From assembly GCA_020073645.1 (NCBI GenBank), contig JAIQET010000002.1, positions 83,194 to 147,193 of the forward strand: a stretch of 64,000 nt of DNA, read 5' to 3'. The translations under genes were made by a program, and so were the position numbers. The notes beneath the pieces were generated by a model. The model ran no database searches and had not been told where the DNA came from. It saw nothing but the letters and a program-made list of their open reading frames with translations. Position 1 is the first letter of the stretch, and every line of letters starts with the position of its first letter. Of this stretch, positions 1 to 64,000 are shown piece by piece. This DNA is from Terriglobia bacterium (GTDB lineage: Bacteria; Acidobacteriota; Terriglobia; Terriglobales; Acidobacteriaceae).

Positions 1-2
1 CT

Positions 3-266
3 ACGCTCGGGCGCTACATGCTGGAAATGCGCCACAACCTGAACAACGCACTGACCTCGGTCCTGGGAAACTCCGAACTGCTGCTGCTGGAGCCAGGTTC
101 CCTCTCTGCGGGAGCGCGTTCCCAGATCGACACCATTCGCAACATGGCAGTACGTATGCATGAGATCCTGCAGCGTTTTTCCTCGCTCGACAAGGAACTC
201 AGAGTTCTGGAGAAGCAAACCCAGAACGAAGTCAGAATGAAGTCTCAGGCTGCCGCCGGTTTGTAG
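3..266 (+). CDS. C-terminal part of a histidine-kinase-like protein (DHp/H-box segment, no ATPase domain after it); 5' end outside window
   Basis: Frame open to the window edge; MRHNLNNALTSVLGNSELLLLE resembles a HisKA H-box; stop follows about 60 aa later. Confidence 0.55.
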   Translation, partial: TLGRYMLEMRHNLNNALTSVLGNSELLLLEPGSLSAGARSQIDTIRNMAVRMHEILQRFSSLDKELRVLEKQTQNEVRMKSQAAAGL

Positions 267-372
267 CGGCGGCACACATTCAAGCCTCCCCCAAACGCAC
301 CCGGTGAGTGCAGCGCCGGCGTCCCGGCCGGCCTCCTGCCCCCGCACCTGCCGGGGCGCAGACGCACAGCAT

Positions 373-1233
373 ATGCACAAGTTCCTCACGAACGCGGCTG
401 TCCTGGAGCACGAACTCTCCGAACTCCGCCTCGTTGTGGAACGCCAGACTGGCGTGCTGCTCGATGCTCCGTCCGAAGACCTTGCCCAAGTCGTCACCCA
501 ATACCTGGAGGCACAACACCTGGCCTCGACGAGTGATCTGCTCGAGTTGCTGCGCTCCTCGGAGTCGGCCTACGAAAACCTGGTCGAGCCCCTGCTCGAT
601 GCTGAGACCCGCTTCTTCCGCTATCCCGCCGCGTTCGATTCTCTGACCAAAGTAGCTTTGCCGGAAATCCTGGCACGCAAGTCGTCCGAGAGCCCACGCA
701 CCCTCCGTTTTTGGAGCGCCGGCTGCTCCACCGGGGAAGAGCCCTATTCCATCGCTATCTCGGTCTGTGAAACTGTCAACTGCAGTGGCGGCGGATGGAA
801 TGTCCACATCGTAGCCAGCGACATTCGCCGCAAGCCCCTGGAGCTCGCCGAACGAGGCCTCTACGAGGAGAGCGCCCTCGCCCAGGTTCCGTCGCACCTG
901 GTCCAGCAGTACTTCGTGAAGGTAGGCCAACATTTCATGGTGAAACCGCGGGTGCGCAACCTGGTGCGCTTTGCCCCCATGAATCTGGCCCGGCCCGTGT
1001 ACATCGGGCGCTTCGACTGCATCTTCTGCATGGACGTGTTGCCCCACTTCTCCATGTCCCAGCGCATGGCGCTGGTGCAGCGCCTACACTGCTACCTGCA
1101 ACCTGGTGGATATCTGTTCTTGGGACAGGGCGAGAAACTTCCCGCGGTAGGAGTGACCTTCAACTGGCAGAAGAACGGGGATTACATCGTTTACCAGAAG
1201 CCTATGGCTGCGGCGGCTGGCCAAGGCCGATAG
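373..1233 (+). CDS. CheR-type SAM-dependent protein-glutamate methyltransferase
   Basis: FWSAGCSTGEEPYSIAI motif I and LQPGGYLFLGQGEKL; the ORF track start (GTG 304) lies in a repeat-like GC palindrome, so ATG 373 is more likely. Confidence 0.8.
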   Translation: MHKFLTNAAVLEHELSELRLVVERQTGVLLDAPSEDLAQVVTQYLEAQHLASTSDLLELLRSSESAYENLVEPLLDAETRFFRYPAAFDSLTKVALPEILARKSSESPRTLRFWSAGCSTGEEPYSIAISVCETVNCSGGGWNVHIVASDIRRKPLELAERGLYEESALAQVPSHLVQQYFVKVGQHFMVKPRVRNLVRFAPMNLARPVYIGRFDCIFCMDVLPHFSMSQRMALVQRLHCYLQPGGYLFLGQGEKLPAVGVTFNWQKNGDYIVYQKPMAAAAGQGR

Positions 1234-1287
1234 GTCCCCAAGCCTCCATCTCTTGCCCAATCTGTCCATTTCGTCAATTATGTCCAC

Positions 1288-1533
1288 ATGATGTCGGTTT
1301 CGGTCACAGAGGCCAAGCAGCGCCTGGCTGCCCTGCTGGATGCAGCCCAGCGCGAACCCATCGTCATCCGTCGCCAAAACCGTGATGTGGCTGTGATCAT
1401 GTCTGCTAAGGAGTACGAGAGGATTCCCGACCTCAACGCTGCGGAATTCCAGCGGTTTTGCGATCGCGTGGCGGTTCAGGCCAAGACACGTGGCCTCACT
1501 AAAGCGGCGCTGAAGAGCTTATTGCGAGACTGA
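1288..1533 (+). CDS. Phd/YefM-family antitoxin
   Basis: MMSVSVTEAKQRLAALLDAAQREPIVIRRQNRDVAVIMSAKEYE is typical of Phd/YefM. Confidence 0.85.
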   Translation: MMSVSVTEAKQRLAALLDAAQREPIVIRRQNRDVAVIMSAKEYERIPDLNAAEFQRFCDRVAVQAKTRGLTKAALKSLLRD

Positions 1534-1703
1534 TGCGCACCCGCGAGCGCATTGTCGCCACTAGCAGTGCGCTGATCAGTCGCCTTTGGCTGCCGTCCTC
1601 GGTTCCGGGCCGGAGAATTTGTTGGACGAGGATGCAGTCACTACAATCAAAGTCAGAGTTCACACGATGCCGCAGGGGTCCGCAGCCAAGAAGACGCGCC
1701 TAG
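1533..1703 (+). pseudogene. Probable truncated/degenerate PIN-family toxin (N-terminal remnant)
   Basis: ATG overlaps the Phd stop (TGATG); IVATSSALISRLWLPSSVPGR resembles the PIN start 'VIDTSALISRLLLPSSVPGRA' but lacks the catalytic Asp and ends after 56 codons. Confidence 0.5.
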
Positions 1704-2299
1704 CTCAGGCGGCCCTCGTGTGTGGCGAGGCTTTCCAGAGGTCAGCAGAGAGATTCATTCCCAGGATAAGAGCCATAAATGAGAACTCGTCTACGGTCAT
1801 GTCGGATGAGTTGGGCGATCTGGTCGCTTGCGCCACAAACCTAGCGTTTGCGCTCGAACTTTACTTAAAGGCCCTCCTCGCGCAACTTGATCTGCCCGTT
1901 CCACAGAATCATGACCTCCGCGCGCTTTTTGACGGGTTGCCTCAACCGGTCAGGGTGCTTATCGAGAGAACTTACCTCGAGGCTCTGCCGGACGACGTGC
2001 GAGTGCTAGGCGGCCGCACAACCGTTGTGCTTGCCTGTGGCCCGTTGGAACGACCGCGATTCGAAGATTCCAATGCGTCGCCGGCTCTTCCTGATCTGCT
2101 GGCAAGATCGAAAGACCTATTCCAGTCCTGGAGGTATGCATTCGAGTTCAGCCAGCCCGATGGTAGTCCTTATCAATTCCGCCGATTTGAGTACGGCTTC
2201 CTGAGGCGCGCCGCTGAGGTAATGAGGGTCGAGGTCACGGTGCGCCTCTCCGAGGCGGGAGTGATACCGCTACCGGACCCACTTCCTGTCAGGTCCTGA
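1667..2299 (+). CDS. Hypothetical protein, possibly HEPN-like
   Basis: ATNLAFALELYLKALLAQLDLPVPQNHDLRALFDGLP looks HEPN-like; ATG 1667 preferred over TTG 1586. Confidence 0.45.
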   Translation: MPQGSAAKKTRLAQAALVCGEAFQRSAERFIPRIRAINENSSTVMSDELGDLVACATNLAFALELYLKALLAQLDLPVPQNHDLRALFDGLPQPVRVLIERTYLEALPDDVRVLGGRTTVVLACGPLERPRFEDSNASPALPDLLARSKDLFQSWRYAFEFSQPDGSPYQFRRFEYGFLRRAAEVMRVEVTVRLSEAGVIPLPDPLPVRS

Positions 2300-2411
2300 C
2301 GGCTCTCCGTTGATCTCGGCGATTGAGGACTCCGTCTGGTCCAGGGGAAAAACAACTCCTCCCCCCGCGGGCGCACCATCCGTCCGACCGCGCAACCTCT
2401 TTGCTAGAGTG

Positions 2412-2831
2412 TCATCGCTGCACCAACGCCACACCCACCTTCTTGCAGGCCCGGATCAGGTCGTCGTCCAAGGTGGCAAGCGGCAAGCCGCTATCTAGAG
2501 CCAGATCGAGGTAAGCCGCATCGTATGCGGTCAAATCATGCTTGCGGCTGAGCGACTGGATCCTATCAAAGACAACCCCGGCGGGAAACTGCTCCAGAAC
2601 GACCGGGAGCGCCGCAAGATCATCGAGGAAGCTTTGTGCCAGCGCGCCAGAAATGCGCTTGCGTTTTTCTCCGGCAAGCAAGGCGTTCAGTACTTCGTGC
2701 GGCCAGAATGAGGGTGCTAGTGCAGTGTCGCCTTGCATGAACCTATCGGCGACATGCTGAGCCAGGGCGGCATTCTCATCAGGGAAACACCAGGTCAGAA
2801 CGACCGACGCATCGAGGACAAACCGGCTCAC
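2412..2831 (-). CDS. VapC-type PIN-domain toxin
   Basis: MSRFVLDASVVLTWCFPDE...LTAYDAAYLDLALDSGLPLATLDDDLIRA; overlaps upstream antitoxin by 4 nt. Confidence 0.85.
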   Translation of the reverse strand: MSRFVLDASVVLTWCFPDENAALAQHVADRFMQGDTALAPSFWPHEVLNALLAGEKRKRISGALAQSFLDDLAALPVVLEQFPAGVVFDRIQSLSRKHDLTAYDAAYLDLALDSGLPLATLDDDLIRACKKVGVALVQR

Positions 2832-3082
2832 CGGCGTCCTTCATTGATCAGGTCTTTGATTTTGAGTCCGCCCAGAGACAACCGATGACGCTTCCCGAAA
2901 CTGGCCAGCCGCCCCACCGCCTCGGCGGCAGAACCGTCCTGATCCGACATGCGTTCCTTTAGCAACTCTCCCAGCAGCCGCGAGACGCTGGTATCCCGGC
3001 GCGCGGCCTCGATCCGGGCCCACTGGGCGACGTCTTCCTCCAGGGTCACGGTTACGTTACGTAGGCGATGGGTGGATGACAC
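2828..3082 (-). CDS. Ribbon-helix-helix antitoxin (VapB-like)
   Basis: RNVTVTLEEDVAQWARIEAARRDTSVSRLLGELLKERM; overlaps vapC. Confidence 0.75.
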   Translation of the reverse strand: MSSTHRLRNVTVTLEEDVAQWARIEAARRDTSVSRLLGELLKERMSDQDGSAAEAVGRLASFGKRHRLSLGGLKIKDLINEGRR

Positions 3083-3111
3083 GAAAACAGTGTAACACGA
3101 ATTTCGTGTAG

Positions 3112-5103
<1,992 letters not shown>

Positions 5104-5263
5104 GAATGGTCCGGCCCTTTACAGAAGCGAATTTCCGCGTGCAGGCATCTCTCGATTATACCGCCCGCAGGAACTCTCTTCGGGCACGGCGCAGAGCCGC
5201 CCAAAAAGCAAAACGGCGCGGAGATCACTCTCCGCGCCGCCTGTCACCTCGTCTCGCCACTGC

Positions 5264-7111
5264 TTACGGAAGCTTGAAGTTCACCGTGATCTGGGTCTGG
5301 ATGGCCACGGGTTCGCCATTCAGAACGTAAGGCTGATACTTCCACTGCCGCACCGCATCCACTGCTGCCTGTGCCAGAGCAGGATGCCCATTGGCCACCT
5401 TGATCTTTGTAATGCTTCCATCTTTGCTGATACTGGCCTCGAGCTGCACCGCTCCCTGGATTCGCATCTGCAAGGCTTGCTGAGGATAGACGGGCTGGAC
5501 CCGTTTCAGCAACAGACCCTGCGAAACCCCTTGAGACACCCGCAGCGCCTGGACCGGTTTGGCCGGCACATTCGCGGGACCGCTAACAATGCCGGAGAGC
5601 GCTTTGTCGTCAGAATTCGAAGCTACCCCGATCATCCCAGGAACGGGCGGCTCCGCGCTTTCTGGCGCGGTCGGTTGCGTTGCCGCCGGCTTGGGCGCCT
5701 CATTCTTGACTACGATCGGTTCCTGAATCTTGGTCACTGTGACGTCGTTGCTCGGCGCGGCTGCGGTTCCAATCGTGATCGAAGGTTTAGTCGCCACGGA
5801 AGTCTTGGCGCTCACCACCGGAGTGGCTGCCTCTTTGGTTGGCGCAGAAGCCGCCCTAGGCTCCGAAGGAGATGGTTTGCCGGTTAGTACGGTCTGCGGC
5901 TCTGGAGTTGTAGCTTGCGGTTCCGTCGCGGGAGCCTGCGGCTGAACCGCAGGCACCTGGGTCTGCGTGGCGGGCGCGGATCCCGAATGCATCTTGCTCC
6001 AGCCGAAGTACCCCGCCATCGCCACCACGACCACCGCTGCGGCGATCATTAGCTTTTTCTTGCTTCCGCCACCGTCTGACTGCTCTTCATCCTGCAATCC
6101 AAGCGCTGAGAAAGCCGGCGGCTCGACGGCGGATTCTCCCAGCGACGCTCTCTTGGCTACGGCGTGCGGTCTGTCTTCGTCGTCTGGGCCGGGCGCGGGT
6201 GGAGTTGACCTCGGCTCCCAGGGCTTGACGCCAGGCCGTATGATTTCTTTCGCCGGAGCCGGCGCACTCGCCGCTCCCTGAGCGCTGGGCATGCTGCTGG
6301 CCGTCGGACGGGTTGGCGCCGTGCTCGCAGCCGGCGCATCGGCTTCCTTCGGCTTCGCAGCTTCGGCTGCACGTCGCAGAGCCGATGCCATCGGCTCCGA
6401 ATGCTTGGATGCGGGCTGCCAGGGATATTCTTTCGTCCTGCTTGCAGGAGTCGCAGTTTCTGCTGCCTTGTGGGCTGTGGGCACCGGGTCCGGCATTGAT
6501 TCCAGCAAAGCTTCGTCGGCCGGTTCCGGCTGTGGCTCCGGTTCCTTTTCCAGTTCGAAGTCGGAAGTGCTCGCGACCGGAGCTGTCGGCGGGGGTGGCG
6601 TCTTCTGCGCAAATGGCGCAAACGGCCGCCTCTCGGCTGTCAGCGCCGGAGCCGGCGGACGCATCGGCTCCACACTCGTGGCTGCAGGCCGCGCTGGTTC
6701 GGTAGATGTCGTCGCCGCTGGCGCCGCAGGCTTCCCGGCTTCCGCCTTTCGCAGCAAACCGCGCGCTACGCGCAGAGTTCCTTTGGATTGCTCCACATTG
6801 ATCGGCTTGGTCAAAACCAGGTTCGCCCCAATGCGGAACGCCTTGGCCACTCCCGCCTGGCCCTCGACCACCGCCACTGCCAGAGAACTTTGATTGGACC
6901 CCGAGTTACGCGCGCTCTTGAACAGCAAAGTCGCGTTCTGCTCGTTTTCGCAGTCCACGACGACAGCGTCAAAGTGCTGCCCCATCAGCTTCTTGACTGC
7001 GGCAAAAGGTTCGTTGCAGGGCTCAACCGTGAAGTCCAGCTCGGTCAAAACCTGCGTGACCACACGAGCTGTCTTCTCCTCTGGGCAGAAGAGTAGCGCT
7101 TGGTAACTCAT
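5264..7111 (-). CDS. Receiver-like N-terminal domain + TM + TonB C-terminal domain protein
   Basis: N-term FDAVVVDCEN...LVLTKPI receiver-like; TM LMIAAAVVVVAMAGYFGW; C-term VQPVYPQQALQMRIQGAVQLEASISKDGSI...VRQWKYQPY TonB_C. Confidence 0.75.
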   Translation of the reverse strand: MSYQALLFCPEEKTARVVTQVLTELDFTVEPCNEPFAAVKKLMGQHFDAVVVDCENEQNATLLFKSARNSGSNQSSLAVAVVEGQAGVAKAFRIGANLVLTKPINVEQSKGTLRVARGLLRKAEAGKPAAPAATTSTEPARPAATSVEPMRPPAPALTAERRPFAPFAQKTPPPPTAPVASTSDFELEKEPEPQPEPADEALLESMPDPVPTAHKAAETATPASRTKEYPWQPASKHSEPMASALRRAAEAAKPKEADAPAASTAPTRPTASSMPSAQGAASAPAPAKEIIRPGVKPWEPRSTPPAPGPDDEDRPHAVAKRASLGESAVEPPAFSALGLQDEEQSDGGGSKKKLMIAAAVVVVAMAGYFGWSKMHSGSAPATQTQVPAVQPQAPATEPQATTPEPQTVLTGKPSPSEPRAASAPTKEAATPVVSAKTSVATKPSITIGTAAAPSNDVTVTKIQEPIVVKNEAPKPAATQPTAPESAEPPVPGMIGVASNSDDKALSGIVSGPANVPAKPVQALRVSQGVSQGLLLKRVQPVYPQQALQMRIQGAVQLEASISKDGSITKIKVANGHPALAQAAVDAVRQWKYQPYVLNGEPVAIQTQITVNFKLP

Positions 7112-7243
7112 AATGGAATCGTAGGTACACCAGTCAGGCCCAGCAAGTTACGTAGGTAATTGTCGACAGCGATAGCTCTGCCGTTTCGCCGGGTTCGCGG
7201 CAGGTCAACCCTGGAGAACATTTCCGAATGACTCAGAGCACGG

Positions 7244-8785
7244 TTAGTGGGCTGGCTTCTTAGGTAACTCGAAACGCACTGTAACTTGCGTTCGGAAAGC
7301 AGCTGGTTGGCCGTTGTGATAATAGGTCTCGTAGCGCCACTGTCTGACGGCTTCCACCGCGGCTGCCACCAGTTGCGGGTCGCCGTCCAGGACTTGCACC
7401 GAATCCACGCTTCCATCCTGGTTGACCGAAGCCTGCAGCAGGACATCCCCCTCCAACCGCTTGCGGCGCGCCTTCTCCGGATAGATGGGCGTCACTCTGT
7501 GGCTGACGTTTTCATCGGAATACTCTGCCGCTACCTCCACGGGCTCGCTGTCGCTGCTTGCTCTCCGGGTAGCTGAGGTTGGAAGCAGAACGGAAGAAGA
7601 TGCGGCCCTGTTCGCCGTATCGCCTCCCTGTGGGCCTTGTGCAGATTTGTCTTGCGCTGATTGAAACCCATCAGCAACTTGTCCGCCTGTCGGGGCAGCC
7701 GCCGGCGCGCTGGCTCGAGGGCTCGGGGTAGAGAGTTTCGCAGCCGCGGCAGTCGGCGATGGCACCGGTTTGGGCGCGGCCTTGGGTGCCGCAACTATCG
7801 CTTGCGGGTTTGTCCTTCTTCCGGTGATGAGCAGGTGCAACCTTGCGTAATCCCTACGGGCTGCATCTCGGAATCCGGGTCTCATCGTCCACGCCGCATA
7901 GAAGCCGGCCCCGACCAGAAGTAACGCGAACAGTGCCAGCAACGACGGGCTGGTTCTCCGCTGCGACCCTCGCGCCTTGATCGAAGGCGCCGTCGGTTTC
8001 CTTCTGGCATCCAGTTCCTCTTCCAGCTCGCAAATGAGAAGATCTTCGTCCTCGGACGAGCGGTCCGCGCCCCTCCCCAACTTGGGCGGTGCCACGCTAG
8101 AAGCTTCTTTCTTGAAGTGGAACGGGCTTGGCGAGGCCAATGGAACTGCGGCTGACGAACCCATTTCGGTCGTCGTCCGATCTTGAGCGCCTGTCCCGGC
8201 GGCGGCAGCACGGGCCAGTGGCGAAGTCACGGCGTCTGTCTGCGGACGTTGCGGGTCATTTGGCGCTGGGGTGGTCAGAGTTTGCGTTGGCAACGGAGAC
8301 GGCAACACCGGTGCGGTGAGTGCGGGAATACTTTCAGCGGTCTTGGCAGGGGTGGCCGGCGCGCCGGGGGTCGTGTTCGCCTGCGCGGCCGCGGCCATCG
8401 CCTTGCTCTCTGGCACCTCTCTCCGCTGGATGGCCAGTGCATTGCGAAGCGTGCCTCTGGCCTGCTCCAGAGATACGGGCTTGGTCAAAACCAGCCTGGC
8501 GCCGAGACGGAAGGCGTTGGGCACGCCCGCCTTGCCGTCCACGATCGCCATCGTCATGGAATTCTGATTAATGCTTGATTTCCGCACGCTGTCGAACGCC
8601 AGCGTGGCGTCCTGCTGGTTGTCGCAGTCGATCAGAATCACGTCAAAGCGCTGGCCGGTCAGCCGCTTCCCCGCCGAGGACGGCTCCGGGAAGTGCTCGA
8701 AAAGAACCCCCAGTTCGTTGAGGATTTGAGTGACCGCGGCGAGCGCATTCTCGTCGCTCGACAGCAAGAGAGCGCGTGTGGGCAT
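7244..8785 (-). CDS. Paralogue: receiver-like N-terminal domain + TM + TonB C-terminal domain protein
   Basis: FDVILIDCDN...LVLTKPVSLEQARGTLRNA; TM LLALFALLLVGAGFYAAW; C-term VTPIYPEKARRKRLEGDVLLQASVNQDGSVDSV...VRQWRYETY. Confidence 0.75.
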   Translation of the reverse strand: MPTRALLLSSDENALAAVTQILNELGVLFEHFPEPSSAGKRLTGQRFDVILIDCDNQQDATLAFDSVRKSSINQNSMTMAIVDGKAGVPNAFRLGARLVLTKPVSLEQARGTLRNALAIQRREVPESKAMAAAAQANTTPGAPATPAKTAESIPALTAPVLPSPLPTQTLTTPAPNDPQRPQTDAVTSPLARAAAAGTGAQDRTTTEMGSSAAVPLASPSPFHFKKEASSVAPPKLGRGADRSSEDEDLLICELEEELDARRKPTAPSIKARGSQRRTSPSLLALFALLLVGAGFYAAWTMRPGFRDAARRDYARLHLLITGRRTNPQAIVAAPKAAPKPVPSPTAAAAKLSTPSPRASAPAAAPTGGQVADGFQSAQDKSAQGPQGGDTANRAASSSVLLPTSATRRASSDSEPVEVAAEYSDENVSHRVTPIYPEKARRKRLEGDVLLQASVNQDGSVDSVQVLDGDPQLVAAAVEAVRQWRYETYYHNGQPAAFRTQVTVRFELPKKPAH

Positions 8786-8918
8786 GATCGATGCTATGAG
8801 GCAAAATCACAGGGGCGCAAGTTACGCTGGTAAGCAACCGGGATCAGTGGCCGCCGCCTAGGCAAAGGCGCGGCAATTTCGTACAGTCAACCTAACTCCT
8901 GCGGCTACAATGGCGGCC

Positions 8919-9530
8919 ATGCGCGTGCCCCTCTGGCTCAAGCTCGGCTGGACCGTCTGGATAATCGCCTGGGCGCCGTTTTACTGGAAGCAATACGGCC
9001 TGCAGAACTTCCTGTTCTTCTGCGATCTGGGAAACCTCTTCATCATGCTCGCCCTGTGGCTGGAGAGCAGCCTGATCTTCTCCTGGCAGGCGACCGGACT
9101 GCTGCTGTTTCAGACCCTCTACACCATTGATCTGGCCGGGGCCGTGCTCAGCGGCAGGCACCTCATCGGCGGCACGGAATACATGTTCGACCCTAACCTG
9201 TCTTTATTTATCCGCCTGCTCAGCCTGTTTCACGTGGTGACGCCGCCGCTGCTGCTGTGGGCCGTCTGGCGCCTGGGATACGACAAGCGCGGCTGGCTCT
9301 ACCAGACGCTGACCGCCTGGATCGTCGTCCCCATCAACTATTTCTGGCGTCCGCAGCTCGACGTCAACTGGGCCCGCGGCCCCTTCTTCCGCGAGCAGCA
9401 CGCCATGCCCGGCCTGCTCTACCTGCTGGGATACTTGGTCGTGGTCCCGCTGGTGGTGTACTTTCCGACGCATTTGTTGTTGCGGTGGTGGGTGGGACGC
9501 GGGGAGATTCATGCTGGGGCGCGGGGATAG
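8919..9530 (+). CDS. Conserved integral membrane protein of unknown function
   Basis: Multiple hydrophobic helices; MRVPLWLKLGWTVWIIAWAPFYWKQYG. Confidence 0.65.
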   Translation: MRVPLWLKLGWTVWIIAWAPFYWKQYGLQNFLFFCDLGNLFIMLALWLESSLIFSWQATGLLLFQTLYTIDLAGAVLSGRHLIGGTEYMFDPNLSLFIRLLSLFHVVTPPLLLWAVWRLGYDKRGWLYQTLTAWIVVPINYFWRPQLDVNWARGPFFREQHAMPGLLYLLGYLVVVPLVVYFPTHLLLRWWVGRGEIHAGARG

Positions 9531-9585
9531 GTAACGTTCACTCAACACCAATGAGCCGGGTCCCGCTGTGTGGTGGAGTAAGCCG

Positions 9586-9621
9586 TACCCATCCTTCGAA
9601 AACCGCGAAGGATGGGGCAAC
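9586..9621. repeat. Intergenic palindromic repeat (ATCCTTCG/CGAAGGAT arms)
   Basis: taCCCATCCTTCGaaaacCGCGAAGGATGGGGcaacc; same architecture as the repeats at 10616 and 11063. Confidence 0.6.
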
Positions 9622-9696
9622 CGAGGTATGAAATCCACGGGGAAAGGTGGGCCCGCCCCCGTTGATCGTCAATGTGACGCATCGAGCCGATTGAAA

Positions 9697-10539
9697 CTAT
9701 TTCTTTGCCGCGTCAGTGGGGGGCGTCCACGTGAAGCCGCGTTGGCTGAGGTTTGAGTCCAGGAAGAGGCCCACCACCTCTCCGGCGTCGTTCACACCAG
9801 TCGCGTATGTCAGGCCCCCGCCGGGAAACCTCAACGTCTGCACGACATTATTTTGATAGGCGAATCCAATATTATCGAAAGTCCCGACGAAAATATTCCC
9901 TGCATTGTTAACTCCGTAAACGAACGCGTTTGTGTGGTTGGGTATCCTGAGCGTCCGGTATTTCCCGTGATAAAACAAGAAATCGTGGATGGCGTGAGAA
10001 TTCACGTACCCCGCAATCACGCCTAAATTGGTAATCCCGTATACGTATGTGTTGGCGTTAGCAGGCGCAAAGGCACGATACGCTGATCCAATCAATTGAA
10101 AGCCCTGAGAGTACAGGTTTTGGATTGTGAAGAAGCCGACAACGGTGCCTGCGTTATTAATCGCGAAAGGAAACGTGGCATCAGCACCAGGGTACCTGAT
10201 TTCGCTGAAGGTCTGGTTTTCAGTGTTATAAACAAATCCGAAGTTGTCAGCTGTACCAACAATCTGGCCCACATCATTGATCCGATTGAGCACCGTGGCT
10301 TGGGCGCCGGGATAGTCGAGGGTTGTGTATGTGCCGTTTGAAAGAATGAAGCCGTGATAGACGCCACCGACATCCTGATAAAAACCCGCGATGTCTCCCG
10401 CATTATTGATGCCCCAACAAGAAGTGGTTATCGCTCCCGGAAAATCAATCTGCGTATACGTCCCTTGCGCCAAAGCCAGCCGGGCGGACGACATCAGGAG
10501 CACGGCCACGAACCAAAGGGCTTTGCGAGGATTGAGCAT
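9697..10539 (-). CDS. Secreted HAF-repeat protein
   Basis: Signal peptide MLNPRKALWFVAVLLMSSARLALAQ; repeated GINNAGDIAGFY-type units. Confidence 0.75.
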   Translation of the reverse strand: MLNPRKALWFVAVLLMSSARLALAQGTYTQIDFPGAITTSCWGINNAGDIAGFYQDVGGVYHGFILSNGTYTTLDYPGAQATVLNRINDVGQIVGTADNFGFVYNTENQTFSEIRYPGADATFPFAINNAGTVVGFFTIQNLYSQGFQLIGSAYRAFAPANANTYVYGITNLGVIAGYVNSHAIHDFLFYHGKYRTLRIPNHTNAFVYGVNNAGNIFVGTFDNIGFAYQNNVVQTLRFPGGGLTYATGVNDAGEVVGLFLDSNLSQRGFTWTPPTDAAKK

Positions 10540-10615
10540 AATCGACCTCCAGATAAGCCGTCCAATTGTGCGCGTGCTAGGGCTAGAACTCAAGCGGCTA
10601 TCGGTGTCAAGCGCC

Positions 10616-10656
10616 GGGTGCCCCACATCTCGCGCCTTTCGAGATGTGGGTCTTTC
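10616..10656. repeat. 41-bp palindromic repeat, copy 1 (inverted relative to 11063-11103)
   Basis: gggtgccccacatctcgcgcctttcgagatgtgggtctttc; exact reverse complement at 11063-11103. Confidence 0.9.
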
Positions 10657-10679
10657 TCAACGCCTGCGGTCCAGACGCC

Positions 10680-10982
10680 TCACGCGACCACGGACACTTC
10701 ACCGTGGGGTTTGCGCGTCGGCCGGACCGTGATCTGGACGTCTTGTCCCAGAGCGATGATGAAATCCATCAGGCGTTCCACAGAAGAGGCTCCGGAGCGG
10801 ATCTTGCCGGCTTCGGCTTGGGTCACGCCCCTGCGTTTGATGAGCCGGTAAATCCGCAGCGTGAGCTTGGCCTTCAAGAGTTCCTGCTCCGGATGGGGCA
10901 GGCCCAGGTCGGCAAAAACATTCCCGCTGCTCTTCTCTACCCTGATCCTGGAACCAGCGCGCTTCTTAGCTCTTGTGGACAC
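10680..10982 (-). CDS. XRE-family helix-turn-helix protein (HigA-like)
   Basis: LTLRIYRLIKRRGVTQAEAGKIRSGASSVERLMDFIIALGQDVQITVRPTRKPHG; GTG start at 10982 has a GGAGAGG RBS; the longer ORF start runs through the repeat. Confidence 0.7.
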   Translation of the reverse strand: MSTRAKKRAGSRIRVEKSSGNVFADLGLPHPEQELLKAKLTLRIYRLIKRRGVTQAEAGKIRSGASSVERLMDFIIALGQDVQITVRPTRKPHGEVSVVA

Positions 10983-11062
10983 GTTAATTTCGCCTCTCCC
11001 GGTGCAACTGCGCGGCCTCGCCGAGTCGCTGGTGGACAATCTATGTCTTTCTTCAAAGTAGG

Positions 11063-11103
11063 GAAAGACCCACATCTCGAAAGGCGCGAGATGTGGGGCA
11101 CCC
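11063..11103. repeat. 41-bp palindromic repeat, copy 2
   Basis: gaaagacccacatctcgaaaggcgcgagatgtggggcaccc = reverse complement of 10616-10656. Confidence 0.9.
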
Positions 11104-11119
11104 CCGGAAGGTACTTCCA

Positions 11120-11545
11120 TCACCCAAACCTTGCCTTGTGCTCCTGCAAGATGCATCGGTCCATCACTACGAAGATGCCCGCCTTGCGCGCCTTCTCCGC
11201 GGCTTTTTCGTGGATCACCGACTCCTGCATCCAGACGACTGGGACCTTGAGTTGGATGGCCTGGTCAACAATCTCTTCCACCGCGTCTGGGCGACGGAAG
11301 ATGTTCACGATGTCGATCTTCTCCGGCACCTCAAGCAGCGACGCGTACGACTTCTCGCCCAGCGCTTCGTCAATCTGCGGGTTGACCGGGATGATGCGGT
11401 ATCCCTGGGTTTGCATGTAGGCGGAAACCCCGTGACTGGGGCGCAAAGGGCTGTTCGAGAGTCCCACGACCGCAATGGTCTTGGAGCGTTTCAGCAGCTC
11501 GGTGATCGGATCCAACCTGGGCACTGAGGCCATACCGGCCAACAT
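11120..11545 (-). CDS. CoA-binding (YccU-like) domain protein
   Basis: IAVVGLSNSPLRPSHGVSAYMQTQGYRIIPVNPQ...VVWMQESVIHEKAAEKARKAGIFVVMDRCILQEH. Confidence 0.85.
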   Translation of the reverse strand: MLAGMASVPRLDPITELLKRSKTIAVVGLSNSPLRPSHGVSAYMQTQGYRIIPVNPQIDEALGEKSYASLLEVPEKIDIVNIFRRPDAVEEIVDQAIQLKVPVVWMQESVIHEKAAEKARKAGIFVVMDRCILQEHKARFG

Positions 11546-11607
11546 TGTAGCCAGCCCAGGCTCCAGAAGCCAGTTTTACACTCTGCCGCGCTGCCGCCCG
11601 GCCGTCC

Positions 11608-12861
11608 CTAGTCCATGCTCTTCTTGCCGACTTCCGTCTTCTGCCTGAACATCCTCATCGCCAGCTTGCGCACCGTGTCGGAAACCTCTTTATTGCCCAC
11701 CAGGTTCTTCAGGTCGTGCACCAGGATGTTCTTCATCAGCCCCAGGGACACGTCCAGCGGAGTGCGCGGATTGAACACCAGGTTGCGTACGATGCCATAG
11801 TGCTTGGCAAAACGGCGCTTCAGGGGAATGCCGCGCAGCACCGCTTCCAGCACGTTCCTCTGGCTGGCGAATTTCTCCACTTCGCCATCGCTGATTTTCG
11901 GCGATACCAGCACCGCCAGCGCCACCACCTTGGTCCCATCGCGAATCAGCAGTGAACGCTCTTCCTTATTACCCTTCATGGCCAGTTGAATCCGGGCCTT
12001 GACATCCAGCTTGGCAATCTTCTGCAGCGCGGTGCCCCGCTCCGTTTCCAGGCCGGTGTGGTGTTTCTTGGGAGCGGGGGGCCGGTGCGGGCTCGCGGCC
12101 TGCTCCGGCGATTTTGCCGCGGGTGTGGAGGATGGCGTCGTGGTTGCGGCTTCGGCCAGCGGTTGCTCCGCATCCAGATCAAGCTCCTCATAAATTCCGC
12201 CAATCGGTTGGAAAGGTTTGTCCTGCTCGGCAGAGATTTCCCCGGCGTGCTCGGCCAGATATGCCGTCAGGCTTTCATCCAGCACGTCTTCCGGCTCCGC
12301 AGCCTCCTCCCGCTCGGTTTCCGCCAGCACCTCCCCAGACGTTGCTGAAGGCTCGGGTGGTTCCGGCTCTGGACTGGGGAGCTCGGACCCCGCCGATGCC
12401 ATGTGATTTCCTATGGTGGTCGCTTCCGCTTCGGTCAGGTTCGGATTCAAACAGAGCGAGTTCAGGATCTCCCGCGAGTGGTTCACCCGCTCGCTCTTCA
12501 ACATCATCTCGACCACTTCGCGTGACCCGGTTGCCGCCAACTCCACCAGCGACTCCTCCGCAACCGCGGAATTCTCCAGCAGCGCAGGCAGCAAAATGGG
12601 ACGCAGGTTCCTGGGAGCAAGCAGGTACTCCAGCACTTCTTGCGGCGTATTGGGATCGGCGGCCGCAGCCCGCGACGAAGCCTCATCCCAGCCTGCCAGC
12701 GTAAGCCCGGCCTGCTCCCCGAAAACCTTGTTGTGATTGGCCAGGTGAACCAGGATCTCGATCATCTCCGCGGGCGGGATGGAAAGCGCGCCTCGAGCAG
12801 CGGCTTGCATCAGGTTCGACGGCACGGCCGACGCGCGGATGAGGTCGATCATGCGCGGCAT
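11608..12861 (-). CDS. Conserved hypothetical protein (helical-repeat-like with acidic/proline-rich centre)
   Basis: Long ORF with 13-bp spacing to the upstream HD gene on the same strand. Confidence 0.6.
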   Translation of the reverse strand: MPRMIDLIRASAVPSNLMQAAARGALSIPPAEMIEILVHLANHNKVFGEQAGLTLAGWDEASSRAAAADPNTPQEVLEYLLAPRNLRPILLPALLENSAVAEESLVELAATGSREVVEMMLKSERVNHSREILNSLCLNPNLTEAEATTIGNHMASAGSELPSPEPEPPEPSATSGEVLAETEREEAAEPEDVLDESLTAYLAEHAGEISAEQDKPFQPIGGIYEELDLDAEQPLAEAATTTPSSTPAAKSPEQAASPHRPPAPKKHHTGLETERGTALQKIAKLDVKARIQLAMKGNKEERSLLIRDGTKVVALAVLVSPKISDGEVEKFASQRNVLEAVLRGIPLKRRFAKHYGIVRNLVFNPRTPLDVSLGLMKNILVHDLKNLVGNKEVSDTVRKLAMRMFRQKTEVGKKSMD

Positions 12862-12873
12862 ACTGCGGTTCCT

Positions 12874-13506
12874 CTACTTCCTCCGGCGGCTGGCCCGCGG
12901 ACCGGCGCTGCGTTTGCCCTCGGCCAGCGCGGTTTCCAGTTCGCCCACCACTCGCTCCAGTTCTCTCGTCAGGCGGGTGGCTTTCCGGCGGCGGAATTCC
13001 TTCGCCAACTCTCGATAGTACCAAAGCGTGCCCTCGCGTTTTCCCTGGAACCGTTCCCAGATTGGTTCCCCAATCTCGCGATAATCGGTCAGGATAGCCC
13101 GGGCATTGTGCACTTTGTCCGCCGCGGAAACCAGGCGTATATCGGCATCCGCAGTCCGAAGGTGCCTGAGATACTTTTCCTTGCGACCGCGCCACGGTGG
13201 CTTGGGGTAGGTGTCCGAATCGGTGCAGCCTTCGACCACATGGGCCACGCGTTTGCCGAAGTGCCGGCGAACTTCGTTCAGCATGGGCACGCCACCGCAA
13301 TCCTCCACTACATCGTGCAGCAGCGCTGCGATGGCCAGGTCTTCATCCCCGCCAGCCTCCAGCACCAGGCCTGCCACGCCCAGCAGGTGCGCAACGTAAG
13401 GAATCGGAGTACCCTTGCGCGTCTGGCCGGCGTGTTTGTGGCAAGCCAACCGCAGCGCCTGCTCGAACCGGCGGCCGAGCTTGGGGGCTGCCCCGCGCGA
13501 CCTCAC
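12874..13506 (-). CDS. HD-domain phosphohydrolase (RelA/SpoT hydrolase-like)
   Basis: YVAHLLGVAGLVLE...AIAALLHDVVEDCG...RLVSAADKVHNARAIL; GTG start overlaps prfB stop (GTGA). Confidence 0.8.
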   Translation of the reverse strand: MRSRGAAPKLGRRFEQALRLACHKHAGQTRKGTPIPYVAHLLGVAGLVLEAGGDEDLAIAALLHDVVEDCGGVPMLNEVRRHFGKRVAHVVEGCTDSDTYPKPPWRGRKEKYLRHLRTADADIRLVSAADKVHNARAILTDYREIGEPIWERFQGKREGTLWYYRELAKEFRRRKATRLTRELERVVGELETALAEGKRSAGPRASRRRK

Positions 13507-14607
13507 GAAGCTTTCTCTCCTCGCCGCATGCGCAGATAGGCGCCGACAAATGGCTGCAGGTCGCCATCCAGCACCCGGTCCACATCGCCGACTTCGACCT
13601 TGGTCCGGTGGTCCTTCACCATCCGATAGGGCTGCAACACGTAGGACCTGATTTGCGACCCGAAATCAATGTCCAGCTTCGAGTCTTCAATCTTCTTCGT
13701 GGCTGCCCGCTTCTTCTCCAATTCGAATTCATACAGCTTCGACCGCAGCATGCTCATCGCCCGCTCGCGGTTCTTGTGCTGCGAGCGCTCATTCTGGCAG
13801 CTCACCACGATTCCCGTCGGGTTGTGCGTGATGCGCACCGCCGAGTCGGTGGTATTTACGTGCTGCCCGCCCTTGCCGCTGGAGCGGTACGTATCCACGC
13901 GCAGATCTTCCGGCTTGATGTCCACCTCGATGCTTTCATCGATCTCCGGCGACACAAACACGCTGGCGAAGGAAGTATGCCGGCGCTTGGCCTGATCGAA
14001 CGGCGAAATCCGCACCAGGCGGTGCACTCCGATTTCACTGGTCAGCAGGCCAAAGGCGTACTCGCCATTTACCGAGAACGTGGCCGACTTCAAGCCCGCT
14101 TCTTCGCCGGGCTGATAGTCGTTGAGAACTGTCTGAAAACCCTGGCGCTCGGCCCAGCGTAGGTACATGCGCAGCAGCATGTCGGCCCAGTCCTGCGACT
14201 CGGTGCCACCCGCGCCGGGATGGATGGTCACGATGGCGTTGCGCGCGTCGTTCTCGCCAGAGAGCAGGGTCTCAGTTTCCAGCCGCTCCACGAGTTGCCG
14301 CAGGGCATCAATCTCCCGCCGCAACTCGGCGTCGACTTTTTCCCCTTCCTTCGCCAACTCGAAGTAGGTGGAAATATCGTTGACACGACGAACCAGATCG
14401 GTCTCCGTGGCCAACACGTGTTCCAGGCGCTTCTTCTCGCGCATCACCGTCTGGGATTTTTGAGGATTGGACCAGAGATTCGGATCGGCAGCTTGCTTTT
14501 CGATTTCGCTTAGTTGTTGACGCAGTTTGTCCGCGTCAAAGGTACTCCCGGAGGTCGCGGACCTTGTCCTTCAACAGCGCATATTCCTGTTCCAGCTCTT
14601 CAACCAT
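13503..14607 (-). CDS. prfB: Peptide chain release factor 2 with programmed +1 frameshift
   Basis: Start ATG 14607: MVEELEQEYALLKDKVRDLREYL then in-frame TGA (14538-14536); CGGGAGTACCTTTGAC shift site; +1 frame continues DADKLRQQLSEIEKQAADPNLWSNPQKSQTVMREKKRLE into the 314-aa ORF with GGQHVNTTDSAVRITH. Confidence 0.95.
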
Positions 14608-14609
14608 AA

Positions 14610-16217
14610 CTATCGCTCTATCTTTCTGCGGAGTAGAAGACGCATCAAAAGCGCTCCCACGGAAATTATCGCACACACATACGCGAACCAGTCGCCATGA
14701 CGGGTATAGAACGTGGTTACGCTCGACAGGGCGTAGGGAGCCACCAGGACCGTGCGCGTCTTTCGCGGCACGCTGGCCATCACGCGCCCGTAGGGGTCAA
14801 TCGAGGCCGTAACTCCGGTGTTGGTGTCACGCAACAGCCAGCGCCCGTTCTCCACTGCACGCATACGCGCCTGCTTCAGATGCTGGGCGTAGGCGCCACT
14901 ATCGCCATACCAGCCGTCATTGGAGATGTTCACGAACACCTGTGCCCCTGCCGCAGCAGACTGCCGCACTTCATCCGGAAAGATGGACTCATAGCAGATG
15001 AAGACCCCGAGCTTGCTCCCGTCTGCCTCGAGCGGCGCGTGCGACACGCCCGCCGAAAAGTCTCCCACCTGTTGAGTCAGTCCCCCGGCAAAAGAAAAGA
15101 GGCGCTTGAATGGGACATATTCACCAAAGGGCACGAGATGGACTTTGTCATACCGCGCCACCCATTCCCCTCTGGGGCTCACCAAGACGCCGGAGTTGTA
15201 CAGCTCGGTCGACCGCTCCGGTGTCTGGCTGGCATTGCGAATGCCCAAGGCGCCGGTCAGCACCCACGTCTGTTCCTGGCGCGCCATGTTGCTGACGGCG
15301 CTGCGGAAGATGGGATCGCTGGTGTAAAAGGGCGCGGGTGATTCCGGCCAGACGATTAGGTCCACATGTTGTCGCTCACCCGCGGGCGAATTCAGGCTGA
15401 TCGCAGTCAACTCGCGTAGCGTCTGATCAAAATATTCTTTCGTCCATTCCGCGCCTTCGAGAATCGGAACATTCTGCTGCACCAGGCGAGCACTGTGATC
15501 CGTCGGCACCGGCGGCGGGCTGACCAAGCGCCCGGATTGCAGCACCACCGCCGCCCCCAACGCCGCAGCCAGCAGCGCCTTGCGTTTCTCCCGGCCCACC
15601 AGGAACGCCGCTGCCACCGCTGCATTCACCACCATGATCTCGAAGGACAAACCGTAGACGCCGGTGACCGTCGCGATCCGGGCCATGGGAATGTTGTCCA
15701 CCTGTGCGATCCCCAGCAAATCCCAAGGGAACCCGGTGATGCGGGTGCGGGCCAGTTCCACCCCAACCCACACGATGGGGGAAAGCAGCAACGCCCGCCG
15801 GCTGAATGGACTTTGTCCGGCAAGCAGGCTGATCACCAACCCAAAAGCTCCGTGGTAGAGCGCCAGATAAAAGCAGAAGAGAATCAGGATGCCCACCGCG
15901 GCGGGCGTATTCACCCCGCCGTACTGGCGCATAACGTTGTAAATCCAATAGCAGGTGCCGGCGTACCACAGAATTCCGCACACGTATCCCAGCAGAAACG
16001 CTTGCCCGGGTCCTGCCGGGAGCAGTTTCATTCCTGCCCGGAGCTGCAAGGTGTCCGGCTGCCGCGCCCGCAGCAAACCGATCAGCAGCGGCGCGATCGC
16101 CACCCAGCAGAGCATGTATAGGTTGGGCAACGGAAATGTCAGAATCTGTAGCCCAGCCGAAAGCAGGACCAGCAGCCAGGCACTCTTGTGAATCTGCCGC
16201 ACGCGGTAGGATATCAA
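14610..16217 (-). CDS. lnt: Apolipoprotein N-acyltransferase
   Basis: Multi-TM N-terminus plus nitrilase domain (LIVWPESPAPF, GVFICYESIFPDEVR, VNISNDGWYG). Confidence 0.93.
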   Translation of the reverse strand: MISYRVRQIHKSAWLLVLLSAGLQILTFPLPNLYMLCWVAIAPLLIGLLRARQPDTLQLRAGMKLLPAGPGQAFLLGYVCGILWYAGTCYWIYNVMRQYGGVNTPAAVGILILFCFYLALYHGAFGLVISLLAGQSPFSRRALLLSPIVWVGVELARTRITGFPWDLLGIAQVDNIPMARIATVTGVYGLSFEIMVVNAAVAAAFLVGREKRKALLAAALGAAVVLQSGRLVSPPPVPTDHSARLVQQNVPILEGAEWTKEYFDQTLRELTAISLNSPAGERQHVDLIVWPESPAPFYTSDPIFRSAVSNMARQEQTWVLTGALGIRNASQTPERSTELYNSGVLVSPRGEWVARYDKVHLVPFGEYVPFKRLFSFAGGLTQQVGDFSAGVSHAPLEADGSKLGVFICYESIFPDEVRQSAAAGAQVFVNISNDGWYGDSGAYAQHLKQARMRAVENGRWLLRDTNTGVTASIDPYGRVMASVPRKTRTVLVAPYALSSVTTFYTRHGDWFAYVCAIISVGALLMRLLLRRKIER

Positions 16218-16313
16218 ACTGCCTTCGGCCTGGCCTGGCTTTGACCTAGCAGCCGTGGCTCTCGACCACCTGCCCTATGCGGGAGTCCTGCGATGGGCTA
16301 ACATTGGGATGGT

Positions 16314-16457
16314 ATGGGCGTGTTCACCAAGGTCGCCATCCGCCTGCTGGAGATCATGTTCTTCGTCGGCGGCATCGGCTCGTTCGTGGTGCTGATCCTT
16401 ACCGGTATTGAAGACCTGGAGACTCTGTTGGGCGCCGACGCGTCCGAACACCACTGA
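16314..16457 (+). CDS. Small single-TM protein (47 aa)
   Basis: MGVFTKVAIRLLEIMFFVGGIGSFVVLILTGIEDLETLLGADASEHH; 18 bp upstream of the permease gene; below the ORF-track cutoff. Confidence 0.6.
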   Translation: MGVFTKVAIRLLEIMFFVGGIGSFVVLILTGIEDLETLLGADASEHH

Positions 16458-16475
16458 TCCTAACCTCTTGCTGGG

Positions 16476-18887
16476 ATGGCCTCTCCCTTTCAACCCGCCG
16501 GTTCCACTTCCAACCGGGTCCGCATCGTCGTCGCGACCTCGGTCATGCTCACCTTTATTTCTTACTGGCGTGCTGCCGCCATTGTGCTCAACGACCTCGC
16601 CTCCTCGGCCTTTTATGCCTGTGGCATTGCCGAGCAGGCCGTCGGGAAAGCCGCTCCCTGGTTCATCGTCGGTGTCATGCTGTTTTCTTTCACCGTGCGC
16701 GCCGTCTACGTCGAGAGCTGTTCCATGTTCGTGCGGGGTGGCGTCTATCGGGTCGTCAAAGAGGCTTTGGGCGGGACCCTCGCCAAGATCAGCGTCTCTG
16801 CCCTGATGTTCGATTACATCCTGACCGGACCGATCTCCGGCGTGTCCGCGGGGCAGTACATCGCCGGACTGATCAACGAAGTCATTGCCACCGCTCACCT
16901 GCATGGGTGGATCCCTCAAGCCATCCACGACATGGCCGGCGGCACCCCTCATCTCAATGTGAACTGGACCTCGGTGGTGTTTGGCGTGGCCGTGACCCTG
17001 TACTACTGGTGGCAGAACACCAAGGGCATTCAGGAATCCAGCGAAAAGGCGCTGCGGGTCATGCAAATCACCACCGTCATGGTGGTCATCCTGCTCGCCT
17101 GGTCTGCACTGACACTGCTGAAATCAGGCTACCAGCCGGTACCCTGGCCAACCCCGGGCAATCTGAAGTTTGGCCCGGACGCACTGGGGTTCCTGAAGCA
17201 CACTTATCGCGATCAGGATCTGGCCCGGATGTTCGGCCTGTTCGGCATCCTGATTGCTTTTGGACACTCCGTGCTGGCCATGAGCGGCGAGGAATCCCTC
17301 GCCCAGGTTAACCGCGAACTGGCCCACCCAAAGCTGAAAAACCTGAAGCGCGCTGCCATCGTTATCGCCATCTACAGCCTCGTGTTCACCGGATTCTCCG
17401 CGCTGCTCTCGGTCATGCTGATCCCCGATGCCGTACGCGTCCCCGTCTACAAAGACAATCTGATCGCCGGGCTCGCCATGTACATGTGGGGGCCGCAATT
17501 GCTCCGGCTGGTGTTTCGCGCCTTCGTGGTCATGGTCGGGTTCCTCATCCTCTCGGGAGCGGTCAACACCGCCATCATTGGCTCCAACGGAGTCTTGAAC
17601 CGTGTCTCTGAAGATGGCGTACTCACCGACTGGTTCCGCCAACCTCACCCCCGCTTTGGAACCAGCTACCGCATCGTCAATCTGGTCGTGTTTCTGCAGT
17701 TGTTCACCATCCTGGCCAGCCGCGGGAATGTGTACATGCTGGGCGAAGCTTACGCCTTCGGCGTGATCTGGAGCTTCACCTTCAACAGCCTGGCCATGCT
17801 GGTCCTGCGTTTCAAATACAAGGGCGAGCGGGGCTGGAAGGTTCCGCCCAATTTCCGCATTGGCAGCCACGAGATTCCCCTCGGACTCGCCTCCGTTTTC
17901 CTGGTTCTGCTGTCCACCGCCATCGTGAATCTGTTCACCAAGTCCATCGCCACGATAGCGGGTGTCGCCTTCACCGGCACGTTCTTCCTGATTTTCTCGG
18001 TTTCCGAGCGCGCCAACCACCGCAAGAACGTCCTGGCCAAGCAGCAAATGAAGGAGCACTTCCAGTTGCTGCAGAGTGATACCGTCGAGCGCAGCGGACT
18101 GGGCATTCGCCCCGGAAACGTGATGGTCACCGTGCGTGACTACAACACCATGGGCCACCTCAAGTGGGCGCTCGAGCGCACCGACACCAAGGAGCAGGAC
18201 ATCGTCGTCATGTCCGCCCGCGTGAGCCAGTTTGGGGCCGCCGCCTACGACCTCTCCACCGAGCAGATCTTCAGCGACTACGAGCAGCGTCTGTTTACCC
18301 GCGCCGTCGCTGTGGCCGAGAGTTTCGGCAAACACGTTTCCTTGCTGGTGGTCCCCGCCCGCGACGTCTGGTCCGCCATTGTGCAAACCGCTCTGAACCT
18401 GGAAGCCTCCGCCGTAGTTACCGGTGTTTCCAGCAAGATGACCACCCAGGAACAGGCCTTTCAACTGGGACGCGCCTGGGAGGGCGCCGAGGAGCCCAAG
18501 CGCCAGTTTGTGCTCCAGATTATTCACCCCGACCTGCAGGCGGTTGATACCTTCCACATCGGACCCCATACCCCTTCGCTGAAGACCGAGGATGTTCACT
18601 TGGTGCACCGGCTATGGCTGAACATCACCCGCGAGCCCGGGCTGAACAAACTGCACCACCACGACATCCTCACCGAGGCCCTCACCCGCTTTGCCCGGGA
18701 CTACGCGGGCCGGGAACGTGACGAGATCCTCAAGGAGTTGCGCAAGACTTCGGGCAAGACCGTCACCACCCGCCCGCTGGGCACGGATGGCGACGGTGGT
18801 GCGCCCGGTGGATCCCCCACGAAGGAGAAGCCTGCTTCCAAAGATGGTGACAAGGGACCACCGAGTCCGCCGGTCGTAGGGCCCTAA
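16476..18887 (+). CDS. APC-superfamily amino acid permease with large cytoplasmic C-terminal domain
   Basis: About 12 TM N-terminal half, USP-like C-terminal region (VMVTVRDYNTMGHLKWALERTDTKEQDIVVMSARV). Confidence 0.88.
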   Translation: MASPFQPAGSTSNRVRIVVATSVMLTFISYWRAAAIVLNDLASSAFYACGIAEQAVGKAAPWFIVGVMLFSFTVRAVYVESCSMFVRGGVYRVVKEALGGTLAKISVSALMFDYILTGPISGVSAGQYIAGLINEVIATAHLHGWIPQAIHDMAGGTPHLNVNWTSVVFGVAVTLYYWWQNTKGIQESSEKALRVMQITTVMVVILLAWSALTLLKSGYQPVPWPTPGNLKFGPDALGFLKHTYRDQDLARMFGLFGILIAFGHSVLAMSGEESLAQVNRELAHPKLKNLKRAAIVIAIYSLVFTGFSALLSVMLIPDAVRVPVYKDNLIAGLAMYMWGPQLLRLVFRAFVVMVGFLILSGAVNTAIIGSNGVLNRVSEDGVLTDWFRQPHPRFGTSYRIVNLVVFLQLFTILASRGNVYMLGEAYAFGVIWSFTFNSLAMLVLRFKYKGERGWKVPPNFRIGSHEIPLGLASVFLVLLSTAIVNLFTKSIATIAGVAFTGTFFLIFSVSERANHRKNVLAKQQMKEHFQLLQSDTVERSGLGIRPGNVMVTVRDYNTMGHLKWALERTDTKEQDIVVMSARVSQFGAAAYDLSTEQIFSDYEQRLFTRAVAVAESFGKHVSLLVVPARDVWSAIVQTALNLEASAVVTGVSSKMTTQEQAFQLGRAWEGAEEPKRQFVLQIIHPDLQAVDTFHIGPHTPSLKTEDVHLVHRLWLNITREPGLNKLHHHDILTEALTRFARDYAGRERDEILKELRKTSGKTVTTRPLGTDGDGGAPGGSPTKEKPASKDGDKGPPSPPVVGP

Positions 18888-18893
18888 CGGCCG

Positions 18894-18914
18894 TAGCGCC
18901 GGCGTCCCGCCGGC
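18894..18914. repeat. GCCGGCGTCCCGCCGGC palindromic repeat
   Basis: TAGCGCCGGCGTCCCGCCGGC; identical copies at 37438 and 61954. Confidence 0.8.
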
Positions 18915-19000
18915 CAAGGATGGCCCTTCGTCGAGTCGAAGGATGAGGCCATCTCGCCCCAACAGCCCCAAGAAGGCTTTTCACCCTGTAAAATTCTCCC

Positions 19001-20395
19001 ATGAAATCCAAGCTCCTTCTGATCTGTGTCCTGTTCGCTCTCACTCCCCTGGCGCTCGCCGCGCCGGCCACCATGCGCCTGGACTACTACCACACCGGCA
19101 GCGCAACCCAGGAGATGTTCAGCTTGGATCGAACCGTGATTGAGCCGCTGCCCTGGCCCGGAGACCCTGCCAAGGCCATCGACGACAGCAATCTCGGCCT
19201 GTATCTCTTCGAGGTCCACGATCAGGCCAGCGGAAAGCTGCTCTACTCGCGGGGATTCAATTCCGTCTATGGCGAGTGGGTCACCACCGCGGAAGCCAAC
19301 TCTGCCAACCGCACCTTTTCTGAATCCTTGCGCTTCCCTGCCCCGACCGCGCCGGTGAAGATTGTCTTAAAGAAGCGCGACGAAGGAACCTTCCACGAAG
19401 TCTGGACGACCACCATCGATCCCAAAGACAAGTTCATCGACACCTCGCGCCCGCCTTCTCCCGGTCCGCTCCTGACCATACAAAAATCCGGTGAGCCGGC
19501 CACGAAAGTGGACTTGCTGATCCTCGGCGATGGCTACACCGCCTCCGAGCGCGCGAAATTTGAACAGGACGCTCGTCGCTTTACCGAAATCCTGTTTGGC
19601 GCATCGCCTTTCCGTGAGCACCGCCAGGACTTCAACGTCTGGGGGATCTGTCCCGCGGCGGACGAGTCCGGCGTTTCCCGTCCCTCGGCCGGACAGCATC
19701 GCCGCTCTCCCGTAGGCGCGACCTACGACACCTTCGACACCGAACGCTACATCCTGACCACCGAAAACCGCGCGCTACGCGACGTAGCCTCCTATGCGCC
19801 CTACGAGTTCATTGAAATCCTGGTGAATGGAAAGACCTACGGCGGCGGCGGGATCTTCAATCAGTACGCCACGGTCGCCGCCGACAGCGAGTGGGCCCCG
19901 TATGTATTCGTCCACGAATTCGGCCATCAATTCGCCGCGCTGGCCGACGAGTACTACACCTCGCAGGTGGCCTACGCTCCGCAGACGCGAAAGATTGAGC
20001 CTTGGGAGCCGAACGTAACCGCGCTGCTCGATCCGGCGAACCTGAAGTGGAAGGACCTGGTCCCCGCTGGCACGCCTCTGCCCACTCCGTGGAGCAAAGA
20101 GCAATTTGAAACCTACGAGCAGCAAATCCAGACGCAGCGCCGCGAACTCCGCGCCCAGAACCGCCCCGAGTCAGAGATGAACGAGCTATTCAAGAAGGAA
20201 CGGCAGCAGGAAGATGCGCTTCTGGCCTCGGAAAAATATGCCGGGAAAGTGGGAGCCTTCGAAGGCGCTGACTACGAAGCCCACGGCTACTACCGCCCCG
20301 AGGTGAACTGCATCATGTTCACCCGGCACAACGCCTTCTGTGCTGTCTGCAAGAGGGCAATTGAGCGGATCATTGGGATGTATGCGGGGGGATAA
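19001..20395 (+). CDS. Secreted M64-family (IgA peptidase M64) metallopeptidase
   Basis: Signal peptide; LLILGDGYTASERAKFEQDARRF, FVHEFGHQFAALADEYY zinc motif. Confidence 0.92.
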   Translation: MKSKLLLICVLFALTPLALAAPATMRLDYYHTGSATQEMFSLDRTVIEPLPWPGDPAKAIDDSNLGLYLFEVHDQASGKLLYSRGFNSVYGEWVTTAEANSANRTFSESLRFPAPTAPVKIVLKKRDEGTFHEVWTTTIDPKDKFIDTSRPPSPGPLLTIQKSGEPATKVDLLILGDGYTASERAKFEQDARRFTEILFGASPFREHRQDFNVWGICPAADESGVSRPSAGQHRRSPVGATYDTFDTERYILTTENRALRDVASYAPYEFIEILVNGKTYGGGGIFNQYATVAADSEWAPYVFVHEFGHQFAALADEYYTSQVAYAPQTRKIEPWEPNVTALLDPANLKWKDLVPAGTPLPTPWSKEQFETYEQQIQTQRRELRAQNRPESEMNELFKKERQQEDALLASEKYAGKVGAFEGADYEAHGYYRPEVNCIMFTRHNAFCAVCKRAIERIIGMYAGG

Positions 20396-20477
20396 GCGAG
20401 TCAGGAAGGAAGCCATGCTCACAACCCCGGTCAATGAGTGTAATGGCGATGTTACGCCAACTACCAACCTACTAGGG

Positions 20478-21353
20478 TCATTTCTCTGCCGCATCAGCGG
20501 GAGGCGTCCAGAGGAAGCCGTGGACAGCGTTGCTCTGGTCGAAGAAGGCTCCCGTTACCTGCCCGAGATCGTTTATTCCAAACCCTAGAGTTGTCGTCGC
20601 TGCGGGGAATTGGAGCTCTTGCAGGCTGCCGTGGTCATACACAAATCCAGCTTCAGCAATACGACCTGGAAAATAGGTGCCCGAGATAGCATTCGCATTG
20701 TTGATGCCGTATGCTTGGGCACCTTCGACACTGCCCAATATTCTGTGGTAGGTAATGTTAAACACGAAGCTGCTGGCCGGGGGATGAGGAAAAACATAAC
20801 CGACTACATCCCCGGAGTCGTTAATTCCATTCACAGAAACCGACCCAATTGCGTGTGGTTGAATTGTCAAGAACGTGCCACCGTTCAGTTCGAAGCCAAT
20901 GAATCGGCTACCGTTCGGAACTGAGGCATAGCCAACCACAACCCCTGCATTGTTGATAGCAGTCGCCAGGGTAAAGTGAGACTCGGGGTAGGAAAAGTCT
21001 GTGAAGGCTCCGGTTGCGACATCGTAGACGAAGCCGTAAAAGATGCTGCCGCCGACGATTCTATGCGCTCCCACGATCTGGCCATTGTCATTGATTCCGA
21101 AGGCGTACGATGTATCCGAATTGGGTTCTTCGATTGTGGAGAACGTACCTCCACTCAAAAGGAAGCCGTGGGAGTTCTGACTGGCATCCTGATAGTAGCC
21201 AACCACGTCGCCCGCCGAGTCGATATCAAATGCGTAGGTTGCCAGCGCCCCGGGAAAATCGACCTGCGTGTAAGTCCCCTGTGCCATCGCCAGTGGCACG
21301 AATGGACCCAGCGACAGGAGAACTGCCACCAACAGCGCACGAGTCTTCCGCAT
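20478..21353 (-). CDS. Secreted HAF-repeat protein (paralogue of 9697-10539)
   Basis: Signal MRKTRALLVAVLLSLGPFVPLAMAQGTYTQVDFPGA; repeated GINDNGQIVG units; C-term GFLWTPPADAAEK. Confidence 0.75.
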   Translation of the reverse strand: MRKTRALLVAVLLSLGPFVPLAMAQGTYTQVDFPGALATYAFDIDSAGDVVGYYQDASQNSHGFLLSGGTFSTIEEPNSDTSYAFGINDNGQIVGAHRIVGGSIFYGFVYDVATGAFTDFSYPESHFTLATAINNAGVVVGYASVPNGSRFIGFELNGGTFLTIQPHAIGSVSVNGINDSGDVVGYVFPHPPASSFVFNITYHRILGSVEGAQAYGINNANAISGTYFPGRIAEAGFVYDHGSLQELQFPAATTTLGFGINDLGQVTGAFFDQSNAVHGFLWTPPADAAEK

Positions 21354-21427
21354 AGCCGCCTCCCCGCATCGAGCGGTCAGCATCTTAGCACGGAGGGAGA
21401 TTGAACGTAATCAGGCGTTTTCACCAA

Positions 21428-22063
21428 CTACCCCGAACGGGCATTTTGGGAAATAGCCTGCAGTCTGCCCCGCACAAACTCCACCACCTCCGCGGTGACA
21501 TACTCTGGCGGATGGATACGAAAGATCGGCCGCCCCGCCACCGGCTTGAGCGAAACCCCCTGCCAGGCAGCTTGGCTCGGGCCTTCCTTGGACTCGTGCA
21601 AAATCACTCCGTCCGCTAGATCAAGGAACTGCTGGGCTGACTTCTTGAAATCCGCCGTAGTCGGATCGAGCACTGTCAGATAAATGTCCGGACGCAGGAA
21701 TTTCAAAATGCTGTTCGATTCCAAAATCACATTCTCGGCCTCGGCCAGCCTCTCTCGAATCGTAGGCATCGCCTCGGCCAAACGGCCTTGCTCGGTGCGC
21801 ACCCACCACGCATGCGCCGCACCTGCCACCAGAAAGCGCGAGGTGTCGGACTCCCCTGTCCGATTCTTTTCTTCCGACATTGCCCAGGTGTGGTCATCGG
21901 TCACGCAATCACACGGCTTGCCATCGGCCGAGCAGACTCCGTGGCCGTACTGCGTGATCTTCAACGCAGTCCAGTTGTATTCCCGCAGAGCCGCGATCAG
22001 CCCTGCGACCACACTGGTCTTGCCCACGCTCCGCGAGTGTCCGCCGACGACAACGATGGCCAT
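21428..22063 (-). CDS. MobB-like P-loop protein
   Basis: IVVVGGHSRSVGKTSVVAGLIAALREYNWTALKITQ; 1 bp from lpxD. Confidence 0.65.
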   Translation of the reverse strand: MAIVVVGGHSRSVGKTSVVAGLIAALREYNWTALKITQYGHGVCSADGKPCDCVTDDHTWAMSEEKNRTGESDTSRFLVAGAAHAWWVRTEQGRLAEAMPTIRERLAEAENVILESNSILKFLRPDIYLTVLDPTTADFKKSAQQFLDLADGVILHESKEGPSQAAWQGVSLKPVAGRPIFRIHPPEYVTAEVVEFVRGRLQAISQNARSG

Positions 22064-23059
22064 CTATTCCCTTCTTGCCAGGCGCGCCAACACTGCCAGC
22101 TCTTTCAGATATTCGCGGATCGGCCGTGCCGGTGTCCCCCAGAACACCACGCCTTTGCCGCGGATCACCTTCTTGCTGGGAATGCCGCTCTGCGCACCCA
22201 GGATGGCGCCTTCTTCGATGCGCACGTGGTCGGCGATGCCCACCTGCCCGCCGATCACCACATTCTTCTCCACCACCGCGCTGCCTGAGAGCCCGGTTTG
22301 CGCCGCGATCACCACGTCCTCGCCGATCTGCACGTTATGTCCCACGTGCACCAGGTTGTCAATCTTCGTCCCGCGGCCGATCCGGGTCACATCCAGCGCG
22401 CCCCGGTCCACGGTCGAGTTCGCCCCGATTTCCACGTCATCCCCGATTTCCAGCCGCCCTACCTGGGAAAATTTCTCATAACGGCCCGTCGCCTGATCGC
22501 GCACATACCCGAAGCCGTCGCTGCCCAGCACCGCGCCGGCATGAACGATCACGCGATCACCGAGCTGCACCCCGGCATAAACCGTGACGTTCGGGTACAG
22601 CTGGCAGTCGCTTCCTATCTTTACCCGCGTCCCAATCACGCAGCCTGAGCCGATCCGCGTCCGCTCGCCAACCTCCACGCCTTCACCGATGACCACCCGC
22701 TCTCCCACCGAAACGTTCTTCCCCAGCCGCACCGAGGGATGCACGATCGCGCTGGGATGAATGCCTTCCACGTGTGCCACCGCCGCAGAAAGTACTTGGG
22801 CCGCCCGTGCAAACGCCAGCCGAGGCTGCGCGCACACCAGCAATGGCTTTGCGCTCGGCTTCCCCGCTGCGAACTCCCCTGTGATCACCGCGCCCGCCTT
22901 GGATTCGAGCGCCGCACCGAGGTTCTTCTCGTCTTCAACAAACACCAGGTCTCCGGCGGTGGCCGATCGGATGCTGGCGATTCCCGCGATCTCCACATTG
23001 CCGTCCCCCACCACGCGGCCCTGCACCAACTTGGCTATCTCTTTGAGTGAGCGCTTCAT
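22064..23059 (-). CDS. lpxD: UDP-3-O-(3-hydroxyacyl)glucosamine N-acyltransferase
   Basis: Left-handed beta-helix hexapeptides; IHPSAIVHPSVRLGKNVSVGERVVIGEGVEVGERTRIGSGC. Confidence 0.95.
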   Translation of the reverse strand: MKRSLKEIAKLVQGRVVGDGNVEIAGIASIRSATAGDLVFVEDEKNLGAALESKAGAVITGEFAAGKPSAKPLLVCAQPRLAFARAAQVLSAAVAHVEGIHPSAIVHPSVRLGKNVSVGERVVIGEGVEVGERTRIGSGCVIGTRVKIGSDCQLYPNVTVYAGVQLGDRVIVHAGAVLGSDGFGYVRDQATGRYEKFSQVGRLEIGDDVEIGANSTVDRGALDVTRIGRGTKIDNLVHVGHNVQIGEDVVIAAQTGLSGSAVVEKNVVIGGQVGIADHVRIEEGAILGAQSGIPSKKVIRGKGVVFWGTPARPIREYLKELAVLARLARRE

Positions 23060-23116
23060 GGCACCTTTGTATACGTTCACGGAAGGAAAGAAAAGCACAC
23101 GGGCTAGAATGCTGCT

Positions 23117-23260
23117 ATGGAACGAAAGATCTTCTGGATCGTCTTTATCGCCCTAGGTCTGGTAGCAGATTTCTTACTGCCGCTCTGGTGGGCCCTGGCC
23201 GCCACCCTCCCGATCGTGTTTGTAAGCTGGTGGATTGCCTACCGCAGTGACTGGTTCTGA
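23117..23260 (+). CDS. Small two-TM protein (47 aa)
   Basis: MERKIFWIVFIALGLVADFLLPLWWALAATLPIVFVSWWIAYRSDWF; below the ORF-track cutoff. Confidence 0.55.
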   Translation: MERKIFWIVFIALGLVADFLLPLWWALAATLPIVFVSWWIAYRSDWF

Positions 23261-23278
23261 ACAAAAGCCTTCGTAGCC

Positions 23279-24175
23279 TCAGTACAACCCCGCTTCGCCC
23301 TCCGGCCGCGTCTTCCACCGCCGATGCACCCACAACCACTGGGCGGGATAGCGCCGCACGTACTCCTCAATAATTTTCGTAAACAGTGCGGTGTTTGCCA
23401 CCACATCGTCCTCGTCGTTGCCCGTTCTCACCAGTTTCACCGCTGGATCAAAGCGCAGCCGGTATTTTCTCAGCGCGGGATCCCACACCGTGAATCCGGG
23501 AACCACCGCTGCGTCCGTCCGCAGCGCAATCCGCGCCATCCCGCTCGCCGTGCAAGCCGGAATGCCGAAGAAATCCACGAATACTCCCTGCGGGGGCGTC
23601 ATGTTGGTGTCCATGAGGATGCCCACCGTTTCCCCCGCCTTCATCGCCGAAAGCAGGCCGCGTACGAAGTCGTCCTTGTCCACGGTGGTATTGCCATGCA
23701 TGGTGCGATAGCGCCGCATCAGGCCATCGAGATAGCTGTTGTCCAGGGACCGCATCACGATATGCAACGGATGTCCGTAGAGGGAGTGGGCGAAAGAGGA
23801 GATTTCCCAGCCTCCCAGGTGGGCCGTCAGGAACAGCACTCCCTTGCCGCGCGACAGGGCCCGTTCAAAGTTTTCGAAGCCGTCGTACACCACCACTTTG
23901 CTCACATTTTCGCGGGTGTACTTGGGAAACAGGCATACCTCGCCCAACTGCCGTCCTAGCGAGGTAAACACGCCGCGCAGGATTCGGGCGCGTTCACGCC
24001 GGCTCTTCTGCGGAAAAGCCATACCCAGGTTGCGCATGCCCACCCGGCGCAGGCGCGCATGCAGCAGGTAAACCAACCACGCCAGGGAAATCCCCGCGGT
24101 CCGAGCCAGCGGGCGCGGCAGCGCGCCCACCGTTTTGACGATCAGCCAGACCAGCGCGTACTCAAGTCGCTGCAT
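23279..24175 (-). CDS. LpxL/HtrB-type lipid A acyltransferase
   Basis: GKGVLFLTAHLGGWEISSFAHSLYG (HX4D/E-like), MRSLDNSYLDGLMRRYR. Confidence 0.88.
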   Translation of the reverse strand: MQRLEYALVWLIVKTVGALPRPLARTAGISLAWLVYLLHARLRRVGMRNLGMAFPQKSRRERARILRGVFTSLGRQLGEVCLFPKYTRENVSKVVVYDGFENFERALSRGKGVLFLTAHLGGWEISSFAHSLYGHPLHIVMRSLDNSYLDGLMRRYRTMHGNTTVDKDDFVRGLLSAMKAGETVGILMDTNMTPPQGVFVDFFGIPACTASGMARIALRTDAAVVPGFTVWDPALRKYRLRFDPAVKLVRTGNDEDDVVANTALFTKIIEEYVRRYPAQWLWVHRRWKTRPEGEAGLY

Positions 24176-24280
24176 AGACGAAGTTGCGAGGGTAGCATCC
24201 GGACTCGCACGATGAAAAGTCACGCCCGCCAAAGAACAGGGCCCGGCCTCGAATCCCGGGCCCCGGCTCTGGCCGGACGA

Positions 24281-24970
24281 CTACTTGTCAGCCGCGGATT
24301 TGGCCCACTTGGCTAACGTGTTGAGGAAAGGATAGGCGCTGGCGGGCGCCTCGATCGTGCCCTTCAGCGACGTCTTGAACGGCACCATGCGTCCGTAGAA
24401 CTCCCGGGTGCTGTCTTTGTCCTGCTTGATCACCGCCCCGTTCAGTTCCAGGCCGGCGAAGGCGCCGCGGGAGCGGGAGTAGCTCAGCACCTGGGCGCGC
24501 AGCTTCCAGTCGGTGTTGGCGGATGCGTGACGTCCCACCGGGCCCGCCGCCACGCTGGCATCAGCGCCCATCTTGAACTTGCTGGAAAGCAGGTTCTTCA
24601 TGCCCTCATTGTTCATGATCAGCATCACCAGGTCGACCGCCTGGCCGCCGATCTGCAGCCCGAAGCTGCCCCCCGTGACCACAAAAAATGCCGGCGCGCT
24701 CCAGCCCTTCGGCGTGCGGCAACTGGCCACTCCACGTCCATAGCGGGCGCCTACGATGAAACCACCATTCAGCATGGTGGGCACCACCGCCACACATTCA
24801 GCCGACGCCAGGACATCCTCCGGGATGCCCTGGTCCGGCGCACTCTGGATTTCATCCAGTACGGTCGCTGCCGCCTTGACCCGGTCTTCCGCCTTGCTTT
24901 CCTTTTCATCGGCGGCGAGCGCCGCCCCAGCCAGACAGACCACTACCCACAGAACAAGAAGTTTTCTCAT
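24281..24970 (-). CDS. SYLF/YSC84-domain lipid-binding protein, secreted
   Basis: Signal peptide; AECVAVVPTMLNGGFIVGARYGRGVASCRT...GGSFGLQIGGQAVDLVMLIMN. Confidence 0.85.
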   Translation of the reverse strand: MRKLLVLWVVVCLAGAALAADEKESKAEDRVKAAATVLDEIQSAPDQGIPEDVLASAECVAVVPTMLNGGFIVGARYGRGVASCRTPKGWSAPAFFVVTGGSFGLQIGGQAVDLVMLIMNNEGMKNLLSSKFKMGADASVAAGPVGRHASANTDWKLRAQVLSYSRSRGAFAGLELNGAVIKQDKDSTREFYGRMVPFKTSLKGTIEAPASAYPFLNTLAKWAKSAADK

Positions 24971-25256
24971 TGCTCCTCAGCTTTCCGGAAAAAGATGCCC
25001 TGGGAATTCAATGCTCCTGATTCTAAAGGATTCCCCTGAGGAAAAAAGAGTTGTTCGCCAGCGGGCGTTTTCGACGATTGATAACCCAGGTCGTAGAGGA
25101 CAAAAAAATCGGGGTTGGCGGCGGCGACCCTAAAGTCTCCACTCCCAACCCCGTCTCCCAGGTTCTGTGGTAGGTGAGCGCAGTATGCGTTAGGGTCGGA
25201 AAAGGGACAAGATTACCCAGGTCACTGTCCTAAGGTAACCAGTGGGGGGATACGGC

Positions 25257-25919
25257 CTACTTCGCGGAAACCAGCGAGTGCGTAATGGCGTGGACCGAGA
25301 GGGCAATGCGGTTCTGCACTCCTACCTTGCGCATCAACTTGGCCACGTGGGCCTTCACCGTGCGCTCTTCGATGCCCAGGGCAGCGCCAATTTCCTTGTT
25401 AGAGCGGCCCGCCACCAGCATCTCCAGCACTTCCTTCTCGCGATCGGTGAAGGTCACTCGCCCTGCGGGGAAGATGCGGCCCGGCGCGGAGCTCACCCGC
25501 TCAATGAACATGGAAAGCACGCGCCGCGGCGCCCAGACGGAACCCTGGTTCACTACCCGGATAGCCTGCACAAACTCGGCCGGCGATGCGGCTTCGTCCA
25601 CATAGCCTTTAGCGCCTGAGGCAATGGCCTTCAGAATGGTTTCTTCGTCCATGCCCGAACCGGTCACGATGATGCGCAGATCGGGCCGGGTCGCCTTCAG
25701 GCTGGCCATCACATCGAACAAGTTCTGGCCGTTGCGGTTGCCCAGCAGGATCAGATCGACGTTCTGCTGGGTGCCGATGTCGGGAAGAGAGGCGGAGATG
25801 AGTTCGAAATCGGACTCCGAGTCGAACAGCGCTCGAAATCCCACGAATCGCAGGGGGTCGCTTTCCACCACTGCTATGCGGATGACTGGCTTTCTTGCCG
25901 GTGCAGTTCCTGTTTTCAT
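25257..25919 (-). CDS. NarL/FixJ-family response regulator
   Basis: Receiver-like N-term; LuxR HTH VTFTDREKEVLEMLVAGRSNKEIGAALGIEERTVKAHVAKLMRKVGVQNR. Confidence 0.9.
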   Translation of the reverse strand: MKTGTAPARKPVIRIAVVESDPLRFVGFRALFDSESDFELISASLPDIGTQQNVDLILLGNRNGQNLFDVMASLKATRPDLRIIVTGSGMDEETILKAIASGAKGYVDEAASPAEFVQAIRVVNQGSVWAPRRVLSMFIERVSSAPGRIFPAGRVTFTDREKEVLEMLVAGRSNKEIGAALGIEERTVKAHVAKLMRKVGVQNRIALSVHAITHSLVSAK

Positions 25920-26043
25920 AGCTTTCCTATGGGTGAACCTGCCGCTAGCATAGCCGCAATCCCCCGGGTTGCAAAGAGTTGGTAACGAATGGGAATTACC
26001 GCGGTAACATGGGAAAATGCAGCTGGGGAGGGACAGGAAGCTC

Positions 26044-26472
26044 ATGAAAATGCATGTCAGGGCGGTAATCCGTGTCGTGGCGGTCCTGCTCGCGGGCGCA
26101 TGCCTTGCCCCCGCCCAAACCGCTTACCAGCCGAAGTTCCCCGGGGACCCGGCACATTCCGATTCCGAAGCCGCCGCCCTGGGCTACATGCGCACCGTGT
26201 TGCGGGCCCAGCGCGAATACAAGAAGAAGCACGACCACTACGCCCCCACCCTCGCCGACCTGGTCCACACCGGTTCCTTTACTCGCCGGATGGTGAATAC
26301 CGACCGCGGCGACTACACCGTGGGCTTCCGCTCCCACAAGGACGGTTTTGACCTCACCTTGACGCCCAGGCAGCTCGATGCTGAGCATCGCTCTTTCTAC
26401 GCTGACGAAGATGGCGTGATTCACGCCGACGAGGAGAAGGCTGCAACCGAGAGTTCACCCCCGGTGAAGTGA
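26044..26472 (+). CDS. Secreted hypothetical protein with pilin/pseudopilin-like globular segment
   Basis: Signal peptide; GYMRTVLRAQREYKKKHDHYAPTLADLV. Confidence 0.5.
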   Translation: MKMHVRAVIRVVAVLLAGACLAPAQTAYQPKFPGDPAHSDSEAAALGYMRTVLRAQREYKKKHDHYAPTLADLVHTGSFTRRMVNTDRGDYTVGFRSHKDGFDLTLTPRQLDAEHRSFYADEDGVIHADEEKAATESSPPVK

Positions 26473-26490
26473 GCCGATCTATCTTTTGGA

Positions 26491-26512
26491 GGACGGGCGT
26501 CCTCGCCCGTCC
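26491..26512. repeat. Hairpin GGACGGGCG-TCCT-CGCCCGTCC between convergent genes
   Basis: Perfect 9-bp stem, apex GGCGTCCTCGCC like the other GGCGTCCCGCC repeats. Confidence 0.7.
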
Positions 26513-26521
26513 TGCCAATGC

Positions 26522-27247
26522 CTACTGCCCCGGCCCGGGTTTGATATCCGCCGCTCGCCCGTCACGATAAGTAATGCTGAGCGGCTTCCCCCCATTGGGA
26601 TAATTCACCGTCTTCACCGCCGGATCGCTCTGCCGTTCCGGCACTCCCATACCAATCGCGAAATCCGCTTGCAGTTCATTCATCCCCGGCTTGACTTCGT
26701 GCTTCTCGATCGCCTCCCACACCTCCAGCGGCCAGTGCTTGTAGAGTTCGTGCGGGTCCTGGATATAGAGGATTTCGTCAGAGTAGATACGGTAATCGCT
26801 TCCCTGCGCCGAACCGATGGGGAAGGCGTAGCTGTTCCCGTCCTTCACAAAAACCGCCATGACCTGGCGCAGATCTGGGGCAGATGGCGCCACGGCCGTA
26901 ATCACGTCCTTGATTTCCAGTTGCTCGATGGGCAGGAGCAGTCCGTCCTCGTGCGCAAAGTCAACGCGATGGCGCGCCTGGTCGTAGCGATAGTAGGTGT
27001 AGCGGTAGCCTTCCTTCACCCACACCGGCTGCTTGGTAAGTTGCCGCGCCGATTTCAGGTCGTAGGGATAAAGCTTCTTGGGAATAACGTAGTAGTCCGG
27101 GTTGAGCGCTGGCGGTTGGCTCTTGGCCTGTTCGATCTTGCTGACCCGACGCTCGTATAGAATGTACGCGGCACGTACGCCGGCGATCCCGATAGCCAGC
27201 GCCAGTACGATCTGGATCGTCTGCTTCGCTCCAGGGCTTATCTGCAT
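26522..27247 (-). CDS. Hypothetical membrane-anchored protein
   Basis: N-terminal TM IQIVLALAIGIAGVRAAYILY; 241 aa. Confidence 0.6.
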   Translation of the reverse strand: MQISPGAKQTIQIVLALAIGIAGVRAAYILYERRVSKIEQAKSQPPALNPDYYVIPKKLYPYDLKSARQLTKQPVWVKEGYRYTYYRYDQARHRVDFAHEDGLLLPIEQLEIKDVITAVAPSAPDLRQVMAVFVKDGNSYAFPIGSAQGSDYRIYSDEILYIQDPHELYKHWPLEVWEAIEKHEVKPGMNELQADFAIGMGVPERQSDPAVKTVNYPNGGKPLSITYRDGRAADIKPGPGQ

Positions 27248-27396
27248 CCGCCTAACCTTAGCAGAAGGCCAGGTCTTGGAACACCGGGTTCAAACCTGAG
27301 TAGCATGCGATTTTCCTATAGTCTGTGAGGTAAACTTAAGCGTGGGGTAAGGTAAGGCGTGCCCGCTGCTGTGCGCAATTATCTTGAGGAGACACC

Positions 27397-27717
27397 ATGC
27401 CGGCCGTTACTGAGGACGAAGTCCTGGGCGCCCTGAAGCAGTGCTACGACCCGGAGATTCCGGTGAATATCGTGGACCTGGGGCTGATTTACGGCGTCCG
27501 CTTTGCACCCGCAGCCGAGGATAAGCAGGATGTCACCATTGACATGACCCTAACCGCCCAGGGCTGCCCGGCCCACGTCATGATTGGAGAGCAAGTCAAG
27601 GCGCGGGTGGAACAATTGCCCGGTGTTCGCAACGCGACGGTTAACGTGGTCTGGAATCCGCCCTGGACTCCCGAGCGCCTGAGCGCCGACGCCAGGAAGC
27701 AACTGGGCATCGAATAA
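27397..27717 (+). CDS. MIP18/DUF59 (PaaD-like) metal-sulfur cluster assembly factor
   Basis: LKQCYDPEIPVNIVDLGLIYGV...MTLTAQGCPAH...VNVVWNPPWTPERLS. Confidence 0.93.
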   Translation: MPAVTEDEVLGALKQCYDPEIPVNIVDLGLIYGVRFAPAAEDKQDVTIDMTLTAQGCPAHVMIGEQVKARVEQLPGVRNATVNVVWNPPWTPERLSADARKQLGIE

Positions 27718-27783
27718 GCCTCCGTGTGGCGCGGGCACTCTTGCCCGCGAACTCTGCGTCCTCAGCGTCCCCTGTGGTTTTCA

Positions 27784-28065
27784 TTACCAGGAACCCATCT
27801 CACCCAACGCAGCCCGTCCCCGCTGCTCCGCGTACCTCGCCAGACGCTCACCGGCGCGTGACGCGACCTCCACAAATCTCGTTCCGCGCTCCACATAATC
27901 CGGCAAGTTTTCCCGGAACCTGGCGAATTCCTCTGGATACTCCGATGCTAGCGTTGCCAGTCCCACACCGGCGAGGATGATGCCTGCCGGCCACTTTCCC
28001 TTCAGAAACATTACGACGCTTGCGCCCACAGAGCCTGCCAGCAGCGCCCGCTTCCAGTTTGCCAT
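27784..28065 (-). CDS. Small hypothetical membrane protein
   Basis: 93 aa, KRALLAGSVGASVVMFLKGKWPAGIILAGVGLATLA. Confidence 0.5.
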   Translation of the reverse strand: MANWKRALLAGSVGASVVMFLKGKWPAGIILAGVGLATLASEYPEEFARFRENLPDYVERGTRFVEVASRAGERLARYAEQRGRAALGEMGSW

Positions 28066-28145
28066 TCCCAGCCTCCGCTCAGAGGAATTATAAAAGAGCT
28101 CAGCCCGCGGGCGGGTACCGCCGCGGATTCACCTCGGAGGCTCGG

Positions 28146-29303
28146 ATGCTGCAATCTCGCTGTGCCGCGATGATTTCTGTTGTGCTCTTTTTCTTGAGTC
28201 TGTCCGCCGCCCAGACCAAACCTCGCGCCCGCGACCTCGGAGTTCCCTTCGACGGCACCCCAGGCCCACTCAACGCCATCACCGATGTCAAAGGCGTGGA
28301 GGTCGGCCATACCACCCTGATCTCCGGCGATGGCCCGCTCAAGGTCGGGGTTGGCCCGGTGCGCACGGGCGTGACTGCCGTCTTTCCACGGGGCAAAGAT
28401 TCCACCGACGCCGTGTTCGCCGCCTGGTTCACCCTGAACGGCAACGGCGAGATGACGGGGACCACATGGGTGGAGGATTCGGGTTTTCTCGACGGCCCGG
28501 TGATGATCACCAATACCCACAGCGTCGGTGTGGTGCGTGATGCGGTGATCGCCTGGAAGGTAAAGCACGGCAAGCAAGACCCGGAGGGCTACTGGTGGTC
28601 GCTCCCGGTAGTGGCCGAAACGTGGGACGGATGGCTGAACGACATCAACGGCTTTCACGTCACGCCCGAGCACGTGTTCCACGCGTTGGATACAGCCCAC
28701 GCCGGACCGGTTGAAGAAGGCAGCGTCGGCGGTGGCACCGGCATGATCTGCAACGAGTTCAAGGGTGGGATCGGGACTGCCTCGAGGGTGCTCGATGCCA
28801 GGCAGGGTGGCTACACCGTAGGGGTGCTAGTGCAGTGCAACTACGGAGAGCGCGCCGAGTTGCGGATCGCGGGCGTGCCCGTGGGCAAGGAGATTCCAGA
28901 GCACCCGGCCTACGGAAGAGACCTGGGATCCATCATTGTCGTGGTAGCCACCGATGCTCCTCTGATCCCAACCCAGCTCAAACGCGTGGCCAGGCGAGTC
29001 TCGCTGGGATTGGGCCGGAATGGAAGCTACTCCGGCGACGGCTCCGGCGACATCTTCATCGCCTTCTCCACCGCGAATCCCGGCGCCATCAACGCCAAAG
29101 GTCCGCACACCATTACCATGTTGCCCAACGATGACCTCGACCCGATTTTCCTGGCCACCGTGCAAGCGACCGAGGAAGCCGTGGTCAACGCCATGGTCGC
29201 CGCCGAAACCATGACTGGAGCCAATAACCGGACGGTCATTGCCCTGCCCCACGATCGCCTGCGCGAAGTACTGAAGAAGTACAACCGGCTCAGCGCGCCG
29301 TAG
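28146..29303 (+). CDS. P1-family (DmpA-type) aminopeptidase, secreted
   Basis: GPLNAITDVKGVEVGHTTLI, GSVGGGTGMICNEFKGGIGTASR. Confidence 0.9.
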   Translation: MLQSRCAAMISVVLFFLSLSAAQTKPRARDLGVPFDGTPGPLNAITDVKGVEVGHTTLISGDGPLKVGVGPVRTGVTAVFPRGKDSTDAVFAAWFTLNGNGEMTGTTWVEDSGFLDGPVMITNTHSVGVVRDAVIAWKVKHGKQDPEGYWWSLPVVAETWDGWLNDINGFHVTPEHVFHALDTAHAGPVEEGSVGGGTGMICNEFKGGIGTASRVLDARQGGYTVGVLVQCNYGERAELRIAGVPVGKEIPEHPAYGRDLGSIIVVVATDAPLIPTQLKRVARRVSLGLGRNGSYSGDGSGDIFIAFSTANPGAINAKGPHTITMLPNDDLDPIFLATVQATEEAVVNAMVAAETMTGANNRTVIALPHDRLREVLKKYNRLSAP

Positions 29304-29321
29304 CGCCGGCAGCCCGCCGGC
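29301..29321. repeat. GCCGGC-type palindromic repeat variant
   Basis: TAGCGCCGGCAGCCCGCCGGC; first three bases are the stop codon of the upstream CDS. Confidence 0.75.
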
Positions 29322-29372
29322 CCCCAAGGACCGCAGTGGCCGCTGTCCCTGGTCGTTGCCCGTCAAATATTA

Positions 29373-29402
29373 GGCGGTCAGGGAGCCGACTCCCTGACCG
29401 CC
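29373..29402. repeat. Perfect 13-bp-stem hairpin
   Basis: GGCGGTCAGGGAG-CCGA-CTCCCTGACCGCC between convergent genes; no T-run. Confidence 0.8.
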
Positions 29403-29440
29403 GACCAGAAGATGCTGCAATGAAGGTGCCAGGCTAAACC

Positions 29441-31288
29441 CTACTGCAACGCCGCCTGGGTCAGTTTGACCGCGCACCGGGCGTTGGCGCACGTGCCCAC
29501 GTTCACCGTGGTGAGCGTACTGAAATACACGCTCGAAGCCTGCGCGGCCAGGCTGTCGTTATCAACGATCACCCCGCTGATCCCGCCCGGATAGTTCACG
29601 AAATTGAGCGCCGCCGGAATCGAGCCCGTGCTGATGTCGTTGGTGATGACGTATCCGTTGACCGGATCCACTAACCCGCTAACCAGCAGATCATGGTGGC
29701 CTGCCACCCCTCCCAGATTGAGGTTCGGATTGTAAAACTCGTTGTAAGGAGTGCAGGCGACACCGGCCGCATTCAAGCGCTGCAGCATGCCGGTGGGAGT
29801 CGAATCCATGACCGGATACGACGCAAACCCGATCCAGTAATGGTACGGATTCGTATTCCCGGGCCCGGTGCCACACAGGAACAGCTCACCCGTGCTGGGA
29901 TCATTGCCCCAATAACTGTCGTCGAAGGTACCGCTATGCAGATCCACACTGCCACTGCCGAGGCCCACGCTACCTCGTCCCACGTGAACGCGCACCAGTC
30001 CGGTGAGGTCCTGGTTCATCTGGGCCACGACCGCGCTGGCGCCGGGCGTCCCGTCATTGCCGGAAAATGCAAAGATTTTCTGGCTGGCCCCGCTGGCATC
30101 CAGGATCACCGAATCGGGTATCCCAAACGCACCTCCACTGGCGGTGCACGGACTGGGGGTGCCGGTGCGTCCGGGTGGATTGGTCGTCGTGCAGCCGCCC
30201 CCGCCGATCATCATGGGGCCGGCAAAAAGGCTGGGTGTCGATCCGGACGCGTTGATCACCCAGATCTCACCCAACTGGTCACCCATGAACAGCAGTCCGT
30301 TGGGACTGTTATAGACCGGGCCATTCGGCTTGGGCTGAGATCCCCCCGAACCGGCCACCGGCAGGGTGAAAGTCCAATCGACCGTGGGATTGCTGTTTAG
30401 CGCACACTTGAACACGCAACTCATTCGGTAGATCTTCCCGTCATCGCTGGCGACGAAGGCCTTGTCCGAGGCGTAATCCACCCAGGGAGACGCCAGACTG
30501 GCTGTGATCGTGGCGGAAAAGGTGAGCGACTTCAAGCAGGAAGTGGCCGCGGTGCAATTCGGTGGCTTGGTCGGAGTCGTTGCCGAGTTGACCGTGCCCT
30601 GTCCGGCGTGCCACGTAAGGATGTGAAACACGGCTGAACTGGTGCCGCTCTCGACGTATGCGACCTTGGTGCCGTCCAATGAGATCGTCACTGCAGTGCG
30701 TACAGCGCCGCCCGCCGCCGTGGTTCCGTTATACGCCCAGTTCACCGTCGGATTGGCGCCACACAGGCCAGATGGATTGCCGCTGTAGAGGTTATTGATT
30801 CCTACCAGGTTCGCCTGGCCTAGATTGGCGGCCACCACATTCAACCCGAACACCACATAGTCCTTGGTGCAGTCGGGCGTTCCATTGGTGTCGAACCCGT
30901 ACTTGGCAGGAAACATGTTCGCCGCCACAGTGCCGTTGCCCAGGCTTACGCTCCAGTCAATCTTCATGTTCTTTCGATCCGTACCACCACCCCCGTCGAT
31001 CCACTTACGCGTGGGCGGTACCAGGATTGGGGACGGCAGCTCCCCCGGGTCGTCGTGACGCATGATCAGGTTGCGCTCTACTAGATGGAAGAGAATGCGC
31101 GGATCCGCCTGGGCCGCCCGCAAGTTGGCAGCATCCAACCCGCCGCTGACAGCAATATGGTGGGAGGTCCAATCTAAGACGTGCCCAACGTGCTCCTGTG
31201 GAACCTGGTTCGACTGCTGGGCGGCGGCAGCCACGGTGCAACAGGCCACAAAAGCCGCCACTTGCAGGTGACGCATCCCGAAGGACAT
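29441..31288 (-). CDS. Secreted hypothetical protein (possible beta-propeller)
   Basis: 615 aa, signal peptide, repeated GLLFMGDQLGEIWVINASG-type units. Confidence 0.6.
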   Translation of the reverse strand: MSFGMRHLQVAAFVACCTVAAAAQQSNQVPQEHVGHVLDWTSHHIAVSGGLDAANLRAAQADPRILFHLVERNLIMRHDDPGELPSPILVPPTRKWIDGGGGTDRKNMKIDWSVSLGNGTVAANMFPAKYGFDTNGTPDCTKDYVVFGLNVVAANLGQANLVGINNLYSGNPSGLCGANPTVNWAYNGTTAAGGAVRTAVTISLDGTKVAYVESGTSSAVFHILTWHAGQGTVNSATTPTKPPNCTAATSCLKSLTFSATITASLASPWVDYASDKAFVASDDGKIYRMSCVFKCALNSNPTVDWTFTLPVAGSGGSQPKPNGPVYNSPNGLLFMGDQLGEIWVINASGSTPSLFAGPMMIGGGGCTTTNPPGRTGTPSPCTASGGAFGIPDSVILDASGASQKIFAFSGNDGTPGASAVVAQMNQDLTGLVRVHVGRGSVGLGSGSVDLHSGTFDDSYWGNDPSTGELFLCGTGPGNTNPYHYWIGFASYPVMDSTPTGMLQRLNAAGVACTPYNEFYNPNLNLGGVAGHHDLLVSGLVDPVNGYVITNDISTGSIPAALNFVNYPGGISGVIVDNDSLAAQASSVYFSTLTTVNVGTCANARCAVKLTQAALQ

Positions 31289-31534
31289 AAAGCCTCGCAG
31301 AACAATGAAGGATTTACGGTTTCAACATCAAGTAATTGTAAGGTGAGCCGTGGGCAGGTCTTGGTTACTAGCGGACAAGGCGTACTCACTTAGGTAATTG
31401 CCACAAGAGTACGTCGGTACGCCGCAGGATTCATGGCAGGGCTGGGAGAGTAGGGATTTCGCACTGCAAAAACCCTCCCAACCCACAGGTTCCGAAGGGT
31501 TTCTCACTACTCGGTACGCGGTACTCGGTCCTCG

Positions 31535-32830
31535 CTAGACGTGCGCCGGTTGCGTCACTTCCTGCAGTGCCGCAGCGAAGGCGCCGATCGCCTGATTGAC
31601 CTGCTGGCGAGTGATGATCAGCGGCGGTTGGAAGCGGATCACGTTTCCGTAAACCCCTCCCACTCCCACCAGCACCCCTTGGCGAAGCAAGGCACCGCGA
31701 ATCGCATCCGCCTCCGACGTTGCTGGCGTGAGCTTTTCATCCTTCACCAGCTCCACGCCGATCATCAGACCCGCGCCACGCACCTCCCCGATGAGCGGGT
31801 TCTGCTTCTGCAGCTCTCGCAGCTGGGCCATGGCGTAGTTGCCGGTTTCCGCCGCGCGTGCGGGAAGATTCTCCTTCTCCAGGAACTCGATGTTGGCCAG
31901 CGCCGCCGCGCAGGAGATGGGATTGCCGCCGAACGTGGAAAGATGGTCGCCGGGCTTGAACGCCGCCGCAATCTCGGGACGCGTGGTAAATGCACTCAGC
32001 GGGAACCCGTCGGCAATGCCTTTCGCGGTAACCAGGATGTCAGGCTCCACCCCATAGTGTTCGATGGCGAACATCTTCCCGCAGCGGCCAAACCCGGACT
32101 GCACTTCGTCGGCGATGAAGAGAATCCCATGCTGGTCGAGAACCTTCTTGACCTCTCTGAAGTAGTTCGGCGGCGGCACGATGATGCCGCCCTCGCCCAT
32201 CACAGGCTCGGCAATGAACGCAGCCACGTCCCCAGAGGTAGTGAACCGGATCACGTCTTCAATCGCCCGAGCGCACTGCCGTCCGCATTCCTCCGGATCG
32301 TTCCGCCACTGCGAGCGGTAAGCGTACGGGGCGGGAGCAAAGGTCACTCCCGGGGCATAAGGGCCGCCGCGCTTCTTGCGTCCCATGTTGCCGGTGACGC
32401 TGAGCGCACCCCAACTGCGCCCATGGAAACTGGCGTGCAGCGCGATGAACTCGTGCTTCCCGGTGTAGAGCCGAGCCAGCTTCATCGCGCCTTCAATGGC
32501 TTCTGCGCCGCCGTTGCCGAAGAAAGTCTTGGTCAAGCCGCGCGGCGCGATGTGGGCGAGCTTCTCTGCGAGGTCCGCCACCGGCTGCACGTGATAGATG
32601 TACGATGAGCAGTGCACCAGCTTCTCCATCTGCGCCTTGGCGGCGGCAATAATCTGTGGATTGCAGTGCCCCGCGTTGACCACGGAAATTCCAGCGAAGC
32701 AATCCAGATATTCGCGCCCGTTGATGTCGGTGACGGTCGCGCCGCTGGCGTGATCGATGACGATGGGCACCACCGACTTCATGAAGCCGGTCATCACGTA
32801 GTCTTTGTATTTCTGAATAGTGTCAGACAT
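31535..32830 (-). CDS. Class III aminotransferase (4-aminobutyrate/alanine-glyoxylate type)
   Basis: FGNGGAEAIEGAMKLAR, FIADEVQSGFGRCGKMFA, ILVTAKGIADGFPLSA. Confidence 0.88.
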   Translation of the reverse strand: MSDTIQKYKDYVMTGFMKSVVPIVIDHASGATVTDINGREYLDCFAGISVVNAGHCNPQIIAAAKAQMEKLVHCSSYIYHVQPVADLAEKLAHIAPRGLTKTFFGNGGAEAIEGAMKLARLYTGKHEFIALHASFHGRSWGALSVTGNMGRKKRGGPYAPGVTFAPAPYAYRSQWRNDPEECGRQCARAIEDVIRFTTSGDVAAFIAEPVMGEGGIIVPPPNYFREVKKVLDQHGILFIADEVQSGFGRCGKMFAIEHYGVEPDILVTAKGIADGFPLSAFTTRPEIAAAFKPGDHLSTFGGNPISCAAALANIEFLEKENLPARAAETGNYAMAQLRELQKQNPLIGEVRGAGLMIGVELVKDEKLTPATSEADAIRGALLRQGVLVGVGGVYGNVIRFQPPLIITRQQVNQAIGAFAAALQEVTQPAHV

Positions 32831-32849
32831 GAATAAGTCTTTCCCCCAA

Positions 32850-32911
32850 TGTCATCCTGAGCGGAGCATGAAGTCCAGTGAAGCGGACTTCATGCGGAGT
32901 CGAAGGACCCC
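32850..32911. repeat. GTCATCCTGAGCG...AGTCGAAGGACCCC intergenic repeat with internal hairpin
   Basis: GCATGAAGTCC-agtgaagc-GGACTTCATGC perfect 11-bp stem inside. Confidence 0.8.
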
Positions 32912-32962
32912 GACGCTGCCCGTATCCACCACAAGCGGGTCAAGGCATTCTCCCCAAAATGC

Positions 32963-34453
32963 TCAAAACTTCCGCGAGTGCTCCTTCGCCCAGCGCTCGA
33001 TCACAACTTTTTTCTCGGTGTAGAACTCGACCGCGTCGCGCCCCTGCCCATGCATGACGCCGAAGAAGCTGTCCTTCCAGCCGCTGAACGGGAAATATGC
33101 CATTGGCGCCGCTACGCCGATGTTGATCCCGATATTCCCGGCGGGCGCCTCATAGCGGAAGCGGCGCGCTGCCGATCCGCTCGAAGTAAACAGCGACGCC
33201 TGGTTGCCGTACGCGCTGCGTTCGAGAAATGCCAGCGCCTCGTCCATGTCGTCGGCGTGAACCAGGCTCAGCACCGGGCCGAAGATTTCGGTATCGGCCA
33301 GTTCACTCGTAGGCGACACGCCATCCAGCACGGTCGGCTTCACGAAGGTGCCCGCCTCGCACTTCGGAATCCTGGCGCCGCGTCCGTCGAGCAGCACCTT
33401 GGCTCCCTGCTTCTCGCCCGCGCCAATCAGCGACTCGATCCGCGACTTGCTCTGCGGCGTAATCACCGGCCCCATCTGAACGCCGTCGTCCAGCCCGTTC
33501 CCTACCCGTAGCTTCGACGCCGCATCCGTGATGGAATCGCGAAATGTCTTTTGCGCCTCTCCGACCGTCACCGCGACCGAGACCGCCAGGCAGCGCTGCC
33601 CTGCACACCCAAACGCGCTATCCGAGATGATCTGGGTCGCCATCTGCATGTCGGCGTCGGGCAGAATGATGACGTGGTTCTTGGCGCCACCCTGGCACTG
33701 CGCCCGCTTGCCATTGGCTCCGGCCCGCGCGTATACGTACTTGGCCACTGGTGTTGAACCCACGAAGCTGATCGCCCGCACCTTGGGATGGTCGAGCAGC
33801 GCGTCCACCGCGGCTTTCCCGCCGTTTACCAGGTTCACCACGCCCTTGGGCAATCCACACTGTTCCAGCAACTCAAATGCCCGCCGCATAGTGAGCGGCA
33901 CGCGCTCCGAAGGCTTCAGGATGAACGTATTGCCGCAGGCAATCGCATAAGGCAGGAACCAGAAAGGAATCATCCCCGGAAAGTTGAACGGCGTGATCGC
34001 CGCCACCACGCCCAGCGGCTGGCGAATCATGGTTTCGTCAATGCCGCGCGCCACGTCTTCCAGGTTGTAGCCTTGCATCATCGTCGGGATGCCACAGGCC
34101 ACTTCGACGTTCTCAATCGCCCGGCGCAACTCGGCTTTACCCTCGGCAAAAGTCTTGCCGTTTTCCTGGGTGAGGATGCGGCCCAGTCCGTCAACGTGCT
34201 CTTCCAGGAGTTGCTTCAGCTTGAACAGCGGCTGGATGCGGTCTTCCGGCGGCGTCCGCCGCCATTCGGGATAAGCGGCCGCGGCAGCCTCGATCGCACG
34301 ACTGACTTCGGCGGCATCGGTCAGGGGCACGCGGGCCAAGACCTCACCCGTGGCGGGATTGACGACGTCCTGCCAGGCAGTAGCGCTGGACTCGGTCCAT
34401 TGTCCATTGATGTAGTTCGTGAGCTTGGTAGCGGCTGGAGTAGCGACAGTCAT
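32963..34453 (-). CDS. mmsA: CoA-acylating methylmalonate-semialdehyde dehydrogenase
   Basis: [49 protein letters not shown]. Confidence 0.9.
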
Positions 34454-34490
34454 TTGACTCCTCGGAATTCTCAGACGCCTCTCCGGGCGT

Positions 34491-34565
34491 GAGACGTTGC
34501 AAGCAACGCCTCTACAGAGGCAGGTTCTGCTTCCACATCCGTAGAGACGCAGCTTGCTGCGTCTC
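34491..34565. repeat. Pair of GAGACG-type palindromes
   Basis: GAGACGTTGC-AA-GCAACGCCTC (one mismatch) and GAGACGCAGC-TT-GCTGCGTCTC (perfect). Confidence 0.75.
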
Positions 34566-34579
34566 TGGCGGCCGAATCT

Positions 34580-35944
34580 CTATGCCGGTTGCACGGCCAA
34601 TGCGCCCTTCCTTTCGCCCACATGCGCCAGCGCCGCCTCCAGCACATCCAGCCCTTCATCCATTTGCTCGTCCGTAATCACCAGCGGCATCAGCAGCCGA
34701 ATCACGTTCCCGTACGACCCCGCCGTAATCGTCACCAGCCCGTGCTCATAGCAGTATTGCGAGACCTGCTTGGTCTCCTCGTCGGCCGGTTGCCGCGTCT
34801 CCCGCGAGCGCACCAGTTCCAGCGCTTGCATGGCGCCCAGGCCCCGCACTTCACCCACCAGTTCCCAGCGGCTCTGCCACTGCTCGGCGCGTTCGCGGAA
34901 GCGGTCACCCAACGCGTTGGCGCGCGCAGCCAGGTTGTCCCTCTGGATCATGTCAATCACCGCCAGCGCCGCCTCGCACGCCACCGGATTGCCACTGAAG
35001 GTCCCGCCCAATCCGCCTACCCCCGGAGCATCCATGATCTCGGCACGTCCGGTCACCGCCGCCAGCGGCAAACCGCCGCTCAGCGACTTGGCGGTGACAA
35101 TCATGTCGGGCGTGAAACTGAAGCGATCGCAGGCAAACATAGCGCCGGCACGTCCAAATCCAGTCTGCACCTCGTCGGCGATCAAGAGGATGCGGTGCTT
35201 GTGGCAAATCTCCGCCAGGATCGTGTAGAACTCCGCCGGCGGCGTAATGAAGCCGCCCTCGCCCATGATCGGCTCGACGATGACCGCCGCCACCGACTCC
35301 GCCGCCACCACCCGCTTGAAGGCATCTTCGATGTGCCGCGCGCAGTGCATCTGGCACCCCGGATACTCCAGCTTGTACGAACAACGGAAGCAGTAGGCGA
35401 ACGGCACGCGATAAACATCGCCCGGAAACGGCTCGAACCCCGCCTTATACGGATGCGTCTTGCTGGTCACCGCCATCGCCATGTACGTGCGGCCGTGAAA
35501 GGCATCTTCAAAGCAAAGGACCGCCGGCCGCTTGGTGTAGCAGCGCGCAATCTTGATGGCGTTCTCCACCGCCTCCGCACCCGAGTTGACCAGGAGCGTC
35601 TTCTTGGCAAACCGGCCGGGCGTGAGCATATTCAGGCGCTCAGCCAGATGCACGTAGCTCTCGTACGGCAGCACGTTGAAGCTGGTGTGCAGAAAACGGT
35701 CGAGCTGGCGGCGTACTGCATCGACCACGTCGGGCGCGCGATGCCCGGTGTTAACGCAACCGATGCCGCCGGCAAAGTCGATCAGGCTGTTGCCGTCCAC
35801 GTCTTCGACCACCGCGCCTTCGGCTTTGGCGACGAACACCGGCGTGGCGTGGAAGGCGCCCTGCACCACGGCGGCATTGCGCCGCCGCATTAGCTCCTGC
35901 GACCGCGGTCCGGGAATGGAAGTGCGAAGTTGAATCGTTGCCAT
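34580..35944 (-). CDS. gabT: 4-aminobutyrate aminotransferase
   Basis: NSGAEAVENAIKIAR, AVIVEPIMGEGGFITPP, LLIADEVQTGFGRAGAMFAC. Confidence 0.88.
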   Translation of the reverse strand: MATIQLRTSIPGPRSQELMRRRNAAVVQGAFHATPVFVAKAEGAVVEDVDGNSLIDFAGGIGCVNTGHRAPDVVDAVRRQLDRFLHTSFNVLPYESYVHLAERLNMLTPGRFAKKTLLVNSGAEAVENAIKIARCYTKRPAVLCFEDAFHGRTYMAMAVTSKTHPYKAGFEPFPGDVYRVPFAYCFRCSYKLEYPGCQMHCARHIEDAFKRVVAAESVAAVIVEPIMGEGGFITPPAEFYTILAEICHKHRILLIADEVQTGFGRAGAMFACDRFSFTPDMIVTAKSLSGGLPLAAVTGRAEIMDAPGVGGLGGTFSGNPVACEAALAVIDMIQRDNLAARANALGDRFRERAEQWQSRWELVGEVRGLGAMQALELVRSRETRQPADEETKQVSQYCYEHGLVTITAGSYGNVIRLLMPLVITDEQMDEGLDVLEAALAHVGERKGALAVQPA

Positions 35945-35945
35945 C

Positions 35946-37427
35946 TCAGTACCACCCGATGGGTGCCTCGTTCAGGTTAATGTGGACTTGCTTGGTCTCG
36001 AGATATTCTTCGATGCCCCAGGGACCAAGCTCACGCCCGAAGCCTGATTGTTTGTATCCGCCCCACGGCGCCTCCACGTACGTCGGCTGCATGTGGTTCA
36101 CCCACACAATGCCGGCACGCAGCGCCTTGACCGCGCGAAAGGCCTTGAAGATGTCACGTGTCCAGACCGCCGCCGCCAGCCCGTAGGGGGAGTCGTTGGC
36201 AATCTTCACCGCGTCTTTTTCATCTTCGAACGGAATCACCGCGGCCACCGGCCCGAAAATCTCTTCGCGAGCGATGCGGGCGCTGTTTGACACGTCATAA
36301 AAGATCGTCGGCTCGACGTAATATCCCTTGGCGAACTTCTCCGCGCGACCCCCGCCGATGGCGACCTTGGCTTCCTTCTTGCCAATCTCCTGGTAGGAGC
36401 GCACGCGCTCGAACTGTTCCTTGCTAACCAGCGGCCCCATCTTGGTGTCGCGATCCAGCGGGGCACCCAGCTTGATTTTCTTCGCCTTCTCGGTCATAGC
36501 ATCCACAAACTTCTTGTAGATCGTTTTCTGCACCAGGATGCGGCTTCCTGCGGAACAGACTTCGCCCTGGTTGATGAACACGCCGAACAGCGCGCCATCG
36601 ATGGCCGCTTCGAAATCAGCATCGGCAAAGAAAATATTCGGCGACTTGCCGCCCAGTTCGAGCGTGACCCGCTTCACCGTGTCGGCCGCCATCTTCACGA
36701 TGATCTTGCCCACGGCCGCGCTGCCCGTGAAGGCAATCTTGTTCACGTCGGGATGCTGCACCAGGGGTGCGCCGCAGGTCTCACCGAACCCGGTGATCAC
36801 GTTCACCACACCCGGCGGCAGACCGACGTCCGCCAGCCAGTTGGCCATCTCCAGCGCGGTGATGGGCGTCTGCTCGGCAGGTTTCAGGATGCAGGTGCAT
36901 CCTGCTGCCAACGCCGGCGCCAGCTTCCACGCCCCCATCAGCAGCGGGTAGTTCCACGGAATAATCTGCCCCGCCACCCCGATCGGTTCCTTGAGCGTCA
37001 GATTCATGGCGTTATCGGGCACCGGGTTCACGTATCCCAATATCTTCGTCGCCAGCCCGCCGTAATACTCAAAGCAGGTCGCTACGTCGGCAATGTCGTA
37101 CTCCGCCTCAACGATCGGCTTGCCGCAGTTGCGCGCTTCCAGTTCGGCCAGCTTAGCGGCGTTCTGCCGAATCTTGTCCGCCAGCCGAAACAAAACTCGC
37201 CCCCGCTCCTGCGCAGTGGTCGTGGCCCAGGGGCCATCCTCAAATGCGGCCTTGGCCGCCGCGACCGCGCGGTTCACGTCCTCAGCATTGGCCTCAGGAA
37301 CTTGGGCGATGACCTCCTCGGTCGCCGGATCATAGACCGGAAACGTCTTGCTCGACTGGCTGTCCACCCACTCGCCATTGATGTACATCTGATAAGTGCG
37401 TACTTCCGTCTTAACTCCACCTGGCAT
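35946..37427 (-). CDS. NAD(P)-dependent aldehyde dehydrogenase (aminoaldehyde/betaine-aldehyde type)
   Basis: IIPWNYPLLMGAWKLAPALAAG, VTLELGGKSPNIFFADAD, FINQGEVCSAGSR. Confidence 0.92.
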   Translation of the reverse strand: MPGGVKTEVRTYQMYINGEWVDSQSSKTFPVYDPATEEVIAQVPEANAEDVNRAVAAAKAAFEDGPWATTTAQERGRVLFRLADKIRQNAAKLAELEARNCGKPIVEAEYDIADVATCFEYYGGLATKILGYVNPVPDNAMNLTLKEPIGVAGQIIPWNYPLLMGAWKLAPALAAGCTCILKPAEQTPITALEMANWLADVGLPPGVVNVITGFGETCGAPLVQHPDVNKIAFTGSAAVGKIIVKMAADTVKRVTLELGGKSPNIFFADADFEAAIDGALFGVFINQGEVCSAGSRILVQKTIYKKFVDAMTEKAKKIKLGAPLDRDTKMGPLVSKEQFERVRSYQEIGKKEAKVAIGGGRAEKFAKGYYVEPTIFYDVSNSARIAREEIFGPVAAVIPFEDEKDAVKIANDSPYGLAAAVWTRDIFKAFRAVKALRAGIVWVNHMQPTYVEAPWGGYKQSGFGRELGPWGIEEYLETKQVHINLNEAPIGWY

Positions 37428-37437
37428 AAGACCTCCG

Positions 37438-37504
37438 TAGCGCCGGCGTCCCGCCGGCTGTCGCGGGGGCGTCCCGCCCCCGCATTGTGGAGGGCAGGCC
37501 CTCC
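37438..37504. repeat. Composite palindromic repeat (three hairpins)
   Basis: TAGCGCCGGCGTCCCGCCGGC-tgtc-GCGGGGGCGTCCCGCCCCCGC then GGAGGGC-AG-GCCCTCC. Confidence 0.85.
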
Positions 37505-37512
37505 CAGGAACC

Positions 37513-38988
37513 TCATCTCACCGAACTGCGCTCGGCCGGACGGGCCAGTTCGCCCTCCTCCGCGCTCACCACCTGCGCCTTCAGGCGGCCATACACAAAG
37601 AAGAAGAATGCGGCCAGCACCAGAAACGCCAGAGTAATCCCGAACATGGTGACTTCGTATTTCCACACCGAAGTGATCTGTTTCGCCGGAAAGAAGGCGA
37701 GCACAATCCCCAGCACTGTGGTGATGAAACCCGCCCCGCCCGCGAACAACAGCGTGCCCTTGCCGTAGCGGCCGCCTTCGAGCGGCCCCCTCACGGCGAA
37801 CTTCAGCAGCGCGGCAAACACGTACAGGAAAGGCACGAGCTGCAACACCACCGCGAGCGAGAGCATCCTCTGAAAGGCTTCCTGCACGCCTCCGGAAGCG
37901 TAAAAGTTGATGACCACCAGCACCAGCGAAACCAGCGCCTGCACGATCAGCGCCGCGTAAGGTGTTGCATAGCGAGGGTGAATCTTGCCCATCCACGACG
38001 GCATGTAGGAATCCAGCCCGGCAACGAAAGGAATGCGGGCCGAGCCGCCCATCCACGCCGAACCGATGCCGGCGATCGAGATACTCAGCATCACCGCGAA
38101 CGGTGCGATGATCCAGCGCACGCCGACTTCGCCCGCCATGTGGCTGACCGCCTGCACGATGCCTTGCAGCACGCTGATGTCATTCTTGCCCACCGCCACC
38201 AGCAGCGTCAGCGTCGCGCCGATATAGAGCGCTCCCGAGACCACGCCTCCCCAGGCTACAGCTCCAGGAAGCGTGCGCGCCGGATCACGGATCTCGTCTC
38301 CCATGACCGAGGCCAATTCCAGTCCGACCAGTCCAAAACAGATCACGCCGAAGGAGTTCAGCACGAAACGCGGGTCGGCTGGAATGCGGAAGTCAGCGCC
38401 CGTAACCGTGGTTCCGAAGCGAAGCCACACTGTGATTCCCAGTCCGATCAGCGTGGCTGCCGCGACGAAGGTTCCGATCGCGCCGACATTGTTCAGCCAC
38501 TTCCCCACGCCCAGCCCCACGATGTTCAAGACCGTGAGCAAAGCCAGCAGCACCAGCGACGCCGCCATGGCAAAGTTCTTGTTATCCGCCAGGCCCTCAT
38601 GACCCTGGCCCATGGCAAACACCGACACGCCGACGAAATACAGCATCACCGTCGGCACGTACAGCATGTTGTTCGTCCAGTAACACCAGCCGGAGAGAAA
38701 TCCGTGGAAATCGCCGAACACTTCCTTCGCCCACAGGTACACGCCGCCTTCGCCGGGATAGCGCTGCGCCAGTTCGATCACTGCGATTCCCTGCGGCCAG
38801 AAAAACAGCGTCAGCGAGATGATCCACAACCAGACCGTGACCCCGCCGTTCGCCGCGATCGACGGCACCACGTTCAGGTTGAACACCGCCACCACAAACA
38901 GCAGCACCAGGTCCCAGCGTCCGAGGACGCGCTTAAGGTGCGGCTGGTTGTGGTCGCTGGCCAAGTGAACTCCGGTTGTTTTTGTCAT
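37513..38988 (-). CDS. APC-superfamily amino acid/polyamine permease
   Basis: 12-TM ORF; PQGIAVIELAQRYPGEGGVYLWAKEVFGDFHGFLSGWCYW. Confidence 0.9.
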   Translation of the reverse strand: MTKTTGVHLASDHNQPHLKRVLGRWDLVLLFVVAVFNLNVVPSIAANGGVTVWLWIISLTLFFWPQGIAVIELAQRYPGEGGVYLWAKEVFGDFHGFLSGWCYWTNNMLYVPTVMLYFVGVSVFAMGQGHEGLADNKNFAMAASLVLLALLTVLNIVGLGVGKWLNNVGAIGTFVAAATLIGLGITVWLRFGTTVTGADFRIPADPRFVLNSFGVICFGLVGLELASVMGDEIRDPARTLPGAVAWGGVVSGALYIGATLTLLVAVGKNDISVLQGIVQAVSHMAGEVGVRWIIAPFAVMLSISIAGIGSAWMGGSARIPFVAGLDSYMPSWMGKIHPRYATPYAALIVQALVSLVLVVINFYASGGVQEAFQRMLSLAVVLQLVPFLYVFAALLKFAVRGPLEGGRYGKGTLLFAGGAGFITTVLGIVLAFFPAKQITSVWKYEVTMFGITLAFLVLAAFFFFVYGRLKAQVVSAEEGELARPAERSSVR

Positions 38989-39061
38989 TCCGAGCGAAGC
39001 GAGGAAACCCTACTTTCACCGAAATGTTGGGATAGGGATCCTTCGCTTCGCTCAGGATGAC
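38984..39061. repeat. Inverted pair of GTCATYCYGAGCGAAGCGA repeats
   Basis: gtcattccgagcgaagcgagg ... ccttcgcttcgctcaggatgac. Confidence 0.8.
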
Positions 39062-39103
39062 AACCCAAAGGGAGACGGGAGGAGAGCAGCGGCTCCCTCG
39101 TCA

Positions 39104-40480
39104 TTAATGAACTGCGACCGCCGGTGCTTCGCGCTCCTGCTGCGCTTTGGCGAGAGCGGGCGCGACGTCCGCGAAGGCCGCCAGGTGCTTGTCGATATCG
39201 GCTTCGGTGTGCTGCACGGAAATGGTCCACTGTTCGTCCCACCAGTAAGGCTGGGCCATGACGCCGCGATTGACCATGCCAAACCAGTAATGCCGCCACA
39301 GGTCGATGTCAATGGCCTCCCAATCGCGGTAGCAGCGAATTTCCTTCGGATAAAGCATCAGCGCGCCATTGGCGCCGGCGCTGGCGATGTAGGCTTGCAA
39401 GCCGACCTTCCCGATCGTCTTGCGGTAGCCCTCAACCAGTTTCTTGCTGAGCTTGTCCACGTGCGCGTAGTTCTCGCGCGTCAGAACTTCGTGGAACGTG
39501 GCCAGGCCCGCCGCCATGGACACCGGGTTGGTGTTGTACGTGCCACCATGAAAAACCTTGTGCTGAGAAATCAGGTCCATGACCGACTTGTGCGTGCCAA
39601 ACGCCGCCAGCGGCAAGCCGCCGCCAATCGACTTCGCCAGGCAGATCATGTCGGGGTTCACACCGAAGTATTCCGAGGCTCCGCCCCAGCCCAGTTTTGC
39701 GCCGGTCTTCACTTCGTCGAAGATCAGCAGCGCGCCCTCTCGTGTACAGATCTCGCGCAGCCCCTTGAGGAAACCAGGCTGCGGCAGGCAGAGCCCGACG
39801 TTCATCATGATCGGTTCGAGGATGATCGCGGCGATCTGCCCGGGATTCTCCTTGAACCGCCGCTCGACGGTACTGAGATCGTTAAAGGTCGCAACCGGTA
39901 CGTTGGCAATACTGGCCTTGGGCACACCTAGCCCGCCCGGAACCGAAATCGGTGCATCAACGTCCCCATAGTCCGGGGCATGCGGCTTCACGCTGATCAG
40001 TGCGGTGTCGTGCAGGCCGTGGTAGCCGCCCTCGAACTTCAGGACTTTGTCGCGGCCCGTAGCCGCCCGGGCCAGCCGGCAAGCATGCATCGTGGCTTCT
40101 GTGCCGCTGTTTCCGAACCGCACCATCTCGACCGGAAAGCGCTGGCAGATTTCCTCCGCCAGTTGCCACTCCATGTCGTGCGGCATGCCGAACATGGTGC
40201 CGGTGGAAAGCCGCTGCTGCACGGCCTTCATCACCGCGGGATGACAGTGCCCGGCCATGAGCGCGCCGAAGCACAGGTTGTGATCGATGTAGTCGTTGCC
40301 GTCGAGATCGCGGAAATGCGATCCCTGCCCTTCTTTCACGAATATCGGATAAGGGTCATAGGCGCGGTAGTTGCTGGCCACGCCCAGCGGAATACGTTTC
40401 AGGTTTTTCTTGTGTGCTTCGGCGGACTTCGGCGTGCGCCGCTCGAAGGTTTCGAGTTCCTTCTGCAGGTCGGGGTACAT
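39104..40480 (-). CDS. Glutamate-1-semialdehyde aminomutase-like class III aminotransferase
   Basis: MVRFGNSGTEATMHACRLARAATGRDKVLKFEGGYHG; LLIFDEVKTGAKLGWGGASEYFG. Confidence 0.85.
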   Translation of the reverse strand: MYPDLQKELETFERRTPKSAEAHKKNLKRIPLGVASNYRAYDPYPIFVKEGQGSHFRDLDGNDYIDHNLCFGALMAGHCHPAVMKAVQQRLSTGTMFGMPHDMEWQLAEEICQRFPVEMVRFGNSGTEATMHACRLARAATGRDKVLKFEGGYHGLHDTALISVKPHAPDYGDVDAPISVPGGLGVPKASIANVPVATFNDLSTVERRFKENPGQIAAIILEPIMMNVGLCLPQPGFLKGLREICTREGALLIFDEVKTGAKLGWGGASEYFGVNPDMICLAKSIGGGLPLAAFGTHKSVMDLISQHKVFHGGTYNTNPVSMAAGLATFHEVLTRENYAHVDKLSKKLVEGYRKTIGKVGLQAYIASAGANGALMLYPKEIRCYRDWEAIDIDLWRHYWFGMVNRGVMAQPYWWDEQWTISVQHTEADIDKHLAAFADVAPALAKAQQEREAPAVAVH

Positions 40481-40557
40481 CGGAGATCTCCATGAATGCT
40501 CAGGCCGTGTCTAGGCCATTAGATTAGTCCCGGGCGGCCTGGGCCGCCCGGGCGTGC

Positions 40558-43500
40558 TCAGAATGCAAACTTCAAAGCGAACTGAATCTGGCGCGGGTCG
40601 CGGGTGCGCTTGACTCTGCCAAAATCCGCTCCGTCACTGATATTGCCGTCGGGGTTCAGGAACTGGGTGTGATTAAAGATGTTAAAGAAATCGGCACGGA
40701 ACTCGAAGTGTTTTCCCTCCCCGACGGGCAGAATCTTCTGGACCGAGAAATCGAAATTCGTGATCCCCGGCCCGCAGCAGATGGTACGGGGCGAATCTCC
40801 CAACAACTGCAGCGGCGTCGAGGTCGCGGTCTGCGGGGGGAGCGCGAAGGAGTTGGGGTTGAAGTAATAGCCGCCGTGCGTTCTCGGGTCCTGGGTTTGG
40901 AACGGCGCGATCAGGTCCGGCTTGCCGGGCAACTCGAAGTCAAAGCTGTTCTGCAGTTCCGAATCGTTACTCGACTGGATGCGGATAGGGAACCCTGTTT
41001 GGAACGTGGTGATGCCGGAAACTGCCCATCCATTCAGCAGTTTGCCCTTGGCTCCCTGATACTGCGGGACGGGAAGTTCCCAAAGGTAGCTGATGACGAC
41101 ACGGTGCCGCGCGTCGAACAGCGAAAGCGAACGATTGCAGCGGTCGCAGATCGGCTTCAGAATGTTCTCGAAGCTGGAAGCGTTGTCAATCGACTTGCTC
41201 CACGTGTACGCCACCTCGAACTGCAGGCCGTGGCTGAGTCGCTTTTCCAATGACGCTTGCAGCGAGTTGTAATTGGAGGCGGCAATGGTGTCCTGCGCGA
41301 AGATGCTGGAGAAGACGGGAACCCCGTCGGGGGGACAGCCCACCCCCGTTGTCGGCTCACAGATCGGCGAACTGTAGCGGCGCAGGCCAACTAGCGTCAC
41401 GTCGGGATTGCCGGTTCCGACCGTCGGCACCGAGCCGTAGGGCAAGTGAACCGTGAATCCCGCGGGAATCGAGCCTGCGGGAAGGAAGTACGGACTATCC
41501 GCAAAGAACGGACCACATTGGTACGCGGATGCTAAGTCCACGTTCGGCACCACATTCGTGTAGTAATCGGAGATGTTCTGCAAATCGATGCAGGTTTGTG
41601 CGTTGCCGAAATTCAGGTCTTTGGTGGCCAGCAGTCGGTGGCCCTGGGATCCGACATAGCTGAGCGAGAGCACCGTGTCCTTGGCGATCTCGCGGGTAAT
41701 GCCGAAGTTGTATTGGGTGGTGTACTGCGCCCGCAGGTTGGGTTGAAGCTCTCCGAACAGCAGAATCGGACGGAATGCCGACCAATCCACCGCCGACCCC
41801 CGCGCCGGATTGAGAACTCCGTTGAAGGGATTGGGAGAAATCGTAAGATTGGCGGAATCGCCGCTCTGGCTCACAAAAGGCGTGTTAAACAGACCTTCCG
41901 AAAGCAGCGAACTGCCTCCGAACGGAGGCTCAGCCTGGAACTGCTCCAGCACCAGTTGTTCGATGGGATTGTAGAAAATTCCGAAGCCGGCGCGGACCGT
42001 CATTTTGCCGTCACCTTTCGGGTCCCATGCGATTCCGATTCGAGGAGCAAAGGCATTGTAGTAACTCTTGGTCAGTCCCTGGGGAACCCCTTTGTCGCCG
42101 GGAATCACCAAGCCCACGGGCGTGGTCCCTGTGTTGTTGCAGTCCGGGTTGACCACCCCAAGGTCTTCGAACTTCAGCACGCTAGCAGCCGAAAGTTGGC
42201 AAGGAAATACGGTCGTCGTCTGGCCCGGACGGAACGTCTGGTAGCGCAGGCCGGCATCATAGATGGGCTGGTTGAACTCCCACCGCAGCCCATAATTGAG
42301 GGTGATATTGGGCCGGATCTTCCAACTGTCCTGCGCAAACAGGTAGATGGAGTTCCCGCGCACATCCTCGGTCTGCGCCGAACCTTGCAGATAGGAATCA
42401 GGAAGTCCCAGCAGGTAGTTGGGAAACAGGTTCTGGTTTCCGTTGGCATCCAGGGCGAGGGGGTCATTGAGTCCGCCGCCAAAGTAACTGAAATCACCGT
42501 TCGGATCGAAGAACAAGGTTTGCAGAAAGCGTTGATTCCTGAAGTCGACGCCAAACTTCGCCGTGTGGTTCCCGATGACTTTCGTCAGGTTGTCGCTGAA
42601 TTGATACGTGTTCCCGACCTGCGGCAACTCGCCTTCAAAGTCGTTGCCGATAGTGAAACCGCCCGAAACGCTGATGAACGGCACCCCTTCTCGGTTCGGT
42701 CCAAGGCCCGGAGTAATTCCGATCCCCCCGACACCCGGTGCCGCGGGAATCACTCCGGCGGCCGACACCTCGCTCACGCCGGTAAAGCAGAACGGGGCAC
42801 CAACCGTTCCATTGCAGGAATCGGTCACGTTATTGGTGCGCTGCGGATGCAGGAACGTTCCCTGCGCCTCGCGGAAATAAGTAATCCGGAATTCGTTCAC
42901 TGTGCTGGGATTGATCGTCCAGGTGTGCGAGAGATTCGCCTGCTGCGCGCGAGTGGCGTTGTTGTTGCCGAATCCCGGCAAGAGATTTGGCGTAGCCGCC
43001 TGGAAACGGGTAAAGGGTTGCGCGTCAAAGGCGTCATTGAAGTAGTAGTAGAAGTTCAGGTTCTGCTTGTCGTTGATCCTATGGTCTATTTTGACCGTGA
43101 ACTGGTTGGCATGAGAATCGTCATTCGGAATGGCACGAAAGACGTTCGTGCCTGAATTCGCGGGTGGCACGTAAAGCTGCATAATCCCGTAAGCTGCCTG
43201 GTCGAAGCAAGCGGTTGGAATTTGGTCTCCAGGGAAGATCTGTGAGTAGGGAACAAAACCACCGGCAGCGGAAGGCAGAGGATTGATGTTCACACCACAT
43301 CCTGGACGGTTATTCAGGATTTGCGCGACCAGATCGTCGCTAACTCCTCCCGTGAGGGGCGTAGCCGAGAAGTCTCCCCCACGTTCGGCTGCGGTCGGAA
43401 CTACCACAGGGTCTGAGGTTATGCCGTGTACCACGCGGCGCCCTTCATAGGATGCAAAAAAGAACGTCCGGTCTTTCTTGATCGGGCCGCCGAATGTTCC

Positions 43501-44358
43501 GCCGAACTGGTTCTGCTTGTCATCCGGTCGGCGCGGGTCCAGATATCCTTTTGCATTGAGCGACTGGTTGCGCAGGAATTCGTAGACGCTGCCATGCCAG
43601 GCATTGGTACCCGACTTGGTGACCACGTTGATCACGGCGCCGGAGTTCCGCCCGTATTCCGCGTCGAAGGTATTGGAAAGCACGCGGAATTCCGCGATGC
43701 TGTCGGGCGTGGGCTGAATGGCCGGAGAGTTGACAAACAGGTCGTTGCCGTCGCCGCCGTTCACGTTGAAGTTGTTGGACCTTCCGCGGCCGCCGTTCAC
43801 CGACACCGCGCCCGCAGTGTTGCTGCCATAAAAGAGGTCGGATCCACCCACCCCTTGCACGCCCGGCTGCAGTTGCAGCAGCTGGTAGGTATCGCGGGAG
43901 TTAAGCGGCAACTGCGAGACCTGCTTGGAGTCCATCACCGCCCCCAGTTGGGTGCTGGTGGTATCCACCAAGGGAGCTTCGGAGGTGACCTCGACGGTTT
44001 CCCTGGTTTCGCCGATCTGCATGACCGAGTTGATGGTCAACACCTGGTTGAGATCCAGGTTGAGGCCACGCTGCACATTTTTCTTGAAACCCGTCAGGTC
44101 AAACTCCAGCCGGTACGTTCCCACGGGAACTTGCGGAAAACCGTAATCCCCACTGGCGTTGGTTTGGTTTTCGATGCTCACACCGGTCGCCTCGTTCACC
44201 AGCGTGACTTTCACCCCGGCCAGGACCGCACCCGTGGGATCGGCGACGCGGCCCAGGATTCTGCCGCCGGTGCTTTGCGCGAACATCAGTGTGGAACTCA
44301 CAAGACAAAACAAGGCAACCAGCCAGCGGGTCGCCCAGCGTGCTGTCGACGACGGCAT
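40558..44358 (-). CDS. TonB-dependent receptor with N-terminal carboxypeptidase-regulatory-like domain (Oar-like)
   Basis: GGRILGRVADPTGAVLAGVKVTLVNEATGV; plug NGGRGRSNNFNVNGGDGND; ATG 44358 has GGAGG RBS and starts a signal peptide. Confidence 0.92.
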   Translation of the reverse strand: MPSSTARWATRWLVALFCLVSSTLMFAQSTGGRILGRVADPTGAVLAGVKVTLVNEATGVSIENQTNASGDYGFPQVPVGTYRLEFDLTGFKKNVQRGLNLDLNQVLTINSVMQIGETRETVEVTSEAPLVDTTSTQLGAVMDSKQVSQLPLNSRDTYQLLQLQPGVQGVGGSDLFYGSNTAGAVSVNGGRGRSNNFNVNGGDGNDLFVNSPAIQPTPDSIAEFRVLSNTFDAEYGRNSGAVINVVTKSGTNAWHGSVYEFLRNQSLNAKGYLDPRRPDDKQNQFGGTFGGPIKKDRTFFFASYEGRRVVHGITSDPVVVPTAAERGGDFSATPLTGGVSDDLVAQILNNRPGCGVNINPLPSAAGGFVPYSQIFPGDQIPTACFDQAAYGIMQLYVPPANSGTNVFRAIPNDDSHANQFTVKIDHRINDKQNLNFYYYFNDAFDAQPFTRFQAATPNLLPGFGNNNATRAQQANLSHTWTINPSTVNEFRITYFREAQGTFLHPQRTNNVTDSCNGTVGAPFCFTGVSEVSAAGVIPAAPGVGGIGITPGLGPNREGVPFISVSGGFTIGNDFEGELPQVGNTYQFSDNLTKVIGNHTAKFGVDFRNQRFLQTLFFDPNGDFSYFGGGLNDPLALDANGNQNLFPNYLLGLPDSYLQGSAQTEDVRGNSIYLFAQDSWKIRPNITLNYGLRWEFNQPIYDAGLRYQTFRPGQTTTVFPCQLSAASVLKFEDLGVVNPDCNNTGTTPVGLVIPGDKGVPQGLTKSYYNAFAPRIGIAWDPKGDGKMTVRAGFGIFYNPIEQLVLEQFQAEPPFGGSSLLSEGLFNTPFVSQSGDSANLTISPNPFNGVLNPARGSAVDWSAFRPILLFGELQPNLRAQYTTQYNFGITREIAKDTVLSLSYVGSQGHRLLATKDLNFGNAQTCIDLQNISDYYTNVVPNVDLASAYQCGPFFADSPYFLPAGSIPAGFTVHLPYGSVPTVGTGNPDVTLVGLRRYSSPICEPTTGVGCPPDGVPVFSSIFAQDTIAASNYNSLQASLEKRLSHGLQFEVAYTWSKSIDNASSFENILKPICDRCNRSLSLFDARHRVVISYLWELPVPQYQGAKGKLLNGWAVSGITTFQTGFPIRIQSSNDSELQNSFDFELPGKPDLIAPFQTQDPRTHGGYYFNPNSFALPPQTATSTPLQLLGDSPRTICCGPGITNFDFSVQKILPVGEGKHFEFRADFFNIFNHTQFLNPDGNISDGADFGRVKRTRDPRQIQFALKFAF

Positions 44359-44409
44359 GGAGACCTCCAGGGAACGGATGGAAGTTGTCTGAATTTGAAA
44401 ACGAGCGGC

Positions 44410-44448
44410 TTGCGCCCGACGCAAACCTTGCTATAATCGCGCAAGGTT
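44410..44448 (+). promoter_or_regulatory. Candidate promoter/operator: TTGCGC-N16-TATAAT with AACCTTGC-N9-GCAAGGTT inverted repeat around the -10
   Basis: Perfect 8-bp inverted repeat 44424-44431/44441-44448 with TATAAT in the spacer, upstream of the divergent regulator gene. Confidence 0.6.
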
Positions 44449-44529
44449 AGAGAACCCGCGGCACAGTGTCAAGAGAAAAATAGCTCGCGTCCTAGGGCCG
44501 GAACCTGTTGAGGGAGTGGCATTTCGCAG

Positions 44530-45330
44530 ATGAAGCCGCCCCAGTCAAAACCCTACTTGAAAATCGGAGATGTGGCCCGCCTGGTGGGCGTTTCCCCCTC
44601 CGTCATCCGCTCCTGGGAGAGCCTGGGCCTGACCCGCCCGCGCCGCACTCCCAGCAAGTACCGCCTTTACACCCCGGGCGATGTGAAGCTGCTCAAGCGG
44701 GCCCGCTTCCTGCGCCGGGTCCGCGGTCTGAATGCCCCCGCCATCGTGCAGATGCTGAAGCGCGAGGGCCTGGTGCGCCCCACGCCCGACGGCGCCTCCG
44801 CCGCCATCGGGAAACGCCTCCGCCAACTGCGCGTCAAGCGGGGACTGTCTCTCGCCCAAGTCGCCAAGGCGGTGGGGATTTCTCTTGGATTTCTCAGCGC
44901 TCTGGAACGTTCCCACATGAGCGCCTCGGTGAGCACGCTGCGCAAGCTGGCGCGCTTCTATAAGACCAACATCCTTGATTTTTTCGATCCGTCGGAATCC
45001 AATAGCCGCCTGGTGCAGCCGGACCATCGCAAAGTGTTACAGGCAGGTCCCGGAGTCCGTATGGAACTGCTGGCCTGGGGAAACACTGTGATGGAACCCC
45101 ACCTGTTCCGCATTGCTCCCCAGGCAGGCAGCGGCGAATCCTACGCTCACGAAGGCGAAGAATTCCTGTATCTGCTGCGGGGTGAGTTGCATATCTCGCT
45201 GCAAGGCGAGGATTACCGGCTTAAACCCGGGGACAGCTTTTATTTCGAGAGCGCTACGCCGCATCGTTGGAAAAACCCGGGGCGCACCGAGACCTGGGTG
45301 CTTTGGGTTAATACTCCGCCGACCTTCTAG
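44530..45330 (+). CDS. MerR-HTH + XRE-HTH + cupin transcriptional regulator
   Basis: YLKIGDVARLVGVSPSVIRSWESLGL (MerR); IGKRLRQLRVKRGLSLAQVAKAVGISLGFLSALERSH (XRE); SYAHEGEEFLYLLRGELHISLQGEDYRLKPGDSFYFESATPHRW (cupin). Confidence 0.9.
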   Translation: MKPPQSKPYLKIGDVARLVGVSPSVIRSWESLGLTRPRRTPSKYRLYTPGDVKLLKRARFLRRVRGLNAPAIVQMLKREGLVRPTPDGASAAIGKRLRQLRVKRGLSLAQVAKAVGISLGFLSALERSHMSASVSTLRKLARFYKTNILDFFDPSESNSRLVQPDHRKVLQAGPGVRMELLAWGNTVMEPHLFRIAPQAGSGESYAHEGEEFLYLLRGELHISLQGEDYRLKPGDSFYFESATPHRWKNPGRTETWVLWVNTPPTF

Positions 45331-45377
45331 TGAAGGAAGCCGGCGAGGAGCGGAGACAGTATTAAGGAGAGTGATCC

Positions 45378-47132
45378 TTGCCAAAGTCCGCGAACTCATG
45401 CCTCCGGGTGTGCGAGTGGATTTTCTTGTTCGCCATATTTTCTTGGCTAGCCAGCGGTGCCTGGGCGCAGGCACAACCGGTGGCGGATACCGTGGTGATC
45501 AATGCCCGCATTTACACCGTGAATTCCCAGCAGCCCTGGGCGGAAGCCCTTGCCATCGGCGGAGACAAAATCCTCGCCGTGGGCAGCGCCAAAGACATCG
45601 CCGCCTATCGCGCACCATCCACCAAGGTCATTGACGCGCAAGGCCGGCTCGTCCTGCCCGGCTTCACCGACTGCCACATTCACTTCATGGACGGCTCGCT
45701 TGGCCTGACCCAGGTGGACCTCAACGACGCCAAAACCATTCCCGAGATCCAGAAGCGAGTAAAGGAGTATTCCGCGGGCCATCCCAACGAGCCCTGGATC
45801 ACCGGCATGGGCTGGACCTATCCGACCTTCGGCCCCTCCGCGCTGCCGGACAAGAAGATCCTCGACGAAGTGGTTCCCGATCGCCCGGTGTATCTGGTCG
45901 CCTTCGACGGCCACAGTTCCTGGGCCAACAGCAAAGCTCTGGCTATGGCTGGCATCACTCGCCAAACCCCCGATCCCCCGAACGGCAAGATTGTCCGCGA
46001 CGCCAAGGGTGAAGCTACGGGCGCGCTAAAGGAATCGGCGGGCGACCTGGTAGCCAATATGATGCCCAAGCCCACCCGCGAGCAACGCCTGGCGGCCCTG
46101 CGCCTGGGCATGCAAAGTGCGAACAAGGTTGGCCTGGTGCGCGTGCACAGCGCCGGCCAGGATTTTGAATATCTCGATCTCTACAACGAACTGCGCCGCA
46201 ACGGCGAAATGACGCTTCGGTTCTACGTGGCCTACTTCCTCGATCCGCCCGAACTCACGCCGAAAGCGATTGAGCAGATCGAGCAGGCCCGCCGCACCTA
46301 TCACGATGACTGGATCTCCGGCGGCGTGGTTAAAACCATGCTCGACGGCGTGGTGGAAGCGCACACCGCGGCCATGCTCGCGCCCTACACCGATGATCCT
46401 TCGCAAAGCGGAAAACTATTTTGGGATGAGGCGAAATACAAGCAGGCCATTACCGAAATCGACCGCCGCGGGTTGCAGATCTTTACCCATGCCATTGGCG
46501 ATCGCGCGGTCCGGCTCGCGCTCGACGCCTACCTGCAAGCCGCGGAAACCAATCACACCCACGACGCACGGCCACGCATCGAGCACATCGAAACCATCTC
46601 GGCGCAGGACATCCCGCGTTTCGGCAAGCTGGGCGTGATTGCCAGCTTTCAGCCGCTGCACGCCTATCCCGATGACGACACCCTGAAGGTTTGGGCGCGC
46701 AACGTAGGGCCGGAACGCGCGCAGCGCGCCTGGGTGTGGAACAGCATCCAGAAGACTGGCGGACGTCTCGCGTTCGGCAGCGATTGGCCGGTGGTCACCC
46801 TCAATCCCTGGCCGGGCGTGCAGAATGCGCTCACCCGGGAGACGACTGAGGGCGATCCTCCCGGCGGCTTCGTTCCGAAAGAGCGCATCAGCTTGCAGGA
46901 CACGATTAAGGCTTACACTCTGGGCGCCGCGTTTGCGGGAAGACGGGAGAAATCCGAAGGCTCGCTCGAACCCGGCAAGCTCGCCGACCTGATCGTCCTC
47001 TCACAGGACTTGTTCAAGATTGAGCCCAGCGATATTGCCAAGACCGAAGTGCTGCTGACCATGGTCGGCGGGAAAGTCGTGTATCAAGCCCCGACCCGCC
47101 CCGCAACCTCGGCGGCAATGGAGGCCAGGTGA
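45378..47132 (+). CDS. Secreted YtcJ-type amidohydrolase
   Basis: VVINARIYTVNSQQPWAEALAIGGDKILAVG, FTDCHIHFMDG, FGSDWPVVTLNPW. Confidence 0.9.
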   Translation: MPKSANSCLRVCEWIFLFAIFSWLASGAWAQAQPVADTVVINARIYTVNSQQPWAEALAIGGDKILAVGSAKDIAAYRAPSTKVIDAQGRLVLPGFTDCHIHFMDGSLGLTQVDLNDAKTIPEIQKRVKEYSAGHPNEPWITGMGWTYPTFGPSALPDKKILDEVVPDRPVYLVAFDGHSSWANSKALAMAGITRQTPDPPNGKIVRDAKGEATGALKESAGDLVANMMPKPTREQRLAALRLGMQSANKVGLVRVHSAGQDFEYLDLYNELRRNGEMTLRFYVAYFLDPPELTPKAIEQIEQARRTYHDDWISGGVVKTMLDGVVEAHTAAMLAPYTDDPSQSGKLFWDEAKYKQAITEIDRRGLQIFTHAIGDRAVRLALDAYLQAAETNHTHDARPRIEHIETISAQDIPRFGKLGVIASFQPLHAYPDDDTLKVWARNVGPERAQRAWVWNSIQKTGGRLAFGSDWPVVTLNPWPGVQNALTRETTEGDPPGGFVPKERISLQDTIKAYTLGAAFAGRREKSEGSLEPGKLADLIVLSQDLFKIEPSDIAKTEVLLTMVGGKVVYQAPTRPATSAAMEAR

Positions 47133-48196
47133 TCACCCGCCGCTTCCTGTTCTTGTTCTCGCTCGCCGCGGCCCTGCTCCTGCTGGGCTCCTGCGGCAAG
47201 AAAACTCCTACGCTGAACCTTCTGGTCTGGGAGGGTTATGCCGACCCGTCCTTCGTCCGCGGCTTCGAGGAGCAATACCACTGCAAGGTTTCCGCTTCCT
47301 ACATGGGGTCGAGCGACGAACTGGTCACCAAGCTGCGCGGCGGCAGCGCCGGCACCTACGATGTCATCTCACCCTCGAGCGACGTCGCCACCTCGATCGC
47401 ATCCGCTGGCCTCGCCCAACCCCTCGACCTGACCAAGATTCCGTCGTACGGCCAGCTTTCTCCGCAGCTCGTTTCTCTGCCGCTGGTCCGCGTCCGCGGC
47501 CAAGTTTACGGCGTGCCCTTCATGTGGGGACCCGACCCCATAATTTACGACACCACCGCGTTCGCGCAGCCGCCCGACAGCTGGAGCCTGTTCTGGGATC
47601 CCAAGTACCGGGGCAAGATTTCTGTTTGGGACGACCTCTCCACTGTCTATATGGCAGCGCAAGTCCTGGGCTTCGACAAGCCCGACCCCACCCGGCTTTA
47701 CAACCTCACCGACGAACAATTAGAGGCGGTGAAGAAAAAGCTGCTGGAACTGAAACCCAACATCCGCAAGATGTGGTCCACCGGCGGAGAGCTGACCAAC
47801 CTCTTTCAGAACCACGAAGTCGTTGCTGCCATGGGCTGGCCGCTGAACACCGCCGATTTGCGGAAACTCAATTTCCCCGTCGGGGAGACGATTCCCAAAG
47901 AAAACACGACCGGCTGGATTGACCACCTGATGATCACGGCCGGCAGCGAAAACAAAGACCTCGCCTACAAATTCTTAGAGTATCTGGTCGAGGCCAAAAC
48001 CCAGAAGCTGGTGACCGACAAGACGCACTACGTCCCGGCAAACCCGCAAGCCGCACAATACATGACCCCGGATGAAGTCAAGCTTCTCCACCTGGACGAC
48101 GTGGACAACTACCAGAAGCGCCTCTACTTCTGGCAGAATGTGCCCCGCCGGGCCAAGTACAACGAGATTTGGAACGAAGTGAAAGCCGCCCAGTAA
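47129..48196 (+). CDS. potD: Spermidine/putrescine-type ABC transporter substrate-binding lipoprotein
   Basis: Lipobox LLLLGSCGKK; LNLLVWEGYADPSFVRGFEEQYHCKVS; start overlaps upstream stop. Confidence 0.85.
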   Translation: MITRRFLFLFSLAAALLLLGSCGKKTPTLNLLVWEGYADPSFVRGFEEQYHCKVSASYMGSSDELVTKLRGGSAGTYDVISPSSDVATSIASAGLAQPLDLTKIPSYGQLSPQLVSLPLVRVRGQVYGVPFMWGPDPIIYDTTAFAQPPDSWSLFWDPKYRGKISVWDDLSTVYMAAQVLGFDKPDPTRLYNLTDEQLEAVKKKLLELKPNIRKMWSTGGELTNLFQNHEVVAAMGWPLNTADLRKLNFPVGETIPKENTTGWIDHLMITAGSENKDLAYKFLEYLVEAKTQKLVTDKTHYVPANPQAAQYMTPDEVKLLHLDDVDNYQKRLYFWQNVPRRAKYNEIWNEVKAAQ

Positions 48197-48309
48197 GCGG
48201 GTCTGCGCTGAGAACTGAGAACCGTGAACCGAGAACTGGTTTCTGTCCAAGAAATCGGGCACAAGACGCCGGAACCGGACGCACACTCTTAAACCGCAGC
48301 TAAGCTTCC

Positions 48310-49404
48310 ATGGCCACCTCCACCGAGTCCGCGATCACGAACGCCGCCCGGCCCGGCGCGGAACCGCTGCTCACGATCCGCAATATCGCCAAGTCCTTCG
48401 GCCGCAATGCGGTGCTCCGGGATATTTCCCTGCAGGTAGCCGAGGGCGAGTTCCTCACCATCCTCGGTGAGAGCGGCTCGGGTAAGACCACGCTGCTGCG
48501 CATCATCGCTGGTTTCGAGAACGCAGACTCTGGTGAGATTTGGATGGGAGGCGAGCGCCTGGATCCCCTACCTCCCTACCGGCGCCGGGTCAACACAGTC
48601 TTTCAGCACTACGCTCTCTTCCCGCACTTGACCGTTGAAGACAACGTCGGCTACGGGCTCAGAGTCGCCAAGCGGCCAAAACAAGAAATCGCCTCCCGCG
48701 TCGAACAAGCGCTCGCCATGGTCAAAATGACCGACTACGCCCGTTCCAAGCCAGCCAAGATCAGCGGCGGCCAGCAGCAGCGCATTGCCCTGGCCCGCGC
48801 CCTTGTGAACCGGCCCCGTCTGCTGCTCCTCGATGAACCGCTTTCCGCGCTCGACGCCAACCTCCGCCGCCAGATGCAGGTTGAGCTGAAATCGCTGCAG
48901 CGTGAAGTCGGCATCTCGTTCGTGTTTGTCACCCACGACCAGGAAGAGGCCATGGTGATGTCAGACCGCATCGCGCTTCTGCGCATGGGCGAACTGGAGC
49001 AGGTTGCCTCGCCGCGCGAGATCTACAGCCGTCCCGCGACCGCCTACACCGCGCAGTTCATCGGTCACACCAACCTGCTGCACGCCGAGGTCAAAGACGG
49101 CATCGCTCGTTGCCACTCGCTTTCCTGGCGCACCGGCTTCCGTGATGGTCCGGCGCTGTTTTCCCTGCGGCCCGAAAACATACGACTGGCCGGCGCCACC
49201 GCCGCCCACGACGTGATTCGCTTCCGCGCCAAGGTTCGTCACCAGGCTTTCCACGGCGCCACCGAACTGCTGCAGATCGAGTGTGCCGACGGACTACTGC
49301 TCTCGATCCGAACTGCCAGCCGGGAAAATCGGCAGGGCGACCTGGACCTGGAATTTTCGGCTAGCGATGCAGTGCCCGTCCGCGAGTCACCGGAAAGGAA
49401 CTGA
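48310..49404 (+). CDS. potA: Spermidine/putrescine-type ABC transporter ATP-binding protein
   Basis: GESGSGKTTLLRIIAGFE, KISGGQQQRIALARAL, LLLLDEPLSALDANLR, TOBE-like C-term. Confidence 0.9.
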   Translation: MATSTESAITNAARPGAEPLLTIRNIAKSFGRNAVLRDISLQVAEGEFLTILGESGSGKTTLLRIIAGFENADSGEIWMGGERLDPLPPYRRRVNTVFQHYALFPHLTVEDNVGYGLRVAKRPKQEIASRVEQALAMVKMTDYARSKPAKISGGQQQRIALARALVNRPRLLLLDEPLSALDANLRRQMQVELKSLQREVGISFVFVTHDQEEAMVMSDRIALLRMGELEQVASPREIYSRPATAYTAQFIGHTNLLHAEVKDGIARCHSLSWRTGFRDGPALFSLRPENIRLAGATAAHDVIRFRAKVRHQAFHGATELLQIECADGLLLSIRTASRENRQGDLDLEFSASDAVPVRESPERN

Positions 49405-50252
49405 TGTTTTCCCGCGCCTATCGCGCTGCCATCACGTTGCCGCCCCTGTTGTGGGTGGCCGCCTTTCTGCTGATCCCTTATGCGCTGCTTTTCTGCTACA
49501 GCTTCTGGTCGGTTTCCCCGGAGCAGGCGATTGTTCACTCCTGGAATCTCGACAACTACCGCGAACTGTTTCGCGTCAACGTGTACCTGCAAACCCTGTT
49601 TCGCTCCATGTGGATTGCGGCCCGTGTGACCATCTTCGCGCTGCTGCTTGGGTATCCCTTGGCGTATTTCCTCTCCTTCCACGCCGGCAAGAGAAAAGAT
49701 CTGTTGTACCAGTTGGTGATCATTCCACTGTGGGTCAGCTACCTGGTCCGCGCCTATGCGTGGAAAACGATCCTCGGCAGCGACGGAGTGCTCAATACCT
49801 TGCTCCAGTACGTGCACCTGACCAAACACCCGCTGGAATTCCTCCTCTACAGCCCGTTCGCGGTGGTGCTGACGCTCACCCACATCTACACGCCGTTCAC
49901 GTTTCTGCCCATCTACGCCTCACTGGAACACATCCCGCGCAACCTGGTCGAGGCTTCGCACGACCTGGGCGCATCGCCGTTTCAAACTTTCTGGAGAGTG
50001 ATTTTCCCTTTGTCGATACCGGGCGTGCTCGCCGGAGCAACCTTCGCCTTCGTGCTCAGCCTCGGCGACTTTCTGGCGCCGCTCCTGCTCGGAGGCCCGA
50101 GCGGAATCATGATCTCCAACATCGTGGTCAGCTTGTTCGGCGCGGCTTACAACTGGCCCCTGGGAGCAGCCATCTCGCTTTGCATGCTGGTCCTGGTCAT
50201 CGGCCTGTTGTTCTTGTCGGAGAACCTGGAGAAGAAATGGAGCTTCCGATGA
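49404..50252 (+). CDS. potB: Spermidine/putrescine-type ABC transporter permease (PotB-like)
   Basis: 6-TM permease; EASHDLGASPFQTFWRVIFPLSIPGVLAG EAA loop. Confidence 0.88.
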   Translation: MFSRAYRAAITLPPLLWVAAFLLIPYALLFCYSFWSVSPEQAIVHSWNLDNYRELFRVNVYLQTLFRSMWIAARVTIFALLLGYPLAYFLSFHAGKRKDLLYQLVIIPLWVSYLVRAYAWKTILGSDGVLNTLLQYVHLTKHPLEFLLYSPFAVVLTLTHIYTPFTFLPIYASLEHIPRNLVEASHDLGASPFQTFWRVIFPLSIPGVLAGATFAFVLSLGDFLAPLLLGGPSGIMISNIVVSLFGAAYNWPLGAAISLCMLVLVIGLLFLSENLEKKWSFR

Positions 50253-51076
50253 GCGCCGGTAGCCGCGCCGCCCGTGAGTCCCGCTGGCTGCCCTGGCACG
50301 CCATCGCGGTGTTCGCGTTCCTCTACCTGCCCATCGTCACGCTGATCGTGTACTCGTTCAACGGCCAGGGGGTAGGCGGCTTTCCTCCGCGCAACCTGAC
50401 CCTGGACTGGTATCGCATGCTTTTCGCCGACGATGCCATCTGGGCTTCGGTGCTGAACAGCCTGCTGGTCGCGCTGGTCGCCGTGGCGATCGCGCTGGTG
50501 TTTGGCATTCCCGCTGCGCTCGCCCTGGACCGCGCCAATTTTCCCGGCAAGGCCGCGTTTCGCCGGCTCGTACTGCTCCCGCTGATCCTGCCGGGCATCA
50601 TCACTGGGCTTTCGTTGCTGATGTTGTTCCGCCAAACCGACGTCAAGCTGAGCCTGGTCACCATCGTGCTCGGCCACGGCACCGCCCTGATCTCGGTTGC
50701 CACCACCGAGGTTTTCGCCGGCTTGCAGAAGCTCGACCGCGCCCAGGAGGAAGCCTCCCTCGATTTGGGTGCCAATTACTGGCAAACCTTCTGGCGGGTG
50801 ACCATTCCCAACCTGCGCTTGTCCATCATCGGCGCAGCTCTGCTGATCTTCACGCTCTCCATGGACGAGATCGCGGTCAGCTTCTTTCTGATTGGCCGCG
50901 ACAATACGCTGCCGCTGGAAATCTGGGGACGGCTGCGGCGTGGCATCACCCCGGAGATCAACGCCATATCGAGCATCATCTTTGTGTTTTCGCTAGTTGC
51001 CATCGTGACCTGGTACCGCCTTCGCGTCGGCGCCGAAGGCCAACCGGAAATCGCCGCCGAGTTGTTGGAAACATGA
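50249..51076 (+). CDS. potC: Spermidine/putrescine-type ABC transporter permease (PotC-like)
   Basis: EASLDLGANYWQTFWRVTIPNLRLSIIGA EAA loop; ATGA overlap with potB; the 597-aa track start (49283) is out of frame with potB and not credible. Confidence 0.88.
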   Translation: MSAGSRAARESRWLPWHAIAVFAFLYLPIVTLIVYSFNGQGVGGFPPRNLTLDWYRMLFADDAIWASVLNSLLVALVAVAIALVFGIPAALALDRANFPGKAAFRRLVLLPLILPGIITGLSLLMLFRQTDVKLSLVTIVLGHGTALISVATTEVFAGLQKLDRAQEEASLDLGANYWQTFWRVTIPNLRLSIIGAALLIFTLSMDEIAVSFFLIGRDNTLPLEIWGRLRRGITPEINAISSIIFVFSLVAIVTWYRLRVGAEGQPEIAAELLET

Positions 51077-51109
51077 TGCTCTGTAGCGCCGGTGCTACGA
51101 AGGACGATT

Positions 51110-52633
51110 ATGGGTACGAATCGTAGGGACTTCATCAGGTATGTCGTAATGGGATCAATCGCCGCCGGCTGTCCGGTGGAACTTTCCCTCGCCGCGCCAG
51201 CCGACAACAAGCCTGTGGTTGACGGCGAAGACAACCGCATCTGCCACCAGGTGCGAGATGGCAAGGTCTTCACCCGCCCCCCGGTTTCCGCGCACCACGA
51301 CGTAGTCATCGTCGGCGGCGGTGTCAGCGGACTCACGGCCGCTTATCTCCTCCGTCACCACGACTTTCTGCTTCTGGAGAAAGAACCGCACTTGGGCGGC
51401 AACGCCTACCTCATGGACTACAACGGCACACCGTATGCCACGGGAGCGGCTTTCATTTGGAGCGGCGACTCTGCCTATCCCTTTGCCAAGGAGATTGGTC
51501 TGGAACCGCTTCCCATCAACGACTGGGATGGAACCATCATCAACGGCGAGTTCATCCCTGACACCTGGGGAGACGGACTCGACAAGCTTCCCTATCCTGC
51601 CCCAGTGCGCGAGAGCTTCAAGAAATTCAAGAAGGAAATGCTGGCCATCAAACTGGAGAGACGCGCTCGGGAACTTTTTGCCGTCCCCTTCTCCGACTTC
51701 ATGAAGGGGTACGCCGACGAGGTCGAACTTTGGTGGGACACGTACGGCCCTTCCAACTGGGGCGCCACCAGTGAGGAGACTGCGGCCGCAGTGGGAATCG
51801 GAGAGTTGCAGGGCTTCGCCGGCGACAAACGTGAGGACGTTCGCTACACCTGGCCGGGGGGAAATGGCGCTATCACCAAGCGCCTGGGCGAGATTCTACA
51901 GGCCAAATCCGCTGACCGCCTGCAGACCGGGGCCACGACTGTGGCCGTGGTCTCGGGCAAAACCGACGTGCAGGTCACTTACATGCAGGGTGCTGAACTG
52001 AAGACAGTCGTAGCCAAGGCGGTCATCATGGCGACTCCCAAGTTCATTACCCGCCGCATCGTCGAGGGCTTGCCCGACAAGCAGAGCGAAGCCATGCACC
52101 AGATCCGCTACATCCCGTATCCGGTCGTGAACCTCATCTTCGACAAGTCTGTCTATAACAAGGGATACGACACCTGGTGTCCGGGCAACCGCTTCACCGA
52201 CTTTGTGGTGGCCGACTGGGTGGTGCGCAATCAGCCCGGCTACCAGCAGAAATACAACATCCTCAGCTACTACACGCCCATGCGCGAGGATGACCGAGGC
52301 TACCTGCTCACCGAACTGAGCACGCGCAAGGTCGCGCAGAATGTGTTGCACGACTTTCAGAAGCTGTTCCCTGGGTCAAATGTCGATCCCGTGGAAGTAC
52401 ACATCTACCGCCGCGGACACCCTCTTTACATGTCCACGCCCAAGCTATTCACGGAGGTGCAACCCCTGGTGCGCGAGCCGCTGGATCGCATCTTCTTTGC
52501 CAATACCGACTGCGAGGGCCCGGAGTCCACCACCAGCGGCGCCATCAGCGCAGCCCAGCGCGCGGCAAGAGAGGTGGAGCATCGTTTGGCGGGCAAACCC
52601 GCGCCCAAGGAAACTGCGGTGGTGGCTGGATAG
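51110..52633 (+). CDS. Tat-exported FAD-dependent amine oxidase-like oxidoreductase
   Basis: Twin-Arg NRRDFIRY; VVIVGGGVSGLTAAYLLRHHDFLLLEKEPHLGGNA; C-term IFFANTDCEGPESTTSGAISAAQRAA. Confidence 0.82.
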   Translation: MGTNRRDFIRYVVMGSIAAGCPVELSLAAPADNKPVVDGEDNRICHQVRDGKVFTRPPVSAHHDVVIVGGGVSGLTAAYLLRHHDFLLLEKEPHLGGNAYLMDYNGTPYATGAAFIWSGDSAYPFAKEIGLEPLPINDWDGTIINGEFIPDTWGDGLDKLPYPAPVRESFKKFKKEMLAIKLERRARELFAVPFSDFMKGYADEVELWWDTYGPSNWGATSEETAAAVGIGELQGFAGDKREDVRYTWPGGNGAITKRLGEILQAKSADRLQTGATTVAVVSGKTDVQVTYMQGAELKTVVAKAVIMATPKFITRRIVEGLPDKQSEAMHQIRYIPYPVVNLIFDKSVYNKGYDTWCPGNRFTDFVVADWVVRNQPGYQQKYNILSYYTPMREDDRGYLLTELSTRKVAQNVLHDFQKLFPGSNVDPVEVHIYRRGHPLYMSTPKLFTEVQPLVREPLDRIFFANTDCEGPESTTSGAISAAQRAAREVEHRLAGKPAPKETAVVAG

Positions 52634-52694
52634 AGTCTGACCTGGGTAGCAAGTCCAACCTTATCCTGTCGCATCGGAGACCGCCTGGGAGAAT

Positions 52695-52780
52695 CAGCCG
52701 CGAAGCGGCGTAAGAATAAAGCCCACGGCGCAAGCCGTGGGTAAACCGGCGGCATTGACCAAGCCCCGAAGGGGCGAAAG
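52695..52780. repeat. Triple-hairpin intergenic repeat
   Basis: GCCGC-gaa-GCGGC; CCCACGGC-gcaa-GCCGTGGG; GCCCC-gaa-GGGGC followed by gaaag. Confidence 0.85.
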
Positions 52781-52944
52781 AACCGTTCGCACCCAACCTC
52801 CACAAAAGCCTTCTTCCGACCCGCGCCAAGTCGAGCCTTAGTAACCGAAAGCTCCCTGCCCCGCGCTCGCCTCCGATTCAGTGCCGCCCGACCCCACCGC
52901 ATAGTAAAGTGATAGAGAGACAACCCTGAAAGGAATCAAGGATT

Positions 52945-54771
<1,827 letters not shown>

Positions 54772-54799
54772 GTTGCGCGGTTTTGGACAGTCCCGCCCT

Positions 54800-55258
54800 T
54801 CAAGGCTGAGCACTCTGCATCGGCACCTCGTGCACGAACACGTTCTGCCACTTCCCCTCGCGTTTTACCCAGATGCTGGCGACGGCTGTCTTGCCAGAGA
54901 TGTCCTTGCCATCCTCGGTGCCTTCGACCCGGATCGGATAGAACACCACGAACACGTCCGGGGTAACCTGCAGCGTCCGCAACTCTGCGAGCGGCTCGTA
55001 GTGCTTGAGGATGGTGAGCGGCACATAGCGCTCTTCCTCTGCCAGGTTGGTGACCGAATCCCCATCCGACGACAGATAATCCGGAGTCGAGAGTCTCTTG
55101 ATGGTGGCCAGGTCCTGCTTCTTCCACGCTTCCCAGGTTTGCATCTCCAGGGCCTTGATCTCGGCGGCGTCATCCTGCTTGCCGCCGGCGATCGCGACTA
55201 CCGCTGCGCCCGCGACTATGACCGCGGCGAACACCAACCACGGCAAACGTTTTCTCAT
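54800..55258 (-). CDS. Secreted NTF2-like/DUF4440-like protein
   Basis: Signal MRKRLPWLVFAAVIVAGAAVVAIAGG; ALEMQTWEAWKKQDLATIKRLSTPDYLSSDG. Confidence 0.65.
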   Translation of the reverse strand: MRKRLPWLVFAAVIVAGAAVVAIAGGKQDDAAEIKALEMQTWEAWKKQDLATIKRLSTPDYLSSDGDSVTNLAEEERYVPLTILKHYEPLAELRTLQVTPDVFVVFYPIRVEGTEDGKDISGKTAVASIWVKREGKWQNVFVHEVPMQSAQP

Positions 55259-55374
55259 GTCTTTCCTCCCCAAAATGGCCGCCATTGTACCTTAAGGGAG
55301 GCTGGGGCTGGACAGGCGAATGCTCGCAACGTAGCTGATATCGTAGCTGTATACTTCTCGATAGCAGATCCCTC

Positions 55375-55587
55375 ATGCCCAATCCCGCCCCAGACCACCT
55401 TCGAATGTACCTCGTCCCCTGCAGCTGCGGCACCACCTTCGCTGTCGCCGAGGACTACGATCACCAGGGTACCGCGTGGAACCGGTACCTGAAGTGTCCC
55501 AACTGCGGCAAGCGCCACGATCCCAAGAACCGCCTCTTGCAGATCGGCTATCACCCGGAAGGCTACTGGAAGGTGGACGAGTGCTAG
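55375..55587 (+). CDS. Small zinc-ribbon-like hypothetical protein
   Basis: PCSCGTTFAVAEDYD...LKCPNCGKRHDPKNR. Confidence 0.6.
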   Translation: MPNPAPDHLRMYLVPCSCGTTFAVAEDYDHQGTAWNRYLKCPNCGKRHDPKNRLLQIGYHPEGYWKVDEC

Positions 55588-55743
55588 CCTGCCTCTCGCT
55601 GGATTCCCTTCCCAAAACCCACTGACCTGCTATACTTTCCCCGCATTTGACTGTTCGCCAGCTCCGGCTTTCAAGGATGGCCAACCAGCCCCTCCCCGCC
55701 GAAGTCAGCCACACTCAGATAGCTCACTCAGAGGCAATTCGCT

Positions 55744-56060
55744 TGAAGAACATTTTTGTTGGAAACCTCGACTTCAACACCTCCGAAGACGAACTGCGTC
55801 AGATGTTCGCGGCGTACGGGCAGGTGGACCGCGTCAGCATCATGACCGACCGGGAGACCGGGCGCTCGCGCGGTTTCGGTTTTGTGGAGATGGCCAATGC
55901 CGAAGACGGAGAGAAGGCCATCGCCGCCCTCAACGGCACTCAAGTCGGAGGACGCACGCTGAACGTGAACGAGGCACGGCCCAAGGTGGAGCGTGGTGGC
56001 GGAGGCGGCAGGGACCGCGGCGGCCGTGGCGGAGGCGGTGGTGGCCGCAACCGCTGGTAA
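55744..56060 (+). CDS. RRM-type RNA-binding protein with Gly/Arg-rich tail
   Basis: KNIFVGNLDFNTSEDELRQMFAAYGQVDRVSIMTDRETGRSRGFGFVEM; likely TTG start at 55744. Confidence 0.9.
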
Positions 56061-56354
56061 GCAGCGTCCGACCTCACCTCAGTGCTCTGCTTTCGGCTCC
56101 TCGCACCCGTAAGATACTGCCCGTGATCGGTGGACGGTCTATTCCAGCCTCTGCGATCGGCAGCGATCCTTGGACGGCAGGCCCAACCGGCGAACCACGC
56201 CGGAAGGGCCAAGTCTGGCCGTAGATCAGCCAGCCCTTGCTTCATGCGTATCCTCTTTTTTCTCCGGTCTCAGTGTCTTGGTGGATGTCTCGGCTCTTGC
56301 GAGGTGCGCCCAATTGATGGTCGAAAGCTCTGGATGTACACTTGAGATCGGCGC

Positions 56355-56431
56355 GCGCCCGTAGCTCAGCTGGATAGAGCGATTGCCTCCGGAGCAATAG
56401 GTCGGGAGTTCGAATCTCTCCGGGCGCGCCA
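56355..56431 (+). tRNA. tRNA-Arg (anticodon CCG)
   Basis: Acceptor GCGCCCG/CGGGCGC, anticodon stem ATTGC-ctCCGga-GCAAT, TTCGAATC T-loop, encoded CCA. Confidence 0.97.
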
Positions 56432-56561
56432 GTTCCTTCTTCTGGTCTGCCCCCCGATGCGGGGATCCCTGTTTACGTGCGCTGATTCCCGCAAGCGCCG
56501 GAAAGAAAACCTGGGGACGCTTCCCGCGAACCGCCCCCATGTCCTGATCGTCAACTGCAGA

Positions 56562-57542
56562 TTACGGGGTCAACTCCCACGTGTCCGCGAGAATCGCCGA
56601 GCCAGCCTGGCCACCGAAGATCACGATATGGCCGATCGCCGGATCGTAGGTCATCCCGTACCCCTCGCGGCCCGAGGGTGATTGCGCCGGAGACAGTTGC
56701 TTCCATGCCTTCCCGGTCCACGCCCAGGTGTCATTAAGCTCGGGTCCACCTTCTCCGCCCCCGAAGACAATCACTACCTTCAATCGCGCATCGTAGGCGC
56801 CAGGGGAACCGTAGCGGCTAGGCGGCTGCACCGAGGGGTTCTGTTGAGTCCAATTGCCTCCGTCAAAGGTCCAAGTGTTGTACGGGTTCACGTCGCCCAC
56901 CCCGTCGAACAGCACGGTAGTCTTCGTGGCATCGTCGGTGGCTGCCACGGCGCTCGAGCGCGCGGTCGCTGAAGTTGTCGTCTTCACCCGCTTCCAGGTC
57001 GTCCCGGTCCAACTAAACGTGTTCAACTGAAACAAGTTCCCGTCGAATCCGCCGTATTCGTCCGCGTGACCGTTTGCTGGATCCGTGAAAAGCATGGGGC
57101 TCGAGGACGCCTTGGGTGAAGTCGTGGGATGCGCCTGCGTCCACGTCAAAGTGGATCCATCAAACGTCCAAGTGTCGCCCAGATGTTGGGAACCGTTGAA
57201 CCCCCCGAACAGCACCACCTGCCGCGTCACTCGGTCAAAGGCCATGCCGGAGACGGACCGGGCCGGCGGCGCGGTCGGCGTGTTGACCTTGCTCCATGTC
57301 GTGCCATCGAACGTCCAGGTGTCGTTCAGATACCCGCCATTGAAACCACCGAAGAGCACGACTTTCTGGCTGACCGGGTCGTAGGCCATCGCCGGGTACG
57401 ATCTGCCGGGAGGCGATGTGCCAGGAGTCAGCTTCATCCAATTGACGGTCGGCACATCCGCCGCGGAGGCGGACATGGAAATAAATGCGAGCACCGCGAG
57501 CGCGACCAGCCCGCCGCACAGTAAACGATGTTTTCTTACCAT
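56562..57542 (-). CDS. Secreted Kelch-repeat protein
   Basis: Repeated VVLFGGFNGGYLNDTWTFDGTTWSKV units. Confidence 0.88.
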   Translation of the reverse strand: MVRKHRLLCGGLVALAVLAFISMSASAADVPTVNWMKLTPGTSPPGRSYPAMAYDPVSQKVVLFGGFNGGYLNDTWTFDGTTWSKVNTPTAPPARSVSGMAFDRVTRQVVLFGGFNGSQHLGDTWTFDGSTLTWTQAHPTTSPKASSSPMLFTDPANGHADEYGGFDGNLFQLNTFSWTGTTWKRVKTTTSATARSSAVAATDDATKTTVLFDGVGDVNPYNTWTFDGGNWTQQNPSVQPPSRYGSPGAYDARLKVVIVFGGGEGGPELNDTWAWTGKAWKQLSPAQSPSGREGYGMTYDPAIGHIVIFGGQAGSAILADTWELTP

Positions 57543-57714
57543 TTGAACAACCCCCTCTGGGAGAAAATAACCGAGGAGAAATTATCACACGGCGCTCGGT
57601 GAAAGTAGAGTCGGACGGCCGCAGAATTTCGTCTCGTATGCGGCAACAATAACAACAACAATTGTTGTGAGGGCAAAGGCGGCTCGGCGTCGAACAGTTT
57701 AGAATCTTGCGGTC

Positions 57715-58311
57715 ATGGACAAGTTCCAGGTGTGGGCACAGCCCTGGTGGGTCAACTTGCTGCTGGCGGTTCCGTTTCTCATCTATCTGCTCTGGCGGCG
57801 CAGAGGCCTCGCGCTCACCGCCGCACAGCTCGCTCTCGCTACACTTTTCGGCGCCGCTTTCGGTTTCGTCGAGGCTGCGGTGGTGGTCTATCTCCGCGCC
57901 GCACTTGGTTTGCTGCCCGGCTACAAAGGCACACTCGCCGATGTGGCCCGCATGTCGGCCAGCGTCTACCAGCAAGCTGAGTCCGTCGAACTCCCGCAGA
58001 GCCTGCTCACCGTCGAGTTGTTTCGGGAAGCCGCCACCATCGTGATGTTGATCACTGTTGCATTGCTGGCCGCGCCGAGAATCCGCGAGCGCTGGGCAAT
58101 CTTCCTGTGGGCATTCGCTGTCTGGGACATGGCCTACTATGCGGGTCTTTGGGCGACTGTAAGGTGGCCGGCCTCGCTGAAGGACCTGGACGTGCTGTTC
58201 CTCATCCCCGTGCCCTGGTTGTCCCAGGTATGGTTTCCAATCCTCGTAAGTCTGCTGACTCTACTCGCCGTCGCTCTCGCGCGGAACGGAAGCCAGCGCC
58301 CCATCCCGTAG
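57715..58311 (+). CDS. Hypothetical integral membrane protein
   Basis: Several TM helices; TAG stop lies in a GCCGGC repeat fragment. Confidence 0.65.
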   Translation: MDKFQVWAQPWWVNLLLAVPFLIYLLWRRRGLALTAAQLALATLFGAAFGFVEAAVVVYLRAALGLLPGYKGTLADVARMSASVYQQAESVELPQSLLTVELFREAATIVMLITVALLAAPRIRERWAIFLWAFAVWDMAYYAGLWATVRWPASLKDLDVLFLIPVPWLSQVWFPILVSLLTLLAVALARNGSQRPIP

Positions 58312-58405
58312 CGCCGGCACGAAAGCTAGCTTCTCCGGATTACCTTTGTGATCTTCAACTCCTGACTACCAATGGGTAAGCTACAGGGTGAGCGCAGGAG
58401 TATCC

Positions 58406-58741
58406 ATGCCCCGACGGATCGCAGTTGCGCTTCTCGCCCTCGCAATGCTTGGCGTCTTTCCCTCGCCTGTTTCCGGCCAGCAAAACGACCCGACCACCGG
58501 GCGCAAGGCCATCGTCAAGGTAAGGCCGGAATATCCCGAACTCGCGCGCCGGCTGAATATTTCTGGCACCGTCAAAGTCGGAGTCGTCATCGCGCCCGAT
58601 GGCAGGGTCAAGTCAACCAAGGTCATCGGGGGCAACCCTGTCTTCGTCGTGGCGGCTGAAAATGCGGTCCGCAAGTGGAAGTACACGCCAGCCTCGGGGG
58701 AAAGCCAGGAACTGGTCGAACTGAAATTCGAAGCTCGCTAG
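58406..58741 (+). CDS. Secreted TonB C-terminal domain protein
   Basis: VKVRPEYPELARRLNISGTVKVGVVIAPDGRVKSTKVIGGNPVFVVAAENAVRKWKYTPA; AGGAG RBS. Confidence 0.85.
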   Translation: MPRRIAVALLALAMLGVFPSPVSGQQNDPTTGRKAIVKVRPEYPELARRLNISGTVKVGVVIAPDGRVKSTKVIGGNPVFVVAAENAVRKWKYTPASGESQELVELKFEAR

Positions 58742-58869
58742 CCAACGCATAGGTAACCAGCGCGTAGGTTACCAACGACAGTAACCATAGTCATCTTGTT
58801 CCCAGCGCCGCCTTCGTTCACCCTGATCTGTGTCCCTTTTGACTAAGGTTACAGGGTCGGTTCGAATCT

Positions 58870-59535
58870 ATGAGTAGCCCCAAAACCTCTCCAGCCATCG
58901 GTGCGGATTGGACCCAGCTGCTGACCGATCCCGACCTGGTGCGCCATCTCGGAAAGCTGCTGCAAATCTACCGCGATGCCCCAGCGGACAAGCGCGACCA
59001 GGCCCTCCGCGATGCTTTGCGGGAGATCAAGAGTGGCGCAGCAAGAACGGTGGAAGCCGCCGCTGCCACACCAGAGCCTGCTCCGGCTGTGCAGCCCGTT
59101 TCCACTACGCCAGAATCTTCGCCGCCCTTCGAACCTGATATTTTCACTCCCTCCTGGGGGCAGGATCGCCGCCGCTACCCGCGCATGAAATGCTTCGTCG
59201 CGGTCGAGGTGCGCCTCGCTGGTTCGTCAAGCCCGATCTGGGGCAATCTGTCCAACACCAGTCTGGGCGGGTGCTTCGTGGAAACCGCTTCTCCCGTTCC
59301 CACCGGCGTCAATGTGGAACTCGGCCTCTGGGTCGCGAACGGAAAAATCTGGGTCAAAGGCATCATCCTGAACGGCATCGTCACCAAGAGTAATCCCTGC
59401 TTCGGAGTGCGTATCAAGTTTGGCCAACTGGAGCCTTCGGAACGCGAAAGCCTGCGGGAGTTCCTCAGGTTTGTCGAAGGCACCACCAAGGGCTACCAGA
59501 CCCAGCACGGATACCTCGCGCAAATGAAGCACTAG
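58870..59535 (+). CDS. PilZ-domain protein
   Basis: RRYPRMKCFVAVEVRLAG...GNLSNTSLGGCFVETASPVPTG. Confidence 0.85.
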   Translation: MSSPKTSPAIGADWTQLLTDPDLVRHLGKLLQIYRDAPADKRDQALRDALREIKSGAARTVEAAAATPEPAPAVQPVSTTPESSPPFEPDIFTPSWGQDRRRYPRMKCFVAVEVRLAGSSSPIWGNLSNTSLGGCFVETASPVPTGVNVELGLWVANGKIWVKGIILNGIVTKSNPCFGVRIKFGQLEPSERESLREFLRFVEGTTKGYQTQHGYLAQMKH

Positions 59536-59871
59536 TCGCTTCTTTTTCTCCAAGATAGTTCACCTCCACAGCAGACCGGCTTGCGTATCCGTCGCTGATG
59601 GCGTCACCCCGAACGCGGCGCATTTCAGCCGCGTGAGGGATCTGGCGCGCGGTGGCAGAGCACTCGTGCGCGGCAGATAGCGTCACCCGTCGGGTTCTCT
59701 TGCCGCTGCGGCCTCTGCCGAATGCCGCACGAAACAATCTCTTTCCCACAACCCACGCCGCCCCAGAACTTGATAAACTGTCCGTTCCGAAGACGTGATT
59801 CTTCCGGCGATTCACCACCTGGGGACGGGGAGATTTTCAAATCCAGTAAGCCGTCGAATGGAGGCGCATTC

Positions 59872-61956
59872 ATGGTCGCGAGTGAAACCTTGCTCACCGG
59901 CAAGCAACTGGAAACCCTGAGCATCAATACCATTCGCACCTTGGCCATAGATGCCGTACAGCAGGCCAACTCCGGACATCCCGGCGCCCCCATGGCGTTG
60001 GCCCCGGTGGCTTACTGTCTCTGGCAACAGTTCCTCCGCTTCGATCCCGAAGATCCCATCTGGCCGAATCGCGATCGCTTCATCCTCTCCAACGGCCACG
60101 CCTCCATGCTCTTGTATGCTCTGTTGCATCTGACCGGCGTCCGGGCCGTTAATCCCAAGTACGAGCGCCTGGGCGAATATGCAGTCACCCTTGAGGACAT
60201 CAAGCACTTCCGCCAGATCGACAGCAAGACTCCGGGACACCCCGAATATCGCGTGACCTCAGGCGTGGAAACCACGACCGGTCCGCTCGGCCAGGGTGTC
60301 GGCAACAGCGTGGGCATGGCCATTGCCGGCGTATGGATGGCGGCGCACTTCAACCGCCCCGGCTTCACCATGTTCGACTACAACGTTTACGCGTTCTGCG
60401 GAGACGGCGATGTCATGGAGGGCGTCGCATGCGAGGCCGCTTCCCTGGCCGGTCATTTGAAGCTCCCCAACCTGTGCTGGGTCTACGACAACAATCGAAT
60501 CACGCTCGATGGACCTGCCGATGAATCCTTCACGGAGGATGTCGCCGCACGCTTCAAGGCCTACGGCTGGAATGTCACGCACGTGGCCGACGCCAATGAT
60601 CTCCCCGCGTTGTGTTCGGCCTACGATGAATTCCTGCAAACCAAAGATCGTCCCACACTGCTGGTGGTAGACAGCCACATCGGCTACGGCTCGCCTCACA
60701 AGCAGGACAGCAGCGCCGCCCACGGTGAGCCCCTGGGCGAAGAGGAAGTGCGACTCGCCAAGAAATCTTACGGTTGGCCCGAAGACGCCAAGTTCCTGGT
60801 GCCGGATGGAGTCCGCGAACACTTCCGCGACGGCCTCGGCAAGCGCGGTCACGATCTGCGTGAAAAGTGGATGGCTCTGTTTGGCGAATACGAAAAGAAG
60901 TATCCCGACCTGGCCGACCATCTTTATCGCATGCAGCACCGCGAACTCCCCGACGGCTGGAACAAGAACCTGCCCACCTACCCTGCCGACGCCAAAGGTG
61001 TGGCCACACGCGACAGTTCTGGCAAAGTGCTCAATGTGTTGGCGCAGAACGTGCCCTGGCTGGTGGGAGGCTCCGCCGATCTGGGAGGCTCCAACAAGAC
61101 GACTCTCAAGTTCGAAGGCGCCGGAGATTTTCAGGCCGGCAGTTACGCTGGACGCAACTTGCATTTTGGCGTCCGCGAGCACGCCATGGGAGCGATTCTC
61201 AGCGGCATGTCTCTGAGCAAGATCCGGCCCTTTGGCGGGACATTTTTCAACTTCAGCGACTACATGCGTCCCACCATCCGCCTGGCCGCGCTCATGGAGA
61301 TCCCCGTCATCTACGTCTTCACCCACGACTCGATCGGCTTGGGAGAAGACGGCCCCACCCATCAACCCGTCGAGCAGTTGGCGTCGTTACGCGCCATGCC
61401 GGGATTGATGGTGATGCGCCCGGCAGACGCCAACGAAGTGGTCGAAGCCTGGAAGGTCATCATGCAACTCCGCCACGAACCCGTAGCGTTGGTGCTGACC
61501 CGACAAGCCATTCCAACCTTCGATCGCTCCAAGTACGCGCCCGCATCTGGAGTAGCCAAGGGAGCCTATATCCTTGCCGACGCTCCCGGCGGCCATCCGG
61601 ACGTCATTCTGATGGGCAGCGGCAGCGAGGTTCAGTGGTGCGTGGCCGCCTACGAGCAATTGCAGTCGGAAGGCATCAAGGCGCGTGTGGTCAGCATGCC
61701 GTCGTGGGATCTTTTTGAGCACCAGAGCGACGACTACAAAGAAGAGGTCCTGCCCCCCGAGGTGAAAGCGCGAGTGGCAGTCGAGCAGGCTTCCACCTTT
61801 GGCTGGTCCCGCTATGTGGGCCCTACCGGCAAGGTGATTGGTATGCAGACCTTCGGGGCTTCTGCCCCGCTGAAGGATCTGCTGAAGAAATTTGGCTTCA
61901 GCCGCGAGCACGTGGTCGAAGCTGCCCGGGAAGCCATCGCCCGCTCGCGAGTGTAG
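59872..61956 (+). CDS. tkt: Transketolase
   Basis: ANSGHPGAPMALAPVAY, GDGDVMEGVACEAASLAGHLKLPNLCWVYDNN. Confidence 0.96.
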   Translation: MVASETLLTGKQLETLSINTIRTLAIDAVQQANSGHPGAPMALAPVAYCLWQQFLRFDPEDPIWPNRDRFILSNGHASMLLYALLHLTGVRAVNPKYERLGEYAVTLEDIKHFRQIDSKTPGHPEYRVTSGVETTTGPLGQGVGNSVGMAIAGVWMAAHFNRPGFTMFDYNVYAFCGDGDVMEGVACEAASLAGHLKLPNLCWVYDNNRITLDGPADESFTEDVAARFKAYGWNVTHVADANDLPALCSAYDEFLQTKDRPTLLVVDSHIGYGSPHKQDSSAAHGEPLGEEEVRLAKKSYGWPEDAKFLVPDGVREHFRDGLGKRGHDLREKWMALFGEYEKKYPDLADHLYRMQHRELPDGWNKNLPTYPADAKGVATRDSSGKVLNVLAQNVPWLVGGSADLGGSNKTTLKFEGAGDFQAGSYAGRNLHFGVREHAMGAILSGMSLSKIRPFGGTFFNFSDYMRPTIRLAALMEIPVIYVFTHDSIGLGEDGPTHQPVEQLASLRAMPGLMVMRPADANEVVEAWKVIMQLRHEPVALVLTRQAIPTFDRSKYAPASGVAKGAYILADAPGGHPDVILMGSGSEVQWCVAAYEQLQSEGIKARVVSMPSWDLFEHQSDDYKEEVLPPEVKARVAVEQASTFGWSRYVGPTGKVIGMQTFGASAPLKDLLKKFGFSREHVVEAAREAIARSRV

Positions 61957-61999
61957 CGCCGGCGTCCCGCCGGCTGTCGTGGGGGCGTCTCGCCCCCAC
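61954..61999. repeat. Composite palindromic repeat (two hairpins), overlapping the tkt stop codon
   Basis: TAGCGCCGGCGTCCCGCCGGC-tgtc-GTGGGGGCGTCTCGCCCCCAC; same layout as 37438 with a covarying base pair. Confidence 0.85.
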
Positions 62000-62039
62000 A
62001 GTCAGGGCAGTAAATATTGCAGTTCCAGGGAGGGTCTTC

Positions 62040-63200
62040 ATGCAGCCAACCGGCATTCTCGAAACCGCCAAAGCCGTCAATCCGCTCAAGGATCTTCTAA
62101 GGTTCGGCCAATCCGTTTGGCTCGACTACATTCGCCGTAATCTCATCACCAGCGGTGAACTGAAGCGCCTGATTGACGAAGACGGCGTGCGCGGCGTCAC
62201 CTCGAACCCTTCCATCTTCGAGAAAGCGATTTCCGGCAGCACCGACTACGCAGACCTGTTGCAGTCTCTGCAATCCAAGCCCGAACTCGACGCCACCGCC
62301 CGCTATGAAATCCTCGCCATCCGCGACATCCAGGATGCCGCCGACATTCTGCGCCCGGTCTATGACAGCAGCAAGCAGCGTGATGGCTACATCAGCCTGG
62401 AAGTCTCGCCTTACCTGGCCCGCGATACCCAGGCCACCCTCCTGGAGGCGAGAAGGTTGTGGAAAGCCGTCGCCCGCAAAAATGTGATGATCAAAGTTCC
62501 CGGCACCGCCGAGGGCATCCCGGCGTTCCAGCAGTTGATCAGCGAAGGCATCAACATCAATGTCACTCTGCTGTTCTCGCAGAAGGTCTATGAAAAGGTC
62601 GCCGAAGCCTACATCGCTGGCGTCGAGCAACTCGTGGCCCGTGGAGGCGATGTCAGCAAAATCGCCAGCGTAGCCAGCTTCTTCATCAGTCGCATCGACA
62701 ACTCCATTGATTCGATTGTGGCCGCGCGTCTGAAAACCGCCAAGGACCCGCGCGAGCAGGAACAACTGAAGAGCATCCTGGGCAAGGTCGCAGTCGCGAA
62801 CGGCAAGCAGACCTACCGGCGCTATCGCGCAATCTTCGGAACCGACCGCTGGAAAAAGCTGGCGGCTAAAGGAGCCCAGACGCAGCGCGTGCTCTGGGCC
62901 AGCACCAGCACCAAGAATCCCAACTACAGCGACATCCTCTACGTGGAACACCTGATCGGACAGGACACGGTCAACACCCTCCCGCCCGCGACCGTAGATG
63001 CCTTCCGCGATCACGGACGCGCGCACGCCACCTTGACCGAAGATCTGGAATCCGCCGACCAGATCATGAACACCGTCGCCCGGCTCGGCATTTCCATGGA
63101 TGAAGTCACCGATAAACTGACCGACGACGGCGTTAAGCTCTTCGCCGACGCTTTCGACAAACTCCTCGAGGCGGTCAAGAAAAGCATGCAGCCGCACTAA
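62040..63200 (+). CDS. tal: Transaldolase
   Basis: VWLDYIRRNLITSGELKRLIDEDGVRGVTSNPSIFEKAI; VMIKVPGTAEGIPAFQQLI. Confidence 0.95.
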   Translation: MQPTGILETAKAVNPLKDLLRFGQSVWLDYIRRNLITSGELKRLIDEDGVRGVTSNPSIFEKAISGSTDYADLLQSLQSKPELDATARYEILAIRDIQDAADILRPVYDSSKQRDGYISLEVSPYLARDTQATLLEARRLWKAVARKNVMIKVPGTAEGIPAFQQLISEGININVTLLFSQKVYEKVAEAYIAGVEQLVARGGDVSKIASVASFFISRIDNSIDSIVAARLKTAKDPREQEQLKSILGKVAVANGKQTYRRYRAIFGTDRWKKLAAKGAQTQRVLWASTSTKNPNYSDILYVEHLIGQDTVNTLPPATVDAFRDHGRAHATLTEDLESADQIMNTVARLGISMDEVTDKLTDDGVKLFADAFDKLLEAVKKSMQPH

Positions 63201-63317
63201 CTCGTCTTCCTTTGTGTCCTCCGTGTCCTCTGTGGTGAAGAACCCCTCCCCACGGTGCGCCCGCGCCCAAAACAGCGTAGAATTCCCCGGCAGACTTTCG
63301 ACACGAGGTTAAAGGTA

Positions 63318-64000
63318 ATGGCCCAAACAGAGGTGATGCCGGTCGCGCAAGAACCGCTCATCGGCCGCCCCGGCGATCCCTGCGTGATGGTGATCTTCGG
63401 GGCCGCGGGCGATTTGACGCGGCGCAAGCTCTTCCCTGCGCTCTACAACCTGGCCCGGCACCAGTTGCTCCCGCGCGAGTTCGCTGTCGTCGGACTGGCC
63501 CGCAATCCAATGTCCACCGACGAATTTCGCCAGAAGGTCGCTCAGGACATGAAGGAGTTCGCCACGGGTGATGTTGATCCCAGCCTGTCCGACTGGTTTG
63601 TCCGCCATACCCATTACCTCACCGGTGATTTCGGAGACCCGCAGGTGTACTCCCAGTTGAAAGATCTCCTGCAGCAGGTGGACAAAGACCACTCCACGCA
63701 CGGCAATTATTTCTACTACCTCGCGACCGCTCCGGATTTCTTCGGTTCGATTGTGGAGCAACTGGCGGCTGCCGGCTTGATGGAAGAAAACAAGGAGCAG
63801 TGGCGCCGCGCCATCATCGAGAAGCCCTTCGGCCGCGACCTGGAGTCCGCCAAGGCCCTCAACCAACAACTGCTGCGCGTCGCCAAAGAACAGCAGATCT
63901 ACCGCATCGACCACTACCTGGGCAAAGAAACCGTCCAGAACATTTTGGCCTTTCGCTTCGCCAACGGCATCTTCGAACCCATCTGGAACCGCCGCTACAT
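63318..64000 (+). CDS. zwf: Glucose-6-phosphate dehydrogenase, 5' part (runs off window)
   Basis: VMVIFGAAGDLTRRKLFPALYNLA...RRAIIEKPFGRDLESAKALN...YRIDHYLGKETVQNILAFRFAN. Confidence 0.95.
   Translation, partial: MAQTEVMPVAQEPLIGRPGDPCVMVIFGAAGDLTRRKLFPALYNLARHQLLPREFAVVGLARNPMSTDEFRQKVAQDMKEFATGDVDPSLSDWFVRHTHYLTGDFGDPQVYSQLKDLLQQVDKDHSTHGNYFYYLATAPDFFGSIVEQLAAAGLMEENKEQWRRAIIEKPFGRDLESAKALNQQLLRVAKEQQIYRIDHYLGKETVQNILAFRFANGIFEPIWNRRY

Follow-up and report, generated by a model that had tools for sequence, protein, structure and literature searches.

TonB is, in its textbook role, a power cable with almost nothing of it in the cytoplasm. For motor binding, both TolA and TonB use an SHLS motif (PMC12204202). 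Other proteins with TonB-like ends have been described, among them SjdR of Anabaena, which is located at cell septa and has a role beyond nutrient uptake (PMC8262864), and GltG (PglI), a component of the Myxococcus xanthus gliding machinery that is composed of a cytosolic FHA domain, one transmembrane (TM) helix, a long arm and a TonB_C domain and that binds the motor protein AglR in a two-hybrid assay (PMC3169522). Pseudo-receivers, defined as receiver folds lacking any of five conserved residues, are represented by the domain of FrzS that binds SgmX, and how they work has been called a mystery (PMC12632262). No description of a fusion between a receiver and TonB was found in a search of the open-access literature; a preliminary description of the locus reported here had put the architecture forward as a candidate for an under-described system. 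A plasmid search returned just ordinary TonB ends.

A tandem pair of receiver–TonB genes

The window (the whole stretch of DNA analysed, 64,000 nucleotides) belongs to the draft genome of an uncultured soil Acidobacterium (4.43 Mb, 123 contigs). Two of its genes, A and B (Table 1), encode proteins with the same layout, consisting of a receiver fold, a disordered linker, a single TM helix, a Pro-rich linker and a TonB C-terminal domain. The gene order is B-A-uvrB, all on the minus strand, with intergenic gaps of 132 bp (B-A) and 160 bp (A-uvrB). Both ORFs proposed in the preliminary description are present, and the tandem duplication that it noted is real, with the B-A pair found again in 23 of 80 related loci. 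The presence of 80 orthologous loci in public genomes, together with a dN/dS of ~0.02 for the A receiver, indicates that this architecture did not arise by chance. A third gene of this type, C86 (L059:8770-12034), is located elsewhere in the same genome. It is flanked by hypF and a histidine kinase gene, an arrangement common only to the same genus.

The neighbourhood of A was compared across loci. As uvrB adjoins A in just 11 of 80 loci, it is not a required partner. The 206-aa membrane protein upstream of B has no Pfam or NCBIfam match; it or a homolog is the divergent neighbour of A or B in ~48 of the 80 loci. In 35 of the ~56 loci having enough sequence 3' of A, a gene convergent to A encodes a Ser/Thr kinase that has a TM helix and PEGA-like repeats (identified by eye; for example in L108 and L101), and in the window its place is occupied by uvrB. 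The search for an operon partner of A was unsuccessful: the neighbours are a mixture of the divergent membrane protein, an MscS-like channel, uvrB and the Ser/Thr kinase (the last two recognised by eye from their sequences), with no fixed operon arrangement.

Table 1. Features of the two genes, their neighbours and other signalling domain–TonB genes of the genome (window positions unless a contig is named)
Feature	Residues	Coordinates	Strand	Basis or remark
Gene A, pseudo-receiver–TM–TonB protein		5264..7111	-	615 aa; ORF, Pfam, 80 orthologous loci
A pseudo-receiver domain	1-122	6746..7111	-	AlphaFold pLDDT 91.3, PDB profile match, conservation
A Ala/Pro-rich linker, disordered, predicted cytoplasmic	123-350	6062..6745	-	low pLDDT
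A linker motif GAAxAPAPA(K/R)E	279-289	6245..6277	-	column conservation
A TM helix, KKK on N side	351-374	5990..6061	-	hydropathy 1.94; helix in model
A Pro-rich linker, predicted periplasmic	375-525	5537..5989	-	length conserved
A TonB C-terminal domain	539-614	5270..5497	-	Pfam, PDB profile, Foldseek
Gene B, pseudo-receiver–TM–TonB protein, tandem paralog 5' of A		7244..8785	-	513 aa; ORF, Pfam
B pseudo-receiver domain	1-122	8420..8785	-	Ser-Ser at the acidic pair; Asp and Lys retained
B TM helix	282-300	7886..7942	-	hydropathy 1.99
B TonB C-terminal domain	433-507	7265..7489	-	Pfam 70.7 bits
uvrB		3112..5103	-	Pfam; 160 bp downstream of A
Membrane protein, 206 aa, polytopic, divergent neighbour		8910..9530	+	association only
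GAF–TM–TonB_C protein		G000:C6:16755-16982		own genome
PilZ–TM–TonB_C protein		C120:110757-110981		own genome
Ser/Thr kinase–TM–TonB_C protein		C57:37582-37791		own genome

The N-terminal domain is a pseudo-receiver

The receiver-like fold claimed for the N-terminal domains was checked by profile and structure searches. Pfam Response_reg scored 20.9 and 16.9 bits on the single sequences of A and B, below the cut-off of 30.2, but a PDB profile search with 19 homologous N-terminal domains had CheY as its best match (3e-8), with other receivers also matched, and Response_reg matched 18 of these 19 domains (best 3e-9). An AlphaFold model of the receiver alignment (pLDDT 91.3) showed five strands and five helices alternating in the (beta-alpha)5 order, and Foldseek with this model returned receiver domains. 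The claim of a receiver fold was therefore borne out by the family profile and the model, and not by the single sequences. In the model D53, E83 and K102 lie at the ends of strands 3, 4 and 5. On the basis of these strand-end positions we take D53, K102 and E83 of A to correspond to D57, K109 and T87 of CheY (CheY numbering). The B receiver is 48% identical to that of A.

Among 71 full-length A sequences the acidic-pair positions are occupied by C9 (71/71) and P10 (69/71) and the Thr position by E83 (69/71), while the phospho-acceptor Asp, D53, and the Lys, K102, are each present in all 71. In B the acidic-pair positions are S9-S10. None of 17 TonB-fused members has an acidic residue at either position, position 9 being C or S. 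Position 83, which closes beta-4, is E, D, G or N in these members and never Ser/Thr. The acidic pair is also missing from most PilZ-fused paralogs. With three of the five conserved residues gone, the N-terminal domain of A and B is a pseudo-receiver by the published definition (PMC12632262). The degenerate acidic pair, the putative phospho-Asp and the conserved Lys that had been read from the window alone were thus all confirmed in both proteins.

The preliminary description had further proposed a possible phospho-signal input to TonB. In the corresponding model, a sensor kinase would phosphorylate the receiver Asp and thereby gate the action of TonB. The receiver fold and the invariance of D53 and K102 are in keeping with this model, but no TonB-fused member examined has kept the acidic pair or the Thr, the residue that follows the Asp is Cys or Trp, and A also lacks Pro at D+4, Gly at D+8 and the aromatic at K-3 (E57, T61 and V99; read from the sequence). 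These losses make canonical Mg2+-dependent phosphotransfer by the A receiver unlikely. Nor was a conserved partner kinase found adjacent to the 80 A loci, near which there was one weak histidine kinase match. The proposed input is therefore unsupported and phosphorylation gating appears very unlikely. The histidine kinase beside C86 was considered as a partner and dropped, since the adjacency is restricted to the same genus. The invariant D53 and K102 of A could possibly form a buried salt bridge.

Reuse of the receiver pocket for redox or ligand sensing, with C9 and C54 forming a disulfide or binding a metal, would be consistent with the conservation of both cysteines in A (C9 in 71/71, C54 in 68/71) and with the presence of Cys54 in 14 of 17 TonB-linked and 23 of 34 PilZ-linked members. 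Across the family, however, position 9 is Ser about as frequently as Cys, and we regard such sensing as highly improbable.

Linkers and membrane topology

The long Ala/Pro-rich linker and the one TM helix that were expected to follow the receiver were recovered in both proteins, and a single TM helix separates the receiver from the TonB domain in the window pair and in all 73 A orthologs checked. The full-length AlphaFold model had an overall pLDDT of 53, and only its TM helix and TonB domain were modelled with useful confidence. In A orthologs the linker before the helix is 205 +/- 22 residues long. It contains a motif, GAAxAPAPA(K/R)E, whose columns are ~60-90% identical, compared with mostly 20-40% in the flanking linker, and which is possibly a docking motif. 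After the helix comes an arm of 170 +/- 11 residues, counted from the helix end to the YP motif of the TonB domain (72 A proteins). Lys and Arg are more abundant on the N-terminal side of the helix in 57 of 74 A proteins and less abundant in 5 of 74. This excess would place the A receiver in the cytoplasm, in line with the preliminary description, while the charges flanking the B helix leave its orientation ambiguous and do not decide the matter for B.

The TonB domain and its energisation

The C-terminal TonB domain, also proposed previously, is certain in both proteins, with TonB_C (PF03544) scores of 82.7 bits for A and 70.7 bits for B against a cut-off of 24.6. The A domain matched TonB2 in the PDB profile search (3e-12) and, in Foldseek, FoxA-bound TonB of P. 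aeruginosa (6i97_D, TM 0.82), its closest structures being receptor-bound TonB. A search of the genome for Plug domains gave 15 matches, 12 of them above cut-off, and the genome hence encodes candidate outer-membrane receptors. At 58523-58705 (+) the window also encodes a 117-aa protein in which a predicted signal-peptide-like helix is directly followed by TonB_C; several such short proteins are encoded in the genome.

To the TonB domain the preliminary description had attached the role of an energy transducer. The start of the TM helix was therefore compared with that of the 11 ordinary TonB/TolA-like proteins of the genome, in which the helix comes first and the linker follows. Strict Ser-x3-His was found in 5 of 11 ordinary TonBs and was absent from A, B and the 73 A orthologs (0/74 A proteins; 1e-5, with orthologs that are not independent); in the contrast between the 11 and the six TonB_C proteins that have a domain in the cytoplasm, the strict His form gave p = 0.10, which is not significant. 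When the motif was widened post hoc from H to HQE, a choice made once the data were seen, Ser-x3-[HQE] was present in 10 of 11 ordinary TonBs, compared with 2 of 74 A proteins and none of the six with a cytoplasmic domain (p = 6e-4 for the latter). In one of the ten, C29 (SLTIH), the motif lay just beyond the scanned interval and was read from the sequence. The TonB adjoining exbB and exbD, C5, has Ser-x3-Gln, so Ser-x3-His is an imperfect marker of motor binding. Five ordinary TonBs (C5, C88, C64, C41 and C55) have Ser-x3-Gln or Ser-x3-Glu at the site of the E. coli Ser-x3-His, which is possibly a lineage variant of the motor-binding motif. No exbB or exbD was found near A or B, and all matches in the genome are on other contigs.

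The TonB half of A and B is probably not a normal, ExbB/ExbD-driven energy transducer. The principal alternative is that A and B are working TonB paralogs driven by ExbB/ExbD, with the pseudo-receiver regulating when or where the motor is engaged. A normal TonB domain, a periplasm-spanning arm, exbB and exbD genes elsewhere in the genome, with three ExbB-like proteins encoded, and the binding of AglR by GltG, which has a similar layout (PMC3169522), are compatible with this alternative. We nonetheless judge it unlikely, though a serious contender, because the TM helices of A, B and nearly all orthologs lack Ser-x3-His or a polar equivalent, exbB and exbD are not near A/B, and ordinary TonBs are encoded separately, one of them beside exbB and exbD.

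The GAF, PilZ and Ser/Thr kinase modules of three further proteins of the genome are likewise joined through a TM helix to TonB_C (Table 1), and none of the three has the motor motif at the start of that helix. The PilZ and kinase types also have conserved counterparts in several other genera. We tentatively suggest that Acidobacteria of this bacterial family may use TonB_C as a general unpowered reader or anchor at the outer membrane. Cytoplasmic pseudo-receiver, PilZ, GAF and Ser/Thr kinase modules would each be joined to it via a TM helix lacking the motor motif, forming a class of trans-envelope signalling proteins apart from the cell's energy-transducing TonBs. Of 23 genomes, 6 encode full-length PilZ–TM–TonB, and the same 6 carry gene A. 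This was rejected as a functional link, as the six genomes are among the closest relatives (uvrB identity) and shared ancestry explains the co-occurrence.

Constraint, distribution and origin

The A receiver is the most constrained part of the protein and is under strong purifying selection. In comparisons with three relatives, dN/dS was 0.020-0.024 for the receiver and 0.12-0.16 for the TonB domain, with looser linkers, and column identity was 0.89 for the receiver, 0.74 for TonB and 0.42-0.46 for the linkers. The B receiver is less constrained than that of A (dN/dS 0.18). The relatives are nearly all metagenome-assembled genomes (MAGs), the nearest named one being a Terriglobia MAG with a receiver that is 98% identical. 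An even draw of 247 genomes of the phylum contained a family member (1e-9) in 7 only, five of which belong to the same bacterial family.

The genome itself encodes nine members of the pseudo-receiver family (E <= 1e-3), consisting of A, B, C86 and six PilZ-type proteins. Among 57 domains placed in a tree, the TonB-linked receivers formed one group (98/92) nested among the PilZ-linked receivers. The simplest reading of this nesting is that the A/B receiver derives from the PilZ-linked family, PilZ having been replaced once by TM-TonB, with duplications following this one fusion.

A predicted trans-envelope adaptor

We consider it somewhat more probable than otherwise that A and B are bitopic, unpowered trans-envelope adaptors, in which a cytoplasmic pseudo-receiver docks a partner and TonB_C engages outer-membrane partners. 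By analogy with the docking of SgmX by FrzS, the pseudo-receiver would bind a conserved partner in the cytoplasm without phosphorylation. A flexible linker of ~200 residues would connect it to one inner-membrane helix, and the Pro-rich arm of ~170 residues would take TonB_C across the periplasm to bind TonB-box or other outer-membrane partners. Such an adaptor would probably position a cytoplasmic component at, or couple it to, outer-membrane receptors, and is probably not driven by ExbB/ExbD. Fold and layout, the loss of the metal-binding pair, the missing motor motif, purifying selection and descent from PilZ-linked pseudo-receivers were established computationally, whereas the membrane orientation, the binding of a partner and of the outer membrane, and the lack of energisation are inferred. 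The invariance of D53 and K102 counts against the adaptor reading, since a purely structural domain need not retain them; the motif form of C5, the binding of AglR by GltG and the ambiguous orientation of B are further points against it.

The predicted function points to a little-described link that spans the whole cell envelope. The stronger conservation of the cytoplasmic module relative to the TonB end, combined with the absence of the motor signature, suggests that TonB domains may also act as trans-envelope signalling or anchoring parts. A and B provide a testable case for the mechanism of pseudo-receivers.

Comparison with known systems

A and B share the TonB_C fold, a Pro-rich periplasmic arm and a single TM helix with canonical TonB. 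They differ in having a large cytoplasmic domain, so that the helix starts far into the protein (residue ~351-354 in A, 282 in B), and in the absence of SHLS/Ser-x3-His and of exbBD linkage. SjdR differs in its GltJ/AgmX-like domain architecture and has no receiver fusion. FrzS resembles A and B in its receiver fold without part of the catalytic five, and its structures (2gkg, 2i6f) were profile and fold matches; unlike FrzS-type pseudo-receivers, those of A and B are linked to TonB_C by a helix that spans the membrane, and they retain the Asp and Lys while both metal ligands are gone. Within this bacterial family, the pseudo-receiver–PilZ proteins have a homologous pseudo-receiver but a PilZ output, which likely binds c-di-GMP, and no TonB domain.

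GltG shares with A and B a cytosolic signalling domain, one TM helix, a long arm and a C-terminal TonB_C. It has FHA in place of the receiver fold and is encoded among glt motility genes. Pfam detected no FHA domain in A or B, and the AgmX/PglI C-terminal model (NF033768) scored 19.3 and 19.5 bits in A and B against a cut-off of 40. Since this FHA-TM-TonB protein has already been characterised, a signalling domain-TM-TonB layout is not unprecedented, and GltG is the closest characterised precedent for the layout of A and B.
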